The translations under genes were made by a program, and so were the position numbers. Positions 1-64,000 of a DNA stretch of 64,000 bases are shown one piece after another. The notes beneath the pieces were generated by a model. The model was not told the DNA's origin. It ran no database searches and was given only the letters and a program-made list of their open reading frames with translations. Each line of letters opens with the position of its first letter. Within the stretch, counting starts at the first letter, position 1. The stretch is from Halobellus sp. MBLA0158 (lineage in GTDB: Archaea; Halobacteriota; Halobacteria; Halobacteriales; Haloferacaceae): assembly GCF_041477585.1 (NCBI RefSeq), contig NZ_JBGNYA010000001.1, positions 2,170,001 through 2,234,000 on the forward strand, written 5' to 3'.

Positions 1-147
1 GTCGGGCTCCTCACCCTCCGCCGCGCCGAATAGTCGGTCCCTCGCACCGCTCTCGGCTCGGACGCGACCCGGAATCGACGCGACAGGTGCAGCCGCGGCT
101 GGCGGACGTTCCGGGCGGGAGAAAACGGAGCGGAGCGCGCCGAAAAC

Positions 148-414
148 TCAGATGCGGCCGACGTTTTCGACCGAGACGCTCTCGACGCCGTCGACGTCGG
201 CGAAGGCCTCTTCGACGGCCTCGGTGCCGCCGGCGTCGTCGGGGACGATCACCGTCGGGAGGAGCGCGACCAGGCCGAACGCGACGTCGTCACGCTCGAA
301 GCCGTTGATCTTCGCGCCCTCGGGCAGTGACTGTTCGAGCCGCTCTTGGAGCTCGTCGAGGTCGATTTCGGGGCTGTTCGGCATTACCTTGATCTTGGCT
401 GCGACTTTTCCCAT
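148..414 (-). CDS. ef1b: Translation elongation factor 1-beta (aEF-1B)
   Basis: An 88-residue protein of the usual length for archaeal EF-1 beta, the GTP/GDP exchange factor for aEF-1A. It opens with [19 protein letters not shown] and has the compact alternating beta/alpha pattern of the family. A central segment [11 protein letters not shown] and an acidic C-terminus ending VSVENVGRI are typical of haloarchaeal homologues. The ATG lies 3 bases after the stop of an upstream zinc-finger gene on the same strand, so the two are probably co-transcribed. It acts in the cytoplasm in translation elongation. Family identification is from sequence pattern and is confident. Confidence 0.95.
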
Positions 415-417
415 CGT

Positions 418-597
418 TCAGGGTCCCATGAACCCGCAGTCGGGGCACTCGTAGAGGTTGCTCTGCTTTCGGCACTTTGCACACCGCGAGATCTCGTGGC
501 CGCACTCCGGGCAGTCGAACGTCGCCGCGCTCATCCCGGAGATGTTGATGCCACAGGACACGCACTGTCGGGCGTGTCGCTGTTCGGACTGGCTCAT
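418..597 (-). CDS. Zinc-finger micro-protein (HVO_2753-like, 59 aa)
   Basis: A 59-residue protein beginning [16 protein letters not shown] and ending [11 protein letters not shown]. Four CxxC-type motifs are visible: CVSCG, CPECG, CAKC and CPDCG. That is enough ligands for two zinc sites. Length, four C(P)xCG motifs and position directly upstream of EF-1 beta match the Haloferax HVO_2753 family of zinc-finger micro-proteins, which has been reported to affect swarming and biofilm formation. The molecular role is unknown. The start is the only ATG in frame before the first motif. The stop is 3 bases before the EF-1 beta start. Confidence 0.9.
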
Positions 598-642
598 ACG
601 CTATCTGACCCTCCCGCGACTTTTAACGGTTGTCTTTCCCGG

Positions 643-1902
643 TCACCCCAGCAGTATCGGGCCGAACAACACCCCCATCAGGTGGACGCGACGGGCGCCG
701 ACGCGGGGCGGCAAGAGCCCGACCAGCGCGGCGAGGCAGAACACGGCTCCGCCCAGCACCCCGGCGAATCCCACGGCGAGCGCACCCAGGAGAGCGAGCA
801 CGGCGAGCGCGAGGGGCCGACGCGGGAGCCGGCGGACGGCGCCGAGGTACCACTCGCCGACCGTCACGAGCAGGCCGATCCCGGCGCCGGCCGCGAGCAC
901 GAGCACGGCGAGCGCGCCCGCCAGGGACCACGGATCGAGCGTCGTCCCGACGCCGACGCCGCTCCCGAGGGATTCGAGTGCCACGGTCACGCCGCTCCGG
1001 GGTGCGCCCAGAACCAGGAGCGACGCGACCGCGAAGACCGCCGTGGCCGTGTCGGCGCCGCTCGTGGCCACGACGTAGGCCCGATCGGAGCCGCGGCCCG
1101 CCGGGCCGCTGCCGCCCGCACCGCCGAGCGCCAGCACCGCCGCGACGCCCGCGGAGACGCCCGGGAGGTAGCCGACGAGCGCGCCGCCGCCGGCGCCGGA
1201 GCACGCGGCCCGGAGGGTCGCCGCCGGCGACAGCCCGAGTTCGGTACCCTCCTGCGGCGGGATCTCGCCCCGGGCGGCCAGCGCATCGAGCAGCACGGGC
1301 GCGCCGAACAGGCCGCCGAAGAGCGGGGCGAGCATCGACGCCGCGTCGGGCGGGGCCAGCGGCCCCGACGCCGGGAGATCGAGCGTCAGGAGACCGAGCG
1401 CCGTCGCGGTCGCGAGACAGAGCAGGCCCCCGACGCGGGCGCGCCGGGTCGGCTCGGCGAGGATCAAAAGCGCCGCGACGAGCGCAAGCAGGAGCGGGAG
1501 CGCCGAGAGTAACAGTCCCCGCCCAGCGGCGATGGCGAGCGAGAGCGGGATCGCGGCGAGGACGGCGACGACGAGCGCGACGCCGCTGCCGAGCGCCGAC
1601 AGGCGGATGGCTTCCCGTCCGCGACCCGCGACCACGAGCCGATGCCCCGGCAGGGCGCCCGGGGCGGTCGCGGCGTCCGGAACGCCCAGGACGAGCCCGG
1701 GGACGATAGAGAGGAACGTGTGGACGACGCCGGCCGAGAGCACCGCGGCGGCGACGGCGGCTGGCGGGCCGTCGATCCCCGGCGCGAGGCCGGCGAGGAG
1801 GAACGCGACGCTGTTGACGTGGAGCCCGGGGACGAGTCCCGTGATCGTCCCGAGGGCCACGCCGAGCAGGGCGTACGCGAGCGGCGTCGTCGGCGATACC
1901 AT
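643..1902 (-). CDS. TctA/DUF112-family membrane permease
   Basis: A 419-residue polytopic membrane protein. The start is placed at the ATG giving MVSPTTPLAYALLGVALG, because the upstream in-frame stretch is basic and non-membrane-like. The first helix is followed by GTITGLVPGLHVN, matching the conserved TctA loop (G-x-x-x-G-x-x-PG-x-H), and about ten further hydrophobic segments follow. TctA is the large permease subunit of tripartite tricarboxylate transporters. No TctB or TctC partner is next to it, so it may act alone or on another substrate. It is divergent from radB across about 115 bp. The substrate cannot be inferred. Confidence 0.75.
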   Translation of the reverse strand: MVSPTTPLAYALLGVALGTITGLVPGLHVNSVAFLLAGLAPGIDGPPAAVAAAVLSAGVVHTFLSIVPGLVLGVPDAATAPGALPGHRLVVAGRGREAIRLSALGSGVALVVAVLAAIPLSLAIAAGRGLLLSALPLLLALVAALLILAEPTRRARVGGLLCLATATALGLLTLDLPASGPLAPPDAASMLAPLFGGLFGAPVLLDALAARGEIPPQEGTELGLSPAATLRAACSGAGGGALVGYLPGVSAGVAAVLALGGAGGSGPAGRGSDRAYVVATSGADTATAVFAVASLLVLGAPRSGVTVALESLGSGVGVGTTLDPWSLAGALAVLVLAAGAGIGLLVTVGEWYLGAVRRLPRRPLALAVLALLGALAVGFAGVLGGAVFCLAALVGLLPPRVGARRVHLMGVLFGPILLG

Positions 1903-2018
1903 CGGCGGGAGTGGGCCCGTCCCGGTATTTGAACCCTCGCGGCGAGACGGCGCACTCCACCATTCTATCCCTTCCCCGGATCGGGGGGTTTTTCGCCGGA
2001 GCCGCCCGAGAAGGGGCC

Positions 2019-2714
2019 GTGTCCGACGCACTCACCACGGGGTGTCGCGCGCTCGACGGGCTCTTGGGGGGCGGTTTCGAGCGCGGCACCGTCACGCAGC
2101 TCTACGGCCCGCCCGCGGCCGGCAAGACGAACGTCGCGCTCTCGGCGGCGGTCCGGGTCGCGGGCGCGGGCGATCGCGCGGTATACATCGACACGGAGGG
2201 GCTCTCGATCGATCGCTTCCGCCAGCTCGCCGACGCCGTCGCGGGCGACGACGCGACGGTCGAGGAGATCACCTCGCGGCTCATCGTCTCCGAGGCCCAC
2301 GACTTCGAAGAGCAGGAGCAGGCCGTCCGCGACGCCGAGGAGTTCGCCGAGCGCGCCGAACTGATCGTCCTCGACAGCGCGACGGGCTTCTACCGGCTGG
2401 AGCGAACCGCCGACGGCGAGGCCGGCGAGTCGCTCCGCCGGGTCGCACGGCAGGTCACCCACCTGCTCTCGCTGGCGCGGAAGCACGACCTCGCGGTCGT
2501 CGTCACGAACCAGGTCTTCACCGACCCCGACACCGACCGCGCGCGGCCGCTCGGCGGCCACACGCTCGAACACTGGACGGGCGCGGTCGTACGCTTGGAG
2601 CGGTTCCGCGGTGGAAACCGCCGCGCGACGCTCGAGAAACACCGAGCGAAGCCCGCCGGCGAGTCGGTGACCTTCGAGATCACGGACGAGGGGCTGGCAG
2701 CGACCGAGGTCTGA
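2019..2714 (+). CDS. radB: DNA repair and recombination protein RadB
   Basis: A 231-residue RecA-superfamily ATPase. The GTG start gives VSDALTTGCRALDGLLGGG, the expected RadB N-terminus. A longer in-frame upstream reading adds sequence unlike the family. Walker A is GPPAAGKTN and Walker B is LIVLDSATG. The QVFTDPD and PLGGHTLEHW stretches match L2-region conservation. Like other RadB proteins it lacks the N-terminal DNA-binding extension of RadA. RadB is a RadA paralogue that assists homologous recombination. A T-rich box lies about 26-34 bases upstream of the GTG, consistent with a leaderless message. Confidence 0.93.
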   Translation: MSDALTTGCRALDGLLGGGFERGTVTQLYGPPAAGKTNVALSAAVRVAGAGDRAVYIDTEGLSIDRFRQLADAVAGDDATVEEITSRLIVSEAHDFEEQEQAVRDAEEFAERAELIVLDSATGFYRLERTADGEAGESLRRVARQVTHLLSLARKHDLAVVVTNQVFTDPDTDRARPLGGHTLEHWTGAVVRLERFRGGNRRATLEKHRAKPAGESVTFEITDEGLAATEV

Positions 2715-2777
2715 CGGGGTCGAAAGCGAAGACGGAACCGGGAGACGAGAAGGAGCGAAAGCGAAGCGCCGACCCGA

Positions 2778-3923
2778 TTACAGTTCGCCGAGCTTCCGGA
2801 TGAGCTGGCCGCGGTACTTCTCGTCGGCGTTGAGGCCCTTCAGTTCGAGGACGTTGCGTTCGAGCTTGTCGAGCGCGACGTGGAAGGCGTGTTCGGCGCC
2901 GTAGCCCTCGCCGCTGCCCGCGACCTGGCCGTGGCTGGTCCGCAGGCGGATCTGACACTGGATCAGCGGCGTGCCGCGGAGCTTCTCCTTGTGCTCGTGG
3001 AAGCGCACGTGCGCGTGAAGCACCTGCATCTGCTGGTACTTGTCGACGACCGTCGTGATCTCCTCGACGATCTCCTCGCGGGAGAGCGTCTCCAGCAGCC
3101 GGACGTTGGTGATCTGAACGTCCATGCTCTCCTCTTCGGTGAAGGTCAGCGCGCGCAGGATGTCCGTCTTGGTGACGATCCCCTTGACCTCCTCGCCGCT
3201 CTCGGTCGGGGTCACGACGAGCCCGGAGAGGTCGTTCTCGAACATCCGCTCGACCGCGATGTCGACGGTCTCGGCGGGGCGCGCGGTGACCACCGGCGAG
3301 GACATCAGGTCGTAGACGGGGAGATCGAGCATCCGGTCGAGGTCGCCGCGCCGGTCGCCCCGGCCCTGGCGGTTGTCGTCGCGGACGACGAACTCGACGA
3401 GGTCGTGGGTGGTTATTATCCCGGTGAGCTTGCCGGAGTCCTCGTTGATGACGGGGAGCCGCGAGATACCGTGCTCGCGGAGTCGGTTGATCGCCTGGCC
3501 GACGTGGGACTTCTCGCCGACAGTGACGACGTCCTCGGAGTAGATGTCCTCGACGGAGATCGCATCGAGACTGTCGATGACGGCGTCGAGGATCGCGTCG
3601 CTGGTGACGACGCCGTAGAGCTTCGAGCCCTCGTAGACGGGCGCGATCTTCACGTCGCCCTCGACGAGCATCCGCGCGGTCTCGCGGACGTCCTCGTGGC
3701 GGTCGACGCGCGGTGCGGACTTCATCACGACGGAGGCCTTCGTGTCGTCTTCCATCCGGGAGCGCACGAGCTGCTTTTCGCCGATCACGCCGGCGTACTC
3801 GCCGTCTTCGGTGACGACGATCCCCCGCGGGTTCTCGCGCTCGAAGATCGCGCGGATCTTCCCCAGGCGCTTGTCGGCGTCGACTTCAACGAAATCAGGA
3901 GTGGCAATATCAGTAATATCCAT
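2778..3923 (-). CDS. Four-CBS-domain protein with HPF/RaiA-like C-terminal domain
   Basis: A 381-residue protein starting MDITDIATPDFVEVD. Four CBS units can be read at about residues 1-60, 62-120, 125-185 and 203-268. Each carries the hydrophobic 'GVVTSDAI' or 'GIVTKTDIL' signature, and such units usually bind adenine nucleotides. From about residue 275 the pattern changes. A helix, a stretch VLHAHVRFHEHKEK and a final helix AEHAFHVALDKLERNVLEL resemble the beta-alpha fold and last helix of hibernation-promoting factor (HPF/RaiA). Archaeal CBS proteins have been described as ribosome dimerisation factors, so a nucleotide-sensing role in ribosome hibernation is a reasonable inference. It was not tested here. 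Confidence 0.85.
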   Translation of the reverse strand: MDITDIATPDFVEVDADKRLGKIRAIFERENPRGIVVTEDGEYAGVIGEKQLVRSRMEDDTKASVVMKSAPRVDRHEDVRETARMLVEGDVKIAPVYEGSKLYGVVTSDAILDAVIDSLDAISVEDIYSEDVVTVGEKSHVGQAINRLREHGISRLPVINEDSGKLTGIITTHDLVEFVVRDDNRQGRGDRRGDLDRMLDLPVYDLMSSPVVTARPAETVDIAVERMFENDLSGLVVTPTESGEEVKGIVTKTDILRALTFTEEESMDVQITNVRLLETLSREEIVEEITTVVDKYQQMQVLHAHVRFHEHKEKLRGTPLIQCQIRLRTSHGQVAGSGEGYGAEHAFHVALDKLERNVLELKGLNADEKYRGQLIRKLGEL

Positions 3924-4040
3924 AATGGAGTAGCCTCCGCCTGATCGTAGGCCGCCTGCCGCCTTGAAACTTCGTCCCGTTCTCACCGCGCTGGCAGCGG
4001 CGAACGCGCCGGGAGTGTTATTTTCCCGACAAAATAGGCG

Positions 4041-4781
4041 TCAGTCGTCGGCTCTGGCGCTCTCGAACTGCTCGGCCGGGAGGCGGAGTTCGGCCAGTCC
4101 GGGCAGGTGTTCGATGTTGAACACGACCTTCAGATCGTCGGTGACGGGCTCGCCGATGCAGGACAGGCGGACGCCGCGCTCTTTCATCTCGTCTGTGAGG
4201 ACCGTGCTCACGGGCATCTCCACCTCGCCCTCGACGACGGCGACGGCGCAGTTCGCGCACGCGCCGCCGCGGCAGGCGTAGGGCCACGCGAAGCCGTAGC
4301 GCTCGGCGGCTTCGAGCAGCGTCTCCCGCTCTTCGACGACGAGGATCCCGTGGCTGTCGACCGGGAGGTCCGCGGCCTCGGCCTTCTCGAAGAGGTCCTC
4401 GTCGGTCAGTTCCCAGCCCCGCGCCTGGGCGACCTCGTAGTCGAGGTACTCGACGGTCGGGCCGAGCGTCTCCTCGTCTTCCGCGCCCTCGTCTTCGTCC
4501 GATTCGTTCGCCGCATCCGCCCGCCCGTTGCCTCGGCCGCGTCCGCCCTCCCGGCCGTCCCCCGAGCGACCCCCTACCCCGTCTCCGGTCGCGTCGCTCT
4601 CGAAGGTCGAGGGATCGCGTCCGGCCGAGATGTGCTCGTAAGCCCGTCGGACGCGCTTGAACTCCGCCAGCGACCCGCCGTGGTCCGGGTGGGCCTCCTT
4701 CACCCGCTCCCGGTACGCCCGGACGACGTCGTCCTCGTCGGCGTCGGCGTCGATCCCGAGTACGTCGTACGGCGACTCCAC
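4041..4781 (-). CDS. J-domain / 2Fe-2S ferredoxin fusion protein
   Basis: A 246-residue protein with two domains. Residues 1-60 are a DnaJ-type J domain (MESPYDVLGIDADADEDDV) with the HPD motif in EAHPDHGG. Residues 60-105 are a low-complexity Gly/Asp/Glu linker. Residues 108-240 are a plant-type haloarchaeal 2Fe-2S ferredoxin with the cluster ligands CRGGACANC followed by a distal Cys in VRLSCIG. The family is known in haloarchaea as a DnaJ N-terminal/ferredoxin fusion. The J domain could recruit Hsp70 (DnaK) to a redox partner or help cluster assembly, which is inference. It is a single gene with 39 bp to the downstream subtilase gene's stop. Confidence 0.92.
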   Translation of the reverse strand: MESPYDVLGIDADADEDDVVRAYRERVKEAHPDHGGSLAEFKRVRRAYEHISAGRDPSTFESDATGDGVGGRSGDGREGGRGRGNGRADAANESDEDEGAEDEETLGPTVEYLDYEVAQARGWELTDEDLFEKAEAADLPVDSHGILVVEERETLLEAAERYGFAWPYACRGGACANCAVAVVEGEVEMPVSTVLTDEMKERGVRLSCIGEPVTDDLKVVFNIEHLPGLAELRLPAEQFESARADD

Positions 4782-4820
4782 GGGGGCCTTTGGGAGATGG
4801 CGTGGTTAAGTCCTCCCCTC

Positions 4821-7800
4821 TCACCGTCGTCGCGTGGCCGTCGCCGCCGCCAGGAGGATCGCCGCGACGGCCACGACGATGCCGAACCCCGGCGTCGACC
4901 CGCCGCTCGTTCCAGGCGTCGAGCCGGTCGCTTCCGTCGGCGACGACGGCGTGGCGGTGCCCTCGATCGAATCACCGTCGCTCCCGTCCGCCGCGGCAGA
5001 GTCAGCGGCGGTCGTTCCCGGAGTCGACCCGCCGACGCCCCCGCCCGCCGACGCGTCGTCGACGCCGATCGCGAAGACCGAAAAGCCGGGCGTCGTGGCC
5101 TCGTAGACGCCGTCGCCGAGCGGCGCCGTGTCCAGGCGCTGCCACGCCCCATCGTGGTAACGGTAGAGCCGAACGCGCTCGGGCGTCGTGCCCGGGGGCA
5201 GCGACGACTCGGAGACGGCGAACTGGAGGGATGCCCCCGCGATGCGGTCATCGGGGAGATCGACCGCGTCCGCCCGGAAGTACCCGACCGCCGTCCCGTC
5301 GTCGAGGGAGGGCGCGTCCGCGGTCGTCGGCGTCGGCGGCGTCACCGAGACGCTGAAGTTCGCCGCGTCGCCGGAGGGCCGTAGCCGGAGGCCCGTGACG
5401 CCCGCGACCGCCGACGTCGCCGCGTCGCCGAACTCCGCCGACACCGTCTGGCCGGCAGCCGCGCGCTCGACGGTGACCGAGACGCCGCCGGCGGTCCGGT
5501 CGACGCGAACCCGCGGGTCGGGCGTCGGTGTCGGGGTTGGCGTCGGCGTCGGTGTCGCCGTCTGCGGTGGGGGAAGCGGCGCTCCGCCCCCGCCACCGCC
5601 CCCTCCGCCGCCTCCGCCTCCACCGCCGTTCCCTCCTCCGTCGCTGCCGCTGTCGAACTGGAGCGCGTTGGTCGATTTCGACCCCGTGTTCCCGGCGACG
5701 TCCGTCGCCGATACGGAGACCGAGTACGAGCCGTCGGCGCCGATCCCGCCGCCGTCGACCGTGAACGTTCCGGTGTAGGTGTCGTCGTCGTCCGAATCAG
5801 AGAGCGACACCGTCCCCGCGCCGAACGACGCGGCGTCCGCTGAGACCGAATCGACCCCGCTCGTCGCGTCGGTGACCGTCGCGGAGACCTGGACGCGGTC
5901 GCCGTCTTCGACGGTTCCGTCGCCGTCAGTCGCGTCGGTGATGGACGGCGACGCGATCGTGGGCGGCGTCGAGTCGGGCGCGAGTTCGACGTCGCCCTCG
6001 GAGTAGTGGATCGGGATCTCCAGGCGGATCCCCTCGCTCGTGACAGTGCTCTCGGCGGATGCGGGCGCGGAGCCGAGCGCGGAGACGTTGATGCTCGCGG
6101 GGTCGGAGACGCCCCAGTCGTCGAGGACGGCCGTGGGGACGAACGCGTCGAAGAAGCCCCGGTTCTGCCCGCCGCTGGCGTTGAGGTGGGGCGCCGCGAC
6201 GTACAGCGAGAGCGCGTCCGTGGTCGTGCTGTACGCCGGCGTGCCGAACGCCTGGGCGTCGGTCAGGAGCATCGTTCCGTTGAACCGATCCCGTCGCGCC
6301 CGGTCGAACACCGACAGGTCCGAGACCGCCAGGTCGATCGTCGCGGGCGAGCCGAAGTCGGCCGTGTCGGTCTCGGACCACGGCTTCGTCGTCCCGTCGA
6401 GTTGGGTCTCGTTGTACTGGACGTCCGCCGGATCGGCCGTGACGTTGATCGTCGTCGTGTCCGCGTCGACGGCGGTGACGTTCCAGGTGGCGTTCCGCCC
6501 GGCGCCGAGGAGGAGCCGCGGCGTCCAGTTCTTCACCGTGACGTTCACCGCGAGCGTGGTATCCGGTTCGACGCCGAGGTCCGAGAGGTCGGTCCGGTTG
6601 GCGAGATCGGAGTCGGCGGCGTCGCGAAGCTGGACCTGGAGCAGTCCGCCGCTCCCCTGGGTGAGATAGACGTTCGCGGTGACGTTCGACATGTCGGGCG
6701 CCGGGCCGTCAAGGTGCGTCACGACGACGTCCCGTGTCACCAGTTTCACCGTCGCGTTCGCGTCGCCCGAGCCGTCGTTGCCGGCCGCGTCCGCCGCGGT
6801 GACGAGCGCGAGCCGGTAGCGCCCGGCGTCCGGGAGCACCGTCTGATTGACGTACGTGCCTCCGCCGGGCGTGTCGAAGTCGGCGAGGGAGAGCGTCCGG
6901 ACGCGCGCGTTGCTGTCGAGGTCGGTGATCGTGAGATTGACCGTCGAGAGAGTCTCGTTGCTGTCGAAGCTCGTGTAGAGCGTGCGCGTGTCTGTGACCT
7001 GGACGCCGAAGTCGGTGACGTTCGGCGCGGCGCGGTCGCTGACGTTGAGCTGGAGCGCGTTCGTCGCCGTGCTGTTTTCGTTGCCCGCGACGTCGACCGC
7101 CGTGAGGGAGACGGCGTAGCTGCCGTTGGGCGCGGCCTGGTCGGCGTCGACGGCGATCGTCGCGTTGTAGACGTCGTCGCCGTCGGGGTCGGTGAGCGCC
7201 ACCGTGCCCGCCCCGAACGCCGATGCGTCGGCGGTGACGGCGTCGACGCCGCTGTCGGCGTCGGTCGCCGTGACGTTGAGTTCGATCTCGTCGAGGGCCG
7301 TCACGTTGCCGTCGCGGTCGCCGAGGTCGAGGGCGTTCGCGTCGGTGATCGACGGCTTCTCGCGGTCGACCGCGAGCGTCAGCGTGTTCGTCTGGGTCGT
7401 GTTCTTCGTTCCGCCCCGGTCGTACGCTTCGATCGGAATCGCGTAGGAGCCGTTCGGTGCGGCCGTCGACCCGTTCACCGAAACGGTCGCGTTGTAGACG
7501 CTGTCGCCGTCGGGATCGGTGAGACTCACCACGCCAGCGCCGAAGTCCGAGGCGTTCGCGGTCGCGTTCTTGACGCCGATTCCGGCGTCGGTCGCGGTGA
7601 CGTTGATGCGGATGTGATCGTCGGTATCCACCGTCCCGTCGCCGTCCGTCTCGTCCACGGCCGTCGCGTCGGTCAGCACCGGCGGGACCGGCTCCGGATC
7701 GGTCGACGAGACGGTGACGCCCGCGTCGACGAGGCCGTAGCCGACGTCGTTGTTCGGCAGTGTCCAGTGATTCGTATCGTTCCCCGTCGATTCCAGAAGC

Positions 7801-9416
7801 GAGATCGCGTCCGCTGGCGTCAGCGACTCGTTCTTGTCCAATGCGAGCGCGACGACCCCGCCCGCGTGCGGCGCGGATGCGGAGGTGCCGTAGAACGGGT
7901 CGTCGACGCTCGTCGAGACGCCGTCGGGCGCCACCACGTCGGGCTTGATCCGGCCGTCGATAGTCGGGCCACGCGAGGAGAACGATTCGACCGAATTGTC
8001 CCCGTAGTACGTAGCACCGACCGTCAGGACAGCATCAGTCGTGGGATTGGTGACGCTCTGTACTGTCGTGTGCGGCGACAGCGAACCGCTGCTACTGAAG
8101 ACGGTGAGATTGAGCGCTTCCGACCCGCTCTCGCGTTTGACGGCGACGTAGTCCGTCGAATCGTAGGTCCCGACAGCCTCCCTCGGCTCCCAGGTCCCGT
8201 CCTGGACATCGTCGGAGATGTAGGTCGGATTGTTCGGAAAGTCGCTCTTGGTGTCGAAGAGGTAGAGGTCGAGGTTCTGGTCGCTCTGCGGCCAGTCGTC
8301 CCACTGGAGGTATACGTTTCCGTTCCCGCTCACAGTCATCAGTTCCTGGCTGTCGGCGAAGTTCAGCCAGTCGTTGTTATCGCCGTCCTTCCAGGTGCCG
8401 TTCCAGTGTTCCCCGTCGGCGGTGTTGCCGGCCGAGACGCTCCACAGCGTCCCGTTCGCGGCCGACTGTCTGAACTGATCGTTGAAGTAGCCGCTCCCGT
8501 TCATCGGCCCGACGTTGTACCACGACAGCGACATCACGGCCACGTCCGCGGAGGTGTTCTCCCGGATGTACTCCATCGCGTCGTAGAGGCCGACCTCGGT
8601 ACCGATGTCGATCAGAACGAGCGAGGCGTTCGGCGCGGTGTCGACGACCAACTCAGAAACCGCCGTCCCGTGGCCGTCGGATGTGTTCGAGAAGCTCCCC
8701 GAGGGGGCGTACACGTCGACGACGTTGTCGCTGATCTCCGGGTTCGTCGCGTCGAAGGCGACGTCCACCACCGCCACGGTGACGTTGTCGCCGTACTGGC
8801 CCGCGCCGTACGCCGGCGAGACGTTCATATTCGACAATCCCTCGCTCTCGACGCTCCCGCGATCGATCGCCTGGGCGACGGGGCGGTTCGGTCGGCGGAT
8901 CCGCTCGACGGCCGGGGTGTCGGCGAGCGTTGTCAGCGCCGTCCGCGGGAGACTGGCCTGGACGAACCGGCCGTGTCGGACCGCGACCGCCCCCGCGTTG
9001 CCGCGAACGCGACGCGCGACGGCGTCCGCCGATCCGGGCGCCGCCTCGACGACGACGTCGACCATCTCGACGCCCGCCGTGGTCAGGCTGTCCGGCGTCG
9101 CGCGGCCGTCGCCCCCGCCCCGGCCGTCACCGCCGTCGAGCAGTCCGGCCGCGATCTTGGCCTCGGGCGGCGGGCCCGCCGCGTCGGTCGTATTCGAGCC
9201 GTTTTGTGCGGATGTCGGGGTTGACGTGGACGGAGGAGTCGCGGTCCTCTCCGCTCGGGTCGGCGGCTCGGCGGCCGACGACGAGACGGAGTGCCGGTCC
9301 GCGGCGCCGACCGCAGACGAGGCATCGTCCGGCCCGCCGAGTCCGCTCGCGAACGCCGGGGCGGCGCCGGCCGTGAGGAGCGCGGCGACGGTCACGAGGA
9401 CGATCGCGGTCCGCAT
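4821..9416 (-). CDS. Secreted subtilisin-like serine protease with PGF-CTERM sorting signal
   Basis: A 1531-residue exoprotein with a signal peptide at residues 1-24 (hydrophobic, ending AFA). A prodomain-like segment spans about 115-185. The S8 peptidase domain spans about 205-560, with catalytic Asp218 (VAVVDVAFD), His249 (DGHGTAVS), oxyanion Asn331 (VSAGN) and Ser512 (YGTSASAPHAGG). Several Ig-like repeats follow, each with 'ITDA-DGDGTV' starts and 'NGSYAVSLTAVDVAGN' ends. Then come a long Gly tract, a Thr-Pro repeat and a PGF-pre-PGF-type domain (ERVRLYRYHDGAW). It ends with the tripartite PGF-CTERM signal TPGFGIVVAVAAILLAA plus RRR, the substrate for archaeosortase. It is predicted to be surface-anchored by lipid. 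It follows a lipoprotein gene after 1 base. Confidence 0.93.
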   Translation of the reverse strand: MRTAIVLVTVAALLTAGAAPAFASGLGGPDDASSAVGAADRHSVSSSAAEPPTRAERTATPPSTSTPTSAQNGSNTTDAAGPPPEAKIAAGLLDGGDGRGGGDGRATPDSLTTAGVEMVDVVVEAAPGSADAVARRVRGNAGAVAVRHGRFVQASLPRTALTTLADTPAVERIRRPNRPVAQAIDRGSVESEGLSNMNVSPAYGAGQYGDNVTVAVVDVAFDATNPEISDNVVDVYAPSGSFSNTSDGHGTAVSELVVDTAPNASLVLIDIGTEVGLYDAMEYIRENTSADVAVMSLSWYNVGPMNGSGYFNDQFRQSAANGTLWSVSAGNTADGEHWNGTWKDGDNNDWLNFADSQELMTVSGNGNVYLQWDDWPQSDQNLDLYLFDTKSDFPNNPTYISDDVQDGTWEPREAVGTYDSTDYVAVKRESGSEALNLTVFSSSGSLSPHTTVQSVTNPTTDAVLTVGATYYGDNSVESFSSRGPTIDGRIKPDVVAPDGVSTSVDDPFYGTSASAPHAGGVVALALDKNESLTPADAISLLESTGNDTNHWTLPNNDVGYGLVDAGVTVSSTDPEPVPPVLTDATAVDETDGDGTVDTDDHIRINVTATDAGIGVKNATANASDFGAGVVSLTDPDGDSVYNATVSVNGSTAAPNGSYAIPIEAYDRGGTKNTTQTNTLTLAVDREKPSITDANALDLGDRDGNVTALDEIELNVTATDADSGVDAVTADASAFGAGTVALTDPDGDDVYNATIAVDADQAAPNGSYAVSLTAVDVAGNENSTATNALQLNVSDRAAPNVTDFGVQVTDTRTLYTSFDSNETLSTVNLTITDLDSNARVRTLSLADFDTPGGGTYVNQTVLPDAGRYRLALVTAADAAGNDGSGDANATVKLVTRDVVVTHLDGPAPDMSNVTANVYLTQGSGGLLQVQLRDAADSDLANRTDLSDLGVEPDTTLAVNVTVKNWTPRLLLGAGRNATWNVTAVDADTTTINVTADPADVQYNETQLDGTTKPWSETDTADFGSPATIDLAVSDLSVFDRARRDRFNGTMLLTDAQAFGTPAYSTTTDALSLYVAAPHLNASGGQNRGFFDAFVPTAVLDDWGVSDPASINVSALGSAPASAESTVTSEGIRLEIPIHYSEGDVELAPDSTPPTIASPSITDATDGDGTVEDGDRVQVSATVTDATSGVDSVSADAASFGAGTVSLSDSDDDDTYTGTFTVDGGGIGADGSYSVSVSATDVAGNTGSKSTNALQFDSGSDGGGNGGGGGGGGGGGGGGGAPLPPPQTATPTPTPTPTPTPDPRVRVDRTAGGVSVTVERAAAGQTVSAEFGDAATSAVAGVTGLRLRPSGDAANFSVSVTPPTPTTADAPSLDDGTAVGYFRADAVDLPDDRIAGASLQFAVSESSLPPGTTPERVRLYRYHDGAWQRLDTAPLGDGVYEATTPGFSVFAIGVDDASAGGGVGGSTPGTTAADSAAADGSDGDSIEGTATPSSPTEATGSTPGTSGGSTPGFGIVVAVAAILLAAATATRRR

Positions 9417-9417
9417 C

Positions 9418-9861
9418 TCAGGTGGGTTGCGGCCGCGACGGCGGCCGGACCGCGGTGACGTTCTCGTGCCGTGCCAGCCCGACGAGGTCGTCGACGGCGA
9501 CGAAGCCCTGGACGAGGCCGTCGCGCCGGAGTTCGACGGTCACGCCGTAGCCGTCGGGGAGCGCCCGGCCGCCGGCCAGTTCGATCACCGCCTGGACCGA
9601 CCCGTCCTCGTAGACGAGCCCGTGCGGGTCGGCGTAGGCGGTTCGGTTCTCGGCGGTCGCGAGGTCGTAGAGCCGCCGATCGAGGTCCGGAGGGCGGGAG
9701 GGAGTCGCCGCGGCGGTGGTCGCCGTCGGCGACTGCGTCGGGGACGCTCGCGTCGTCGCCGTCGGGTCCGAGATCGGTGAGCCCCAGCCTGTACACCCGG
9801 CCAGGAGGACCAGGCCGACTGCGAGCAGGGGCGGCAACGGGTCGCGAGCGCGGCACGTCAC
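9418..9861 (-). CDS. Lipoprotein with subtilase prodomain-like region
   Basis: A 147-residue protein from a GTG start. Its hydrophobic N-terminus ends in a lipobox LLAGC with the lipidated Cys at 23, followed by a Thr/Ser/Pro linker. The C-terminal part runs DGSVQAVIELAGG, then VELRRDGLVQGFVAV and LVGLARHENVTAVRPP. It shares its spacing and many positions with residues 120-180 of the adjacent subtilase (VVVEAAPGS, then RHGRFVQASLPRTAL and LADTPAVERIRRP). A stand-alone prodomain-like inhibitor or chaperone for that protease is inferred. The stop is one base from the protease ATG, so both belong to one transcript. It is probably membrane-anchored outside the cell. Confidence 0.72.
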   Translation of the reverse strand: MTCRARDPLPPLLAVGLVLLAGCTGWGSPISDPTATTRASPTQSPTATTAAATPSRPPDLDRRLYDLATAENRTAYADPHGLVYEDGSVQAVIELAGGRALPDGYGVTVELRRDGLVQGFVAVDDLVGLARHENVTAVRPPSRPQPT

Positions 9862-10013
9862 AGTTCGGAAGGAGGTCCTCCGCGGTATGAATATTATTGA
9901 TACTCGATTGATACGCAGACGGTTCTTTCCCGATAAATCGCGGGAAAGCCATCGGAGGATCCCGCCAGACGTCGATCGCTACGGTTTTCACTCGATGTCC
10001 GAACTAGCTCGAT

Positions 10014-10223
10014 ATGCCGAAGGCGACGACCGACACCATCGCGACGCTCCTCGAGAGCGCGATCGAAGAGACCGACGACTCCGAGGTCCACTACAAGCTC
10101 CGAACTGCGCTGCAGCTGCTCGACGTCGTCGAGCGACGCCAGGAGAGCGCCATCGATCTGCTGACCGACGAGGAGTTCGACGGGGAACTCCGCGAGCGGC
10201 TCGAAGAACTGGGCTACCTCTAG
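10014..10223 (+). CDS. Small conserved haloarchaeal protein, function unknown
   Basis: A 69-residue acidic protein starting MPKATTDTIATLLESAIEET and ending LRERLEELGYL, predicted to be almost wholly alpha-helical. No cysteine, membrane segment or known motif is seen. A T-rich TATA-like stretch (GGTTTTCA, about 9983-9990) sits 25-30 bases before the ATG, suggesting a leaderless message. Codon use matches the neighbours. It is convergent with the lipoprotein gene ending at 10300. I do not recognise a function. Confidence 0.75.
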   Translation: MPKATTDTIATLLESAIEETDDSEVHYKLRTALQLLDVVERRQESAIDLLTDEEFDGELRERLEELGYL

Positions 10224-10299
10224 TGTGGGACCGCCGTTCGGATCACGCGCTCCCGTGAACTGACGGAGGCCCCCGAGCGCGAGCGACGATCAGTCCCGG

Positions 10300-11685
10300 T
10301 CACTGCTCCCGCAGCACCGCCAGCAGGTGATCGGCGACCGGCGGGACGTACGTCGCGTAGTGGTACGCGTACAGGAGCCCGCCGTAGGTCTCGTTGATGG
10401 TGTACGTCGAGACCTCGCCGTCGTCCAGGTCCGCGACGTCCTCGTGGAACTCGCGGAGCTGGTACAGCAGCATATCGGTCGCCGGCCAGTCGAGTTCGAG
10501 CCGGAGCGCCTGTGGCTCGCCCGTCCAGACCATCCGAAGCGCGTCGACGGCGTCCCCGCGGGCCTCGGCGATCGGCGCCACCGTCTCCGGGACGCCGTAG
10601 TTCCCGGCGTCGATCTCCTCGACGACGGTGCGGAAGGTCTGGAGGGCGGCGAGTCCGACCGCGGCCTGGAGGCACCGACTTGCCGGCTGGCGTTCGAGGC
10701 CTCGGCCCTCGACGAAGTCGTCGCCGACGAGCTCTCGGGCGTGACGGTAGAGCTCGCCGGCCGGCGTCTCCTCGATCGACCGCGCAAAGGGCGGTTCGTC
10801 CAGGTCCTCGTACTCGTGGACGTCGGCGTGCGCCGAGGTGATCCGGTGCTGTTCGACGAGCCGCCCCGCCGTCGACTCGATCGCGTCGCGATAGGACGTC
10901 GGATCCGCGACCGACTCGCGGTAGGTCCCGCGGAGCGAGGTCGCGTCCGCCAGCGACGCCCGCGCGTACTCGACCGATGCGGCGAGGTCGCTCACCGCGA
11001 ACGCCTCGTCGCGCGGCGCCTCCGGAAACGACGCGGGCTCCCGGAGTGACCTCCGGACGCTCTCGACGAGGCCCTCGATGTGATTGTGGACGAGCAGCGC
11101 CTCCAGCGCCGAAGCGCCGTCGTAGGTCCACGAGCGGAGGAAGTCGTACAGGTCCGATCGCACGCGCTCCCGCCGCGAGCGGAGTTCCTCTCCGTCGACC
11201 CGTCCGATCGCCGCGCGGTAGGCGGCGTTGATCCCCGCGGCGTCGGCCCGGACCGACCGGAGGTCCCCCAGCCGCTCTCTCGGAGCGGTCCGGTCGGGGA
11301 GATACTCCGATTCGCTCCCGCCGGACGGACCCGTCTCGTTCCCGCGCGCGTCCCGGAATCGATCCGTGACCGACGATCGGCGTTCCGCGAGCTCCGCAGC
11401 GAGCGCCTCGTTGGGGAGATCCGGCGATTCGGGAACCTCATCGAGGAGTGCGCGGATCCGCGACCGGTGGCGGTCGAACGCGCTCGCCGGAATCGACAGC
11501 GGGAACGCGGTCGGCGGTGTGGGCGGCGGCCGCTCGGCCAAGTCGGTCAGCGCCGCGTGATCGTACGAGAGCGTGTCGTCGTCGCCGCCGAGGACAGCGT
11601 CTCCGACGCCGCCGCAGCCCGCGAGCGCACCGGCGATGGCCGTCCCGGTCGCAGCGAGCATCTGCCTGCGGGTACGCCGGGTCAT
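10300..11685 (-). CDS. Tat-type lipoprotein, function unknown (461 aa)
   Basis: The start is the ATG giving MTRRTRRQMLAATG, with a twin-Arg N-terminus and a lipobox LAGC (Cys24). It is therefore a predicted Tat-exported, lipid-anchored surface protein. After a short linker the mature part is largely helical, with many Arg/Glu heptad-like stretches and conserved-looking HADVHEYEDLDEPPFA and ETYGGLLYAYHYATYVPP segments. I recognise no catalytic motif. Its ATG overlaps the stop of the upstream lipoprotein gene (ATGA, 11682-11685), so the pair is translationally coupled and may act together at the cell surface. Confidence 0.8.
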   Translation of the reverse strand: MTRRTRRQMLAATGTAIAGALAGCGGVGDAVLGGDDDTLSYDHAALTDLAERPPPTPPTAFPLSIPASAFDRHRSRIRALLDEVPESPDLPNEALAAELAERRSSVTDRFRDARGNETGPSGGSESEYLPDRTAPRERLGDLRSVRADAAGINAAYRAAIGRVDGEELRSRRERVRSDLYDFLRSWTYDGASALEALLVHNHIEGLVESVRRSLREPASFPEAPRDEAFAVSDLAASVEYARASLADATSLRGTYRESVADPTSYRDAIESTAGRLVEQHRITSAHADVHEYEDLDEPPFARSIEETPAGELYRHARELVGDDFVEGRGLERQPASRCLQAAVGLAALQTFRTVVEEIDAGNYGVPETVAPIAEARGDAVDALRMVWTGEPQALRLELDWPATDMLLYQLREFHEDVADLDDGEVSTYTINETYGGLLYAYHYATYVPPVADHLLAVLREQ

Positions 11686-12311
11686 TCGTCCGCACCTCCC
11701 GCGTCTGTGGCCGCTCCCGTCGCATTCGTCGGCGTGACCGGCTCGAAACTGACGACCGTCGGCCGATTGTCGCACGAACTGCTGAACCCCATCCCGAGAG
11801 TGTTGAACGAGTCGCCCGCGAACGGGAGCCGGATCGCGACGCCGACGGTGTCTTCGGCGTCCCGCTCGCAGGCGACGTCCGCCGGACGCATATCGCGACA
11901 GTACTGGGAGTCGACGCCGTCGTCTTCCTCCGAGACGGAGACGAGCCGGAGGTCGTAGCACTCGGGGATCGGTCGCACCAAGAGCAGTATCGACTCGGTC
12001 TCGAAGTCGGTCGAGTCGACGAACTGTTCGAGCTGTCGCGCCTCCGGAACGTCGGCGAAGGACGGGACGTTCGCCCGTTCCGTGAGGTGCTCGTAGGTGT
12101 AGGAGCGGCGCGCGGCGGATTCGTCCTCGATGAGCGACGCGCCCTCGTTGTTTCGGACCTGCTCCCGTTCGTAGTCAGTGACGGGACGTTTCTGCTCTGC
12201 GAAGTGCGGCTCCGCCCCCGTCCGGTCGAGGGATTCCGAACAGCCGGCCACCGAGCCGACCACCGGGAGGGACGCCGCCGCGAGGAACCGCCGTCGGGAC
12301 CAATCGGACAT
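11682..12311 (-). CDS. Tat-type lipoprotein, function unknown (209 aa)
   Basis: A 209-residue protein starting MSDWSRRRFLAAASLPVVG, with a clear twin-arginine motif (SRRRFL) and a lipobox SVAGC (Cys24). The mature domain is soluble and beta-rich in appearance, with paired cysteines at ECYDLR, DSQYCRDM and DVACERD and a late SSCDNRP. No family was recognised. It is the first gene of a two-gene operon with the 461-residue lipoprotein. A function in substrate capture or cell-surface redox is possible but cannot be shown from sequence. Confidence 0.8.
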   Translation of the reverse strand: MSDWSRRRFLAAASLPVVGSVAGCSESLDRTGAEPHFAEQKRPVTDYEREQVRNNEGASLIEDESAARRSYTYEHLTERANVPSFADVPEARQLEQFVDSTDFETESILLLVRPIPECYDLRLVSVSEEDDGVDSQYCRDMRPADVACERDAEDTVGVAIRLPFAGDSFNTLGMGFSSSCDNRPTVVSFEPVTPTNATGAATDAGGADE

Positions 12312-12465
12312 ACGAACCAAGGGCCCGCCGATCGGTGAAGGTCTTTTGCCTCGCGCGGCCCGAGCCAGCCCTGTAACGGAGAGCGACGGCTTCGCGCGGA
12401 AGTAGTGGTGCTATTCAGCGATAGAGTGTCGGCGTCGCTCCGCAGTGCGATTCGGCGTAGAAAGA

Positions 12466-12475
12466 AGTGGGTTGG
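12466..12475 (+). repeat. Possible left attachment-site remnant
   Basis: AGTGGGTTGG matches exactly the bases covering the 3' end of the minus-strand tRNA-Val (18200-18209), in the same orientation on the plus strand. It lies where A/T-richer DNA begins. A second, 9-base partial match (AAGTAGTGG) lies at 12400-12408. Ten bases is short for an att site and could be chance. Confidence 0.3.
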
Positions 12476-12532
12476 CTATCGATGTGGGGTGGTCCTTCCC
12501 GCCGTGATCAGGTGTCGTTGTTTCACTTCGCC

Positions 12533-12564
12533 TTCGGTGAATCAGTCGAACGGATCGGTCTGCG
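12533..12564 (+). repeat. Degenerate direct repeat, copy 1 (IS or MITE remnant)
   Basis: A 32-base segment with an exact 18-base core (TTCGGTGAATCAGTCGAA). It is repeated at 14716-14747 with three mismatches over the rest. A second short block upstream (GCGATTCGG then TAG) also recurs before each copy with different spacing. Together these look like two deleted derivatives of one element flanking the vapBC/IS segment. No transposase coding is preserved. Confidence 0.55.
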
Positions 12565-12595
12565 AACTGAAATCACAGTTATCTGCCTGACTCTG

Positions 12596-12700
12596 TTAGT
12601 CGTCATCGGTCTCGTCTGGAGAGATCTTCTGATAGATCGTCTCGACGAAATCAAAGACCAATTCGCCGGCCTTGAGAATGGCAATGACGACCTCTTCCAT
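12596..12700 (-). CDS. Possible 34-residue small protein
   Basis: Reads MEEVVIAILKAGELVFDFVE and ends in the acidic tail SPDETDDD. This is a plausible amphipathic-helix micro-protein with a typical haloarchaeal acidic C-terminus. The A/T-rich DNA upstream (12701-12760) contains possible promoter elements. No homologue is recognised and the length is very small, so it may not be expressed. Confidence 0.35.
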   Translation of the reverse strand: MEEVVIAILKAGELVFDFVETIYQKISPDETDDD

Positions 12701-12765
12701 ATCTCTCACATAAGACTTTCTGGAATAATGGTTTGCTGTACTGAGTGGGACCACCTCAGAGACGA

Positions 12766-13164
12766 CTATCGATACTCTTCGACGTCGACGACCCGTTTGG
12801 TCGCCTCGTGGGTCAAGTCGCCGTCCGCGGAGACGACCGGCGCGCCCCATTCGCGACCGACGGCGGCCACGAGCCCGTCGACGCCGTCGAGATACGGTCC
12901 GCCGGGCTCGATCTCGTCGGCGATCCGGGCGGCCGTCTCTGCGAGCTCGTCGTCGACAGCGACCACTTCGCCCCAGCCCAACGCCGCGATCGCCTCGTCG
13001 ACGTCGCCGTCGGGGTGGTTTCCGACACCGACGAGCGTCTCAGCGTACGCCGGTGCGGGGAAGATCCACGTCTCGTCGTCGCCGCCGTTTGCCGCGTAGT
13101 AGTCTTTCGTCGCCGAGACGCCGCTGAGGTAGTCGATGAGAAAGTTCGCGTCGAGGACTCTCAT
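12766..13164 (-). CDS. vapC: PIN-domain ribonuclease toxin (VapC type)
   Basis: A 132-residue protein starting MRVLDANFLIDYLSG, with the first PIN acidic residue at Asp5. Further acidic positions follow in AYAETLVG, YLDGVDGLVAA and VVSADGDLTHEATK. PIN-domain VapC toxins are Mg-dependent RNases that cut tRNA or other RNA. Its ATG overlaps the antitoxin stop by the ATGA arrangement, so it is translated after VapB. The length is typical. Downstream is A/T-rich island DNA. Confidence 0.88.
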   Translation of the reverse strand: MRVLDANFLIDYLSGVSATKDYYAANGGDDETWIFPAPAYAETLVGVGNHPDGDVDEAIAALGWGEVVAVDDELAETAARIADEIEPGGPYLDGVDGLVAAVGREWGAPVVSADGDLTHEATKRVVDVEEYR

Positions 13165-13403
13165 ACGTTCCCGAGACCGCGCATCCGCTCTTTCCGCTCG
13201 TCTTTCGCGTCGGCGCGTTGCTCGCGGATCCACTCGCCTTCCGCTTCAGACAGCAGCCCGAATCCGTCCTCGAAGTCGCTGTCGGTCGTCTCGCCGAGCA
13301 GCCGATCGAGGACGTCGTTGTAGGACTCGCCCTCGCGCCGTCGGCTGTCGAGGCGCTTTTTCACCCGATCGCTGATCCGGATCTGCTCGTCGGCGGTCGC
13401 CAT
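13161..13403 (-). CDS. vapB: VapB-type antitoxin
   Basis: An 80-residue protein starting MATADEQIRISDRVKKRLDS. A short beta strand followed by two helices fits a ribbon-helix-helix DNA-binding domain. The following SYNDVLDRLLGE is typical of the haloarchaeal antitoxin family, and the C-terminal half would wrap the VapC toxin. The start is chosen at the ATG just after a perfect palindrome (13410-13429) that should be its own operator. It overlaps vapC by 4 bases. A longer frame upstream would run through the operator and is rejected. Confidence 0.85.
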   Translation of the reverse strand: MATADEQIRISDRVKKRLDSRRREGESYNDVLDRLLGETTDSDFEDGFGLLSEAEGEWIREQRADAKDERKERMRGLGNV

Positions 13404-13409
13404 TACTCG

Positions 13410-13429
13410 TGTCAACGTTGGCGTTGACA
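13410..13429 (-). promoter_or_regulatory. vapBC core promoter and palindromic operator
   Basis: TGTCAACG-TTGG-CGTTGACA is a perfect 8-base-arm inverted repeat, ending 7 bases before the vapB ATG. A TATA-like TTTTAC (minus strand, about 13433-13438) lies just upstream. The predicted transcription start is near 13408, so the operator lies between TATA box and start. This fits classical toxin-antitoxin autorepression, which is inferred. Confidence 0.7.
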
Positions 13430-13458
13430 GCGTAAAATCGTTTGGCACAGTCGTGGGG

Positions 13459-14155
13459 GGCACTGTTCAGATAAGATCGAAAAGTGAGGCGGTCGTAGTT
13501 CGTTGGTGCCTATGCAAGAACCCAACCGCCTCACCGGAGGTAGCGACTTTCCAGAGTTAGGTTTTGTGGAGCGAGAGGCGACACCCGAGTCGGCGATGAA
13601 GTTGGGTATCCAACTGCATTTGGCGGGATTATCGCTGTCGGATACCGTCTCTGTTCTTGCAAGCCTGGGTGTCGATCGGTGTCGCTCCACCGTTCACAAC
13701 TGGATTCAGAAGGCAGACCTACAGCCTGCCGAGGGACAGAATCCGAATTACGTCGCGGTTGATGAGACTGTAATTCGAGTGAATGACCAGCGCTACTGGC
13801 TGTTTGCGGCGGTCGATCCCGACACGACTCGCCTGCTGCACGTGCGACTATTCCCGACCAGGACCCAAGCGCTGACCGAGATGTTCCTTGCGGAACTCCG
13901 CGAGAAACATCTCGTTTCTGACGCGATCTTCCTGGTCGATGGCGCACCCTGGCTGCAGGCGGCCTGCCACCGTCACTCGCTCCGATTCCAACACGTCACT
14001 CACGGGAATCGGAACGCCGTCGAACGTGTCTTCAAAGAACTCAAACGCCGAACTGAAGCCTTCGCAAACCACTTCAGACACGCTCGTCCTGAAACCGCAG
14101 AAACGTGGCTCCAAGCATTCGCCGTCTGTTTCAATCAACTAATCTGAACAATGCC
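13459..14155 (+). mobile_element. Intact IS6-family insertion sequence with target duplication
   Basis: The ends are GGCACTGTTCAGATAAG on the left and, reading inward, GGCATTGTTCAGATTAG on the right. These are 17-base terminal inverted repeats with two mismatches. It is flanked by GTCGTGGGG on both sides (13450-13458 and 14156-14164), a duplication of 8-9 bases; IS6 elements usually make 8. A single transposase gene fills the element. Intact ends and duplication suggest recent insertion. It landed about 20 bases upstream of the vapBC TATA box, leaving the core promoter intact. Confidence 0.9.
13512..14147 (+). CDS. IS6-family DDE transposase
   Basis: A 211-residue protein read from the ATG giving MQEPNRLTGGSDFPELGFVE; a TTG three codons upstream is also possible. 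The N-terminus holds an HTH (LSLSDTVSVLASLGV). The catalytic core has Asp in YVAVDETV, Asp in IFLVDGAPW and Glu in NAVERVFKEL, followed by KRRTEAFANHFRHA, as in ISH14-like haloarchaeal IS6 transposases. Full length and uninterrupted, so probably active. Confidence 0.92.
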   Translation: MQEPNRLTGGSDFPELGFVEREATPESAMKLGIQLHLAGLSLSDTVSVLASLGVDRCRSTVHNWIQKADLQPAEGQNPNYVAVDETVIRVNDQRYWLFAAVDPDTTRLLHVRLFPTRTQALTEMFLAELREKHLVSDAIFLVDGAPWLQAACHRHSLRFQHVTHGNRNAVERVFKELKRRTEAFANHFRHARPETAETWLQAFAVCFNQLI

Positions 14156-14355
14156 GTCGTGGGGCGTCACAGAAATCTTGCTCCGGTGGCGTATTTCACG
14201 ATCTCACAGTCGAATGAGTTCTCAGAGTCTGCCTGCGAATTTCACAGTGTATCTCCTACCGTCTCCTGTAGAGGAATCGCGTAGCACGGGAAGAGACGTT
14301 CTACTGGGCTCACACTGAGGCACTGTTTTGTATCCCAAGCAGGAATGCGTCGCTT

Positions 14356-14658
14356 ATGGTCCCCTATGTTAGTGAGGTGCTGTTCAACGAACCGCAAGGC
14401 CGTCGTATGGCACTCATTCAGCTCGGCCTGTCGTTTACCTTCTTGTGTATGTTCGCGTATGCTTGGAGCGTCGGCGACGCTGGCGAAACCCGATGGTTAC
14501 TATTTATGATCGCCGGAACCGCTCTGTCCGGAATCGCCGAGTCCCTCCCAGAGACCCAACTCCGGACGGTGGGCGTACTCCGTTTCGGGGCGGTCCTCGT
14601 ATTGCTGTGCGTCGTCGCTGCGCCCCTCCTCGGTCTCGAATTCTTCTTCGGAGGATAA
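14356..14658 (+). CDS. Small membrane protein, function unknown
   Basis: A 100-residue protein with three predicted membrane helices: LIQLGLSFTFLCMFAYAW, then WLLFMIAGTALSGIA, then VLRFGAVLVLLCVVAAPLL. The ATG at 14356 is used; MALIQLG 17 codons later is an alternative start. No motif is recognised. It lies in the island between the insertion sequence and an exchanger gene, with A/T-richer codon use than the flanking chromosome. Confidence 0.6.
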   Translation: MVPYVSEVLFNEPQGRRMALIQLGLSFTFLCMFAYAWSVGDAGETRWLLFMIAGTALSGIAESLPETQLRTVGVLRFGAVLVLLCVVAAPLLGLEFFFGG

Positions 14659-14715
14659 CCGCTGGTGGTGACGGTCTCTGTACTGAGCGATTCGGTAGTA
14701 GTAATCTCATTCCCT

Positions 14716-14747
14716 TTCGGTGAATCAGTCGAAAGGATCCGTCTGTG
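14716..14747 (+). repeat. Degenerate direct repeat, copy 2 (IS or MITE remnant)
   Basis: Second copy of the 32-base segment at 12533-12564, with the same orientation and the same 18-base core. It is preceded by a GCGATTCGG block about 20-30 bases upstream, where copy 1 has about 80. It lies in the 172-bp gap before the exchanger gene. The two copies flank vapBC, the IS6 element and a small membrane gene. Confidence 0.55.
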
Positions 14748-14830
14748 TGTTCGCTGGCACTCCGTGAGATCACCAGTCAGCGAAGGAGGGCACCAAACCT
14801 TGATTGAGGAGCCGCCAGTCGAACCGCACG

Positions 14831-15817
14831 ATGGTACAAGGCGGTCCAGCTGTCCAGGTCGGTGTGATTGCTCTCTCGATTCTGGGTCTCTGGATCGGTG
14901 CGCGCTTTTTGGTTGATGCGGTCGTTCGGTTAGCCCGCCGATTCGGTCTGTCGGACCTCACTATCGGACTAACCATTGTGGCGATGGGGACATCCACGCC
15001 GGAACTCACCGTCTCGGTTGACGCCGCGCTCAAAGGGCTAGGAGATATCGCGGTCGCAAACGTCCTCGGCTCGAATATCTACAATCTGGCGTTTATTCTG
15101 GGGGTGATTTCCTTGCTGAAAGTTATCCCAATCGCCGCATCGATCGTCCACCGTGACGGGATCGCGCTGTTAGCGAGTACCCTGCTTGGTGGTCTCGTCG
15201 TGTACGACCTCGAAATTTCGAGACCCGAAGGAGCGCTGTTGGTAGGAGTCTTCATCGCGTACACTGCCAATCTCCTGCGATCTAGCCAGAAATCCCCCGA
15301 TCACACTGCCGAGGTATCGTCCGCTGGATCGGCCGCAACCCACCCGGTGACAGAGCAGGAGACGTTTCGCGGACGGGATGTCGTGTTTCTCTGTGGCGGG
15401 CTGGCGTTGGTCCTCGTGAGTGGCGATTATATGGTGCTGGCCGCTTCGGACTTGGCCCGCAGTGCCGGTATCTCGGAGTGGGTTATCGGTGGAACCATCG
15501 TCGCGGCGGGTACCTCGACCCCTGAGTTTGCCGTGTCACTTGTCGCTGTCCGGCGCGGAAGTCTCGGCGTCTCGGTCGGAAACGTCGTCGGGAGCAATGT
15601 CTTCAATATCACAGGAATTCTGGGGGTGGCAGCTGTCATCCAGCCGTTGATAATGAATAGTAGTCCTGTTGTGACGCTGGGATGGCTGGCAGGTATCTCC
15701 CTAGTGATGGTCACTGCTTTGTGGACGGGACGAGTTCTCTCTCGATTGGAAGGTGGTTTGTTCGCCGTTTCCGAGGTCGTCCGCTGGGTACTGGGTGCTG
15801 TTGGTCTACTCGGCTGA
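14831..15817 (+). CDS. Na+/Ca2+ exchanger family (CaCA) cation antiporter
   Basis: A 328-residue membrane protein from the ATG giving MVQGGPAVQVGVIAL. It has the two inverted CaCA alpha-repeats. The first reads GLTIVAMGTSTPELTVS then NVLGSNIYNLAFILG, the second GGTIVAAGTSTPEFAVS then NVVGSNVFNITGILG. The Glu in each TPE motif and the GSN motif form the ion site. About ten helices are seen, with a short hydrophilic loop near residues 155-185. It is probably a Ca2+ or other divalent cation extruder driven by Na+. It sits in the accessory island with no operon partner. Confidence 0.9.
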   Translation: MVQGGPAVQVGVIALSILGLWIGARFLVDAVVRLARRFGLSDLTIGLTIVAMGTSTPELTVSVDAALKGLGDIAVANVLGSNIYNLAFILGVISLLKVIPIAASIVHRDGIALLASTLLGGLVVYDLEISRPEGALLVGVFIAYTANLLRSSQKSPDHTAEVSSAGSAATHPVTEQETFRGRDVVFLCGGLALVLVSGDYMVLAASDLARSAGISEWVIGGTIVAAGTSTPEFAVSLVAVRRGSLGVSVGNVVGSNVFNITGILGVAAVIQPLIMNSSPVVTLGWLAGISLVMVTALWTGRVLSRLEGGLFAVSEVVRWVLGAVGLLG

Positions 15818-15893
15818 TCGCGTTCCTCTCAGCGACGCGAAGTCCGCGTAACCACTGAATGGGCGCGAATCGGGGGCCTTGACCGAGGGCACA

Positions 15894-16199
15894 CTATTCG
15901 GAGTCGTCGTCGAGGGTATCTTCGACAGCCTGAGAGTCGACTGCGTCAGGTGAGGGCGGGAGTTTGTTTTTCACGAGCCACAAGCTCGATCGATAGATCC
16001 CGTATCCCAATCCGGTGAACAGAATCAGGTCGACGATGTATAGTTCGATGAATTTGACGGGAGTGATTTGACTGAGTTCGAGATCGCCAAAGAGAATGAG
16101 AATCTCGAGCGTAATGACGAGGATTACCGCCGGCCCGAAGAGGACCAAGAACCCGATAGCAATGAGAGGGAGACGTTCCCGCGAATCGGTCGATTTCAT
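15894..16199 (-). CDS. Small two-helix membrane protein, function unknown
   Basis: A 101-residue protein starting MKSTDSRERLPLIAIGFLV. Two membrane segments (GFLVLFGPAVILVITLEIL and ELYIVDLILFTGLGYGIY) precede an acidic soluble tail ending LDDDSE. The ATG is chosen because longer upstream readings are non-hydrophobic and cross A/T-rich DNA. It is convergent with the exchanger gene. No family recognised. Confidence 0.6.
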   Translation of the reverse strand: MKSTDSRERLPLIAIGFLVLFGPAVILVITLEILILFGDLELSQITPVKFIELYIVDLILFTGLGYGIYRSSLWLVKNKLPPSPDAVDSQAVEDTLDDDSE

Positions 16200-16418
16200 A
16201 CTAGCTGATACTTTTCGTACGCCAATGAGTACTTCGACCGATCTGCTCTTACCTGAGAGCGGATGGGAACAAAGACAGAGAAACGTGGTGAAGGGCCGAG
16301 TAAAAGCGAATGCCACGAAAACGAGGATCCCCGAAATACCTGCTTAGCGCGCGAGTTGTTTCCCGTATATCGATTTATCAGTCCTCTTCAAAATAAGGCG
16401 GCGTCTCCATTCCAGTAC

Positions 16419-16700
16419 TTACCCACCACCGCCGTTTCCACCAAACGCGCCCTTCTCGGCTTCTAATTCGTTCTCACGACGGGATCGCTCGCTGTCTGGA
16501 TCAGAAACGGATTCTTGGGAATCTTCGTTTGACTGCGTAATTGAGAGCACCCAGCCGATGCTGTACACGACCAAGCCGCAGCCGATGCCGCCCACCGTAT
16601 CAAAAAGGTGCATTCCAACGAGTGACGTGATGACACTCAGCACCGGGCCACCGATAATGGCGTAGCCGAGATTCTCTCTCAGAAAGCGGTGCTCCCTCAT
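16419..16700 (-). CDS. Small membrane protein with Gly-rich tail, function unknown
   Basis: A 93-residue protein starting MREHRFLRENLGYAIIGG. It has two membrane helices (YAIIGGPVLSVITSLVGM and IGCGLVVYSIGWVLSI), then a charged tail SERSRRENELEAEKG ending in a Gly run. The start is placed at the ATG immediately before the first amphipathic stretch. It is an island gene of unknown role, on the same strand as the preceding small membrane protein but separated by about 220 bp. Confidence 0.55.
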   Translation of the reverse strand: MREHRFLRENLGYAIIGGPVLSVITSLVGMHLFDTVGGIGCGLVVYSIGWVLSITQSNEDSQESVSDPDSERSRRENELEAEKGAFGGNGGGG

Positions 16701-16881
16701 ACGGGACGCATTGGCTGAGTGATGGAAATACTTTGTCGCTACTCTTTGTTGAGCAAGTTCCAACGGAAGACCTCGAATCGGTGGCTTACAGGCGGATCTT
16801 ATCGGTGACCTCCGAACGCTCTGTGGGAAAATCATCGAAATTACGGGAAGAATTTTGTTTGTACAGGCCGAATCCGTCGCT

Positions 16882-17136
16882 ATGACCTCGAAGGCCGACA
16901 AGCGGGGCCGAATATATCTCCCGAAGGAGATCCGGGAAAAGCACGGCCGGCAGTACCGCATCGTCGATCTACCCACCCACGTCGCGCTGTTTCCCGTCGC
17001 AGACGACCCCCTCGACGCGGTCGAGACGGCGGTCGGTGACGCCCTCGCGGACGAGGACGTCGACGAACTCAAAGCCGAGGCCCGCGTGAAGGCCGCTCGT
17101 GAGGTCGCAGACGAACGGGACGCGGACGGGACCTGA
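16882..17136 (+). CDS. vapB: AbrB/SpoVT-type antitoxin (VapB)
   Basis: An 84-residue protein from the ATG giving MTSKADKRGRIYLPKEIREK. This is the swapped-hairpin AbrB DNA-binding motif (RGRIYLPKEIR). The C-terminal half is acidic and helical (DALADEDVDELKAEARVKAA) and probably binds the toxin. An upstream in-frame reading from 16855 is less likely. A PIN toxin gene follows after 6 bases, so this is a second, differently built toxin-antitoxin pair in the island. Confidence 0.85.
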   Translation: MTSKADKRGRIYLPKEIREKHGRQYRIVDLPTHVALFPVADDPLDAVETAVGDALADEDVDELKAEARVKAAREVADERDADGT

Positions 17137-17142
17137 CGCCGG

Positions 17143-17547
17143 ATGTACGTCGAGAGCGACTTCCTCTTCGCGCTGGCGAAGCCCGACGACTGGCCGAAGG
17201 AGAACGCGACGGCCGCGCTCGAATCTGACGACGTCTATACGTCACTCACCGCCTACACCGAATTTCTGGTGTATTGGTACGACGAAGAATCAGGCGAGTA
17301 CACGGTCGATATCGCCGAACTCATCCCGAACCTCTTGGAACTCGTGCCGATTCGCCCGGCGGAACAGGAGGACGCGCTCCTCGTCGCGGTATCCTTTATC
17401 GAGGAGTACGGCACGACGCCGTTCGATTCCATTCACGCGGGTATTGCTCACACAAACGGCGATACCGTGCTTTCGACGAAGCAGGATTACGACACGGTGG
17501 GCGTCGAACGCGTCCCGCTCGATTCGTACCGCGACGATTCGAACTGA
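17143..17547 (+). CDS. vapC: PIN-domain ribonuclease toxin (VapC type)
   Basis: A 134-residue protein starting MYVESDFLFALAKPDDW. The PIN acidic residues are Asp6, Glu in AYTEFLVYW and Asp in TPFDSIHAG, and a late STKQDYD completes the site. Same strand as, and 6 bases after, the AbrB-type antitoxin. This subfamily (AbrB plus PIN) is common in haloarchaea. RNA target unknown. Confidence 0.87.
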   Translation: MYVESDFLFALAKPDDWPKENATAALESDDVYTSLTAYTEFLVYWYDEESGEYTVDIAELIPNLLELVPIRPAEQEDALLVAVSFIEEYGTTPFDSIHAGIAHTNGDTVLSTKQDYDTVGVERVPLDSYRDDSN

Positions 17548-17809
17548 AAACTCCGAGCGGTGCCGGACCACCGTTTCCGTGTACGTTCCTCACTGCGACG
17601 TTCCGTATCCCGCCTCCGTATGCAGTCGATCACAGCAATACGAAAGTCGCACAGGAGCTCCATCTGGATCCCGACGAGGCGCTGTTGTTCAAACCGGGAG
17701 GCGACGAGCTGTGCATCCGAAAGGGAGTCCACTGAGAGAACTGAGTGGGCGGGGTGGGTCCGAAGAAAGACCTGTATGGCTCCAGCGATCAATTGCCGCT
17801 GGTATCACG

Positions 17810-18136
17810 ATGGGCCGGAGCATCGAGATCACTGGCAATTCGCTCATTTATCTCTTCTATATCGTTTCGCTGGCCGGCCTCGTGGCGATTTTAGGCACTG
17901 TCGTATTTCCGCTTGAGGATCCTGGAAGCGCCGCGCTTGCCGTGCTTCTCGTGTCGTTGACGGCCGTGGGAATTATCGGGTTTTGGCGTCGGGTGACTGA
18001 CCGCGACGGAGAGCATCTCGGGACCGTTGAGGATCTCGCGTACGACCCGATTGCATACCCCGGGCAAGCGGCCAAGCACAACTGGGCGAAAGCGATCCGT
18101 CGCTTGCGCGTCGATGGTGAGGAAGACGACGACTGA
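17810..18136 (+). CDS. Small membrane protein, function unknown
   Basis: A 108-residue protein starting MGRSIEITGNSLIYLFYIVS. Two membrane helices (LIYLFYIVSLAGLVAILG and ALAVLLVSLTAVGIIGFW) are followed by a soluble tail with EDLAYDPIAYPGQAAKHNW and an acidic end. It lies immediately before tRNA-Val on the opposite strand. The 260 bp between it and the toxin gene hold only short frames that I would not call genes. Confidence 0.6.
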   Translation: MGRSIEITGNSLIYLFYIVSLAGLVAILGTVVFPLEDPGSAALAVLLVSLTAVGIIGFWRRVTDRDGEHLGTVEDLAYDPIAYPGQAAKHNWAKAIRRLRVDGEEDDD

Positions 18137-18201
18137 CTCTATATCGGGCTCGCTCGTTAGTCGGTCGCCTCGCCGAGGTCGTCAAGTCCGTCAAAAAGTA
18201 G

Positions 18202-18276
18202 TGGGTTGGGGCAGATTTGAACTGCCGGCCTCCTCCATGTCAAGGAGGTGTCATAACCAGACTAGACCACCAACCC
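18202..18276 (-). tRNA. tRNA-Val (GAC anticodon)
   Basis: The minus-strand sequence folds as a full cloverleaf. The acceptor stem is GGGTTGG paired with CCAACCC plus discriminator A. The anticodon stem is CCTCC/GGAGG with loop TTGACAT, giving anticodon GAC (valine GUC codons). The T arm is GGCAG-TTCAAAT-CTGCC. The 3' CCA is not encoded. No intron is seen. Its 3' end faces the accessory island. Confidence 0.93.
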
Positions 18277-18469
18277 GCCTGGCGCATGCTCGCTCGCACT
18301 CTTCCGAGCGCATCTCCCGATTCCCGGTGTACGTAATTGAAGGTTTCGTTTCGCGGATCGGACGCCGTCGTCCGGTTTGAGGTCCGACGGCAGTCCAGCG
18401 TCCCAGACCCGACACGGGCCGGTCGTTCGGCCGATGGCGGCGATCGGCCGGAGTGACCGCTCCGATAGC

Positions 18470-18496
18470 CTTATACTGGTGAACGAATTTGTTCAC
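18470..18496 (+). promoter_or_regulatory. trp operon promoter with palindromic operator
   Basis: A TATA-like CTTATAC (18470-18476) is followed directly by GTGAACGAATTTGTTCAC (18479-18496), an 18-base near-perfect palindrome with 6-base perfect arms. The predicted transcription start is just past the palindrome and the trpD ATG is 32 bases further on. A repressor bound here would block TBP/TFB or polymerase. Control by a tryptophan-responsive repressor is inferred. Confidence 0.65.
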
Positions 18497-18527
18497 TGTA
18501 ACACGAAGACGTACATCGGTGATCACG

Positions 18528-19550
18528 ATGACACTCCAAGATTACATCGAACGCGCGACGGAGGGAACGGATCTGACACAGGCGGAGGCCCGCGAGGCGG
18601 CCGGTCTGGTCTTCGAGGACGCGACCGAAGCCCAGATCGGGGCGCTGCTGGCGGCGCTTCGCGCGAAGGGCGAGACCGAGACGGAGATCGCCGGCTTCGC
18701 GCAGGGGATGCGCGACGCCGCCCGGACGATCGATCCCGACCGGGACCCGCTCGTCGACACCTGTGGGACCGGCGGCGACGACTACAACACCATCAACGTC
18801 TCGACGACGAGCGCCATCGTGGCCGCGGGCGCGGGCGCCGCGGTCGCGAAACACGGCAACTACTCGGTCTCCTCGTCGTCGGGGAGCGCCGACGTCCTGG
18901 AGGTCGCGGGCGCGGACGTCGAGGCCGAGCCCCCGGCCGTCGAGGAGGCGATCGAGCGCGACGGGATCGGCTTTATGCTCGCGCCGGTGTTCCACCCCGC
19001 GATGAAGGCCGTGATCGGCCCGCGGAAGGAACTCGGAATGCGGACCATCTTCAACGTCCTCGGGCCGCTCACCAACCCCGCCGGCGCGGACGCGCAGGTC
19101 GTCGGCGTCTACGACCCCGACCTCGTGCCGGTGCTCGCGCGCTCGCTCTCGCACCTCGCGGTCGACCGCGCGCTCGTCGTCCACGGCTCCGGAATGGACG
19201 AGATCGCGCTCCACGACGAGACGCGGGTCGCGGAGGTCGACGGCGACGACATCGAGGAGTACACGCTCACGCCCGAGGAGATCGGACTCGACGCGGCGCC
19301 GATCGACGCCGTCGCGGGCGGCACGCCCGAGGAGAACGCCGAGGACCTCCGGGGGATCGTTACCGGGACGGTCACCGGCCCGAAGCGGGACATCATCCTC
19401 GCGAACGCGGGCGCGGCGATCTACGTCGCGGGGCTGGCCGACAGCATCGAAGACGGCGTCGAGACGGCGGCGAAGGCCATCGACGAGGGCGACGCGACGT
19501 CGACCTTCGAGGCCCTCTGCGAGCCCGTCGACGCCGCGGCGGAGCGCTGA
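18528..19550 (+). CDS. trpD: Anthranilate phosphoribosyltransferase
   Basis: A 340-residue enzyme transferring phosphoribose from PRPP to anthranilate, an early step of tryptophan synthesis. The family PRPP loop DTCGTGGDDYNTINVST is seen near residue 79, followed by KHGNYSVSSSSGSADVLE (the KHGNR-type motif). Later come GIGFMLAPVFHPAMK and NVLGPLTNPAGA. Length is standard. It is the first gene of trpDFEG, with trpF starting 2 bases after its stop. The start is the ATG giving MTLQDYIERATEG. Confidence 0.96.
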   Translation: MTLQDYIERATEGTDLTQAEAREAAGLVFEDATEAQIGALLAALRAKGETETEIAGFAQGMRDAARTIDPDRDPLVDTCGTGGDDYNTINVSTTSAIVAAGAGAAVAKHGNYSVSSSSGSADVLEVAGADVEAEPPAVEEAIERDGIGFMLAPVFHPAMKAVIGPRKELGMRTIFNVLGPLTNPAGADAQVVGVYDPDLVPVLARSLSHLAVDRALVVHGSGMDEIALHDETRVAEVDGDDIEEYTLTPEEIGLDAAPIDAVAGGTPEENAEDLRGIVTGTVTGPKRDIILANAGAAIYVAGLADSIEDGVETAAKAIDEGDATSTFEALCEPVDAAAER

Positions 19551-19552
19551 CG

Positions 19553-20269
19553 ATGGTGCGAACGAAGATCTGCGGCGTCACGAACGAAGCCGACCTGCGC
19601 GCCGTCGAAGGGGCAGGCGCGGACGCGGTCGGCGTCATCGCCGACGTCCCGGTCGAGACGCCCCGCGAAGTCGCCGTCGAGGACGCCGCCCGGCTCGTCG
19701 CGGCCGCGCCACCGTTCCTCACGACGACGCTCGTGACGATGCCCGACACGCCCGCCGAGGCCGTCGACGCCGCCGACCGCGTCGGGTCGGACGTCCTCCA
19801 ACTGCACGGCGACTTCGCGCCCGGGGCGTTCCGGGAGATCCGCGACTCCGTCGGTGCCAAAATCGTCGCGGTCGTCGACGCCGAGGACCCGGAGCGCGCT
19901 CGCGACGTCGCGCCCGCGGTCGACGCCGTGCTCGTGGACTCGATCGACGGATCGGGCGCCGGCGGCACCGGCGAGACCCACGACTGGGCGGCGACGGCCG
20001 AAGTGACCGCGACGCTCGATGCGCCGGTGATCCTCGCCGGCGGCCTCGGGCCGGAGAACGTCGCCGAGGCCGTCGAGACCGTCCGGCCGTTCGCCGTCGA
20101 CGTCGCGAGCGGCGTCGAGGCACGCGGCGGGCAGAAGGACCACGACGCGGTCCGGGCGTTCGTCGCCAACGCGGCCGCGGCGGGCGAGCGGATTGCCGGC
20201 GACGACGCGGAAGCGTCCGGGGGGAGTCGGACGGACGACGACCGGACGGTCGAGGAGGTATCGTCGTGA
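19553..20269 (+). CDS. trpF: Phosphoribosylanthranilate isomerase
   Basis: A 238-residue (beta/alpha)8-barrel enzyme that converts phosphoribosylanthranilate to CdRP. The catalytic Cys lies in MVRTKICGVT. DVLQLHGD and the phosphate-binding PVILAGGLGPENV and VDVASGVEARGGQKD are the usual TrpF motifs. It has an acidic C-terminal extension of about 25 residues (EASGGSRTDDDRTVEEVSS). Its stop TGA overlaps the GTG of trpE (GTGA), indicating coupled translation. Confidence 0.95.
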   Translation: MVRTKICGVTNEADLRAVEGAGADAVGVIADVPVETPREVAVEDAARLVAAAPPFLTTTLVTMPDTPAEAVDAADRVGSDVLQLHGDFAPGAFREIRDSVGAKIVAVVDAEDPERARDVAPAVDAVLVDSIDGSGAGGTGETHDWAATAEVTATLDAPVILAGGLGPENVAEAVETVRPFAVDVASGVEARGGQKDHDAVRAFVANAAAAGERIAGDDAEASGGSRTDDDRTVEEVSS

Positions 20270-22029
20270 GCGACCGCGGCGACGACGCTGATAGCGTCAG
20301 CGCGCCCGCGCTGTCGCAGTCCCGCGAGTCGTTCGTCCGCGAGGTCGAGCGCGCCACCGCAGAGGCCGAGGGGCCCGTGGTCGCCCACGTGACCGCGGAC
20401 CTCCCGGAGACGGAGCCGCTGTCGGCGTACGCCGCGCTCGCCGATCGGAGCGACTACGGCTTCCTCCTGGAGAGCGCCGAGAAGACGCCCTCCAGCGACC
20501 CCGCGGGCGCGTTCGCGCCCGACCACGCGACCGCGGACCGCCACGCGCGCTACTCGTTCGTCGGCTACGATCCCGACGCCGTGATCACGGTCGATCTCGA
20601 CGGGACCGACGTCGAACGCCTCGGAGGTCGCGCGGCCGAGTACGTCGAGGCAGAGATCGGCGATAGCAACGACGGGGACGAAGACGCCGGCGCCGACACT
20701 CGGAGCGACCCGGACGTCCTCGACCGCCTCCGGGCGGCCTTCCCGGGCCTCCCGCGCGTCGGCTTCCCGGACGACGACCGCCAGCGGCTCCGCGGCGGGC
20801 TCGTGGGCTTCCTCGCCTACGAGGCCGTCTACGACCTCTGGCTCGCGGAGGTCGGGATCGAGCGCCCCGAGACCGACACGCCGGACGCGCAGTTCGTCCT
20901 CACGACGAAGACGCTCTCGTTCGATCACGCCGAGTCGTCGGTCTCGCTCGTGCTCACGCCCGTCGTGACGCCCGACGACGACCCGAGCGCGGTCTACGAC
21001 GAGCTCCGAGAGGAGGCCGACCGCGTCGCCGAGACGCTCGCCGACGCCGAGGCGCCAGAGACCGGCGGCTTCGTCCGGACGGGCGAGTCCGCGGGGCCGA
21101 AAGCGGAGTACGAGGCCGCGGTCCGGAAGACGAAAGAGCACGTCCTCGACGGCGACATCTACCAGGGCGTCATCTCCCGCGTGCGGGAGCTGTACGGGCA
21201 GGTCGACCCGCTCGGGCTCTACGAGGCGCTGCGGGAGGTCAACCCCTCGCCGTACATGTACGTCCTGCGGCACGACGACCGCCACATCGTCGGCGCGAGC
21301 CCCGAGACGCTGGTGTCCGTGCAGGGCGAGCGCGTCGTCTCCAACCCGATCGCGGGGACGTGTCGGCGCGGCACGAGCCCCGTCGAGGACCGCCGGCTGG
21401 CCGGCGAGATGCTCGCCGACGGGAAGGAGCGCGCCGAGCACACGATGCTCGTCGACCTCGCGCGCAACGACGTCCGTCGGGTCGCAGAACCGGGCAGCGT
21501 CCGCGTCGAGGAGTTCATGAACGTCCTGAAGTACAGCCACGTCCAGCACATCGAATCGACCGTGACGGGGACGCTCGCGGGTCAGGACAGCGGGAACGGC
21601 GAGTACCCCGGGGGCGCCGACGCCTTCGACGCCACGCGGGCGACGTTCCCCGCAGGGACCCTGACGGGCGCGCCGAAGGTCCGCGCGATGGAGATCGTCG
21701 ACGACCTCGAACGCTCGCCCAGGGGCGTCTACGGCGGCGGCGTCGGCTACTACTCGTGGTCCGGCGACGCCGACTTCGCGATCGTGATCCGGACGGCGAC
21801 GGTCGAGGCGGGCGCCGACGGGGGCGATGACGTCGTCGCCGTGCGGGCGGGCGCGGGCATCGTCGCCGACAGCGACCCCGAAGCCGAGTACGAGGAGACC
21901 GAACAGAAGATGGACGGCGTGCTCACTGCCGTCGAGCGGATCGAACGCGACGGCGGCTCCGAGGGCGGGGCCTCCGACGGCGCCGAGAGCGACGAGGACG
22001 CCGAGGACATAGAGGAGGTGGCCCGATGA
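20266..22029 (+). CDS. trpE: Anthranilate synthase component I
   Basis: A 587-residue chorismate-utilising enzyme, from a GTG start overlapping the trpF stop. The N-terminal domain has the LLES feedback motif (GFLLESAEK) that binds tryptophan in TrpE, then ARYSFVGYDP. The catalytic domain carries NPSPYMYVLR, IAGTCRRG, RNDVRRVAEPGSVRV and PAGTLTGAPKVRAMEIV. An acidic linker interrupts it near residue 130. It makes anthranilate from chorismate with TrpG-supplied ammonia. The stop overlaps trpG by ATGA. Confidence 0.96.
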   Translation: MSDRGDDADSVSAPALSQSRESFVREVERATAEAEGPVVAHVTADLPETEPLSAYAALADRSDYGFLLESAEKTPSSDPAGAFAPDHATADRHARYSFVGYDPDAVITVDLDGTDVERLGGRAAEYVEAEIGDSNDGDEDAGADTRSDPDVLDRLRAAFPGLPRVGFPDDDRQRLRGGLVGFLAYEAVYDLWLAEVGIERPETDTPDAQFVLTTKTLSFDHAESSVSLVLTPVVTPDDDPSAVYDELREEADRVAETLADAEAPETGGFVRTGESAGPKAEYEAAVRKTKEHVLDGDIYQGVISRVRELYGQVDPLGLYEALREVNPSPYMYVLRHDDRHIVGASPETLVSVQGERVVSNPIAGTCRRGTSPVEDRRLAGEMLADGKERAEHTMLVDLARNDVRRVAEPGSVRVEEFMNVLKYSHVQHIESTVTGTLAGQDSGNGEYPGGADAFDATRATFPAGTLTGAPKVRAMEIVDDLERSPRGVYGGGVGYYSWSGDADFAIVIRTATVEAGADGGDDVVAVRAGAGIVADSDPEAEYEETEQKMDGVLTAVERIERDGGSEGGASDGAESDEDAEDIEEVAR

Positions 22030-22718
22030 CGCTCCGCCTGCTCGTGGTCGACAACTTCGATTCGTTCACCTACAACCTCGTGGAGTACTTCTCCGAACAG
22101 CGGGTCGACGGCGAGCGCGTCGACGTTGTCGTCCGCAAGAACACCGCGTCCATAGCGGAACTCCGCGAGATCGACCCCGACGCGATCGTGATCAGTCCCG
22201 GCCCCGGCCACCCGAAGAACGACCGCGACGTCGGCGTCACGAACGAGGTCCTGACGTCGCTCTCACACCGCATCCCCACGCTCGGCGTCTGTCTCGGCCT
22301 CGAAGCGGCCGTCTACGCCTACGGCGGCGAGATCGGCCACGCCCCCGAACCCATCCACGGGAAGGCGTTCCCGGTCGAACACGACGGCCGCGGCGTCTTC
22401 GCCGGCCTGGACCAGGGCTTCCAGGGCGGCCGCTACCACTCGCTCGTGGCGACGGCCGTCCCGGACGACTTCGAGGTGTCGGCGACGACGAGCCACGCGA
22501 TCGGGGGCGGCGACGCGGGCGAGGGAGGAGAAGAGAGAGCGGGCGAGGCGCCGGAAGCGACCGATCTCGTGATGGGCGTGCGCCACCGCGAGTATCCGAT
22601 CGAGGCGGTGCAGTTCCACCCCGAGTCGGTGCTCACGGGCGTCGGTCACGACATCGTGCGGAACTTCCTCGAAGAGTGCGTGCTCTCGCGATCGATCGAC
22701 GAGCGCGCGCGGGTCTGA
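22026..22718 (+). CDS. trpG: Anthranilate synthase component II (glutamine amidotransferase)
   Basis: A 230-residue class I glutaminase. The N-terminus VVDNFDSFTYNLVEYF is diagnostic. The nucleophile is Cys in LGVCLGLEAA; the usual His-Gln after CLG is Leu-Glu here. The catalytic His-x-Glu is in QFHPESVLTG. A Gly/Glu-rich insertion (GGGDAGEGGEERAGEAPEA) separates the last strands. It is the last gene of trpDFEG; trpA, trpB and trpC are not in the window. Confidence 0.95.
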   Translation: MTLRLLVVDNFDSFTYNLVEYFSEQRVDGERVDVVVRKNTASIAELREIDPDAIVISPGPGHPKNDRDVGVTNEVLTSLSHRIPTLGVCLGLEAAVYAYGGEIGHAPEPIHGKAFPVEHDGRGVFAGLDQGFQGGRYHSLVATAVPDDFEVSATTSHAIGGGDAGEGGEERAGEAPEATDLVMGVRHREYPIEAVQFHPESVLTGVGHDIVRNFLEECVLSRSIDERARV

Positions 22719-22739
22719 ATTTCTCCCTTTTCCGGTCGG
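22719..22739 (+). terminator. T-rich spacer between convergent genes
   Basis: The 21 bases between the trpG stop and the stop of the opposite small membrane gene are pyrimidine-rich (ATTTCTCCCTTTT). This is the kind of T-rich tract that ends archaeal transcription on the plus strand. No hairpin is evident, so the call rests on position and composition only. Confidence 0.3.
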
Positions 22740-22964
22740 TCAGCCCAGGAGATTGATGCCGAAGAACGAAAGCACCAGCAGTCCGCCGACGACGAGCGCG
22801 GCGATGGTGACGAGCCGCCAGGCGATCTTCAGCGCGATGCGTCCCACGAGGACGACGATTCCGACGCCGACGATCACCGCGAGCGCCTGCCCGAGCGGCT
22901 GGGAGAGCAACCCCCCGAGCTGAAGGAGCGCGAGCGACGGCACGACCGATGCGAGTGCGGACAT
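22740..22964 (-). CDS. Small two-helix membrane protein, function unknown
   Basis: A 74-residue, very hydrophobic protein starting MSALASVVPSLALLQLGG. It has two membrane spans (ALAVIVGVGIVVLVGRI and LVTIAALVVGGLLVLSFF) linked by the basic RIALKIAWR. The ATG is preceded by an A/T-rich TATA-like stretch (GATATATC, about 22970-22975), too close for an ordinary TATA box, with more A/T further upstream. Small membrane proteins of this shape are widespread in haloarchaea. No function is recognised. Confidence 0.6.
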   Translation of the reverse strand: MSALASVVPSLALLQLGGLLSQPLGQALAVIVGVGIVVLVGRIALKIAWRLVTIAALVVGGLLVLSFFGINLLG

Positions 22965-23401
22965 ACCCGATATATCCCCGGTAGAGGGAATAAGTCTGTG
23001 GGGTAATTCGGGGACGTCGCGGACGGAGGCCACCGAAGAGCGACGCCGTCCCGCCGGCATAGGTATGTAATATGACTATTAGGGGCCTCTAGCGGATCGG
23101 AACGCGCCGGAGTCGACGCGCGACCCGGCGGAATCGCCGCCGAACTGGGTCGATCCGCCGCCGTCGGACACCCCATCTGTTCGGTTGGATATCGATAGAC
23201 AGCGACGAGATATCTTCCGGATATTTCACTTTCACTCCGGTCTACTAACCTTGATAACTCGCTGGGTCGAACGGACGCCCGTCACGTCGGAGGCGTGCCA
23301 CCGGCAGGGGGGAGTAAGGTATCTGATGTGATAGGTATTCGGCCGTCTGCTGATACCGAAGCCTTAAACCGACCTGCCGCACTCACAAGCCATCGTCACA
23401 A
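22965..23401. promoter_or_regulatory. Non-coding upstream region of nrdJ
   Basis: About 440 bases without a convincing gene. Next to nrdJ lies a TATA-like CTTAAAC (about 23363-23369). Just before it, GGTATTCGG and ATACCGAA (about 23334-23360) can form alternative short hairpins and may be an operator. GGTAT occurs once more upstream. A/T-rich stretches near 23060-23085 and 23180-23260 could serve the divergent small membrane gene or an unseen RNA. No cobalamin riboswitch can be supported. Confidence 0.45.
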
Positions 23402-23473
23402 ATGACCGGAACTGAGCCAGTCGCACGAGTCGAAATCGCCCGGTGGACTTCCACAGGGCGGGAGGAACAGTAA
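23402..23473 (+). CDS. 23-residue upstream ORF (leader peptide) of nrdJ
   Basis: It reads MTGTEPVARVEIARWTSTGR followed by EEQ and TAA. The stop is immediately followed by the nrdJ ATG with no spacer. A TATA box about 33-39 bases upstream places the transcription start about 10 bases before or at this ATG. A Shine-Dalgarno-like GGGAGGAA lies at the end of this ORF, about 9 bases before the nrdJ start. It may couple or attenuate nrdJ translation. It could also be a fortuitous frame. Confidence 0.5.
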   Translation: MTGTEPVARVEIARWTSTGREEQ

Positions 23474-26400
23474 ATGAGCAATCAGCCCGAGAGAGTCGAC
23501 GACCTGGAACTGCCCGTCAAGCGGACCGACGGGGAGACGCTCGAAGAGCGACTCACCGCGAACGCGTACCACAACATTCTGCCGGCGCGGTACCTCCGCA
23601 AGGACGCCGACGGCGAACTCATCGAGTCCCAGGAGGACCTCTTCCCCCGCGTCGCGAAGAACGTCGCGCTCGCGGCGGCCGTCTTCGAGGCCGAAAACCA
23701 AGGCGTCGAGGTCACCGTCACGCCCGAGCAGCTGAAGCCCGACCACCCGCGTCGGGACGAACTCGCAGAAGAGGTGTTCGGCAAGGGCGTCACCGCCGAC
23801 GCCGACGCCGAGACGGCGCTTTCTGTCTACAACGTCAACAAGTTCGCCTACGACACCGTCGTCCCCGAGCTGCCGGACGAGATCCGCACGCAGGTCGAAG
23901 AGACCCGCGAGGAGTTCGAGTCGCTGATGGACTCGCTCTCCTTCATGCCGAACTCCCCGACGCTGATGAACGCGGGCGACGAGCTTCAACAGTTGTCGGC
24001 GTGTTTCGTCGACTCGCCCGACGACGACATCGACGACATCCACCAGACCGCCAAGGAGGCCGCGCAGGTCTTCCAGAGCGGCGGCGGGATGGGCTATGCC
24101 TTCTGGCGGCTCCGCCCCTACGGCGACCCCGTCGGCTCGACCGGCGGCATCGCCTCGGGGCCGATCACCTTTATGCGGACCTACGACCAGCTGTGTGAGA
24201 CCATCGCGCAGGGGGGCGCACGACGCGGCGCGCAGATGGGGGTAATGCGGGTCAGCCACCCGGACGTCATCCAGTTCATCCACGCCAAGAACAAGGACGT
24301 CTCTCTGGCCCACACCCTGCGGCTCAACGACCCCGACGACTACACCCACAACTCCTTCCAGGACGCCCTGGAGGAGGCGCGCGAACTCATCGACGACGAG
24401 GGCCGCGTCCCCAAGCACCTCCGGAACGCGGTCGAGGGCCACCTCTCGAACTTCAACATCTCGGTCGGCATCACGGACGACTTCATGGACGCGCTGTTCG
24501 AGGGCGAGGAGTTCACCTTCACCAACCCCCGGACGGGCGAGCCGCACGTCGCCACGCCCGAGACGAAGGAGCTCTACGAGATGTTCGACCTCGGCGAACA
24601 CGTCGAGGTCGGCGAGGAACTTTCGGTCCCGGCCCAGGACCTGTGGGACCACATCGTCGAGGGCGCCCACGAGAACGGCGAGCCGGGCGTGATCTACCTC
24701 GAACGCGTCAACAAGCAGCACTCCTTCGACGTCGAGGAACACCCCGACCACCAGATCCTGGCGACGAACCCCTGCGGCGAGCAGCCGCTGGAGGAGTACG
24801 AGGCCTGTAACCTCGGCCACATCAATCTCTCGACGCTCGTCGACTTCGACGCGCCCGACTGGCGCGTCTGGTACGACGCCCACGGCGACGAGTACGACTC
24901 CTTCGACGACGCCGTCGACGCCTTTTTGGAAGAAGCGATCGACTGGGAGGAGTTCGACTACCGGATCGACCGGGGAACGCGGTTCCTCGAAAACGTCGTC
25001 ACGATGTCGGACTTCCCGGTGCCGGAGATCGAACAGAAGGTCCGGGACATGCGGAAGATCGGCCTCGGCGTGATGGGGCTGGCCCAGCTGTACATCCAGC
25101 TCGGCATCCAGTACGGCACCGAGGCGGGCAACGAGGTCGCCCGCCAGCTGATGACGCACATCAACCACGAGTCCAAGCGGACGAGCCACGAGCTCGCGGA
25201 GACCCGCGGCTCGTTCAACGACTGGGACGACTCCAAGTACGCGAACCCGACCGAGTACCGCGAGTGGTTCGAGCACCACACCGGCGAGGACGCCGACGAC
25301 TGGGCCGAGGGCTACCCGATCCGGAACCACAACACCACGACGGTCGCGCCGACGGGCACGACCTCGATGGTCGGCAACACGACGGGCGGGATCGAGCCCA
25401 TCTACAACGTCGCCTACTACAAGAACGTCTCCGACGACGTCCAGGGCGACGAGATGCTCGTCGAGTTCGACGACTACTTCCTCCGTGTCCTGGAGGCCAA
25501 CGACATCGACGTCGACACGGTGAAGGAAGAGGCCCAAGAGCAGATGGCCGCGAACGAGTTCGACGGCGTCTCGTCGCTGTCGACGGTGCCCGACGCGATC
25601 TCGGAGCTGTTCGTCGTCACCGGCGACCTCTCCGGCAAGCAGCACGCCGCGGTGCAGTGCGCCACCCAGGAGGGCGTCGACTCCGCCATCTCGAAGACCT
25701 GTAACTTCCCGAACTCGGCCTCGAAGGAGGACATGGACGAGGTCTACCGCTACATCTACCGCAACGGCGGGAAGGGCGTCACCGTCTACCGCGACGGCAC
25801 GCGCTCGAAGCAGGTGCTGACGACGCGCGCGCAGAACACCGACTTCGCCGACGAGAGCGAGGCCGCGGAGGCGCTCGTCGAGCAGATCCGGGAGGTCTTC
25901 GGCGGCGTCGAGGGCTTCCTCGAGAGCGACGAGGTACAGGCGGCCATCGACAGCGAGGTCGAGCGGCTGCTTTCGGCCGCGGACGGCGAGACCGACCTCG
26001 GCAAGAAGCGCCCGCGTCCGGACGTCCTCCACGGCGTCACCCAGCGCATCGACACGGGCTACGGCAAGCTTTATGTCAACATCAACGAGGACCAGGATGG
26101 AAAGCCGTTCGAGCTGTTCGCGAACATCGGCAACTCCGGCGGCTTCACCGCCTCCTTCACCGAGGCGCTCGCGAAGACGATCTCGACGGCGCTGCGCTCG
26201 GGCGTCGATCCCAACGAGATCGCCAGCGAGCTCCAGGGCATCCGCAGCCCGAAGGTCGCCTGGGACAAGGGCGAGCAGATCAACTCCATCCCGGACGCGA
26301 TCGGCACGGCGATGCGGCGCTACCTCGACGGCGAGATCGACAAGGGCTACCCGCAGCAGCAGAACCTGACCGAGCTGTCGGAAGACGGCGAGACGGAGGC

Positions 26401-26629
26401 CAGCACGCCCGGCCGGCAGACCGACGGCGGCGCGACGGTCGACGTCGGCGACGTGGACGTCGGCGAGTCCGCCGACCGGACCAACGCCGCGGCCGCCGGC
26501 GCCGACGACGCGACCGACGACCTGTTGGCGGCGGGCGAGAGCCCCGAGTGCCCCGAGTGCGGCAGTATGTCGCTGTACTTCTCGGAGGGGTGCAAGACCT
26601 GCGAGGCCTGCGGCTGGTCCGAGTGCTGA
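23474..26629 (+). CDS. nrdJ: Adenosylcobalamin-dependent ribonucleotide reductase
   Basis: A 1051-residue class II reductase making deoxyribonucleotides with B12 as radical source. It has [11 protein letters not shown] (redox Cys), [13 protein letters not shown] and [20 protein letters not shown] (catalytic Cys and Glu). [17 protein letters not shown] is the phosphate-binding region. A C-terminal Cys cluster (CPECGSM, then [12 protein letters not shown]) probably re-reduces the active site or binds zinc. There is an acidic linker before the cluster. It is preceded directly by a 23-codon ORF. Its cofactor would come from the B12 locus further along. Confidence 0.95.
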   Translation: [1051 protein letters not shown]

Positions 26630-26712
26630 GGCGCTCGCTGGCGTAGCGATCGACTTCCGATTTTCGTCGCCGGACGCGAACCTTCTTGTCGACTGCGACC
26701 GCCCGGACGAAC

Positions 26713-26844
26713 GTGAGCGACGCGACCGAGACGCCGCCCGGCCGGCCCTGTCCGCTCTGCGGGCGATCGATGGCCCGGCGACACTGCAAGTACGTCTGCC
26801 CCGAGCACGGGGTGGTCTACGACTGCAGCGACACATTTTGGTGA
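26713..26844 (+). CDS. Small zinc-finger protein (43 aa)
   Basis: It starts at GTG and reads MSDATETPPGRPCPLCGRSM, then ARRHCKYVCPEHGVVYDC, ending DTFW. The ligands CPLC, HC, CPEH and a last Cys fit a treble-clef-like or zinc-ribbon micro-protein of the haloarchaeal CPxCG-related class. Codon use matches the neighbours. It follows nrdJ by about 85 bp. The function is unknown. Confidence 0.72.
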   Translation: MSDATETPPGRPCPLCGRSMARRHCKYVCPEHGVVYDCSDTFW

Positions 26845-27029
26845 TCTGATACTGGAAAGCGCGAACCGCCGATTCATAGTATATGAGTCTGGTGGCCGAC
26901 CGTTCGGACTGCGGTCGGATCGGTGTCAAATCGGCACGAAGCGTTATATGAATTCAGTCCGTATCAGAGATGACAGATGCGTGGCCGGACGGAATCGCGA
27001 CGAGACACCCCGACCCGTAGCACCTAACG

Positions 27030-28055
27030 ATGGTGAGAGAAGAACAGATCCGACAGAGTAAGGCGATCCAGCGGCGCACCGGGAAGACGTTCCACCTGGC
27101 GACGCGCGTCCTGCCCGAGCGGGTCCGGCACGCGACGTACGTCCTCTATGCCTTCTTCCGGGTCGCCGACGAGGTCGTCGACGCCGAGGAGACCCCCGCG
27201 CCGGCGGAACAGCGCCGGCGACTGGAAACCCTCCGTCGCCAGGCCCTCGGCGAGGAGTCGTCCGACGACCCGGTGCTGACGGCGTTCGCCGAACTCCGCG
27301 AGCGGCACGACATCCCCGCGTCCGACGTCGACACCTTCATCGACGCGATGCTCGCGGACATCGACACCGACCGCTACGAGACCTACGAGGAACTGGAGGC
27401 GTACATGGACGGCTCGGCGGCCGCGGTCGGCCGGATGATGACCGAGATTATGGAGACGCCGCAGGCCGACGCGGCGCTGCCGCACGCGACGGCGCTCGGC
27501 GAGGCGTTCCAGCTCTCGAACTTCCTCCGGGACGTCCGCGAGGACATCATAGAGCGCGACCGGATCTACCTCCCGAGAGAGACTCTCCGGAAGCACGACG
27601 TCACCGAGGAACAGCTCCTGAACTTCGAGTACGACGAGAACTTCCGGGCGGCGATGGAAGACGAACTGGAGCGCGCGGAGGCGCTGTATCGAGAGGGCGT
27701 CGCCGGCATCGACTACCTCCCCGAGGACTGCCAGTTCGCGGTGTTGCTCGCGGCGGTCCTCTACGCCGACCACCACCGCGAGATCCGCAAGCGCGACTGC
27801 GACGTCCTCTCGACGACGCCGTCGCTGTCGGCGGCGCGGAAGCTCTATCTCCTGGCGAAGACGCGCCTCTTCTGGGCGATCGAGCGCGACCCCGTCGCGG
27901 TGTTCCGGCGGGTCAGCGTCGTTCCCTACCCCGAGGACGGCGACGCGGCGCGGGATCCCGGCCACTCCGGGCCGTCGCCGAGCCACCCCTCGGGAGCGTC
28001 GCGGCGGGGCGGCCGCGTCTCGGGCTGGCTCCGGGGCTTCACCGGCGGAGAGTAG
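27030..28055 (+). CDS. crtB: Phytoene synthase
   Basis: A 341-residue squalene/phytoene synthase family enzyme joining two GGPP into phytoene, the first committed carotenoid step. The two Asp-rich motifs are VADEVVD and NFLRDVREDIIERDRIYLP. RRTGKTFHLATRVLP at the N-terminus is typical. The C-terminal 40 residues are low complexity and basic. A TATA-like TTATAT lies near 26945. The 3' end overlaps the convergent cruF by 17 bases. Confidence 0.95.
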   Translation: MVREEQIRQSKAIQRRTGKTFHLATRVLPERVRHATYVLYAFFRVADEVVDAEETPAPAEQRRRLETLRRQALGEESSDDPVLTAFAELRERHDIPASDVDTFIDAMLADIDTDRYETYEELEAYMDGSAAAVGRMMTEIMETPQADAALPHATALGEAFQLSNFLRDVREDIIERDRIYLPRETLRKHDVTEEQLLNFEYDENFRAAMEDELERAEALYREGVAGIDYLPEDCQFAVLLAAVLYADHHREIRKRDCDVLSTTPSLSAARKLYLLAKTRLFWAIERDPVAVFRRVSVVPYPEDGDAARDPGHSGPSPSHPSGASRRGGRVSGWLRGFTGGE

Positions 28056-28941
28056 CGAGCCCGCCCGACAGCGGCATATCGAACCGGTCCGTCCGGAGGA
28101 GACCGAGCCCGAACAGCACGGCCCCCGCGACCGGAATCCAGTTGCCGAACCACGCGTTGATCCCGCCCCAGAGGATGACAAAGGAGACCAGGTCGTCCAG
28201 CAGGAACTCACAGTCCGCCAGCCGATTCAAGAGCGCGCGCCGGTCGTAGCCCCAGTCGAGCGCGAGGGTCGCGACCGTCGCCGAGAGGACCCAGCCGGCG
28301 TAGTTCGAGAGCGGCACGCCGTAGAACGCGCCGCCGCTCGGGTAGACCCAGAAGCCGAGCGCGACCGCCCCGGGGTCGAGGACGACGTCCATCGCCAGCA
28401 CCGCGGCGATGACCGCGGCCAATCTGACCCCGGTCCGCGCGGCGCGCTCGCCGAGCAGGAGCAGACAGAGGAGATAGGAGTTCATCACCAAGGGGATGAA
28501 GAAGATCGGAAGCCCCAGCGGGACGCCCGCGACGATCGGCCCGAGGTCGACCCCGTAGAAGAAGTCCCCGTAGGGAATCCCGGTGTGAACGCCCAGGTAC
28601 TCGATCCCGTACGCGTAGAGCGTCAAGGCGCCGACGCCGGCCGCCGCTCGCCGGTCGGTGATCGGGAGGACGCCGACGACGAGCGGCGAGCGCATCACCG
28701 CCGTCCCCAGGAGGATCAGCAGGCCGTTGAACGCCAGCGGCTCGGGCAGGACGCCCTCGGCGCTGGCCAAGAGGAGCACGATCCCGTTGAGGGGGAAGAA
28801 CACCGAGATGGTAAAGCGGTTCTCGCGGACGAGGCGTTCCAGCCGGCGCTCCCACTCCGCACGGAAGCGAGGGAGACCGGCGCGGAGCGAGCCCAGGCGC
28901 GAAGAGTCGACCGACTCCCGCGACTCCGGCGGGTCAGGCAT
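28039..28941 (-). CDS. cruF: Bisanhydrobacterioruberin hydratase (CruF)
   Basis: A 300-residue polytopic membrane protein of the CruF carotenoid hydratase family, which adds the terminal hydroxyls to make the C50 carotenoid bacterioruberin. It has about seven helices, with EYLGVHTGIPYGDFFYG and VLDPGAVALGFWVYPSGG as the conserved loops. The ATG giving MPDPPESRESVDSS overlaps the lyeJ stop by 8 bases. It is the third gene of crtD-lyeJ-cruF, the order found in other haloarchaea. Confidence 0.92.
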   Translation of the reverse strand: MPDPPESRESVDSSRLGSLRAGLPRFRAEWERRLERLVRENRFTISVFFPLNGIVLLLASAEGVLPEPLAFNGLLILLGTAVMRSPLVVGVLPITDRRAAAGVGALTLYAYGIEYLGVHTGIPYGDFFYGVDLGPIVAGVPLGLPIFFIPLVMNSYLLCLLLLGERAARTGVRLAAVIAAVLAMDVVLDPGAVALGFWVYPSGGAFYGVPLSNYAGWVLSATVATLALDWGYDRRALLNRLADCEFLLDDLVSFVILWGGINAWFGNWIPVAGAVLFGLGLLRTDRFDMPLSGGLATLRR

Positions 28942-29782
28942 TGACGAGCCTCCAGAGCGCGCCGAGAGTGAGAAGCGTCCCGACGGCGGTGTTGACGACG
29001 GGATACCACCAGTACGCCCGGTCGACGTCGACATCCGAGAGATAGATCGCGAACACCAACACCGGGTACGCCGCGAGGAGGAGGCCGATGCGACCGTCGA
29101 CCAGTCCGAAGACGGCCGCCGCGGCGAGCCAGCACGCGAGGCAGTACGCGAGCGTCCGGCGCTCGCCGAGGAACGTCGCCGTCGTCCTGATCCCGGCCTC
29201 GCGGTCGGGTTCGATGTCGGGGATCGCCGAGAAGGTGTGCATCCCCATCGTCCAGAGCCACGCGGCGGCGACCGCCGCCAGCGGCGGATGCGAGCCCGCG
29301 ACGGCGGCGTAGGCGGCCGCGCCCGGCAGGACGTAGAGCCCGTTCGACAGCGAGTCGAGGAAGGGCGTCGTCTTGAAGCGCAGCGGCGGCGCCGAGTACT
29401 GGAAGCCGAGCAGGAAGAAGCCCGCGAGGTACGGCCACGCGAGCGTGGGCGTAGCGGCGAACGTGGCCGCGCCCAGGAGCGTCGAGGCGACGACGACCGC
29501 GGCGACGACCGTATCGCCCCGCCAGCGCGCCTCTCGATCCGACTTCTTGGGGTTCTCGGTGTCGACGTCGGCGTCGAAGACGTCGTTGACGCCGTAGAGG
29601 AAGACGTTCGCCGGCAGGAGAAAGTACGCGAACAGCCCCACGGTGAGCGGCGTGAACAGCCCGCCCGTCGAGTCGACGCCGAACGCGACGCCGACGACGA
29701 CCGGGCCCGCGAGGTAGAGCCAAAAGCGCGGCCGCGACAGCGTCAGCAGGTAGCGCACTCGCCCGAAGGTTCCCCCGGACAT
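28934..29782 (-). CDS. lyeJ: Lycopene elongase/hydratase (UbiA family)
   Basis: A 282-residue UbiA-type prenyltransferase with eight or nine membrane helices. The first Asp-rich motif is NDVFDADVD and the second is IPDIEPDREAG. In bacterioruberin synthesis the enzyme adds C5 units (from DMAPP) to both ends of lycopene and hydrates them. It starts 6 bases after the crtD stop and overlaps cruF by 8 bases. The family call is strong, and the specific call rests on the cluster. Confidence 0.93.
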   Translation of the reverse strand: MSGGTFGRVRYLLTLSRPRFWLYLAGPVVVGVAFGVDSTGGLFTPLTVGLFAYFLLPANVFLYGVNDVFDADVDTENPKKSDREARWRGDTVVAAVVVASTLLGAATFAATPTLAWPYLAGFFLLGFQYSAPPLRFKTTPFLDSLSNGLYVLPGAAAYAAVAGSHPPLAAVAAAWLWTMGMHTFSAIPDIEPDREAGIRTTATFLGERRTLAYCLACWLAAAAVFGLVDGRIGLLLAAYPVLVFAIYLSDVDVDRAYWWYPVVNTAVGTLLTLGALWRLVNA

Positions 29783-29788
29783 ATCAGT

Positions 29789-31291
29789 TCAGCCCGCCCG
29801 CTCGGCCATCGCTTCCGCCGTTAGCTCGCCGCTGATGAGACACATCGGCACGCCGATGCCGGGCGTCGTGAACGCGCCCGTGAAGTAGAGGCCCTCGACG
29901 GCCTCCGATCTGTGGGGCGGCCGGAACAGCGCGGTCTGTCTGAGCGTGTGGGCGAGCCCCAGCGCGGTCCCCTTCGTGGCGTTGTAGCGCTCGGCGAAGT
30001 CGGAGACGCAGAAGGACTCCTCGACGACGATCCGGTCCCGGAGGTCGACGCCGGTGTGCTCGGCGATGTCGTCGAGGACGAGGTCGCGGTACTCCTGCCG
30101 CATCTCCGGGGTGTCCTCCAGCCCGGCCGCGATGGGCACGAGCGCGAAGAGGTTCGAGTGGCCCTCGGGCGCGACGTCGTCGTCGGTCTCGGAGGGAACA
30201 CAGAGGTAGTACGCCGGGTCGTCGGGCCACGCCGGGTCGTCGAAGATCTGCTCGAAGTGCGCGTCCCAGTCGGTCGGCAGGACCAGGGTGTGGTGTTCGA
30301 GCGGGTCGACGTCGCCCTCGACGCCCAGATAGAGGAGGAACGCCGAGGGCGCGTAGGTCCGCGACTCCCAGTAGTCCTCGTCGTACTGGCGCTTCCCCTC
30401 GTCGAGGAGCTCCATCTCCGTGTGCCGGTAGTCGGCGTCGCTGACGACGTAGTCGGGGAACCACTCCGCGCCGGACTCGGTGCGGACGGCGAAGGCGCCC
30501 TCGCGGCCTTTGATCTCCGCGACCGGGCTGTCGAGGCGGTAGTCCACGCCGAGTTCCCTTCCCATCTCCGCGATGCCGTCGACGACGCCGCCGAGGCCGT
30601 TCTCGGGGTAGTACACGCCCATATTGAAGTCGACGTGGCTCATCAGATTGTAGAGCGCCGGGGTGTTGTTCGGCGCGCCGCCGAGGAACACCAGCGTGTA
30701 CTGCATTATCTGCTGGAGCTTCGGATGCTCGAAGTACTCTTCGACGTGGTCCTGCATCGAGCCGACGAGCGAGAGCCCGCGGGCCTGCTTTGCGACGTCC
30801 CAGTCTATGAAGTCCGAAAGCGAGCTCCGGTCCTCGTAGACGAAGTGTTCCATTCCCACCTCGTAGTTCGTCTTCGACTTCTCCAGGTACTCGTCGAAGC
30901 GCTCGCCCGCGCCGGGCTCGTAGGACTCGAACACCTGTCGGTTCCGTTCGAGGTCCGGGACCATGTCCACGCGGTCGCCGTCCTTGAAGAAGATCCGGTA
31001 GTGCGGATCCAGGCGGGTGAGGTCGTAGTAGTCCGACGGCTCGCGGCCGAAGTGCGAGAAGAACCGCTCGAAGACGTCGGGCATCAGGTACCACGAGGGG
31101 CCCATATCGAACCGGAAGCCCTCGACCTCCAGCCGGCTGGCGCGGCCGCCCAGCTGGCCGTTCTTCTCCAGGAGGGTGACCTCCGCGCCCGCGTCCGCGA
31201 GGTAGCACGCCGTCGAGAGGCCGCCGAAGCCGCCGCCGATCACGACGACGTCGGCGCCGGCGAGCGCGTCGAGGTCCGGGGGAGTGTCCAT
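29789..31291 (-). CDS. crtD: Carotenoid 3,4-desaturase (CrtD, CrtI family)
   Basis: A 500-residue FAD-dependent desaturase. The N-terminal FAD fold is VVVIGGGFGGLSTACYLADAG followed about 20 residues later by QLGGRASRLEVEG and FDMGPSWYL. The C-terminal FAD motif is GLYFTGAFTTPGIGVP. Members next to lyeJ and cruF act as 3,4-desaturase in bacterioruberin synthesis, whereas phytoene desaturase CrtI is a close paralogue. The assignment to CrtD is by context. The ATG giving MDTPPDLDALAG is the only sensible start. First gene of its operon. Confidence 0.9.
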   Translation of the reverse strand: MDTPPDLDALAGADVVVIGGGFGGLSTACYLADAGAEVTLLEKNGQLGGRASRLEVEGFRFDMGPSWYLMPDVFERFFSHFGREPSDYYDLTRLDPHYRIFFKDGDRVDMVPDLERNRQVFESYEPGAGERFDEYLEKSKTNYEVGMEHFVYEDRSSLSDFIDWDVAKQARGLSLVGSMQDHVEEYFEHPKLQQIMQYTLVFLGGAPNNTPALYNLMSHVDFNMGVYYPENGLGGVVDGIAEMGRELGVDYRLDSPVAEIKGREGAFAVRTESGAEWFPDYVVSDADYRHTEMELLDEGKRQYDEDYWESRTYAPSAFLLYLGVEGDVDPLEHHTLVLPTDWDAHFEQIFDDPAWPDDPAYYLCVPSETDDDVAPEGHSNLFALVPIAAGLEDTPEMRQEYRDLVLDDIAEHTGVDLRDRIVVEESFCVSDFAERYNATKGTALGLAHTLRQTALFRPPHRSEAVEGLYFTGAFTTPGIGVPMCLISGELTAEAMAERAG

Positions 31292-31393
31292 AGCGGGTCG
31301 TGGGGCGTCGAAACCATAAATCGACTGACCGAGCGGGTCGCCGAGGCTCCCGGCGGCGAGAATCTTTACCTGCGAACGGACCCAGGAGTCGAT

Positions 31394-32128
31394 ATGACGC
31401 TCACCGACGCGACGGTCGTCGTGACGGGCGCGAGTCGAGGAATCGGCCGGGCGCTCCTGGGAGCGTTCGCCGGCGAGGGCGCCGCAGTCGTCGGCTGTGC
31501 GCGGGACGTCGACGCGCTCGACGAGGCCGTCGCCGACGCGCGGGCGACGCGGGAAGCCGCCGACGCCGAGCGCGACGCGCCGATCGAGGGCGTCCGCGCC
31601 GACGTGCGGGTCGCCACCGACGTCGAGCGGGCGATGGACGTCGCCGACGGGATCGGCCCCGGAGACGGAGTCGACGTCGTGGTGGCGAACGCGGGCGTCA
31701 ACCACGGCGATCCCGGCGAGATGCCGATCCACGAGGAGTCCTACGACCGCTTCGACGACACGGTCCAGACGAACCTCCGCGGGGTCTTCGCGGCCGCGAA
31801 GGAGGGGCTCGCGCGGATGCCGGCCGACGGGCGCTTGCTCGTGCCGTCGGGGTCCGTCGCCGTCGACGCCAAGCCGGGGATGGGCGCGTACGCGGTCTCG
31901 AAGGCGGCCGCCGAAGCCGTGATCCGGCAGGTCGCTGCCGACGCCGACCAGACCGCGGCGGTCGTCGATCCCGGGATCGTCGAGACCGATCTCAGCGGTC
32001 CCGGCGGGCGCGCGCCCGAAGACGTCGCGCCGATGTTCGTGTGGGCCGCCGGCGAGGCCGACGCCGAGGAGATCGACGGCGAACGCGTCGATCTCCGGAC
32101 CTGGAAGCGGGCGACGCGATCGCGGTGA
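31394..32128 (+). CDS. Short-chain dehydrogenase/reductase
   Basis: A 244-residue SDR oxidoreductase. The cofactor motif TGASRGIGRA is near residue 11, NAGVNHGD is the NAG motif, and the catalytic Ser (VPSGSVAV) and Tyr-x3-Lys (AYAVSKAA) are in place. The substrate is unknown. It is divergent from the carotenoid operon with 102 bp between starts. The ATG giving MTLTDATVVVTGAS is chosen since the nucleotide fold must start within a few residues. Confidence 0.92.
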   Translation: MTLTDATVVVTGASRGIGRALLGAFAGEGAAVVGCARDVDALDEAVADARATREAADAERDAPIEGVRADVRVATDVERAMDVADGIGPGDGVDVVVANAGVNHGDPGEMPIHEESYDRFDDTVQTNLRGVFAAAKEGLARMPADGRLLVPSGSVAVDAKPGMGAYAVSKAAAEAVIRQVAADADQTAAVVDPGIVETDLSGPGGRAPEDVAPMFVWAAGEADAEEIDGERVDLRTWKRATRSR

Positions 32129-32186
32129 GGCGGCTTTCCGACGCCGAATCCGGAGTAGTCTGCCGCGACGCCTCGCTCCGACACGC

Positions 32187-32229
32187 TTATTAAAACGAGC
32201 GTTCGTGTTATGAACGTGAGCGTTATTAA
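32187..32229 (+). promoter_or_regulatory. Leaderless ZIP promoter with palindrome over the start codon
   Basis: A TATA-like TTATTAAAA (from 32187) lies about 20 bases before the ATG at 32210. An inverted repeat CGTTC-GTGTTAT-GAACG spans 32200-32216 and encloses the start codon. TTATTAA recurs at 32223-32229. The layout suits repression by a metal-sensing regulator, which is inferred. Confidence 0.5.
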
Positions 32230-33082
32230 TTCGGACGGCGGCTTTCATATCCGCGATCGGATCTCGACGGTCGGGCTCCTCGCGACGCTGGTGTTGGTGG
32301 GGCTTTCGATCCTCGCGGTCGCGATGAGCATCGAGAACCACGGGAAGCTGGTCGGGATCTCGTGGGTCGCGTTCCTGGCGATGGCGTTGGCGGCGCCGCT
32401 CGGAGCGCGGACGAGAGCCGAGAGCGGCGGCGCGCTGGTGTGGGGCTACGGGCTCGCCGCGGGCGCGATGGTGACGAGCGCGGCCGTCTTCCTGGTCCCG
32501 CAGGCGATCGGCCAGCACCCGCAGTGGGGCGGCTTCGGCGTCGCGTTCGGCCTGCTCGCGGGCTTTGCCTCCCACACGGTCGGGCATCGACTCGCCCATA
32601 TGGACCTCCCGATCGACCGGACGGTCGCGGAACTGACCGCCCACGCCTTCTCCGCGGGCGCCATCATCGGCATCATCTACGGGAACATGCCCGAACTCGG
32701 GGCGTTGCTGGGGCTGGCGATCGTCTCCCACAAGGGACCCGCGGGCTACGCCGCCGCCCGGCGGCTCGCGAACGCCGGCCGGAACGCGTCGATCCTCCTC
32801 CTGCCCGCGACGGGCGTCGGGATCGCCGGCATCGCCACCTCGATGATCGCGCTGCCCGCGTCGGGGCCGGTCCGCGGCCTCGTCTTCGGCTTCGCGGCCG
32901 GCGTCTTCCTCCACGTCGCGATGGACTTCCTGCCCCGGTGTGAGATCGGCAGCGAGATCCACAGTATGCTGTCTGTCTCGGGCGACGCCCACGCGGTGCT
33001 GGACCGCCTCCGGGTCCACGCCGTCGTCTCGACGTCGATCGGCGGCCTCGTCGTCCTCGCGGCGTGGCTCGTCATCGCCTGA
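32210..33082 (+). CDS. ZIP-family metal transporter
   Basis: A 290-residue membrane protein with eight predicted helices. Its helix IV-V equivalents carry ASHTVGHRLAHMD, LTAHAFSAGAIIGIIYGNM and VSHKGPAGYAAAR, placed like the metal-binding helices of ZIP proteins (HxxxE and similar). VAMDFLPRC appears in a late helix. It probably imports Zn2+ or another divalent metal. The start lies about 20 bases after a TATA box, indicating a leaderless message. It is a single gene between an SDR enzyme and a regulator. Confidence 0.8.
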   Translation: MNVSVINSDGGFHIRDRISTVGLLATLVLVGLSILAVAMSIENHGKLVGISWVAFLAMALAAPLGARTRAESGGALVWGYGLAAGAMVTSAAVFLVPQAIGQHPQWGGFGVAFGLLAGFASHTVGHRLAHMDLPIDRTVAELTAHAFSAGAIIGIIYGNMPELGALLGLAIVSHKGPAGYAAARRLANAGRNASILLLPATGVGIAGIATSMIALPASGPVRGLVFGFAAGVFLHVAMDFLPRCEIGSEIHSMLSVSGDAHAVLDRLRVHAVVSTSIGGLVVLAAWLVIA

Positions 33083-33112
33083 ACGACGCGCCACGCCACC
33101 AGTTTTTCCGAC

Positions 33113-33757
33113 TCACTCCGTCCCGGCGTACTCGCGGAGCACCGCCGACTCGGCCTTCCGGACCAGTTCGCCCGCGGTGCTCGTCGCGCAGTCGAGCGCG
33201 GCGGCGACGTCCACGATGCTCCCGGTCCGCGGGACCTCGTAGTAGCCGACCGACACCGCGGCGTCGAGCGCCGCGGCCTGCCGCTCTGTGAGCCGCGAGG
33301 GCGACGAGGACCTCGCGAACGGGCGAACGCGCTCGATCTCGATCGCTCCGAGCGCCGACAGCGACTCCCGGAGGTCCGAGAGCGCCGACGCCTCGCCGAC
33401 GGCCTCGAAGGTCACCGGCCCTGAAGACGAAAAGACGACCGGCGGGACGAAGATCACGGCCGCGTCTGCGACGACTTCCAAGACGGGATCGGGGAACTCG
33501 TAGGCCGCCTGGCTGAGGAAGGCGTAGGTACCCCCGCCGTCGCGGACGAGCGAGCGCTCGGCGAGCGACTCGATCGCCGAGAGCACCGCGCGGACGGCGT
33601 CGGGATCCGCGTCGAACCACAGCAGCGTCGTCGCGTCCGCGGTCGGACTCCACATCAGCAACTCCGCACGCGAAACCGAATCGGTATCGACGACCGCCCG
33701 GTGGAGGGGATGCCGGAGGCGGTCCGGGTACTCGATCGAGAACTGGACCTGCTTCAT
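33113..33757 (-). CDS. Bacterioopsin-activator-type HTH regulator
   Basis: A 214-residue protein starting MKQVQFSIEYPDRLRHPLHR. The C-terminal domain is HTH_10 (bat type): LTERQAAALDAAVSVGYYEVPRTGSIVDVAAALDC with a recognition helix around STAGELVRKAES. Such regulators are abundant in haloarchaea and usually control nearby or redox/light-related genes. The N-terminal part is a probable sensor domain with no recognised ligand. A dispersed palindromic element (33845-33924) lies about 90 bases upstream of its start. Confidence 0.88.
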   Translation of the reverse strand: MKQVQFSIEYPDRLRHPLHRAVVDTDSVSRAELLMWSPTADATTLLWFDADPDAVRAVLSAIESLAERSLVRDGGGTYAFLSQAAYEFPDPVLEVVADAAVIFVPPVVFSSSGPVTFEAVGEASALSDLRESLSALGAIEIERVRPFARSSSPSRLTERQAAALDAAVSVGYYEVPRTGSIVDVAAALDCATSTAGELVRKAESAVLREYAGTE

Positions 33758-33844
33758 TCGGCGCTGAGCCGACGTTCGCCCGGTCGGACCATCAATCATC
33801 GTGTTCGGTTCGCGGTCTGCTGATCTCGCCGCCGCGACGATTCG

Positions 33845-33924
33845 TAGTGATTACTCTCACCGTTTACCGCCGAACGCGACGCCCGGTGACGGCGCTCGGC
33901 GGTAAGAGACGAGAGTAATCACTA
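33845..33924 (+). repeat. Dispersed ~80-bp double-palindrome element, copy A
   Basis: The outer arms TAGTGATTACTCTC (33845-33858) and GAGAGTAATCACTA (33911-33924) are perfect 14-base inverted repeats. The inner arms TTACCGCCGA (33864-33873) and TCGGCGGTAA (33896-33905) are perfect 10-base inverted repeats around a GC-rich loop. The right end touches the stop codon (33925-33927) of the minus-strand hydrolase gene. Related copies are at 45131, 54230 and 63232. Confidence 0.9.
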
Positions 33925-34830
33925 TCAGGCCGGCGACGCCGCCAGCTCCCGCTCGTCCCGCTGTGCGCCCACCACGTCCGGCACGGCGCGCAGGAGCGCG
34001 CCGAGGTGGTCGGCGCCCTCGTACTCGTCGAACGCCGCCCCCGGGAAGTGATCGGCGAATCGACGGGCGCCGTCGATCGGCACGTTCGCGTCGCGACTCC
34101 CGTGGTGGAATCGGACGGCGATCGGCGGTCCGTCCGTCGCAGGGTCCCACCGAGCGGCGTGGCGGAACTCGACGGCGGCGGCCGCCGCGTCGCCGCCGAC
34201 GGCTTCCAGGAAGTCGGCCTTGACGACCGCCGCCGCGTCCTCGGGGACGTCGTCGGCGCCGTCGGTGGTGTACTGGGCGACGACGGCCGCGGGGTCCAGC
34301 TGGGCGGAGAGCCACGCCTGACCGCGGAGAAGAGCTTGGAGAAGCGCGGGCGTCGACCGCGCCATCCGGTGGAGAAGCCGCTGAATCGGCGGCGTCTCGT
34401 CGGATAGCGCCGGGGGCACGGCGCCGGAGACGACGTCGAGCCGATCGAAGCGCTCGGGGTGTCGAGTCGCCGCCGCGAGGCCGTAGGGCGCGCCGCCGGA
34501 GAACGCGACGAGGCCGGCAGAAGCGACGTCGGCGTCGTCGAGGACCGCGACGAGCGCGTCCGCCGTCTCCTCGATTGTCCTGTCGGGCCACGGGTCCGAC
34601 GCCCCGTATCCCAGGCGGTCGGGTGCGAACACTCGGACCTCGTGCTCTCGTGCGGCCGCATCGAGCAGCCGCCCCAGCAGACGGGAGCCGGGCGTCCCGT
34701 GGAGGAACAGGAGCGGTGTGCCGTCCGGGTCGCCGTATTCGGCGTACGCGACCGCTCGATCGCCGACCCGGACGACTCGGAGGGGTGCGTCGCCGTCGGT
34801 CTCGTTCGTCGGTGAGCGCGTGATCGTCAT
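33925..34830 (-). CDS. Alpha/beta hydrolase
   Basis: A 301-residue alpha/beta-hydrolase-fold protein starting MTITRSPTNETDGD. The oxyanion region is LFLHGTPGSRLLGR and the nucleophile elbow is AFSGGAPYG. Candidate acid and His lie in HHGSRDANVP and EGADHLGALL. The substrate is unknown; esterase or haloalkane-type relatives are possible. The gene ends in the stop codon that abuts dispersed element copy A. The upstream region is shared with a divergent beta-lactamase-fold gene. Confidence 0.88.
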   Translation of the reverse strand: MTITRSPTNETDGDAPLRVVRVGDRAVAYAEYGDPDGTPLLFLHGTPGSRLLGRLLDAAAREHEVRVFAPDRLGYGASDPWPDRTIEETADALVAVLDDADVASAGLVAFSGGAPYGLAAATRHPERFDRLDVVSGAVPPALSDETPPIQRLLHRMARSTPALLQALLRGQAWLSAQLDPAAVVAQYTTDGADDVPEDAAAVVKADFLEAVGGDAAAAAVEFRHAARWDPATDGPPIAVRFHHGSRDANVPIDGARRFADHFPGAAFDEYEGADHLGALLRAVPDVVGAQRDERELAASPA

Positions 34831-34967
34831 CGTCCTGGCGATGGATACGTGTGGTATCCGGGTGTCAATACTGCCGGATGAGTCCGGTGATTTATATTCT
34901 GGGTCCGAATCCGGACGCATTCTCCGCAAGCGACCCGATTCACAACGTCGGCGCCCGGAGTCGGCGT

Positions 34968-35648
34968 ATGCGACTCACGGACGGCGTGTACGGCCTGGAA
35001 CTGGACGTCGCGTTCGCCGGGCGGGAGCTCACGATCAGGCCCGTCGCGGTCGAGACGCCGCGCGGACTCGTCCTCCTCGACGTCGGACTTCCCGGCGGCC
35101 GCGAGGACCTCCGCGAGGCGCTCGCGGCCGAGGGGCTCGCGCTCGACGACGTCTGGGCGGTCGCGGTGACTCACCAGGACCTCGACCACGCGGGGTGTCT
35201 GGCGGCCGTCGTCGAGGAGACCGGTGCGGTGGTGATCGCCCACGAGGCCGACGCGCCCTATCTCGAAGGCGAGCGCGAGCTCATCAAAGGCGGGGACGAC
35301 CGCCCCGACTTCGAGCCAGTCACGGTCGATTTAGAGATCGTGGGCGGCGAGACGTTCGCGACCGCGGCGGGCCCGATGTGCGCGGTCCACACGCCCGGTC
35401 ACACCCCGGGACACACCTCTTACTTCCTTCCCGAGCCGGGGGTGCTCGCGGCCGCCGACGCGCTCAACGTCGTCGACGGCGCGCTCTCGGGGCCGCGCGA
35501 GGACGCGACGCCCGATCCGGAGACGGCCTGGGAGAGCGTCGCCGACCTGGCCGAACTCGACGTCGAGCGGACGTTCTGCTTCCACGGGGGCCACATCGAG
35601 GCCGGCCGCGAGGAGATCCGGGAGCTGGCTCGGGACCGAGGGCGCTGA
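34968..35648 (+). CDS. Metallo-beta-lactamase-fold hydrolase
   Basis: A 226-residue protein starting MRLTDGVYGLELDVAFAG. The metal site motif is AVTHQDLDHAG, an HxDxDH form rather than the commoner HxHxDH. Later ligands are VHTPGHTPGHTS, ALAAADALNV and CFHGGHIE. Relatives include lactonases and glyoxalase II-like enzymes. The substrate is not known. The start is the ATG just before the first strand; longer readings add A/T-rich upstream DNA. Confidence 0.88.
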   Translation: MRLTDGVYGLELDVAFAGRELTIRPVAVETPRGLVLLDVGLPGGREDLREALAAEGLALDDVWAVAVTHQDLDHAGCLAAVVEETGAVVIAHEADAPYLEGERELIKGGDDRPDFEPVTVDLEIVGGETFATAAGPMCAVHTPGHTPGHTSYFLPEPGVLAAADALNVVDGALSGPREDATPDPETAWESVADLAELDVERTFCFHGGHIEAGREEIRELARDRGR

Positions 35649-35654
35649 GGCCGC

Positions 35655-37142
35655 TCAGAACCCGTAGTCGCGCTGTTCGTGCTGGACGCTCACCCACTTC
35701 GGGCGGGTGAACTCGTGGATGACTTCCTCGGCGTTGAACGCGCCGATGCCGGAGGCGCCGACGCCGCCGAACGGCATGTGGGGCTCCTCGTTGATCGGCT
35801 GGTCGTTGACGTGGATCATCCCCGTCTCGACGCGTTTTGCGATCTCGCGGCCGCGGCCGGTGTCGCCGGCGTAGACGCTCCCGGAGAGCCCGTAGTCGGT
35901 GGCGTTGGCGATCTCGACCGCTTCGTCGACATCGCTGGCCTTGATGACCGGTGCGACGGGTCCGAAGTGCTCGTTGCACGCGGTCGGCATATCGTTCGTG
36001 ACGTCCGCGAGGACGGTCGGTTCGAGGACCAGCGAGTCCTCGACGCCGTCGAGTTCGTGGGCCTCGTTGCCGGTCACGAGCGTCGCGCCCGCGTCGACGG
36101 TGTCCTGGATGTAGTCGAGGATCTGGTCGCGCTGTGACTCGTTGATGATCGGGCCGACGATGTTCTCGGGGTCGTGGACGCTCCCGGTCGGGATCCCCTC
36201 GGCGTAGCCCGCGAGGATCTCGACGTACTGGTCGTAGACGTCCTCGTGGACGATGTGGCGGTTGATCGAGATGCAGATCTGTCCCGAGTGGATGAACGAC
36301 CCGAACGCGCCGGCCTCGGCCGCGTCCTCGACGTCGGCGTCGGCGGTGACGATGTGGGCGTTGTTGCCGCCGAGCTCCATCGCGGGCGCCGCGAGGTTGC
36401 GGGCGGCCATCGACGCGACCTCCCGTCCGACGGGGGTCGAGCCGGTGAACGCGACCACGTCGGCGTCGGGGTGGCCGGCGACGGCGTCGCCGATCGCCGA
36501 GCCCGTGCCGGTGACGACGTTGAGCACGCCGTCGGGGAGGCCGACGTCCTCGAACAGCTCCGCGATGAGGAGGCCGCCCGTGACGGGCGTCTCCGAGGAG
36601 GGCTTGAGGACGACCGAGTTCCCCATCGCGATCGCGGGTGCGACCGCCCGCATCGTGAGGACGAGCGGGAAGTTCCACGGCGTGATGGCAGAGACGATCC
36701 CCTCGGGCCGCCGCTCGACGACGTTCTCCTTGCCGGGGATGTTCGAGCCCGCGTGTTCGCCCTTCATCCGCGAGGGGAACGTCGCCGCCTCCGCCATCTG
36801 GGCGACCGTGTTCTCGGTCTCGATGTTCGCCTTCGCCATCGAGGAGCCGCCCTCCGAGAGCAGGAGTTGGACCGTCTCGTCGAAGCGCTCTTCGAGGTTG
36901 TTCATCGCCTCCAGTACCGCTTCCTGTCGCCGCCCGGGCGCCGCGTCGGCCCACTCCTCCTGGGCGCGGGCCGCGGCCTCGTAGGCCGCGTCGACGTCCG
37001 CCTCGGTCGCGGCAGGCACCTCGAAGAGCGTCTCGCGCGTGGAGGGATCCGTCACCGCGAGCGTCTCCCCCGACGACGCGGACACCCACTCGCCGTCGAT
37101 GTACTGTCGGGACCACTCGCTTTCGGCTGAAGTTGTCGCCAT
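35655..37142 (-). CDS. Aldehyde dehydrogenase (NAD(P)-dependent)
   Basis: A 495-residue ALDH-superfamily enzyme oxidising an aldehyde to its acid. It has TPWNFPL (N and cofactor contact), KPSSETPVTG, GSTPVGREVA and the general-base Glu in MELGGNN. The catalytic Cys is in HSGQICISINR. EHFGPVAPV and the final MPFGGVGASGIG are standard. The start ATG gives MATTSAESEWSRQYIDGEW. Its promoter region holds repeated sites. It may act with the alcohol dehydrogenase upstream on the same strand. Confidence 0.95.
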   Translation of the reverse strand: MATTSAESEWSRQYIDGEWVSASSGETLAVTDPSTRETLFEVPAATEADVDAAYEAAARAQEEWADAAPGRRQEAVLEAMNNLEERFDETVQLLLSEGGSSMAKANIETENTVAQMAEAATFPSRMKGEHAGSNIPGKENVVERRPEGIVSAITPWNFPLVLTMRAVAPAIAMGNSVVLKPSSETPVTGGLLIAELFEDVGLPDGVLNVVTGTGSAIGDAVAGHPDADVVAFTGSTPVGREVASMAARNLAAPAMELGGNNAHIVTADADVEDAAEAGAFGSFIHSGQICISINRHIVHEDVYDQYVEILAGYAEGIPTGSVHDPENIVGPIINESQRDQILDYIQDTVDAGATLVTGNEAHELDGVEDSLVLEPTVLADVTNDMPTACNEHFGPVAPVIKASDVDEAVEIANATDYGLSGSVYAGDTGRGREIAKRVETGMIHVNDQPINEEPHMPFGGVGASGIGAFNAEEVIHEFTRPKWVSVQHEQRDYGF

Positions 37143-37372
37143 ATAACGAAAGAATATGATTATCGTACTTAGGTGTTCACCTCGCGGACAATACCGACTC
37201 AACTCAGACGGCGACCGAGAGCGGTATATTCGTCAGATTCGCCGATATTGTCGGTTGGAAACGATCGAAATCCGCCTATGTCGGTTTTATTAGTAAATGG
37301 CCGATATTGCCGGCCATATACATATATCGACGAAAAAATCGGATTGTTACGAAAACTGTCCGAAAGCGTCGC
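37143..37372 (-). promoter_or_regulatory. ALDH upstream region with three related sites and a palindrome
   Basis: This A/T-rich 230-bp gap contains GCCGATATTGTCGG (37241-37254), GCCGATATTGCCGG (37300-37313) and, on the other strand, GTCGGTATTGTCC (37186-37198). They share a CGRTATTGYC core and are spaced about 55-60 bases apart. AGGTG-TT-CACCT (37171-37182) is a perfect short palindrome close to the ALDH TATA region. A dedicated regulator is likely but is not identified. Confidence 0.5.
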
Positions 37373-38485
37373 TCAGATCTTCAGGACGCTGTGGACGTCC
37401 TCGCCGCCGAGGAGGTTGTCGTAGGCGTCGTTGATCTCTTCGAGGTCGTACTCGCGGGTGATGAGTTCGTCGAGGTAGTAGTCCCCGTCGAGGTAGCGGT
37501 CGATGACCTCGCCCGTCGTTTGCCGGGGGCTCGCGCCGCCGTAGAGACAGCCCTTCATCTCGCGCTCGCCGTCGAGGAGTTGCTGGGGCGAGATCGGGAT
37601 GCTCTCGGCGGCCGACCCCGCGGTGATGATGAGTTCGCCGCGCGGGCCCAGGAGGGGAACGAGGTCGGCGACGAGCTCGCCGCTGGCGACGCCGACAGAG
37701 AGGATGACCGCGTCGGCGCCGAAGGGATCGGCGTCGCGGACGACCGATTCGAGGTCCGTCTCCTCGGGGTCGACGGCGCGGTCCGCGCCGAACTCCAGGG
37801 CCTTCTCGCGCTTCATCGCGACGGGGTCGCTCGCGATCACCGTCCCCGCGCCGGCGTGGGTCGCGCCCTGGACGGCGTTCAGACCGACGTTGCCCGCGCC
37901 GACGACGACGACGGTGTCGTTGGGCTCGATGTCCGCGCGGTGTGCGCCCGACCCGTAGCCCGTCACGACGCCGCAGCCGATGATCGAGGCGACGTCGGTC
38001 GGGAGTTCGTCCGGGATCGGGTAGACCTCCGACTCGGGGACGACGACCTCCTCGGCGAAGGTCCCGAGCGTGAGGAACTGCGCGAGGTCCTCGTCGCCGT
38101 CGTGGAACCGACAGGTGTCGTCGAGCAGGTGGCCCTCGTAGAGGCTCTCGCCGCCGCGGACACAGAGATGCTGCATCCCCTTGACGCACATCTCGCAGAC
38201 GCCGCAGGCGGGGACCCACAGCGTGAGGACGCGGTCGCCGGGTTCGACGCCCGTGACGCCGGGGCCGACCTCGACGACTCGCCCGGCGCCCTCGTGACCC
38301 GCGACGACGGGATAGTTCCGCTGGAGGGCGCCCTCGACGGCGTGCCAGTCCGTGTGGCACGCGCCCGCGTACTCGATCTCGACGCGTACCTCGCCCGCCT
38401 TGGGATCGTCCAGTTCGACGTCCTTCACCGTGAATCCGTCCGTGTCCGGTTCGTCGACCAACGCGGCTGTGACAGTGCGTGACAT
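37373..38485 (-). CDS. Zinc-dependent alcohol dehydrogenase (MDR family)
   Basis: A 370-residue medium-chain dehydrogenase. Catalytic zinc ligands are in GACHTDWHAVEG, GHEGAGRVVEVG and GCGVVTGYGS. The four structural-zinc cysteines are in PACGVCEMCVKGMQHLC. The NAD fold is VVVVGAGNVGLNAVQG. An ATG is chosen over the adjacent GTG one codon upstream. It probably interconverts an alcohol or S-hydroxymethyl adduct and an aldehyde; the ALDH gene lies downstream after 230 bp on the same strand but has its own promoter region. Confidence 0.95.
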   Translation of the reverse strand: MSRTVTAALVDEPDTDGFTVKDVELDDPKAGEVRVEIEYAGACHTDWHAVEGALQRNYPVVAGHEGAGRVVEVGPGVTGVEPGDRVLTLWVPACGVCEMCVKGMQHLCVRGGESLYEGHLLDDTCRFHDGDEDLAQFLTLGTFAEEVVVPESEVYPIPDELPTDVASIIGCGVVTGYGSGAHRADIEPNDTVVVVGAGNVGLNAVQGATHAGAGTVIASDPVAMKREKALEFGADRAVDPEETDLESVVRDADPFGADAVILSVGVASGELVADLVPLLGPRGELIITAGSAAESIPISPQQLLDGEREMKGCLYGGASPRQTTGEVIDRYLDGDYYLDELITREYDLEEINDAYDNLLGGEDVHSVLKI

Positions 38486-38620
38486 CACATCAGACCGCGT
38501 GATCGATCGAAATAAGTGTAATTATTATTTAATTCACTCCGGCCGAAGTTAATGTATCGTGCGCGGCAGTCCGAGCCCAGTTATTAACTTAAACGACATA
38601 TATTATTAGAAGGTGCGATT

Positions 38621-38676
38621 TCACGGCAGATTTATAGCAGCGATATTAATAAGACCGGAGCCACTCGGTTCACGTA
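38621..38676 (+). promoter_or_regulatory. Metal-ATPase promoter
   Basis: Two TATA-like stretches, GATTTATAG (about 38628-38636) and GATATTAATAAG (about 38641-38652), precede the ATG at 38677. The second is about 28 bases away, as for a leaderless message. The whole 190-bp gap after the ADH gene is A/T-rich and also contains ATTATTATTTAATT near 38521, probably the ADH promoter. Confidence 0.5.
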
Positions 38677-41325
38677 ATGACAGAATCGACCGGAGAAAAC
38701 GAGGCCGCAGACGACCACGAAGCGCCCGACGTCGAGGGAAATCGGGGACGTCCGGACGCGTCCGGCGAGCGCGCGACGGCGACGTTCGAGGTCCCCGAGA
38801 TGGACTGTCCGTCCTGCGCGGGGAAGGTCGAGTCGGCGCTCGCCGGGGCCGCGGGCGTCGACGACGTCGACCCGCGGGTCGCGAGCGGGACGCTCACGGT
38901 CGCCTACGACGCGGCCGAGACGGACGTCGCCGCCATCGGGGACCACATCGAACGGGCGGGCTACGGCGTCGCCGACGTCGACGTCCGCTCGGCGACGCTG
39001 TCGGTCCCGGGGATGGACTGCGCCTCCTGCGCCAGCAAGGTCGAGAGCGCGCTCGACCGCGTGGCGGGAATCCGGCGCTTCGAGACCAGCCCGACCACGG
39101 GGCGCGTCCGCGTCGACTACGGCCCGGAGGCGTCGCGCGAGGACCTCGTGGCGGCGATCGAATCCGCCGGCTACGAGGTAACGAACGGGGACGAAAGCGC
39201 GGGCGGAAATGAGAACAGCGACGACGCCGACGCCGAATCGGACGCCGGATCGGTCTGGACCAGCACCCGCGGGATCAAGACCTGGATCAGCGGCGGCTTT
39301 CTGACCCTGGGTCTGCTCTTCGAGTTCTTCCTCGCCGGCGCCAACGTCCGCGTCGCGAGCGTCCTCGGCGCCGAACTCCTCCTGGCGGACGTGCTCTTCC
39401 TCGTCGCCGTCGCGAGCGGCGGCCAGGTGATCCTCCGCGACGGCTACTACTCCGCGCGGAACCGCAACCTCGACATCGACTTCCTGATGTCTGCGGCCAT
39501 CGTCGGCGCCTTACTCGCCAGCCTCGCGTTCGGCGAGGCCCTGTACTTCGAGGCCGCGACGCTGGCGTTCCTCTTCAACGTCGCCGAGCTGCTGGAGTCC
39601 TACGCGATGGACCGCGCCCGCGACTCCCTCGCGGAACTGATGGACCTCTCGCCCGACGCGGCGACGGTGAAGCGCGACGGCGAGGAGGTCACCCTCCCCG
39701 TCGAGGAGGTCGAACGCGGCGACGTCGTGGTCGTCCGCCCGGGCGAGAAGATCCCGATGGACGGCGCGGTCGTCGAGGGCGAGAGCGCGGTGAATCAGGC
39801 GCCGATCACCGGCGAGAGCGTGCCCGTGGACAAGACCGTCGGCGACGAGGTCTTCGCGGGGACGATCAACGAGGGCGGCTACCTCGAAGTCGAGGTGACC
39901 TCGACCGCGGGCGAGGACACCCTCTCGCGGATCGTCGAGATGGTCGCCGAGGCCGAGTCGAAGAAGACCGAGCGCGAGCAGTTCGTCGAGCGCTTTTCGT
40001 CGTACTACACGCCGGTCGTCGTCGCCTTCGCGGCCCTGACGACCGTTGGCGCGCCGTTCGTCCTCGGCGTGACGTGGCCGACCGCGGTCGTCTACGGGCT
40101 GACGCTCCTCGTGCTGGCGTGCCCCTGCGCGTTCGTCATCTCGACGCCGGTCTCTGTCGTCTCGGGCATCACGAGCGCGGCGAAGAACGGCGTCCTGATC
40201 AAGGGCGGCACCCACCTCGAAGCGATGGGCGCGGTCGACGCCGTCGCCTTCGACAAGACCGGCACGCTCACCACCGGCGAACTGACCGTGACCGACGTGG
40301 TCCCGCTGAACGGCAACAGCGAGGCCGACGTCCTCCGCTGCGCCCGCGGGCTGGAAGCCCGGAGCGAACACCCCGTCGGCGAGGCCATCGTCGCGGCCGC
40401 GGGCGAGGCCGGCGTCGGCGGCGACGACACGGCCGAGATCGAGTCCTTCGAGGCGCTCACCGGGAAGGGCGTCCGCGCGGACCTCGGCGGCACGCCGCAC
40501 GTCGCGGGCAAGCCCGGGCTGTTCGAGGAGCTCGGATTCGACCTCTCGCACGTCCACGCGACCACCGACGGCGGCGTCGTCACCCGGACGGCGAAGCAAC
40601 TGTGTGAACGGAACGACTGCCTCGACCTCCTTGAAACGACGGTCCCCGAACTCCAGTCCCAGGGCAAGACCGTGATCCTGGTCGGAAAGCCCGAGTCCGG
40701 GTCCGACGCCGAATCGGGAACCGAAGGCGGCGAACTTGAGGGCGTCATCGCGGTCGCCGACGAGGTCCGCCCGGAGGCCGAACGCGCGGTCGCCCGGCTG
40801 CGCGACCTCGGCGTCTCGAAGACCGTGATGCTCACCGGCGACAACGAACGGACCGCCCGCGCCATCGCCGAGCGGGTCGGCGTCGACGAGTACCGCGCGG
40901 AACTGCTCCCCGAGGAGAAGGTCGCAGCCATCGAATCGCTCGTCGCGGAACACGAGCGCGACAGCGCGCCCGGCGGCGTCGCGATGGTCGGCGACGGCAT
41001 CAACGACGCGCCCGCGCTGGCGACCGCCACCGTGGGCGTCGCGATGGGCGCGGCCGGCACCGACACCGCCCTGGAGACCGCCGACGTGGCGCTGATGGCC
41101 GACGACCTCTCGAAGCTCCCCTATCTGTACGAACTCGCGGGCGACGCCAACGGCGTCATCCGGCAGAACATCTGGGCGAGCCTGGGGATCAAGGCGCTCC
41201 TCGCGGTCGGCGTCCCGTTCGGCTACGTCCCGATCTGGCTGGCCGTCCTCGCCGGCGACGCGGGGATGACCCTCGGCGTCACCGGGAACGCGATGCGGCT
41301 CTCGCGGGTCAGCCCCGACGAGTGA
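38677..41325 (+). CDS. zntA: P1B-2 heavy-metal ATPase (Zn2+/Cd2+ exporter type)
   Basis: An 882-residue ATPase. Two N-terminal HMA domains carry MDCPSCAGK (Cys44, Cys47) and MDCASCASK (Cys115, Cys118). The membrane metal site has CPC in LACPCAFVIST. The phosphorylation site is DKTGTLTTGE, with HP in RSEHPVGEA and GDGINDAP in the hinge. The last helices, NIWASLGIKALLAVG and LAGDAGMTLGVTGNAMRL, have the Lys and Asp of Zn/Cd/Pb pumps rather than the Tyr/Met residues of copper pumps. It exports excess zinc or cadmium. Single gene. Confidence 0.9.
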   Translation: MTESTGENEAADDHEAPDVEGNRGRPDASGERATATFEVPEMDCPSCAGKVESALAGAAGVDDVDPRVASGTLTVAYDAAETDVAAIGDHIERAGYGVADVDVRSATLSVPGMDCASCASKVESALDRVAGIRRFETSPTTGRVRVDYGPEASREDLVAAIESAGYEVTNGDESAGGNENSDDADAESDAGSVWTSTRGIKTWISGGFLTLGLLFEFFLAGANVRVASVLGAELLLADVLFLVAVASGGQVILRDGYYSARNRNLDIDFLMSAAIVGALLASLAFGEALYFEAATLAFLFNVAELLESYAMDRARDSLAELMDLSPDAATVKRDGEEVTLPVEEVERGDVVVVRPGEKIPMDGAVVEGESAVNQAPITGESVPVDKTVGDEVFAGTINEGGYLEVEVTSTAGEDTLSRIVEMVAEAESKKTEREQFVERFSSYYTPVVVAFAALTTVGAPFVLGVTWPTAVVYGLTLLVLACPCAFVISTPVSVVSGITSAAKNGVLIKGGTHLEAMGAVDAVAFDKTGTLTTGELTVTDVVPLNGNSEADVLRCARGLEARSEHPVGEAIVAAAGEAGVGGDDTAEIESFEALTGKGVRADLGGTPHVAGKPGLFEELGFDLSHVHATTDGGVVTRTAKQLCERNDCLDLLETTVPELQSQGKTVILVGKPESGSDAESGTEGGELEGVIAVADEVRPEAERAVARLRDLGVSKTVMLTGDNERTARAIAERVGVDEYRAELLPEEKVAAIESLVAEHERDSAPGGVAMVGDGINDAPALATATVGVAMGAAGTDTALETADVALMADDLSKLPYLYELAGDANGVIRQNIWASLGIKALLAVGVPFGYVPIWLAVLAGDAGMTLGVTGNAMRLSRVSPDE

Positions 41326-41964
41326 TCACTCGGGCCCGCCCACGAGAGTGAGGAAGCGCGGCGGCACCCGCTCGGTCGTGTACACGCCCCGGCCCCGCTT
41401 CGTGATGTCGTGCCCAGCGTTCAGCATCGCGGCCGCGTCGACGACCAGGAGGACCGGGTCCGCGGCGTGTCGACTGCCGACCGCGAGCGCCTCGGCCTCG
41501 CTGTCGGAGAGGTGGACCAACTGCCGGCTCATCGGCCGCAGTCCCTCGCGGCGGATCTTCGCCACGCTGTCCGGGTCGGTGCCGTGATACAGCGTATCCG
41601 GCACGGGCCGATCCGTCGATTCCAGATCGACGTCGACCGAGTGGCCGTAGGTCGCGCGGATCCGATCGCCGTCGAGCTCGAACCGCCCCTTCGGATCGAC
41701 GGCGACGACGCCCCTGACGGCCGTCTCTCCGACCCAGTCGTACTGTTCGGTCGCCGCGGCGACGACCTCGACGAACGGCGCCCAGCCCGCGTCGGTCAGT
41801 TCGATCCCCGCGTCGCCGGGGCCGTGGCGGAGCGCGTAGCTGAGAAAGCGCGAGAGCCGCTCGCGCCGGTCGCCGGACAGTACGATACTCACGTCGGCGC
41901 CGCAGTCCGGACACGAGTCGGCGGCGACGAAGCCGTGATCGGGACACTCGCGGACGCCGTGCAT
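41326..41964 (-). CDS. kptA: RNA 2'-phosphotransferase (KptA/Tpt1)
   Basis: A 212-residue enzyme that transfers an internal 2'-phosphate of RNA to NAD. A zinc-binding N-terminus (CPDHGF, then CPDCG) precedes the RNA-binding winged part LSRFLSYALRHGP. The ART-like domain has YHGTDPDSVAKIRREGL, LVHLSDSEAEA and VYTTERVPPRFL. The start at MHGVRECPDHGF is preferred; an upstream ATG at 41994 would add 10 residues. In archaea the physiological RNA target is unclear. It is convergent with the metal ATPase gene. Confidence 0.94.
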   Translation of the reverse strand: MHGVRECPDHGFVAADSCPDCGADVSIVLSGDRRERLSRFLSYALRHGPGDAGIELTDAGWAPFVEVVAAATEQYDWVGETAVRGVVAVDPKGRFELDGDRIRATYGHSVDVDLESTDRPVPDTLYHGTDPDSVAKIRREGLRPMSRQLVHLSDSEAEALAVGSRHAADPVLLVVDAAAMLNAGHDITKRGRGVYTTERVPPRFLTLVGGPE

Positions 41965-42012
41965 CTCAGGATCAGATAGCCGGGCGGCCGTCAAGTGCGG
42001 TTCGGCTCGTCG

Positions 42013-42861
42013 TCACTCGGCGCGCAGCCGAACGGCGACGTCGTCCGGATCGCGGACCTCGATCCCGCGGTCGATCTCGCGGGACTCGACGCCGGCGTCA
42101 GCGAGCCGGTCTCGGACCGCGACCAGGGTTTCGGTGTCGGGCACGACGATCTCGAACCACGAGAGGCCCCGACCGCCGGCCGGAGACGTCCGTCGGTTCC
42201 AGGTGTTGACGCCGACGTGGTGGTGGTAGTCGCCCGCGGCGAGGAAGAGCGCCCCGCGGTCTTCGACCTGCACGCCGAAGCCGAGGGCGTCGACGTAGAA
42301 CGACCGCGCGTCCGGAAGCGACGTCGCCTCCAGGTGGACGTGGCCGAGGTCCGTCCCCGTCGGCGCGTCGGCGGCCCCGTCCGAGGCTTCGGCGAGCGAC
42401 TCCAGGTCCAGCGGGTAGGTGCCCATCTCGGCCGTGCCGTCGGCGCTCCGCGGCCACGCCTCGCGCGGGCGGTCGCGGTAGATCTCGACGCCGTTGTCCT
42501 CGGGATCTGAGAGGTAGAGCGCCTCGCTGACGTCGTGGTCCGAGGCGCCCGAAAGGGTCCAGCGCTCGCGGACGCGTTCGAGGGCGGCGCCGAGCGCCGT
42601 CCGCGAGGGAACGCGGAACGCGCTGTGGAACAGCCCCGCCTGCGAGCGGTCGCGGGGCGCGGCCGCCGCATCGCGGACGAGTCGAAGCACGGGATCGTCG
42701 CCGGCGCCGAGCGTTGCAGCGGCGTCCGAGCGCTCCAGTACGTCGAGGCCGACGACCCTCCGGTAGAACGCGGTCATCTCGTCGAGGTCTTCGACGCGGA
42801 GCGCGACGCGGCCGAGTCGGGTCTCGTCGGGCAACGGGGTGTCGGGAGCGTCTGCTGTCAT
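42013..42861 (-). CDS. Two-domain VOC (glyoxalase/extradiol dioxygenase-like) protein
   Basis: A 282-residue protein starting MTADAPDTPLPDETRLGR with two vicinal-oxygen-chelate domains (about 15-130 and 165-280). Metal-ligand candidates are His in GLFHSAFRVPSR, Glu in NGVEIYRDRPREAWP and His in LGHVHLEATSL. It resembles catechol 2,3-dioxygenase family (CatE) members of bacteria and haloarchaea. The substrate cannot be assigned. It lies just after the cobalamin operon end, on the same strand and 58 bases past it in position, but is not obviously part of the pathway. Confidence 0.87.
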   Translation of the reverse strand: MTADAPDTPLPDETRLGRVALRVEDLDEMTAFYRRVVGLDVLERSDAAATLGAGDDPVLRLVRDAAAAPRDRSQAGLFHSAFRVPSRTALGAALERVRERWTLSGASDHDVSEALYLSDPEDNGVEIYRDRPREAWPRSADGTAEMGTYPLDLESLAEASDGAADAPTGTDLGHVHLEATSLPDARSFYVDALGFGVQVEDRGALFLAAGDYHHHVGVNTWNRRTSPAGGRGLSWFEIVVPDTETLVAVRDRLADAGVESREIDRGIEVRDPDDVAVRLRAE

Positions 42862-42919
42862 TGCGAGACGTACGCGGTCGGGCGTGAAGGATCTTCGTCT
42901 CCGGGGGATGAGAGCGAGA

Positions 42920-44221
42920 TCAGAGCGCGTCCAGAAAGGCGTCGAACGCGCCGCTCTCGGGATGGACGTGGCAGTAAGTCCCGAGCGTCTCGTACTCGCA
43001 GAGCCCGTCGTGGTCGCCGTCGATGCCGTCGCCGCGCTCGACGTCGAAGGCGAAGCGGGCATCCTCCGCGGAGTCGGCCTCGGAGTAGTGGAACTCGTGG
43101 CCGCGGAGCGTTTCGCCCGCGGCCGCCGTGAGCGCGCCGTCGCGGGCGCGGAGTTCGACGTGATCGAGCGCCTGGTACCGCTCGCGCATCCGGACGTCCG
43201 CGGGGAGGACGCCGGCCATCCGGTGGGTCTCGCCCTCGACGGTCGTCAGCGACTCCGCGAGCGCCATCAGCCCGCCGCACTCGCCGTAGATCGGGCGCCC
43301 GTCGGCCGCCGCGTCGGCGATCTGCGTCAGTGCGGGGCTCTCCGACAAAGCCGCGGCGTGGAGTTCCGGGTAGCCGCCGGGGAGGTAGACGCCGTCGCAG
43401 GCCGGGAGCGCGTCGCCGGCGGTCGGCTGGAAGGTCACGACGTCGGCGCGCTCGCGGAGGCGTTCGAGCGTCGCCGGGTAGCAGAACCGGAAGGCGTCGT
43501 CGCGGGCGACCGCGACGCGGGCGCTGGTCCGCTCGCCCGCCGATTCGACGTTCTGCGGGCGCGGCGGCGACCGCGCGACGTCGAGCAGGCGATCGACGCG
43601 GATCCCGTCGGCGGCTGCGTCGAGCGCTTCGGTAGAGAGCGGCGACTCGTCGCCCATCCGGAGTCCGAGGTGTCGATCGGGGATCTCCAGGTCCTCTCGG
43701 GGCGGAATCCGGCCGAAGTACTGCAAGCCCTCGGGCAGGGCGTCGCGGATGCCCTGCTCGTGCCGGCCGCCGTGGGCGCGCTGGGCGATCACGCCCGCGA
43801 CGTCGACGTCGCGGCCGGCGTGGGCGGCGAACTCCCGGAAGCCCACCGCGGTCGCGGCGACGCTCTCCATTCCCGCCTTCGCGTCGACGACGAGCACGAC
43901 CGGCAGGTCGAGCGCCTCGGCGACCGCCGCGGTGCTCGATCCGTCGCCGTCGTAGAGCCCCATCACGCCCTCGACGACGCAGACGTCCCCCTCGCCGCGG
44001 TAGTAGTTCCGCCGGAGCCCCGCCTCGCCCTGGAGCCACAGGTCGAGCGTGCGCGATGGGCGACCGGCGACCTGGGCGTGGTGACTCGGGTCGATGAAGT
44101 CGGGGCCCGCCTTCGCGGGCTGGACGTCGCGGCCGGCGGCGTCGAGCGCACGGAGGACCGCGAGGGCGGCGACCGTCTTGCCGACGCCGGAGCGCGTCCC
44201 GCCGACGACGACGCCTCTCAT
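42920..44221 (-). CDS. cbiA: Cobyrinic acid a,c-diamide synthase
   Basis: A 433-residue ATP-dependent amidotransferase that amidates carboxylates a and c of cobyrinic acid. The P-loop is GTRSGVGKT (residues 8-16), followed by QPAKAGPDFIDPSHH. The C-terminal glutaminase domain has GVYLPGGYPE and the nucleophile Cys in YGECGGLMALAE, with His in LGTYCHVHPES. Standard length. It follows a CbiX-like gene with 37 bp between and ends the cob locus on this side. Confidence 0.95.
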   Translation of the reverse strand: MRGVVVGGTRSGVGKTVAALAVLRALDAAGRDVQPAKAGPDFIDPSHHAQVAGRPSRTLDLWLQGEAGLRRNYYRGEGDVCVVEGVMGLYDGDGSSTAAVAEALDLPVVLVVDAKAGMESVAATAVGFREFAAHAGRDVDVAGVIAQRAHGGRHEQGIRDALPEGLQYFGRIPPREDLEIPDRHLGLRMGDESPLSTEALDAAADGIRVDRLLDVARSPPRPQNVESAGERTSARVAVARDDAFRFCYPATLERLRERADVVTFQPTAGDALPACDGVYLPGGYPELHAAALSESPALTQIADAAADGRPIYGECGGLMALAESLTTVEGETHRMAGVLPADVRMRERYQALDHVELRARDGALTAAAGETLRGHEFHYSEADSAEDARFAFDVERGDGIDGDHDGLCEYETLGTYCHVHPESGAFDAFLDAL

Positions 44222-44258
44222 ACGCGGGTCGCGACCCCGGCGGTGCGCCGATGCTCCG

Positions 44259-45041
44259 TCACGGCCGGCCCTCCCCGTCCGTCGCGACGGGGCGGTTGGT
44301 CCGCGCGAGCTGTGCCTCGAACGTCTCCTCGCCGTCGTCGCCGGCCGCCAGCGCGCGCTGCTTTTCGACCTCGGCGTGGAGCGCGTCGGTGATCCGCGGG
44401 TGGGTGCCGAACGGGTCGGCGTACTCGATGCCGCCGCGGCCGAGTTCGAGCTCCTCGGGGATCCGCCGCTCCGTCGCTTCGGTCCGGGAAAGGAACAGCG
44501 GCACCGCGACCGCCCGGTCCATCGTCGCGTTGTAGCGGACGCACTCGACGGCCGGGTTCTGGAGGAGGTAACACGTCAGGACCTCGCCGTAGCCCGAGCG
44601 CTCGCGGAGCCGCGCGGCGTGGTAGTCCGCGGTCTGTCGGTGATACGGCTTCGAGCTGCTGCCGAAGCCGACGAGGACGAGCGAGACGTCCTCCGCCGCC
44701 GGGACGCGTTCGCCGCCGCGCTCGGCGATCACCTCGGTGACGGCGGGGCTGCCGCCGAGCGGCTCGCAGTAGCGCACGTCGCCCGGGACGTACGAGAGCG
44801 CCGCCGGGATCTCGGTGAGGGTGTCGTGGGTGTGTGCCGTACACATCGGGACCGCGTAGACCACGTCGCCGCCGACGCGCTCGAAGGCGCCGCGGAGCTC
44901 GCGGACCGGCTCGGACTCGTAGGTCGCCACCGCCACCTCGTCGACGTCGGCGCGGCGGCCGAGTCGCGCGGCGTGCGCGTCGAGGACCTCGCGGGCGTTC
45001 CGCGCCTCGCGGCCGATGAGCAGGACTGTTTCGGTTGTCAT
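44259..45041 (-). CDS. cbiX: CbiX-like cobaltochelatase homologue (260 aa)
   Basis: A 260-residue CbiX-superfamily protein starting MTTETVLLIGREARNARE. The two halves resemble the chelatase repeat: YAVPMCTAHTHDTL corresponds to the His-containing active-site loop, and SLVLVGFGSSSKPYHRQTADYHAARL to the second half. The first strand reads LLIGREA rather than the usual LLxGHGS, so one metal-binding His is absent there. It may insert cobalt into (siro)hydrochlorin, or have a related role. It is the first gene of a cbiX-cbiA transcript behind an A/T-rich promoter. Confidence 0.8.
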   Translation of the reverse strand: MTTETVLLIGREARNAREVLDAHAARLGRRADVDEVAVATYESEPVRELRGAFERVGGDVVYAVPMCTAHTHDTLTEIPAALSYVPGDVRYCEPLGGSPAVTEVIAERGGERVPAAEDVSLVLVGFGSSSKPYHRQTADYHAARLRERSGYGEVLTCYLLQNPAVECVRYNATMDRAVAVPLFLSRTEATERRIPEELELGRGGIEYADPFGTHPRITDALHAEVEKQRALAAGDDGEETFEAQLARTNRPVATDGEGRP

Positions 45042-45120
45042 TGTGGCCTCCGATAAGACAATTTCAATTTAATTATCCCAAATTGGGTTGCTTTTGTGGT
45101 CGGGAGCATCCCGCAAATAA
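45042..45120 (-). promoter_or_regulatory. cbiX-cbiA promoter region with inverted repeats
   Basis: This short A/T-rich tract sits in GC-rich DNA. It contains tandem CAATTT (45059-45064, 45065-45070), the palindrome CCCAA-A-TTGGG (45077-45087) and an AAATTG (45080-45085) that pairs with either CAATTT. A TATA-like TTAATT is included. The arrangement suggests a repressor site near the start of the cbiX-cbiA mRNA. Confidence 0.5.
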
Positions 45121-45130
45121 GTTGCGGTGA

Positions 45131-45210
45131 CAGTGATTACTCCCGTCTCTCACCGCCGAGCGCCACCCCCGTCGACGACGCTCGGCGGTAAACAGTGAGC
45201 GTAATCATTA
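45131..45210 (-). repeat. Dispersed ~80-bp double-palindrome element, copy B
   Basis: The inner arms ACCGCCGAGCG (45152-45162) and CGCTCGGCGGT (45179-45189) are perfect. The outer arms AGTGATTAC and GTAATCATT match with one change. It is inverted relative to copies A and C. It ends 4 bases before the stop codon of cbiE (45215-45217) and therefore lies at the 3' end of the cobN-cbiC-cbiE unit, before the cbiX promoter. Confidence 0.88.
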
Positions 45211-45214
45211 TGAG

Positions 45215-45991
45215 TCACGGCGCGCGGACGACGAGCACCGAGAGGTCCGAAAAGCGGGAATCGCCGTCTCCGACGTCAGCGCCCGCGAGGTCGGCCAGCG
45301 TGGTCCGCGTCACCGACTCGTCGTCGTGGGTCAGCCGCTCGAAGACCAGGGCGTCGAGCGACGGGGGCGCGCCGGCATCGAGGAGGTCGCCGGCGACGTC
45401 CTCGGGCATCCAGTCGAAGGGGCGGGGAAGCACGAGCAGGTGGCGCTCGCCCGCGTCCGCGCGGAGGCGCCGGAGGTCGGCGTCGATCGAGCCGCTCTTG
45501 TGGAGCGTCACGAACGTCGACGCCTCCATCGGCGTGCGAGCCCGGCTCGCGGCGATCTGGAGCGACGAGACGCCCGGGATCACTCGGACCGGCGCGTCGA
45601 CGGCGGCCTGGACCTTCCCGACGAACTGGTAGCCGGAGTGGTTCGGATCGCCCATCAGGACCGCGGTGCCCGACGCCCCGTCGGCGACACGGTCGGCGAA
45701 CGCCGCGAGCGTCTCGGCCTCGTCGCGGTAGCCGCAGGTCAGGACCTCCGTGTCGGCGCCGACCGCCTCCGCGACGAAGTCGACGACGGTCTCGAAGCCC
45801 ACGACGACGTCCACTTCCCGGATCGCCCGCTCGCCGCGCGGCGTCAGGTACTCGGGGTTTCCGGGCCCGATCCCGACCGCGAAGACCGGCTCCCGGTCCG
45901 CGTCGGCTCCGGCGCCGACACCGACTTCGGGCGCGGAGGCCGCCAGGGACGCCGGATCGGGGCCGCTGTCCAGGTCGTAGTCGTCGCTCAC
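45215..45991 (-). CDS. cbiE: Cobalt-precorrin-7 (C5)-methyltransferase
   Basis: A 258-residue SAM-dependent tetrapyrrole methylase. After an acidic N-terminal extension it shows the CbiE signature GIGPGNPEYLTPRGERA and VVVGFETV, then LMGDPNHSGY and VIPGVSSLQIAASR. It methylates C5 and pairs with CbiT (C15), which is encoded at the far end of the locus. From a GTG start overlapping the cbiC stop (GTGA). Copy B of the dispersed element follows its stop. Confidence 0.92.
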   Translation of the reverse strand: MSDDYDLDSGPDPASLAASAPEVGVGAGADADREPVFAVGIGPGNPEYLTPRGERAIREVDVVVGFETVVDFVAEAVGADTEVLTCGYRDEAETLAAFADRVADGASGTAVLMGDPNHSGYQFVGKVQAAVDAPVRVIPGVSSLQIAASRARTPMEASTFVTLHKSGSIDADLRRLRADAGERHLLVLPRPFDWMPEDVAGDLLDAGAPPSLDALVFERLTHDDESVTRTTLADLAGADVGDGDSRFSDLSVLVVRAP

Positions 45992-46680
45992 GGGAGTTCG
46001 ATCTCCCCGCCGCGGGCGTCGCTGGCGACGTGGACGAGTTCGTTCGTCAGCCCCGCGGCGAGCCCACTCCCGCCGCGGCGCCCGACGTTCGTGATCGCCG
46101 GGACGCCGTGGGCGGCCGCGGTCTCGCGGAGGCGCTCGCGGCTCTCTGCGGCCTTGACGAACCCGACCGGCGTCGCGACGACGACCGCCGGGCGCGTCCC
46201 GTCCTCGATGCAGTCCGCGAGCGCGAGCGCGGCGGTCGGGGCGTTGCCGACGACCGCGACAGCGCCGTCGTAGACGCCCTGACGATCCAGTTCCAGCACC
46301 GAGGCGGCCGTCCGCGTCATCCCGGTCCGCTCGGCGAGGTCGGCGCCGTTGCCGATGGCCTTTCGCACCGGGCAGTCGTGGCCGCGGCCCGTGATTCCGG
46401 CCTTGACCATCGTGATGTCGGTCACGATCGGGGATTCGTCGAGGACGGCTCGCGCGCCGGCGACGACGGGCTCGGAGTCGGTCTCGCCGGTGAAGCGCAC
46501 GAGGTGCTGGAACTCGGGGTCGCCGGTGGCGTGGACGCTCTTCTGTCTGATCCGGTCGGCGAGCGTCTCGTCCGGGACGAGCTCCCGGACGCGGTCCATA
46601 CTCGTCTCGGCGATCTCCATCGCGTTCTCGGTGGTCGCGCCGAGGTCGGCGTACGACTCGAACTCCCCGTCAGTCGTCAT
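45988..46680 (-). CDS. cbiC: Cobalt-precorrin-8 methylmutase
   Basis: A 230-residue enzyme moving a methyl group from C11 to C12 to give cobyrinic acid. The catalytic His is His50 in QKSVHATGDPEFQHL. Other family motifs are PIVTDITMVKAGI, VVGNAPTAALAL and PVGFVKAAESRE. It overlaps the cobN 3' end by 11 bases and cbiE by 4, so the three genes form one unit. Confidence 0.95.
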   Translation of the reverse strand: MTTDGEFESYADLGATTENAMEIAETSMDRVRELVPDETLADRIRQKSVHATGDPEFQHLVRFTGETDSEPVVAGARAVLDESPIVTDITMVKAGITGRGHDCPVRKAIGNGADLAERTGMTRTAASVLELDRQGVYDGAVAVVGNAPTAALALADCIEDGTRPAVVVATPVGFVKAAESRERLRETAAAHGVPAITNVGRRGGSGLAAGLTNELVHVASDARGGEIELP

Positions 46681-49600
46681 CGCTCGGCACCTCCGGGGCG
46701 TCCGCGCCGCTCGCGCGGGCTTCGAGGTCGCCGTCGACCCGGAGATTGATATCTCGGAGCCGGTCGGTCGTCGCCTCGTCGGCGCCCCACAGACCCCTGT
46801 CGATCGCCTCCAAGAGCGTGTCGGTGATGCTCTCCAGGGCCCAGGGGTTGACGTCGCGCATCCACGCTCGTCTCTCCGCGTCGAAGGCGTACTTCTCGGC
46901 GACGTCCGCCCAGAGCGCGTCGCTCACGACGCCGGTGGTCGCGTCCCAGCCGAGCACGACGTCGACCGTCGTGGAGAGGTCGCCGGCGCCCTTGTAGTCG
47001 TGTTCTTCCATACTGTCGAGCCAGTCGGGGTTGAGCACGCGGGCGCGCATCGCCTTGCGCACCTTCTCCTCGTTCGTGTAGACATCGACGTTGTCGGGGT
47101 CGCTGGAGTCGCCGACGTAGGAGGCGGGTTCCGAGCCGGAGACCTCGGAGACGGCGGTGATGAAGCCCCCGTGGAACGCGTACCAGTCCGAGGAGTCGAA
47201 CTCGTCCTGCTCGGCGGTGTCTTCGATCTTCACCGTGGCCTCGACGCCGCCGAGCCGCCGCTCGAAGGCGTCGTGCGCCTCCGAGACCGAGCCGCGCTTG
47301 CCGAGGGCGTAGCCGCCCCACTGGACGTACACCTCTGCTAAATCAGAGCGATCGTCCCAGTTGCCCTCGTCGACCGCCTTGTTCGTGCCCGCGCCGTACC
47401 CGCCGGGGCGGGTCGTGAACACGCGGTGTTTCGCCGCGGACTCGGGGTCCTCGACGCCCGCCGCGTCGAGTTCCTCGGTCTCCTCTTCGACGTGCTTCTT
47501 CACGTAATTCTTCTCGTGCGGCTCGTCGAGGTCGACCACCGCGTCGACGGCGTCGTGGATGACGCCCGCGGCCTGCGGGAACGCGTCGCGGAACAGCCCC
47601 GAAACGCGGGTCGTGACGTCGATCCGCGGGCGGCCGAGATCGTCGAGCGGGATCGGCTCGACGTCGTCGATCCGGCCGGCGTCGGTCCAGACGGGCTCGA
47701 CGCCCATCAGCGCGAGCACCTGCGCGATCGTCTCGCCGCGCGTCCGGACCGTGGGCGTGCCCCAGGCGACGACGCCGACCTCCTCGGGGTACTCGCCGTG
47801 CTCGTCGGCGTGGCGCTCGGCGGTCCCTTCGGCGACCTCGCGGCCGACCCGCCAGGCGCTCTTGGCCGGGACCTTCCGCGGGTCGAGCGTGTAGAAGTTC
47901 CGAGCCGTCGGGAGCAGGTCGACGCCGCCGCGGGTGGGCGCGCCGCTCCCGCCGGGCGGGACGTACTCGCCCGCCAGCGCCTCCGCCGTCCGCGGGATCT
48001 CGGCCTCGGCCTCGGCGACGCGCGGGGCGACCTCCTCGCAGATGAACGCGAGCGCCGCCCGGAGGTCGTCGTGGGCGCCCGACGCCGCGCGGGCGTCGCC
48101 CAGCGGGTCGACGTCGACCACGAGGAGGTTCATATTCACCTCGTCGTCCGGGCCCGCCTCGGCCTCCGATTCGGGGAGGTCGAAGCCGTGTTCGGCGAGC
48201 GCCTCGACGAGGTCCAGGCTCGTCTCGTAGACCGCGTCCGCCGCCGCCGACAGCGTCATTCCCAGGTCGTCGTCGTAGGCTTCCGGCTCGTCCAGCATTC
48301 GCTGATAATCGACGCCGAGGACGCCCGCGACGGCCTCCCGCAGGCTCGGGCCGCCGGGGTTCTCCAGGCGGGTGAGCGCGACCAAGTACTCGGTCAGGCG
48401 GTCGCCCGCGGGCGGCTCGCCCATCGTGTGCAGGCCCATCCGGATCTGGGTCGTCTTGACGTCGGTGAGGTACGCGTGGACCCGCTCGACGAGCTCGTCG
48501 ACGTCGACCGCGTCGCCGGCGGTTTCGCCCTCGGTGAGCGTCGCGCCGGCCTCGTCGGGACCGCGGACGTCCGCTTTCTCGTCGATCTCGCCGGCGATCC
48601 CGAGTTCGACCGCGAGGTCGAGGTCGTTCACCGCCTCGCGGAGCAGCGCTTCGAGGTGCTCGCCGTCGTCGGCGCGGGCGTCCTCCATCCCGGCCTCGCG
48701 GTACTGATCGGCCAGCTCCTCCAGTTCCGCGAGCTCGTCGTAGGTACCGGCGTTTCGCATCACCGGCGTGAGGTAGTCGACGATCGCCGCGTAGGAGCGG
48801 CGCTTGGCCTGCGTCCCCTCGCCGGGGTTGTTGACGATGTAGGGGTAGACGTTCGGGAGGTCTCCGATCAGCTGATCCGGCGCGCTCTCGCCATTCAGGC
48901 CGACGGTCTTGCCCGGAAGCCACTCCAGGCTGCCGTGGGTGCCGAGGTGGACGACGGCGTCCGCCTCGTAGGCGTTCCGGAGCCACTTGTAGAAGGCGAC
49001 GTAGTCGTGCGGCGGCTGGAGGTCCGAATCGTGGTAGACCTTCGAGGGATCGATCCCGAAGCCGCGCGGGGGCTGAACCGTCACGAGGACGTTCCCGAAC
49101 TCCGTGCCGGGGATCGCGAACGGCCTGTCGGGGGGGTCGCCCCACTCGTCGACGACGTGTTCCCGGAAGCGCTCGTCCGTCGATTCGAACCACTCGGCAT
49201 ACTGCTCTGGAGAGACGACGTCGACGCTCAGGTCGCGGACGTCCTCGGGCGCGACCCAGCGGTCGTCGAGGGTGAGCTGTTCGGTGAGCCGCTCGATGAG
49301 CGCCTGGCCGGTGTCGGGGAGCGATACCTCCGTCTCACCGCCGCCGAGGTCGTACCCCCGCGCGTCGAGTTCCTCCAGGAGATTGACCGCGCTCTCGGGG
49401 CTGTCGAGGCCGAACGCCGTCCCGATCCCGTCGTCGCTCGGCGGGTAGTTGTGCAGGACGACGGCGACGTTCTTCTCGTCGTTCGGGACGTGTCGCAGGC
49501 GCGCCCAGTTGACCGCGAGGCGCGCGGCGTGGTCCACGCGGTCGTCGATCGGGAAGTGCTGCTTGGGCGCGGTGCCGATCCCGGCCGCGTCGTCGGTGCG

Positions 49601-50578
49601 CTCCTTGCCGCTGATCGGGTGGGTGATGACGTTGCCGTCGAACTCCGGAAGCGCGACAGAAAGCGCCAGCTCGAAGCCCATCACGCCGGTATCGCTGGAT
49701 TCGTAGCGGGAGCGCGAGCGCATCGTCGTCACGGTCTGGAGCACCGGCACGCCGAGGCGGTCCAGGAAGACGTCTTCGGCACTCCCCTCGTCGTCGGCGT
49801 CGCGGCCGCGCTCGTCCATCGACAGCGAGAACATGAACGACGAGAGGACGGCGTCGACGACCGGCTCCCCGCGGTCGTCGAGGAGCCACTCCTCGGTCAC
49901 CCGTTCAGCGTCCCACTGCTCGTCGGTGTCGGTCGCGGGGTTGCAGAAGATCGGGAGCGCGTCGGCGCCCTGGGCCTCGATGGCCCTGACTTGTGCGTCG
50001 ACGTAGCGGGTGTTCTCGTGGGTCCAGTGGGACTCGTAGAACCAGACCGCCACGGTCGGCGCGTCGGGGTCGTGGGTCGCGCGGAGGTCCTCGTAGGACG
50101 CGCCGGGGTGATCGGAGTGGTAGACGCCCTCGGTCGGGAGCGTCACCGGGTCGTCGTGGTCGCGGTCCGCCGCGCCGTACCGGTCGACGAGGAACCGCGC
50201 GCAGTTGGCCATATTGCTGGTGCCGCCGCGCTCCAGGTACTCGTAGACGCGCTCGCGGTCCGACGCGGGGACCGACGTGTCCTCGACGGCGTAGGCGTCG
50301 CCCGTCGACTTCACGACGAGCGGGACGCCCGCGTCGTCGAGCCGCGAGACGGCGCGGTCGTAGCCCGGCATACTCTCTTCGGCGCCGTGCAGCCAGAAGA
50401 TCGCGGCCGTCGCGTCTTCGATCTCGTCGAGAAAGGCGTCGACGTCGGTCCCGTCGTCGAGGTCGCTCTCCGAGCGGACGATCCACTCGACGTCCGTCCG
50501 TTCGGCGGCCCGCTGGACGGCGCCGAGTTCGTTCTCGGTCGCGAGATACAGTCCGATTGTGGGTTCGGCTGGTGGCAT
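46670..50578 (-). CDS. cobN: Cobaltochelatase large subunit CobN
   Basis: A 1302-residue protein of the CobN/BchH family, which binds the corrin and inserts cobalt with an ATPase partner. Recognisable stretches are YPEEVGVVAWGTPTVRTRGE, HLGTHGSLEWLPGKTVGL, NNPGEGTQAKRRSYAAIVDY and, near the end, WMRDVNPWALESITDTLLEA. Length is as expected. It is divergent from the AAA-VWA chelatase subunit gene with only 34 bases between the two start codons, consistent with a joint complex. Confidence 0.95.
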   Translation of the reverse strand: MPPAEPTIGLYLATENELGAVQRAAERTDVEWIVRSESDLDDGTDVDAFLDEIEDATAAIFWLHGAEESMPGYDRAVSRLDDAGVPLVVKSTGDAYAVEDTSVPASDRERVYEYLERGGTSNMANCARFLVDRYGAADRDHDDPVTLPTEGVYHSDHPGASYEDLRATHDPDAPTVAVWFYESHWTHENTRYVDAQVRAIEAQGADALPIFCNPATDTDEQWDAERVTEEWLLDDRGEPVVDAVLSSFMFSLSMDERGRDADDEGSAEDVFLDRLGVPVLQTVTTMRSRSRYESSDTGVMGFELALSVALPEFDGNVITHPISGKERTDDAAGIGTAPKQHFPIDDRVDHAARLAVNWARLRHVPNDEKNVAVVLHNYPPSDDGIGTAFGLDSPESAVNLLEELDARGYDLGGGETEVSLPDTGQALIERLTEQLTLDDRWVAPEDVRDLSVDVVSPEQYAEWFESTDERFREHVVDEWGDPPDRPFAIPGTEFGNVLVTVQPPRGFGIDPSKVYHDSDLQPPHDYVAFYKWLRNAYEADAVVHLGTHGSLEWLPGKTVGLNGESAPDQLIGDLPNVYPYIVNNPGEGTQAKRRSYAAIVDYLTPVMRNAGTYDELAELEELADQYREAGMEDARADDGEHLEALLREAVNDLDLAVELGIAGEIDEKADVRGPDEAGATLTEGETAGDAVDVDELVERVHAYLTDVKTTQIRMGLHTMGEPPAGDRLTEYLVALTRLENPGGPSLREAVAGVLGVDYQRMLDEPEAYDDDLGMTLSAAADAVYETSLDLVEALAEHGFDLPESEAEAGPDDEVNMNLLVVDVDPLGDARAASGAHDDLRAALAFICEEVAPRVAEAEAEIPRTAEALAGEYVPPGGSGAPTRGGVDLLPTARNFYTLDPRKVPAKSAWRVGREVAEGTAERHADEHGEYPEEVGVVAWGTPTVRTRGETIAQVLALMGVEPVWTDAGRIDDVEPIPLDDLGRPRIDVTTRVSGLFRDAFPQAAGVIHDAVDAVVDLDEPHEKNYVKKHVEEETEELDAAGVEDPESAAKHRVFTTRPGGYGAGTNKAVDEGNWDDRSDLAEVYVQWGGYALGKRGSVSEAHDAFERRLGGVEATVKIEDTAEQDEFDSSDWYAFHGGFITAVSEVSGSEPASYVGDSSDPDNVDVYTNEEKVRKAMRARVLNPDWLDSMEEHDYKGAGDLSTTVDVVLGWDATTGVVSDALWADVAEKYAFDAERRAWMRDVNPWALESITDTLLEAIDRGLWGADEATTDRLRDINLRVDGDLEARASGADAPEVPSDDD

Positions 50579-50612
50579 AACGTTGTTAAACCTCTATTTC
50601 TCTAACTCAAGT
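50579..50612. promoter_or_regulatory. 34-base bidirectional promoter between cobN and the AAA-VWA chelatase gene
   Basis: The whole gap between the ATG of cobN (ends 50578) and the ATG at 50613 is A/T-rich. GTTAAAC (about 50584-50590) is a TATA box about 25 bases before the plus-strand ATG. On the minus strand a weaker TTAGAG-like box lies a similar distance from the cobN ATG. Both messages must be leaderless or nearly so. Confidence 0.65.
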
Positions 50613-52871
50613 ATGGTTGATTTAGCTGGCGGCAAAAATCCTTCGCACGGGGGGAGGGAGGGGCTCTCGTTTCCCGAGATCGTCGGCCAGGAGGACCTCA
50701 AGCAGGCGCTGCTCGCGGTCGCGGCGAACGGCGACCTCGACGGCCTCCTGATCCGGGGGGAGAAGGGCACGGCCAAGTCCACGGCGGTCCGGGCTCTGAG
50801 AGACCTCCTGCCGGAACAGCGCGCGGTCGCGGACTGTCCCTACGGGTGTCCCCCCGACGATCCGAGCCGCCAGTGCGCCGACTGCCGCGAACGCACGGAT
50901 CCGCCGACGGCGACGCGCTCTGTTCCGCTGGTGACGCTTCCGCTCGGGGCGACGCGGGATCGCGTGGTCGGCACGCTCTCGGTCGCGGACGCGCTCGGCG
51001 GCGACCACGAGTTCGACCCCGGTCTGCTCGCCCGCGCCAATCGGGGGTTCCTCTACGTCGACGAGGTGAACCTCCTCGACGACCACCTCGTCGACGTCGT
51101 CCTCGACGCGGCCGCCAGCGGCAGCAACCGCGTCGAGCGCGACGGCGTGAGCGTGCGCCACCCCGCCGACTTCACGCTCGTCGGGACGATGAACCCCGAG
51201 GAGGGCGACCTCCGGCCGCAACTCCGCGACCGGTTCGGGCTCTGCGCGACGGTCACGGGCTGTGAGGACCTCGACGACCGGGTCGCCATCGTCGAGCGCG
51301 CGCTCGGGGAAGACACGAGCGGTACCGACGTCGAAGAGGAAAGCGGCACCACGGTCGGAGAGCTACGGGACCGCCTCCGGAGGGCGAGCGACCGCCTCGA
51401 CGACGTGACGCTGCCGACCGAGTTCGCGCGGGAGATCGCAGAGCTGTGCCGGGACGCCGGACTCGACGGCCACCGCGGCGACATCGCCACGGCGCGCGCC
51501 GCGCGGACCATCGCGGCGCTGGACGGGAGAATGAGAGTCATCGAACCGGACGTCCGCCGGGCCGCCGAACTCGCGCTGCCGCACCGGCTCCGGTCGCGAC
51601 CCTTCGAGGACGCGCCCGATCCGGAGGACCTGCTCGACGAGCAGTTCGGCGACTCGCCGGACGGCGAGAACGAGGGGAACGGCGACGAGTCGGACGGCTC
51701 GGCCGGCGACGACGGGGCCGACGGGGCGCACGACGAGGGCGAATCCGAGTCCCAGTCCTCGTCTGCGGCCGAAGAGCGGAGCGACGAGACTGAGCGCCGC
51801 GAGGACGCTAATCCGGATGACGACGCGGGAGACAGCGAATCCGGAAAGGGTGGCGGAACCACATCCGGAAAGAGCGAATCGTCGGGAGACGGAGAACCGG
51901 ACCGCCCGGAGCCGGATTCCGGACGGGATCCACCGCCGTCTGCGGAGGGTCGGACGGCAGATTCCGCCCCGGACGACGTGGCGGAAAACGAGGCGTCCGA
52001 GGATGCGGGCGACCGAGACCGGGAGAGCGACGCCGAGGAGCGAACTCCCCTCCTCCCCGGCGCGTCGCGAGCGCCGCGCGCCGAGGTCGGGAGCGCGGAC
52101 GCGCCGGAGCTGACAGCGCCGGACGTCCTTGGGGAGGTCGAGGGGAGTCGGGGCGGCGGTCGCGCCCGGTCCCGCTCCGCAGACGCGACGGAGGGCCCGC
52201 GCGTTCGGACGCGCCGAGCGGAGTCGAACGACGACGTCGACGCCGCGGCCTCGGTCCGCGCGGCCGGTGCGCGCGGCGCCACGAGCGTCGAGTCCAGGGA
52301 CCTCCGGCAGTCGGTCCGGCAGACCGACGCCTCGACGCTCGTGGTCTTCGTCGTGGACGCGAGCGCGTCGATGCGTCCGGCGATGCGAGCCGCGAAGGGG
52401 ACCGTGCTGGAGCTCCTGCAGGACGCCTACCAGGAGCGCGACGAGGTCGCCTTCGTCGCCTTCGCCGGCGACGACGCGGAGGTGCTTCTCCCGCCGACCG
52501 ACAGCGTCACGCTGGCGGCGCGGCACCTGAAGGACCTGCCGACCGGCGACCGAACGCCGCTGCCGGCGGGGCTCCGATCCGCGAGCGACGTGCTCGACCG
52601 GGCCGATCCCGCGGCCGGCGTGGTCGTCGTCGTCACCGACGGCCGCGCCAACGTCGCCGACGGGAGCCCCGTGAAGGAGACGCGCGCGGCGGCCCGCCGA
52701 CTGGCCGAGCGCGACCCCCGCGTCCTCGTCGTCGACGCCGGCGAGGGCGAGAGAGGCAGGCGTGGGCTGACCGACCTCGTCGCGACGGAGACGGGCGGCG
52801 AGCGCGTCCCGCTGTCGGCGCTGTCGGCCGAGCGGGTCGACGCCGCCGCGGGCGCGGCCGACGAAAGCTGA
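50613..52871 (+). CDS. chlD: ChlI/ChlD-type AAA+ and VWA chelatase subunit
   Basis: A 752-residue protein. The N-terminal AAA+ ATPase (about 15-340) has Walker A GEKGTAKST and Walker B FLYVDEVNLLDDH, with a Cys cluster CPYGCPPDD and CADC between them as in ChlI proteins. A 150-residue acidic linker follows. The C-terminal von Willebrand A domain has the MIDAS VVDASASM and VVVTDGRANV. It would power CobN, taking the place of CobS plus CobT. The start is the ATG giving MVDLAGGKNPSHGG, leaderless from the shared promoter. Confidence 0.92.
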   Translation: MVDLAGGKNPSHGGREGLSFPEIVGQEDLKQALLAVAANGDLDGLLIRGEKGTAKSTAVRALRDLLPEQRAVADCPYGCPPDDPSRQCADCRERTDPPTATRSVPLVTLPLGATRDRVVGTLSVADALGGDHEFDPGLLARANRGFLYVDEVNLLDDHLVDVVLDAAASGSNRVERDGVSVRHPADFTLVGTMNPEEGDLRPQLRDRFGLCATVTGCEDLDDRVAIVERALGEDTSGTDVEEESGTTVGELRDRLRRASDRLDDVTLPTEFAREIAELCRDAGLDGHRGDIATARAARTIAALDGRMRVIEPDVRRAAELALPHRLRSRPFEDAPDPEDLLDEQFGDSPDGENEGNGDESDGSAGDDGADGAHDEGESESQSSSAAEERSDETERREDANPDDDAGDSESGKGGGTTSGKSESSGDGEPDRPEPDSGRDPPPSAEGRTADSAPDDVAENEASEDAGDRDRESDAEERTPLLPGASRAPRAEVGSADAPELTAPDVLGEVEGSRGGGRARSRSADATEGPRVRTRRAESNDDVDAAASVRAAGARGATSVESRDLRQSVRQTDASTLVVFVVDASASMRPAMRAAKGTVLELLQDAYQERDEVAFVAFAGDDAEVLLPPTDSVTLAARHLKDLPTGDRTPLPAGLRSASDVLDRADPAAGVVVVVTDGRANVADGSPVKETRAAARRLAERDPRVLVVDAGEGERGRRGLTDLVATETGGERVPLSALSAERVDAAAGAADES

Positions 52872-52929
52872 GTTTCGCCGGTCCGGAAGTTTTACAATCT
52901 CACTTGATTTTTTGAAACTGTGGTTTAGA

Positions 52930-53118
52930 ATGGCGACAGCCAACGACACCGTACACGGTCGGATCGAACAGGCGCAGGTCGAACTCTCCCCCACGAAGGT
53001 GGCCCTCGGACTCGCGCTCGCCGCAGCGCTGGGGTTCGCGCTCCTCTTCGTGCAGGAGCCGATGCTCCACGACTCGATGCACAACTTCCGCCACGCCGCG
53101 GGCATCACCTGCCACTGA
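52930..53118 (+). CDS. cbtB: Cobalt transporter subunit CbtB
   Basis: A 62-residue membrane protein with one helix (VALGLALAAALGFALLFV). It has the CbtB C-terminus with metal-ligand His residues: EPMLHDSMHNFRHAAG then CH. CbtAB is a proposed cobalt uptake system associated with B12 genes. A T-rich box lies about 25 bases before the ATG. cbtA follows after 9 bases. Confidence 0.9.
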   Translation: MATANDTVHGRIEQAQVELSPTKVALGLALAAALGFALLFVQEPMLHDSMHNFRHAAGITCH

Positions 53119-53127
53119 GGCCGGAGA

Positions 53128-53889
53128 ATGGAGACGCTCACCGAGTATCTGAGACGCGGCGTGCTCGCCGGGGCGGTCGCGGGCGTCGCCTTCGGACTCC
53201 TGCTCGCGCTCGTCGCCAATCCCCTCGTCGGCGTCGCCGAGGGACTCGGCCACGGCGGGCACCACGCGCTCGACGGCCACGCCCACGCGAGCCAGGATCC
53301 GAGCGTCGTCTCCGCGACGGTGACGAACGCCGTGAGCGTCGTCTCGGGCGTCCTCTGGGGGATCCTCCTCGGCGGCGTCGTCTTCGGCGCCGGGTTCTAC
53401 TTCCTCGAACCGATCCTCCCGGGCCGGGGCGCGACGCAGAGCTACCTCCTCTCGGCTGCGGGCTTCGTCACCGTCTCGGGCGCGCCGTGGCTGGTGCTGC
53501 CGCCCCGACCGCCGGGCGTCGTCGAGGCGCTCCCCGCCGACACGCGGACGCTGCTCTACGCCGGGATGATGGTACTGGGCGCGGCCGTCTGCCTGCTCTC
53601 GGGCGTCGCCTACGACCGCTTCCGGGCCGAGCGGAGCCGGTCCGTCGCGGTCGCCGGCGCGCTGCTTCCGTTCGGGCTCCTCGCGGTGCCCGCGGTGCTG
53701 GCGCCGGGGGCGTCCTCCGCGGCCGCCGAGAGCGCGCTGCCGCCCGAGCTGGCCGCGGGCTTCACGGGGCTGATCGTCCTCGGGCAGGCGCTGCTGTGGC
53801 TCCTGCTCGCGGGGACGCACGCGCGGCTCCGGCGAACGGGCGCCGAGAGCGGTTCCGGAACCGTCGGCGTCGACTCTCTGGCTGACTGA
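53128..53889 (+). CDS. cbtA: Cobalt transporter subunit CbtA
   Basis: A 253-residue membrane protein with about six helices and a His-rich external loop near residues 45-57 (HGGHHALDGHAHA), as in CbtA proteins. It forms a predicted cobalt importer with CbtB. Its stop overlaps the next gene's ATG by one base (TGATG), linking it to the small ferredoxin downstream. Confidence 0.9.
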   Translation: METLTEYLRRGVLAGAVAGVAFGLLLALVANPLVGVAEGLGHGGHHALDGHAHASQDPSVVSATVTNAVSVVSGVLWGILLGGVVFGAGFYFLEPILPGRGATQSYLLSAAGFVTVSGAPWLVLPPRPPGVVEALPADTRTLLYAGMMVLGAAVCLLSGVAYDRFRAERSRSVAVAGALLPFGLLAVPAVLAPGASSAAAESALPPELAAGFTGLIVLGQALLWLLLAGTHARLRRTGAESGSGTVGVDSLAD

Positions 53890-54290
53890 TGCGCGATCGC
53901 ACCGCCGAGGTCCGCGAGCGCGGCGTGTCCGACCACGTGCTGGTCTGCACGCACAAACGAGAAAGCGAGTACGCGGCCTGTGCGGAGGCCCACGGGCCGG
54001 CAGTCTACGAGGCGGTCGCCGAGTGGTTCCGCGACCGCGACGTCTTCTGGTCCCGCGTCCAGGTCGCCCGGACCAGCTGTCTCGGGCTCTGCAGCGCCGA
54101 GGGGACGGCGGTTGCGATCCACCCGCGGGGGCGCTTTTACTCCGACGTCCGGCCGGCGGACGTGACCGACCTCCTCGCCTCGGAGTTCGGTCCCGACGCG
54201 ACGCGGTTGGGACTCGCCGGGGCGGACGAGAGTGATTGCTCTCACTGTTTCCCGCCGAACGTCACCTCCGATGGCGGCGCTCGGCGGTAA
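53889..54290 (+). CDS. Thioredoxin-like 2Fe-2S ferredoxin with repeat-encoded tail
   Basis: A 133-residue protein with 2Fe-2S ligands CTHKRESEYAAC and, later, SCLGLCSAEG, the pattern of thioredoxin-like ferredoxins. It probably supplies electrons to a B12 step. It is the same family as the C-terminal domain of the CbiX fusion encoded at 54713-55939. Residues from about 114 to the end (SDCSHCFPPNVTSDGGARR) are encoded by dispersed element copy C, which supplies the stop codon and adds two cysteines. The native C-terminus was probably shorter or different. Confidence 0.85.
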   Translation: MRDRTAEVRERGVSDHVLVCTHKRESEYAACAEAHGPAVYEAVAEWFRDRDVFWSRVQVARTSCLGLCSAEGTAVAIHPRGRFYSDVRPADVTDLLASEFGPDATRLGLAGADESDCSHCFPPNVTSDGGARR

Positions 54291-54309
54291 GAGACGAGAG
54301 TAATCGCTA
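54230..54309 (+). repeat. Dispersed ~80-bp double-palindrome element, copy C
   Basis: The outer arms AGTGATTGCTCTC and GAGAGTAATCGCT match with two changes that still allow G-U pairing in RNA. The inner arms CCCGCCGA and TCGGCGG are kept. Same orientation as copy A. It overlaps the last 20 codons of the upstream ferredoxin gene and ends 28 bases before the stop of the convergent DUF3209 gene. Confidence 0.9.
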
Positions 54310-54337
54310 TGAAAAGCGCGGCCGTCCGCTTCTCCTC

Positions 54338-54709
54338 TTACTCCTCGACCGGGAACGTCTCGTGGAGCACGTCGTGGGCGTCGCCCAGTCCGTCGAGGAC
54401 GCTCTCGCCCTGGTCGGTCAGGCGCGAGAGCGCGCGTTCGGCGTCGCGGACGGCGACGAGTCGGCCGCGGAGGTAGTCGTATTCGGGATCGTCCGCGTCG
54501 CTCTCGGCGATCTCCGCTTCCAGGTCGACGAGCGCGGCGTCGAGGTGTCGCTGGAGCTCCGAGAGCGTCTCCGCGTTCGCCAGGGCCTCGATCGGGCCCT
54601 CCAGGTGACCGTCCAGTTCCTGTTCGGCGTGCTCGCGCACGCTGCGGTCGGCGGTGCCGAGCACGTTCATCAGTCCGAGTCGTAGCGCTTCGATTTCGTG
54701 GCAGCTCAT
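54338..54709 (-). CDS. DUF3209 family protein
   Basis: A 123-residue helical, acidic protein starting MSCHEIEALRLGLMNVLG. The N-terminal Cys-His-Glu (CHE) is a likely metal or cluster site. The family (DUF3209) recurs next to cobalamin genes in haloarchaea, but its function is unknown. It is the last gene of a large minus-strand cob operon, starting 3 bases after the CbiX-ferredoxin fusion gene ends. Confidence 0.85.
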   Translation of the reverse strand: MSCHEIEALRLGLMNVLGTADRSVREHAEQELDGHLEGPIEALANAETLSELQRHLDAALVDLEAEIAESDADDPEYDYLRGRLVAVRDAERALSRLTDQGESVLDGLGDAHDVLHETFPVEE

Positions 54710-54712
54710 TGC

Positions 54713-55939
54713 TTAGAGTGTCTGATCGACGAGGTCCGAGACGATGCGGTCCCGATCGAGGTGGGACGAGACGATGCGTTCGGCGTCCGCGGCGTCGACG
54801 CCGCCGTACCAGACGCCGTCGGGGTAGACGGCGACCATCGGGCCGTCGCCGCAGCGACCCAGGCACGACGAGCGCGTGATCCGCGCGTCGCAGGCGTCGG
54901 AATCGCGGGCGGCCTGCCGGAGGCGTTCGAGGACCTCCGGCGCGCCGTCGGCGGCGCAGGTCTGGTTCGTGCAGACCGCGACGTGGTGGGCCGGCGCGTC
55001 GTGGACGTGCGGGTCGTCGTCGACGTCGTCGCGGTCGGCGTGGGAGGCCTGGTGGGTCAGCGCGCGCAGCGTCGCCCGCGCGCCGCCGACGTCCGCCTCG
55101 TAGCCGTCGAGTTCGACCTTGTACTTGCAGGTGTCACACGACATCTCCACCGACTCCGTGCGCGCCTCCTGCCAGCGGTCGCCGAGCACGTCCAAGAGTC
55201 GGGGGTCGGTCCCCAGCGGGTCGCCCGCGGCGGCGTCGACGTACGGGTACTCCCCGTCGAAGTCGGCGGTCCACTCGCGGACGCGACCCGTGAGCACGCC
55301 GTCGCCGAGCATATACGGGAGCACGACGACGCCGTCGGGGCGGTCCTTCGCGAGCGTGTGGAGCGCGTCCGTCAGCTCCGGCTCCGTGACCCCGACGAAC
55401 GCGGTCTCGACGCGGTCGAACGCCCGGCCCTCGTAGAGCAGCCGCGCGAGCTTGTGCGCGTCGGCGTTCGCGTCGGGGTCGCTGGAGCCGCGGGCGCAGA
55501 CCACGACCGCGACGTCGTCGGTCTCACGGTCGAGCCCGAGCGTCGCCTCCACGTCGGCCGCGCGGTCGTCGAGGAGGTCGACGAGCGCGGGGTGGATCCC
55601 AAGGTGCGCGCCGTTGTGGATCGTGAGCGACGGGTGGGCGGCGCGGGCGCGCTCGACCGCCAGCGGCACGTCGTTCTTCACGTGGCTCGCGGCGAACAGC
55701 GAGAGGTGGACGACCGAGATCCGGGAGACGCTGGCGGCCAGCCCGTCGATCGCGTCCGATAGCGACGGCTTCGCCAGTTCGAGAAAGCCCGCGTCGACGG
55801 GGACGCCGAGCCGGTCCTCCAGGCCGGCGGCGAGCTCCCGCACCTGGTCGTTAGACTTCTCGCGGCGGGAGCCGTGACCGGCCAGGAGGACGGCCTCGTC
55901 GTCGAGCCTCGCCGACGCGGCCGAGGCGTTCGTCGTCAT
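54713..55939 (-). CDS. cbiX: CbiX chelatase fused to a 2Fe-2S ferredoxin domain
   Basis: A 408-residue fusion. Residues 15-260 are a two-repeat CbiX, with active His in LLAGHGSRREKSND, VVHLSLFAASHVKNDVP and a second half VVVCARGSSDPDAN. A CDTCKY motif follows at about 270. A His/Asp-rich linker (HQASHADRDD, DPHVHDAPAHH) leads to a thioredoxin-like ferredoxin with CTNQTCAADG and SSCLGRCGDGPMV. The CbiX part would insert Co2+ into sirohydrochlorin-type substrate; the linker may hold metal. The start overlaps the next upstream gene's stop (ATGA). Confidence 0.92.
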   Translation of the reverse strand: MTTNASAASARLDDEAVLLAGHGSRREKSNDQVRELAAGLEDRLGVPVDAGFLELAKPSLSDAIDGLAASVSRISVVHLSLFAASHVKNDVPLAVERARAAHPSLTIHNGAHLGIHPALVDLLDDRAADVEATLGLDRETDDVAVVVCARGSSDPDANADAHKLARLLYEGRAFDRVETAFVGVTEPELTDALHTLAKDRPDGVVVLPYMLGDGVLTGRVREWTADFDGEYPYVDAAAGDPLGTDPRLLDVLGDRWQEARTESVEMSCDTCKYKVELDGYEADVGGARATLRALTHQASHADRDDVDDDPHVHDAPAHHVAVCTNQTCAADGAPEVLERLRQAARDSDACDARITRSSCLGRCGDGPMVAVYPDGVWYGGVDAADAERIVSSHLDRDRIVSDLVDQTL

Positions 55940-56646
55940 TCCGCGAGCGACCCCACCTCGCGGCCGGCCGCGCGCTCGACGCTCCGCCGGAGCTTCCCCC
56001 GCCGCGAGTCCGAGTACAGCCCCGAGGCGTCGCTTCCGGCGTAGAGCCAGCGGGCGACCTCCTCGACGTCGGCCTCGTCGGCCAGGCCGAACCAGTACCC
56101 GCCCGAGGAGGTCTCCGAGAGGTCCTCGGTGGGGGCGTGCGGCTCGGCGGCATCGAGCTGCGACCGGACCGTCTCCAGGCACGCCGCGTCGTCGTGGACG
56201 AACGAGACGCCGACCGACGCCGACGACTCCCGGAAGCAGACGGTCCCGCAGGCTTCGAGGATCCCCCGGGTCAGCTGCGGCCGGTGGTCCGCGAAGGCGT
56301 CGAGCCGGTAGCCGCCGGGTTGGTCGTCGATCGGGAGCCCGAGCGCCGCGGCGGCGCGCTCGGCCGGCGCGCCGAACACCTTGAGTTCGTACTCGTCTTC
56401 GAACCGGACGATCGAGGCGTCGTGGGCGGACTCGCGCTCTGCGACCTGGTGATCGCGATCGGTCCGCGCGGTCCCCGCCACGGTGGCGAGTGCGTCGGCC
56501 GCGGTCGGGTCCGCGGCCCGGACTGTCACGCAGTCCCGCGAGAGGTCGCCGTCGCCGACGACCCGGCCCCAGAAGTACGCCGTCTCGGGGGTCGCGGCGA
56601 GCAGGTCCGCGGCGGGCTCAGGCATCGGCGTCGCGGCGTCGCTCAT
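55936..56646 (-). CDS. Cobalamin-locus protein with degenerate LAGLIDADG-like fold
   Basis: A 236-residue protein starting MSDAATPMPEPAADLLAATP. Two halves show homing-endonuclease-like patterns. The first is AYFWGRVVGDGDLSRDCVTV, followed by a helix and ELKVFGAPAERAAAALGLP. The second is PQLTRGILEACGTVCFRES, followed by SVGVSFVHDDAACLETVRSQ and GGYWFGLADEADVEEVARWL. The first repeat keeps the acidic residue of the GDG motif; in the second the equivalent position is Cys (EACG), so nuclease activity is unlikely. It overlaps both neighbours by ATGA and is embedded in the cob operon, so it probably has a recruited role in B12 synthesis. Confidence 0.65.
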   Translation of the reverse strand: MSDAATPMPEPAADLLAATPETAYFWGRVVGDGDLSRDCVTVRAADPTAADALATVAGTARTDRDHQVAERESAHDASIVRFEDEYELKVFGAPAERAAAALGLPIDDQPGGYRLDAFADHRPQLTRGILEACGTVCFRESSASVGVSFVHDDAACLETVRSQLDAAEPHAPTEDLSETSSGGYWFGLADEADVEEVARWLYAGSDASGLYSDSRRGKLRRSVERAAGREVGSLAE

Positions 56647-56939
56647 CGTTCGCCCCCTTGGGCCTGCGCCGTCGCCCCTTCTGTCTCGGCGGCCGTCCGC
56701 GTCACCTCGATGGCGTCGAGCGGACACGCACGGGCGGCCGCTTCAGCGTCCCTCAGGCGGTCGTCGTCGGCGTCGACGACGAGTTCGTCGCTGTCGGTCG
56801 GATCCGCGGCGGCTCCGTCTCCCGCTTCGATCGCCGCCAGCCCGTCGTCGGCCTCGACGAAGCGGTCGTCGCGGACGAGACACGCGAAGACGCCGTCGCA
56901 GGCCTCGCGGTCGAGTCTGATGCGGTACTCAGTAGTCAT
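56643..56939 (-). CDS. Small ferredoxin (3Fe-4S/4Fe-4S type)
   Basis: A 98-residue acidic protein starting MTTEYRIRLDREACDGVFAC. Three cysteines are visible, in CDGVFAC and ARACPLDAIEV. This C-x5-C...CP pattern is like single-cluster 3Fe-4S ferredoxins. It probably carries electrons for reductive B12 steps. The stop overlaps the downstream LAGLIDADG-like gene, and its start overlaps the cbiH stop by 11 bases. Confidence 0.82.
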   Translation of the reverse strand: MTTEYRIRLDREACDGVFACLVRDDRFVEADDGLAAIEAGDGAAADPTDSDELVVDADDDRLRDAEAAARACPLDAIEVTRTAAETEGATAQAQGGER

Positions 56940-57963
56940 ACTTGGACTCGTAGCCCCGCGGCGTCACCATCCGGTCGTCCCAGACGTAGGTCTCCTCGTT
57001 GCCGACGAGGATCGTGGTCGTCATATCGATCAGGTCGGTCTCGCCCAGCTCTTCGAGCTCGCCGAGGTCGACGATCTCGACTTCCTCGTCGTCCCGGCCG
57101 GCGCCGTGGACGACGCCGACGGGGGTGTCGGGATCGCGGTGCTCAAGTAAGATCTCACAGCACTTCCGGAAGTTCTCCCGGCGCTTGCGGCTCCAGGGGT
57201 TGTAGATCGCGATGGTGAAGCCCTCCTTGGCGGCCGCGTGCAGGCGGGACTCGATCGTCGGCATCGACGTCAGGTGATCCGAGAGGGAAATGCTCACCGT
57301 GTCGTTCACGAGCGGCGCGCCCAACCGGGCGCCGCAGGACTGCGCCGCCGGGACGCCGGGGACGACCTCGAAATCGACCAGATCGGCGGTGGCGCCCTTG
57401 GATTCCAGGATTTCGAGCGCGAGCCCCGCCAGCGCGTAGACGTTGGGGTCGCCGCTGCCGACGATGGCGACGTCGTTGCCGGCGAGCGCGCGGTCGATCG
57501 CCTCCTCGGTTCGGGAGACCTCGCCGCACATCGGCGTGTCGTAGAGTTCGTCGGCCGACTCTCTGACCTCTTCGGGCAGGAGCTCGATGTAGGTCGTATA
57601 GCCCACGACGTGCTCGGCGTCGAGGAGGGCGCCGCGGGCGCGCTGGGTCATCCCCTCGGGCTCGCCCGGGCCGAGGCCGACGGCGACGAGGCGGCCCGGG
57701 TCGGCGTCGAAGTCGTCGACGCTCGCCTCGACCTTCTCCTCGGTTTGCTCGCGCTTCGAGGCGCCGCAGGCGGAGTCGGACGAGTCGGAATCGGCCGTCG
57801 CCGAGGACGGAGACGACGAGGCGCCGCACCCCGAGGAGTCGCCCGCGCTCGCGACGCCGCCGTCGGTCTCCGCGTCCGGGGCCGAGGCGCCGCATTTCGA
57901 TTTCGATGTCGCGTTCGATGCCGCTTCGGTCGAATCGGTGTCGGTGGTGTCGTCAGTGCTCAT
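56929..57963 (-). CDS. cbiH: CbiH-family precorrin C17-methyltransferase with Cys-repeat N-terminus
   Basis: A 344-residue protein. The methylase domain (about 88-344) shows AVGLGPGEPEGMTQRARGAL, VVGYTTYIELLP, IVGSGDPNVYALAG, VVPGVPAAQSCGARLGAPL and ILVGNEETYVWDDRM, as in CbiH, which methylates C17 with ring contraction. The first 75 residues are a Ser/Asp-rich extension with three spaced repeats of CGAS (Cys24, Cys46, Cys66), not part of the usual enzyme. The paralogue gene lies directly upstream, after 5 bases. Confidence 0.9.
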   Translation of the reverse strand: MSTDDTTDTDSTEAASNATSKSKCGASAPDAETDGGVASAGDSSGCGASSSPSSATADSDSSDSACGASKREQTEEKVEASVDDFDADPGRLVAVGLGPGEPEGMTQRARGALLDAEHVVGYTTYIELLPEEVRESADELYDTPMCGEVSRTEEAIDRALAGNDVAIVGSGDPNVYALAGLALEILESKGATADLVDFEVVPGVPAAQSCGARLGAPLVNDTVSISLSDHLTSMPTIESRLHAAAKEGFTIAIYNPWSRKRRENFRKCCEILLEHRDPDTPVGVVHGAGRDDEEVEIVDLGELEELGETDLIDMTTTILVGNEETYVWDDRMVTPRGYESKYDY

Positions 57964-57968
57964 TGGTG

Positions 57969-58922
57969 TCAGAAGTCGTCGACGTCACGCCCGCCGCGCG
58001 GGGTGACGAGGTACTTTCGCTCTCGATTCTCCCAGACCGCGGTCTCGTGGTTGCCGATCAGGATGGACGTCCCCATCCCGCCGACCTCGTCGTCGTGGTC
58101 CGTGGCTTCGCCGAGCGTAGTGATCGTGTGCGTCTCGTCGTCGAGGTTGCGCCCGGCGTCGCCGCGGCCGGCGTCGTTGAAGATGCCGACCGGGACGTCG
58201 TCGGCGCGCTCCTCGCTCACCACTTCGATCGCGCGCTCGTAGTCGCGCCAGCAGTTGTAGAGGACGATCACGAAGCCGCTGATCGCCGCCGCGCGGAGCT
58301 TCTCTTCGATCTCGTCCCAGCCGCGCCACTTGTCCGACAGCGAGACCGTACAGAAGTCGTTCGACAGCGGCGCGCCGAGGTTCGCCGCGCCGCCGAGCGC
58401 CGCCGTCACGCCGGGGACGACCTCGATCGGGACGTCGTCGGCGCCCTCGGCGTCGGCCATCGTAAAGAGGAGGTCGCTCTTGCCGTAGACGTTCGGATCG
58501 CCGCCGGAGACGTGGGCGACGTCCTGGCCCGCGCGGACGCGCTCGAAGGCCTCCCGTGCGAGTTCGATCTGCCGCCCCATCGTCGAGCGGACGAGCGTCT
58601 GCCGGCGTCCGTCCGGGCGTTCGAGGATCGTGCCCGTCTCCTCACCGGGCCTCTGATCGCCCGCCGAGGAGGCCGCGTCGCTCGCGGCCGATCCGCCGTC
58701 GGCGGCCGCCTCGACTTCGGCGGCCTCGGGGGGTAAGGTCCCGTCGCGCCGGAGGAACTCCTGGTAGAGGTTCGAGGCGATCACGCAGTCCGCCGTCGCG
58801 ATCACGTCCGTCGCGCGCTGGGTCATCGCGTGCGGGAGGCCGGGGCCGATGCCGACGACGTAGAGCGTGCCGCGGTCGTCGTCGGGGGAGGCGTCGGCAG
58901 AAGTGCCGGGAGCGCCCGCCAT
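57969..58922 (-). CDS. cbiH: CbiH-family precorrin C17-methyltransferase paralogue
   Basis: A 317-residue methylase: VVGIGPGLPHAMTQRATDVI, VSGGDPNVYGKSDLL, VVPGVTAALGGAANLGAPL and ILIGNHETAVWENRERKYLV. A 35-residue low-complexity insertion (about 75-110, DGGSAASDAASSAGDQ) interrupts the N-terminal half. It is clearly related to its neighbour, yet divergent. One of the two may be specialised for a different step. The stop is 5 bases before the next cbiH gene. Confidence 0.9.
   Translation of the reverse strand: MAGAPGTSADASPDDDRGTLYVVGIGPGLPHAMTQRATDVIATADCVIASNLYQEFLRRDGTLPPEAAEVEAAADGGSAASDAASSAGDQRPGEETGTILERPDGRRQTLVRSTMGRQIELAREAFERVRAGQDVAHVSGGDPNVYGKSDLLFTMADAEGADDVPIEVVPGVTAALGGAANLGAPLSNDFCTVSLSDKWRGWDEIEEKLRAAAISGFVIVLYNCWRDYERAIEVVSEERADDVPVGIFNDAGRGDAGRNLDDETHTITTLGEATDHDDEVGGMGTSILIGNHETAVWENRERKYLVTPRGGRDVDDF
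58679..58702. repeat. 24-base direct repeat in cbiH linker (pairs with 60924-60947)
   Basis: This 24-base stretch, which encodes the DGGSAAS part of the low-complexity insertion in the second cbiH, is identical to 60924-60947 inside the C-terminal linker of cbiL, in the same frame. Identical DNA in linkers of two separate genes suggests a copied segment. Confidence 0.7.
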
Positions 58923-58923
58923 T

Positions 58924-59931
58924 CTACCGCCCCACCGCCACGGTCACGGCGTCGTCGAATCGCTCTTTCTCCCGCGCGAGTTCGTGCTCGCGTCCCCCGG
59001 CGATGGCCGACGCCTCGGCGATGCCAGGCCAGCCGATGAGCTCCTTCGAGCGCGACGGCGACGGGCCCTCGAAGCCTTCGAGCGTCTCCTTCTCGAAGAG
59101 GACTACGCCCGCGCCGATCTCCTGGGCGGCCGCGTAGAGCCCGTCTTCCCCTTCTTTTCGGGTTCCGGTCGCGACGAAGTCGACGTCGTCGAAGTCGAGG
59201 TCCAGGTCGCCGAGCGCCGACTCCCAGGCGTCGAGCACCTGGGCCTTCTCGACGCCCGCGACGGTCCCGGTCCCGAGGACGACGCCCGCCTCGCCGTTGC
59301 GCTTGAGGACGGTCACGTCGTCGTCGACCAGGACGGCGCGCGGGCCGTCGAGACGGACCACGGGGCCGAGGTTCTCATTCAGGACCGCGAGGTTCGTCGC
59401 GACCGTGGAGTCGCCGTTGACCACGTGGGCGTCCAGCGCCTTCGCCTTGCTCTCGACGCCCTGCTTGCCCGCGGCCTCGCTCGCGGTCGTCATCGCGGGC
59501 ACGGCCCCCAGCTGCGAGAGGTCGTGGGCGACCTGATTGGCGCCGTGGTGGCCGCCGGTGATCGGGATCGCCCAGGTGAGTTCCTCGTCGACGACGACGA
59601 TCGCGGGGTCGTCCCACTTGTCGTCCAGCAGGGGCGCGGTCTTCCGCATCGCGATCCCCGAGGCCATCAGCCCGACGAAGCAGTCGTACGCGCCCCAGTG
59701 CTCGGCGAAGACGTCGCCGTGGTACTCGATTACGTCGACGGTCTCGTACGCGTCGCCGATGCCGTCGACGATCTCGCGGGCGGTGTCGAGCTTCCGCTCG
59801 AAACTGACGATCGCGATCTCTTCTGCGACCTCGCCGTCGGAGTCGGGCGTCGAGCAGTGGCCGCCCGAGCCCTCGGTGTCTGTCGCGCTGTTCGCCTCGT
59901 CCGTGCCGTCCGTGTTCGCGTCCGTGCTCAT
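58924..59931 (-). CDS. cbiG: Cobalt-precorrin-5A hydrolase
   Basis: A 335-residue CbiG, opening the C20 lactone and releasing acetaldehyde. After a low-complexity acidic N-terminus it shows FVGLMASGIAMRKTAPLL, WAIPITGGHHGANQVAHDL and TTASEAAGKQGVE. The C-terminal domain has GTGTVAGVEKAQVLDAW and VATGTRKEGEDGLYAAA. The start at MSTDANTDG is chosen; an ATG 15 codons upstream would overlap cbiF. The stop is 1 base from the downstream cbiH start. Confidence 0.93.
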   Translation of the reverse strand: MSTDANTDGTDEANSATDTEGSGGHCSTPDSDGEVAEEIAIVSFERKLDTAREIVDGIGDAYETVDVIEYHGDVFAEHWGAYDCFVGLMASGIAMRKTAPLLDDKWDDPAIVVVDEELTWAIPITGGHHGANQVAHDLSQLGAVPAMTTASEAAGKQGVESKAKALDAHVVNGDSTVATNLAVLNENLGPVVRLDGPRAVLVDDDVTVLKRNGEAGVVLGTGTVAGVEKAQVLDAWESALGDLDLDFDDVDFVATGTRKEGEDGLYAAAQEIGAGVVLFEKETLEGFEGPSPSRSKELIGWPGIAEASAIAGGREHELAREKERFDDAVTVAVGR

Positions 59932-59944
59932 ACTTTCATCTGCC

Positions 59945-60850
59945 TCAGTCGTCGGCCTCGCCGTTGGCCGTGTCATTCTCCCCGCTCTCGCCTGCGCCGC
60001 GGTTCGCCCAGTCGCCGTAGAGGTAGGAGCGCTCGTAGCCCTCCTTGCGCGCCGCGTCGCCGATCACGACGAGCGCGGAGGCGCGGTAGCCCGCCGCCTC
60101 GACGCGCTCGCCGATCGTCCCGATCGTGCCCTCGATGACGTCCTCGTCCGGCCAGGACGCGTGGTAGACGACCGTCACGGGCGTGTCGGGATCGCGGCCG
60201 GCGTCGAGGAGGCGGTCCATCGTCTCCGCGACGGCGTGGGTCCCGAGGTAGACGCAGGTCGTCACGTCGCCCATCTCGACGAACTCGGCGATGTGGTCGT
60301 CCTCGGGGACGAGCGTCTTGCCCTGCGGCCGCGTGAAGGCGACGTGGTTGGCGACGCCGTTCAGCGTCAGTTGGGTGCGGAGGGTGGCCGCGGCCGCGAA
60401 CGACGAGGTCACGCCCGGGACGATGTAGGTCGGGACGCCCTCGTGTTCCAGTGCATCCATCTGCTCGACGGCCGCGCCGTAGATCGCGGGGTCGCCGCTG
60501 TGGAGGCGCACGACGTCCCTCCCCGCCTCGTAGGCGTCGCGCATCAGCGGGACCAACTCCTCCAAGTCCTTGCCGATGCTCGACACCGTCTCCGCGTCGG
60601 CGCAGTACTCCTCCAGGAGGTCACTGTTGACGAGCGAGCCCGCGTGGACGACGAGGTCCGCGTCCTCGACGAGCTCCCGGCCGGTGACGGTCAGGAGGCC
60701 GGGATCGCCCGGTCCGGCGCCGATGAAGGGGATGCCCTCGCCGACGTCGCCGGCGTTCCGCGCCTCGATGCGGGGATCGCGCTCCCGCGCGCCCGCCGCG
60801 GTCTCAGCGTCGATGGCGGTCTGTGGGTCGGCCGCGCCGGTGTCGGTCAT
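59945..60850 (-). CDS. cbiF: Cobalt-precorrin-4 C11-methyltransferase
   Basis: A 301-residue SAM methylase with the CbiF signature FIGAGPGDPGLLTVTGRELV, VVHAGSLVNSDLL, RLHSGDPAIYGA and VVYHASWPDEDVIEGTIGTI. It methylates C11 of cobalt-precorrin-4. A 35-residue N-terminal extension and an acidic tail are haloarchaeal additions. It overlaps cbiL by ATGA. Confidence 0.94.
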   Translation of the reverse strand: MTDTGAADPQTAIDAETAAGARERDPRIEARNAGDVGEGIPFIGAGPGDPGLLTVTGRELVEDADLVVHAGSLVNSDLLEEYCADAETVSSIGKDLEELVPLMRDAYEAGRDVVRLHSGDPAIYGAAVEQMDALEHEGVPTYIVPGVTSSFAAAATLRTQLTLNGVANHVAFTRPQGKTLVPEDDHIAEFVEMGDVTTCVYLGTHAVAETMDRLLDAGRDPDTPVTVVYHASWPDEDVIEGTIGTIGERVEAAGYRASALVVIGDAARKEGYERSYLYGDWANRGAGESGENDTANGEADD

Positions 60851-61680
60851 CGGCGCACCCCGTCTCCCGCACGCGGGTCGTCGCCGCCGGCTTCGCCCTC
60901 GGCGCGCTCCGTCTCGCCGAGCCCGCTCGCGGCCGATCCGCCGTCGGTCTTGGCGGTCGGCTCCGCGTCGGACTCGGCCGCTTTGGACGCGTCCTCAGTG
61001 TCGAACGCGGCGGTGGCGGGCGTCGCTCCCGCGCCCCGCTTTTCGGCGTAGGCCAGCGTGTAGTAGTCGCGGTCGTCGATCTCGCTCGGGTCGTCGGTCA
61101 CGACCGTCTCGCCCTGCTCCATAAACAGCCGCCGGCCGTAGACGACGTCGTAGCCGGCCTCGGTGAGACCCTCGTGGGTCGCGGGCGCGTCGGTGACCTT
61201 GAAGAGGATCAGCCGGTCCGGACCGACGGGCGCCGCGCCTCGAGCGGCTTCCCGGAGCGCGAGGCGCTCGCCGGCGGCGACTTCCACGCCGAGCGCGGTC
61301 GCGAAGGCGGTCACGGCGCTGACGCCGGGGACGACTTCGAGATCGACCTCGGGGTGGAACGCCGCGAGCGTCCGGCGCAGGTGGCCGAACGTGGAGTAGA
61401 CGTTCGGGTCGCCGAGCGTGACGAACGCGGCGTCGCCGTCGCGGGCGCGCGGCGCGATCTCCGCGGCGGCCGCCTTCCAGGCGCGCCGGAGTTCGTCCTC
61501 GTCCCGCGTCATCGGGAAGTCGAGGTCGCCGATTCGCTCCTCGGGGACGTGCTCGGTCGCGACGCTCCTGGAGAGCCGGCCGGGCGAGTAGACGACGTCC
61601 GCATCGTTCAGCACGCGCTTGCCGCGCACCGTCACCAGGTCGGCGTCGCCGGGGCCAAGCCCGACGCCGTAGAGCGTCAT
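60847..61680 (-). CDS. cbiL: Cobalt-factor II/precorrin-2 C20-methyltransferase
   Basis: A 277-residue methylase starting MTLYGVGLGPGDADLVTVRG. Family motifs are VVYSPGRLSRS, FVTLGDPNVYSTFGHL and VVPGVSAVTAFATALG. It methylates C20, early in corrin formation. The C-terminal 45 residues are a Ser/Asp-rich linker containing the 24-base DNA repeat shared with a cbiH gene. It overlaps cbiT and cbiF by ATGA at both ends. Confidence 0.94.
   Translation of the reverse strand: MTLYGVGLGPGDADLVTVRGKRVLNDADVVYSPGRLSRSVATEHVPEERIGDLDFPMTRDEDELRRAWKAAAAEIAPRARDGDAAFVTLGDPNVYSTFGHLRRTLAAFHPEVDLEVVPGVSAVTAFATALGVEVAAGERLALREAARGAAPVGPDRLILFKVTDAPATHEGLTEAGYDVVYGRRLFMEQGETVVTDDPSEIDDRDYYTLAYAEKRGAGATPATAAFDTEDASKAAESDAEPTAKTDGGSAASGLGETERAEGEAGGDDPRAGDGVRR
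60924..60947. repeat. 24-base direct repeat in cbiL linker (pairs with 58679-58702)
   Basis: Identical to the segment in the second cbiH gene and read in the same frame (DGGSAAS on the minus strand). It sits in a linker not needed for catalysis. Confidence 0.7.
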
Positions 61681-62264
61681 CGGCGGCCTCCGTCCGCCGC
61701 GGCGTCGGGTGCCGCGTCGACTCCCCCGACGAGCATATACACTGGATTCTCCGAATCGAAGCTCGTCGCGCCGGCGAGCTCGTAGCCGTGACTCACCTGG
61801 AACTGGACGACCTCCTCCAGGAGGCCGCGCTCGCGGAACGCCTCCGTGGCCGCACCGGCCACTTCGAGCCGCGAGACGTTCATCACGATCCGGTCGACGC
61901 CGGTCTCGACGGCGCGGTCCAGCACCGCCTCGTAGTTCCGACTGCCGCCGAGGAAGAGGGTGTCCGCGTCGTCGGGGAGCCCCTCGGGCGCCTCGGTCGC
62001 GCGGAGCGTCACGTCGGCGTCGGCGACGTCGATACCGTTCGCCGCGAGGTTCTTGCGGGTCGTTTCGAGCCGGTCCGGCTTGCGTTCCAAGGCGGTCACG
62101 CGGCCGGCCCGGCGGGCCGCTTCGGCGGTCACGGCGCCGGTACAGGAGCCGACCTCCGCGAAGTGGTCGGCGGGGTCGAGGTCGAGTTTGGCGAGGAGCA
62201 CGGCCCTGACCTCGGGCTTCGTCGGGCCGGCCTTCGCGTCGTGCGGGAGCGATACCTGAGCCAT
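61677..62264 (-). CDS. cbiT: Cobalt-precorrin-6B C15-methyltransferase (decarboxylating)
   Basis: A 195-residue Rossmann SAM methylase starting MAQVSLPHDAKAGPTKPEVR. The SAM loop is AEVGSCTGAVTAEAAR, followed by VTALERKPDRLE and DTLFLGGSRNYEAVLDRA. It methylates C15 and removes the C12 acetate carboxyl, in partnership with CbiE. It is the first gene of the minus-strand operon cbiT-L-F-G-H-H-ferredoxin-LAGLIDADG-cbiX-DUF3209. A TTTTAC box lies about 26 bases upstream of the ATG. Confidence 0.94.
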   Translation of the reverse strand: MAQVSLPHDAKAGPTKPEVRAVLLAKLDLDPADHFAEVGSCTGAVTAEAARRAGRVTALERKPDRLETTRKNLAANGIDVADADVTLRATEAPEGLPDDADTLFLGGSRNYEAVLDRAVETGVDRIVMNVSRLEVAGAATEAFRERGLLEEVVQFQVSHGYELAGATSFDSENPVYMLVGGVDAAPDAAADGGRR

Positions 62265-62412
62265 CGACGGAAACAACTTCCGTGGACCGTAAAACAATTT
62301 TGGTTGTTTTAGGAAAATCTAGATTGTTCAAAACGGCGCGAATCGGGACGCTCGCGCAATCGGACCGGAATTAGGGCAAAGGTACTTTAGTTCCCGGCCG
62401 TGAGGACGAACG
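62265..62412. promoter_or_regulatory. Divergent promoter region, cbiT and HTH regulator
   Basis: This 148-bp region is A/T-rich on the cbiT side, with TTTTAC as the cbiT TATA box and an inverted pair AACAA-TTTTGG-TTGTT (62294-62309) just upstream of it. ACAATCTAGATTTT (minus strand, around 62316-62329) resembles ACAATCTCACTTGATTTT upstream of cbtB. On the regulator side, GTACTTTAG near 62384 is the likely TATA box. Confidence 0.5.
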
Positions 62413-63228
62413 ATGGCCGAGAACGCGGACGACGCGGAGGAGTTCGGCGTTCTGCGGAGCAAGCGGAACGCGACCAGGTACCAGATCCTCGTCCAGATCG
62501 CCGAGCGCCAGCCCGCGGTCAATCAGCAGGAGATCGCCGACGCCATCGGCATCACGGCCCAGGCCGTCAGCGACTACCTGCAGGACCTCGTCGAGCAGAG
62601 CTACGTCAACAAACACGGCCGGGGCCGCTACGAGGTGACGAAGGAGGGCGTCGACTGGCTGATCTCCCAGACCGACGAACTGCGCCGCTTCATCGAGCAC
62701 GTCTCCGAGGACGTGATCGGCCAGGTCGAGATCGAGACCGCGATCGCGACGACGGAAATCCGCGAGGGCGAGACGGTCTCGCTGACGATGCGGGACGGCG
62801 TCCTCCGGGCGATGGCCGGCGACACGGGCTCTGCGACGGCGGTCGCGGTCACCGACGCCGACCCCGGCCGGGACGTCGGGATCACGAACGTCCAGGGCGT
62901 CGTCGACTACGACCTCGGGACCGTCACCGTGGTCGCGGTGCCGCAGGTCCAGAACGGCGGCAGCGCCGCCGTCCCGACAGACCGGGTCCGAGCGCTGGCC
63001 GACGAGCACGACCTCGTGGCGGTCGCCGAGACCGTAGCGGTCGCCGTCGCCGACGCCGCCGACCTCGATCCCGACATCCGTTTTGGGAGCGCGGTCGCGG
63101 TCGGGGAAGCCGCCGCCAGGGGCTTGGACGTGCTGCTCGTGGCCGCCACCGACGTGCTGTCGAGCCACACCGACAAGCTCCGCGAGCAGAACGTCAGCTA
63201 CGAGGTCGTCGACATCGTCGAGGACTGA
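62413..63228 (+). CDS. Winged-helix transcriptional regulator
   Basis: A 271-residue protein starting MAENADDAEEFGVLRSKRN. The HTH is RYQILVQIAERQPAVNQQE, then ADAIGITAQAVSDYLQDLV, with a wing GRGRYEVTKEG, as in MarR/TrmB-like haloarchaeal regulators. A beta-rich C-terminal domain (about 90-265) has repeated VAVAV stretches and may bind a ligand. It is divergent from the cbiT operon across 148 bp, which makes it the best candidate regulator of the B12 genes; this is inference. Dispersed element copy D follows its stop. Confidence 0.85.
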   Translation: MAENADDAEEFGVLRSKRNATRYQILVQIAERQPAVNQQEIADAIGITAQAVSDYLQDLVEQSYVNKHGRGRYEVTKEGVDWLISQTDELRRFIEHVSEDVIGQVEIETAIATTEIREGETVSLTMRDGVLRAMAGDTGSATAVAVTDADPGRDVGITNVQGVVDYDLGTVTVVAVPQVQNGGSAAVPTDRVRALADEHDLVAVAETVAVAVADAADLDPDIRFGSAVAVGEAAARGLDVLLVAATDVLSSHTDKLREQNVSYEVVDIVED

Positions 63229-63231
63229 ACC

Positions 63232-63299
63232 GAGTACGCTCGTCTCTTAGCCCCGTCAACGGGGATGGCGCTCGGCGGGAAACAGTGAGAGCATCAGTA
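63232..63299 (-). repeat. Dispersed double-palindrome element, copy D (deleted form)
   Basis: It reads, on the minus strand, CTGATGCTCTCACTGTTTCC, then CGCCGAGCGCC, matching copies A-C. One inner arm (TCGGCGGT) is missing and the outer arms are diverged, giving about 68 bases. Inverted relative to A and C, like B. It starts 3 bases after the stop of the regulator gene. Confidence 0.8.
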
Positions 63300-63399
63300 T
63301 GACTCCCACGCTCGGATCACCGCGAGGAGTCCCGCCGCCGATAGTGCCCACACTGCCGCGTTCCCGCCCCTTATCCCCGTCAGGCTCCTCGAATCACGT

Positions 63400-64000
63400 A
63401 TGTCGACCGACGAGAGCGATCCCGAAAGCGGGAGCGCAGACGGCAGCCCGGTCCCTGGTGAAACGGTCCAACACGGGACAGGCGTCACCTCCAACCGCGC
63501 GTTCCCGACGAGCCACTACGCCGCCCACCTGGATCCGTTCGTGCTCTTCGAGCGCTTCTACATCGATCCCGACCAGGGCTTTCCGATGCACCCCCACAAG
63601 GGGTTCGAGATCGTCTCCTATCTCCTCGACGGGGGGATGGCCCACGAGGACTCGCTCGGCGTCTCCCACACGGCCTACGAGGGCGACGCGATGCGGATCA
63701 CGACCGGCGGCGGCATCCGCCACTCGGAGTTCCCAGCCGACGGCGCCGCCTGCAACGGCCTCCAGCTGTGGGTGAATCTCCCGCGGGAGGACAAGGAGAT
63801 CGACGCCGACTACACCGACGCGAGCGCGGACGAGCTCCCGACCCGCGAGGCCGAGGGCGCGACGGTCACCATCGTCGTCGGCGACGGCTCGCCGATCGAC
63901 CTCCGCACCGAGATGGAGTACCTCGACGCCGTCGTCGACGACGCCTGGACCTGGTCGGTTCCGGAGGGCTGGTCCGGGTTCCTGTACGGCGTCGAGGGCG
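63400..64000 (+). CDS. Pirin-family protein (partial, runs off the window)
   Basis: The first 200 residues of a pirin (cupin-fold) protein starting MSTDESDPESGSADGSPVPG. The metal-binding cupin motif is seen as GFPMHPHKGFEIVSYLLDG, then RITTGGGIRHSEFP and LQLWVNLPREDK. Pirins bind iron, and some act as quercetinases or cofactors. The C-terminal half lies beyond position 64000. A TATA-like CTTATCC lies about 30 bases upstream of the ATG. Confidence 0.93.
   Translation, partial: MSTDESDPESGSADGSPVPGETVQHGTGVTSNRAFPTSHYAAHLDPFVLFERFYIDPDQGFPMHPHKGFEIVSYLLDGGMAHEDSLGVSHTAYEGDAMRITTGGGIRHSEFPADGAACNGLQLWVNLPREDKEIDADYTDASADELPTREAEGATVTIVVGDGSPIDLRTEMEYLDAVVDDAWTWSVPEGWSGFLYGVEG

Follow-up and report, generated by a model that had tools for sequence, protein, structure and literature searches.

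Known LAGLIDADG proteins cut DNA, act as intron maturases or, in the case of WhiA, serve as a transcription factor. According to the available part of PMC4850268, WhiA and the 4Fe-4S protein WhiB control the WhiA regulon together. The cobalamin cluster of Haloferax volcanii encodes HVO_B0055, for which the accessible text of PMC8305020 assigns no function; in the same text (2021), HVO_B0055 and its neighbours are proposed as fillers of missing B12 steps, and four unassigned haloarchaeal cob-cluster genes are put forward for two such steps. A role in sensing or regulating cobalt has been suggested for the Fe-S/His tail of the Priestia megaterium CbiX (PMC8390425).

Here, we analysed a gene for a 236-residue protein in the window, the whole stretch of 64,000 nucleotides from Halobellus sp. 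MBLA0158. The gene belongs to an operon with the order cbiT, cbiL, cbiF, cbiG, cbiH1, cbiH2, ferredoxin, the gene for the 236-residue protein, cbiX (with a 2Fe-2S tail) and DUF3209. Its features, in window positions, are as follows.

61677 to 62264, minus strand: cbiT, first gene of the operon (start set at MAQVSLP)
60847 to 61680, minus strand: cbiL (start set at MTLYGVGLG)
59945 to 60850, minus strand: cbiF
58924 to 59976, minus strand: cbiG
57969 to 58922, minus strand: cbiH1, second tetrapyrrole methylase, a candidate for the CbiD step in the accessible text of PMC8305020
56929 to 57963, minus strand: cbiH2, tetrapyrrole methylase
56643 to 56939, minus strand: ferredoxin of 98 residues (PF13459, Fer4_15; 4Fe-4S) at the HVO_B0056 position, translationally coupled upstream of the gene for the 236-residue protein
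55936 to 56646, minus strand: the 236-residue protein (236 codons and stop), with a predicted LAGLIDADG fold and, judged from sequence, a non-nuclease
56542 to 56583, minus strand (derived from residue numbers): motif 1, residues 22 to 35, TAYFWGRVVGDGDL, with the unconserved catalytic-acid position D32
56239 to 56277, minus strand (derived from residue numbers): motif 2, residues 124 to 136, QLTRGILEACGTV, in which C133 replaces the catalytic acid and after which the invariant C137 follows
54713 to 55939, minus strand: cbiX cobaltochelatase with two CbiX domains and a C-terminal thioredoxin-like 2Fe-2S domain, coupled downstream of the gene for the 236-residue protein
54338 to 54709, minus strand: DUF3209 protein (PF11483), which co-occurs with the 236-residue protein and is missing from the same three oxidase-less genomes

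The open reading frame for the 236-residue protein, described in an earlier note on this DNA, is real and lies on the minus strand, which that note had left out; the ATGA overlap reported there on either side, with the ferredoxin gene upstream and cbiX downstream, measures exactly 4 bases at each end. The genes cbtA, chlID, cobN and cbiC are also found near the operon. Divergent from cbiT, a winged-helix protein (MarR_2 and DUF7839) is encoded at 62413-63228 on the plus strand; its homologues adjoin cbiT in 36 of 62 loci, and it is likely an operon regulator. By gene order and close relatives, the 236-residue protein appears to be the orthologue of HVO_B0055: it is homologous to that group, its gene lies in the cob cluster with ferredoxin on one side and cbiX on the other, and its family includes orthologues from several other Haloferax species. 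Most annotated plasmid-borne copies carry the NCBI label "cobalamin biosynthesis protein."

Plain sequence searches of Pfam, NCBIfam and the PDB with the 236-residue protein gave nothing useful (no Pfam family matched even at E<=10), and a PDB profile search returned chance matches only. The two LAGLIDADG-like motifs that had been read from the sequence are nevertheless real (residues 22 to 35 and 124 to 136), and PF14528 (LAGLIDADG_3) was matched by 10 of 22 homologues (best 1.6e-4) and, in a larger set, by 15 of 60 (best 3.6e-5). The AlphaFold2 model, built with 60 homologues (pLDDT 86, pTM 0.86), contains the helix-strand-strand-helix-strand-strand-helix plan twice; after residue 202 it has just one 4-residue helix and one longer helix. 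Among the matches listed in the fold comparison, all 49 PDB entries with E<=1e-3 have the LAGLIDADG fold and include I-Tsp061I, I-DmoI, endonuclease-bearing VMA inteins and WhiA, with I-DmoI and I-Tsp061I giving the best matches (E 3e-6 to 1e-4); many of the viral fold matches are named LAGLIDADG homing endonucleases or intein-bearing proteins. The order of elements in the model, the LAGLIDADG_3 matches, and the PDB and viral fold matches therefore confirm the homing-endonuclease fold expected in the earlier note, and the assignment is well supported at the level of the predicted structure.

Conservation at the catalytic positions was examined in 94 distinct homologues, none of which (0/94) carries acids at both. 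Position 133, that of the motif 2 acid, is Cys in 92 of the 94, with one Ala and one Thr, whereas position 32, that of the motif 1 acid, is Asp in just 66, the remainder having N, S, G, A or another residue. The acid-to-Cys replacement reported earlier thus corresponds to C133; conservation of the Cys residues holds, C137 being invariant, but the variability of the residual Asp had been overlooked. The residues H75, E131, C137, G146, S148, Y202, R215 and K218 are invariant in all 94 homologues, position 151 is His in 87 and Ala in six, and the C-terminal segment (R215, R216 and K218) is basic and conserved. The genome of the window also contains ordinary LAGLIDADG domains in very long open frames of 1877 and 1055 residues (L113-L117, G000:C1 158-175 kb), which are probably inteins. 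Profile alignments to the inteins of this genome cover single domains, with the motif in the expected register, and were used for register only because their probability is low (5-6 percent). In them, C133 falls on the catalytic D/E position and H151 pairs with the Asn at which the second strand of the following hairpin ends, so the motif 2 nuclease site has been converted to Cys and, mostly, His. A dead active site, and hence a protein that is not a nuclease, is well supported by these sequence comparisons; H75, C133, C137 and H151 would be clustered in space.

The 236-residue protein was found in 22 of 60 genomes of the same family. A scan of a genome collection gave 157 relatives, from which 80 named loci, nearly all labelled haloarchaea, were kept; in a phylum-wide sample of 295 genomes, all matches fall within the same order, and the protein family is haloarchaea-specific in the surveyed genomes. 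The gene is directly followed by cbiX in 80 of the 80 named loci and preceded by ferredoxin in 76, and a search of viral contigs gave no sequence relative. This constant synteny and the lack of viral relatives agree with the earlier view that the gene is an operon member and not a selfish insertion. Among 146 haloarchaeal genomes of at least 97 percent completeness, CbiG is present in 76; the 236-residue protein occurs in 72 of these 76, compared with 0 of the 70 that lack CbiG. As the earlier note had anticipated, CbiD (PF01888) and CbiJ (PF02571) were each found in 0 of the 146 genomes, while control genomes do match. DUF3209 is present in the same 72 genomes and in G341; among the 14 control genomes, it occurs in Thermus and Haloferax only. 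In a Leptospira cob cluster (L161:12808-16231), CbiX, DUF3209, a FAD-dependent oxidoreductase and CbiD lie together, the oxidoreductase adjoining DUF3209.

Other arrangements occur in G341, G187 and G005. In G341, an oxidase-positive genome with ferredoxin, CbiX and DUF3209 that lacks the 236-residue protein, ferredoxin is followed by an extra cbiX without the 2Fe-2S tail where the gene is expected (L121:11434-13888). G187 has a divergent homologue away from the cob operon, in the row CDF, homologue, rhodanese, CDF (L122:7445-10454); its ferredoxin lies in the cbi operon, and its CbiX and DUF3209 lie on a third contig. In this one genome, the row links the family with metal handling at a site other than the cob operon. 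In G005, a member of the same genus as the window, the cbi genes are split over two places (L124, L156), one with cbiT-L-F-G-ferredoxin and an open reading frame resembling cbiA, the other with a weak cbiG and cbiH1-cbiH2, the homologue, cbiX and DUF3209.

The heme-copper oxidase gene COX1 is absent from 4 of the 146 genomes, namely G067, G118 and G342, which are the sole CbiG-positive genomes without it, and the CbiG-negative G369. G067, G118 and G342 retain cbiTLFGHHX and cbiC and lack the 236-residue protein, ferredoxin, DUF3209 and the 2Fe-2S tail of CbiX. Fisher's test for the 236-residue protein against COX1 gives 6e-5, a value that overstates the evidence because the genomes are related. 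In one tree built with FastTree, which was used for the cbi trees, the three oxidase-less genomes have cbi genes that form one branch (support 1.0); with members of other families in the phylum as the root, these genes are basal to the haloarchaeal ones (0.94 and 0.99). This basal place could be long-branch attraction, since the family of two of the oxidase-less genomes has another genus with the module. The module may have been added after the split of the oxidase-less operons, or lost with fast evolution; as the three operons group together or sit basal, the link to the oxidase, drawn from three genomes, may represent one evolutionary event. In the outgroup operons, cbiC comes after cbiH, and frames read as cbiD and cbiE come next; in haloarchaea ferredoxin and the gene for the 236-residue protein come after cbiH2. 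Halodesulfurarchaeum is obligately anaerobic and oxidase-negative (PMC5437934).

We tentatively favour the reading that the 236-residue protein is a LAGLIDADG protein that has been exapted, is not a nuclease and serves the cobalt-early pathway of oxygen-respiring haloarchaea in cobalt or redox handling, a function that we infer. With more reserve, we suggest that the nuclease metal site may have become a Cys-based site handling cobalt or a cobalt-corrinoid, and that a module with ferredoxin, the 2Fe-2S CbiX and DUF3209 may allow oxygen-breathing archaea to use the cobalt-early pathway, which is independent of oxygen. The homing-endonuclease ancestor would have lost its catalytic acids and no longer cut DNA; the second active site would have turned into a Cys-based site of C133 and C137, with the invariant E131 nearby, H75 elsewhere and H151 in most homologues. 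Cobalt or a cobalt-tetrapyrrole would be bound at this site, and the protein, the 4Fe-4S ferredoxin, the 2Fe-2S-tailed CbiX and DUF3209 would constitute an accessory module that delivers cobalt, or holds the right cobalt state, for early insertion in cells living with oxygen. The accessory-like pattern, DUF3209 beside CbiX in Leptospira and the CbiX tail of Priestia may point to the proposed cobalt or corrinoid binding and to the partnership with ferredoxin and CbiX, and the connection with oxygen is likewise suggested. Counting against this accessory role, residue 151 is Ala in six homologues, G341 has the module partners without the protein, and the G187 homologue is unlinked to ferredoxin or CbiX.

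A somewhat unlikely alternative is that the 236-residue protein acts as a WhiA-like regulator or as a cobalt/redox sensor of the cob operon, possibly partnered with the ferredoxin as WhiA is with the Fe-S protein WhiB. The fold matches include WhiA (3hyi, 8dy9), known to be a LAGLIDADG protein without nuclease function, the shared control by WhiA and WhiB in the available part of PMC4850268 offers a parallel to the protein and its ferredoxin, the basic C-terminal segment is conserved, and the G187 homologue sits among metal-efflux genes. However, the HTH domain that WhiA carries, according to the accessible part of PMC11701221, has no match in the 236-residue protein, and no WhiA or HTH Pfam match was found in the protein and its homologue sets. 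Furthermore, the protein is acidic overall (pI 4.5), like the cob enzymes, it stays inside the operon in every one of the named loci, and a winged-helix regulator is encoded divergently at cbiT in 36 of 62 loci. The binding of cob DNA or RNA raised in the earlier note is possible on this evidence, but it is not favoured.

That the 236-residue protein is itself a pathway enzyme is unlikely. It would fill a missing step, an idea raised in the earlier note and, broadly and with reference to the four unassigned cluster genes, in the accessible text of PMC8305020; possible cases are the reduction of cobalt-precorrin-6A (the CbiJ step), for which the neighbouring ferredoxin would supply electrons, and the C1 methylation (the CbiD step). 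The absence of CbiD and CbiJ from the haloarchaeal genomes, the close tracking of CbiG, the coupling to the ferredoxin gene and the invariant Cys, His and Arg residues are in its favour. However, three genomes with cbiTLFGHHX and cbiC do without the protein, CbiD and CbiJ alike, so these steps do not in general depend on it, and its role as a general CbiD/CbiJ replacement was downgraded. In addition, the protein has no Rossmann or methyltransferase fold, and neither the cobalt-precorrin-6A reductase profile of CbiJ (PF02571) nor the C1-methyltransferase profile of CbiD (PF01888) matches it. Haloarchaea are not alone in lacking CbiJ: Methanosarcina acetivorans, a control with CbiD and CbiG, has no match to it either. 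The best candidate for the missing C1 methylation is CbiH1, an additional tetrapyrrole methylase that the three oxidase-less genomes have kept. The distribution pattern separates the four unassigned cluster genes and thereby narrows the haloarchaeal B12 question: a core step is an unlikely role for any gene that the oxidase-less genomes lack, and the case for CbiH1 in C1 methylation gains strength.

The reading that the operon harbours a homing endonuclease gene, still active or active until recently, is suggested by the fold and by the many homing endonucleases and intein-bearing proteins among its viral matches; it is highly improbable and was rejected on conservation, the motif 2 acid being gone in 94 of 94 homologues and the motif 1 acid often gone, while the gene keeps one operon place and lies outside any intron, intein or phage and is no free-standing invader.

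Under the favoured accessory role, the known range of the LAGLIDADG fold would grow by a protein with a Cys-converted active site and a permanent place in a B12 operon. Among the papers listed by a literature search joining LAGLIDADG with B12 terms, none makes the link; exaptation of the fold is already known from WhiA, and its occurrence in a biosynthetic operon seems to be new. I-DmoI and I-Tsp061I, monomeric archaeal LAGLIDADG homing endonucleases, share the two-repeat fold and the two motif helices, but the 236-residue protein lacks the catalytic acids and is fixed in a metabolic operon instead of being intron-borne. WhiA (DUF199) likewise has a LAGLIDADG fold without nuclease activity (TM-score of about 0.5); however, it is a bacterial transcription factor with an HTH, whereas the present protein is haloarchaeal and shows none. 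Priestia megaterium CbiX-L, with its Fe-S and His-rich tail, resembles the haloarchaeal system in that Fe-S elements have been added around the insertion of cobalt in an organism making B12 by the cobalt-early route (PMC8390425), but there the Fe-S part is a chelatase extension and no LAGLIDADG protein is involved. HVO_B0055, whose accessible description in PMC8305020 contains no mention of LAGLIDADG, occupies the same place in its cluster, between the ferredoxin position of HVO_B0056 and cbiX1 (HVO_B0054).
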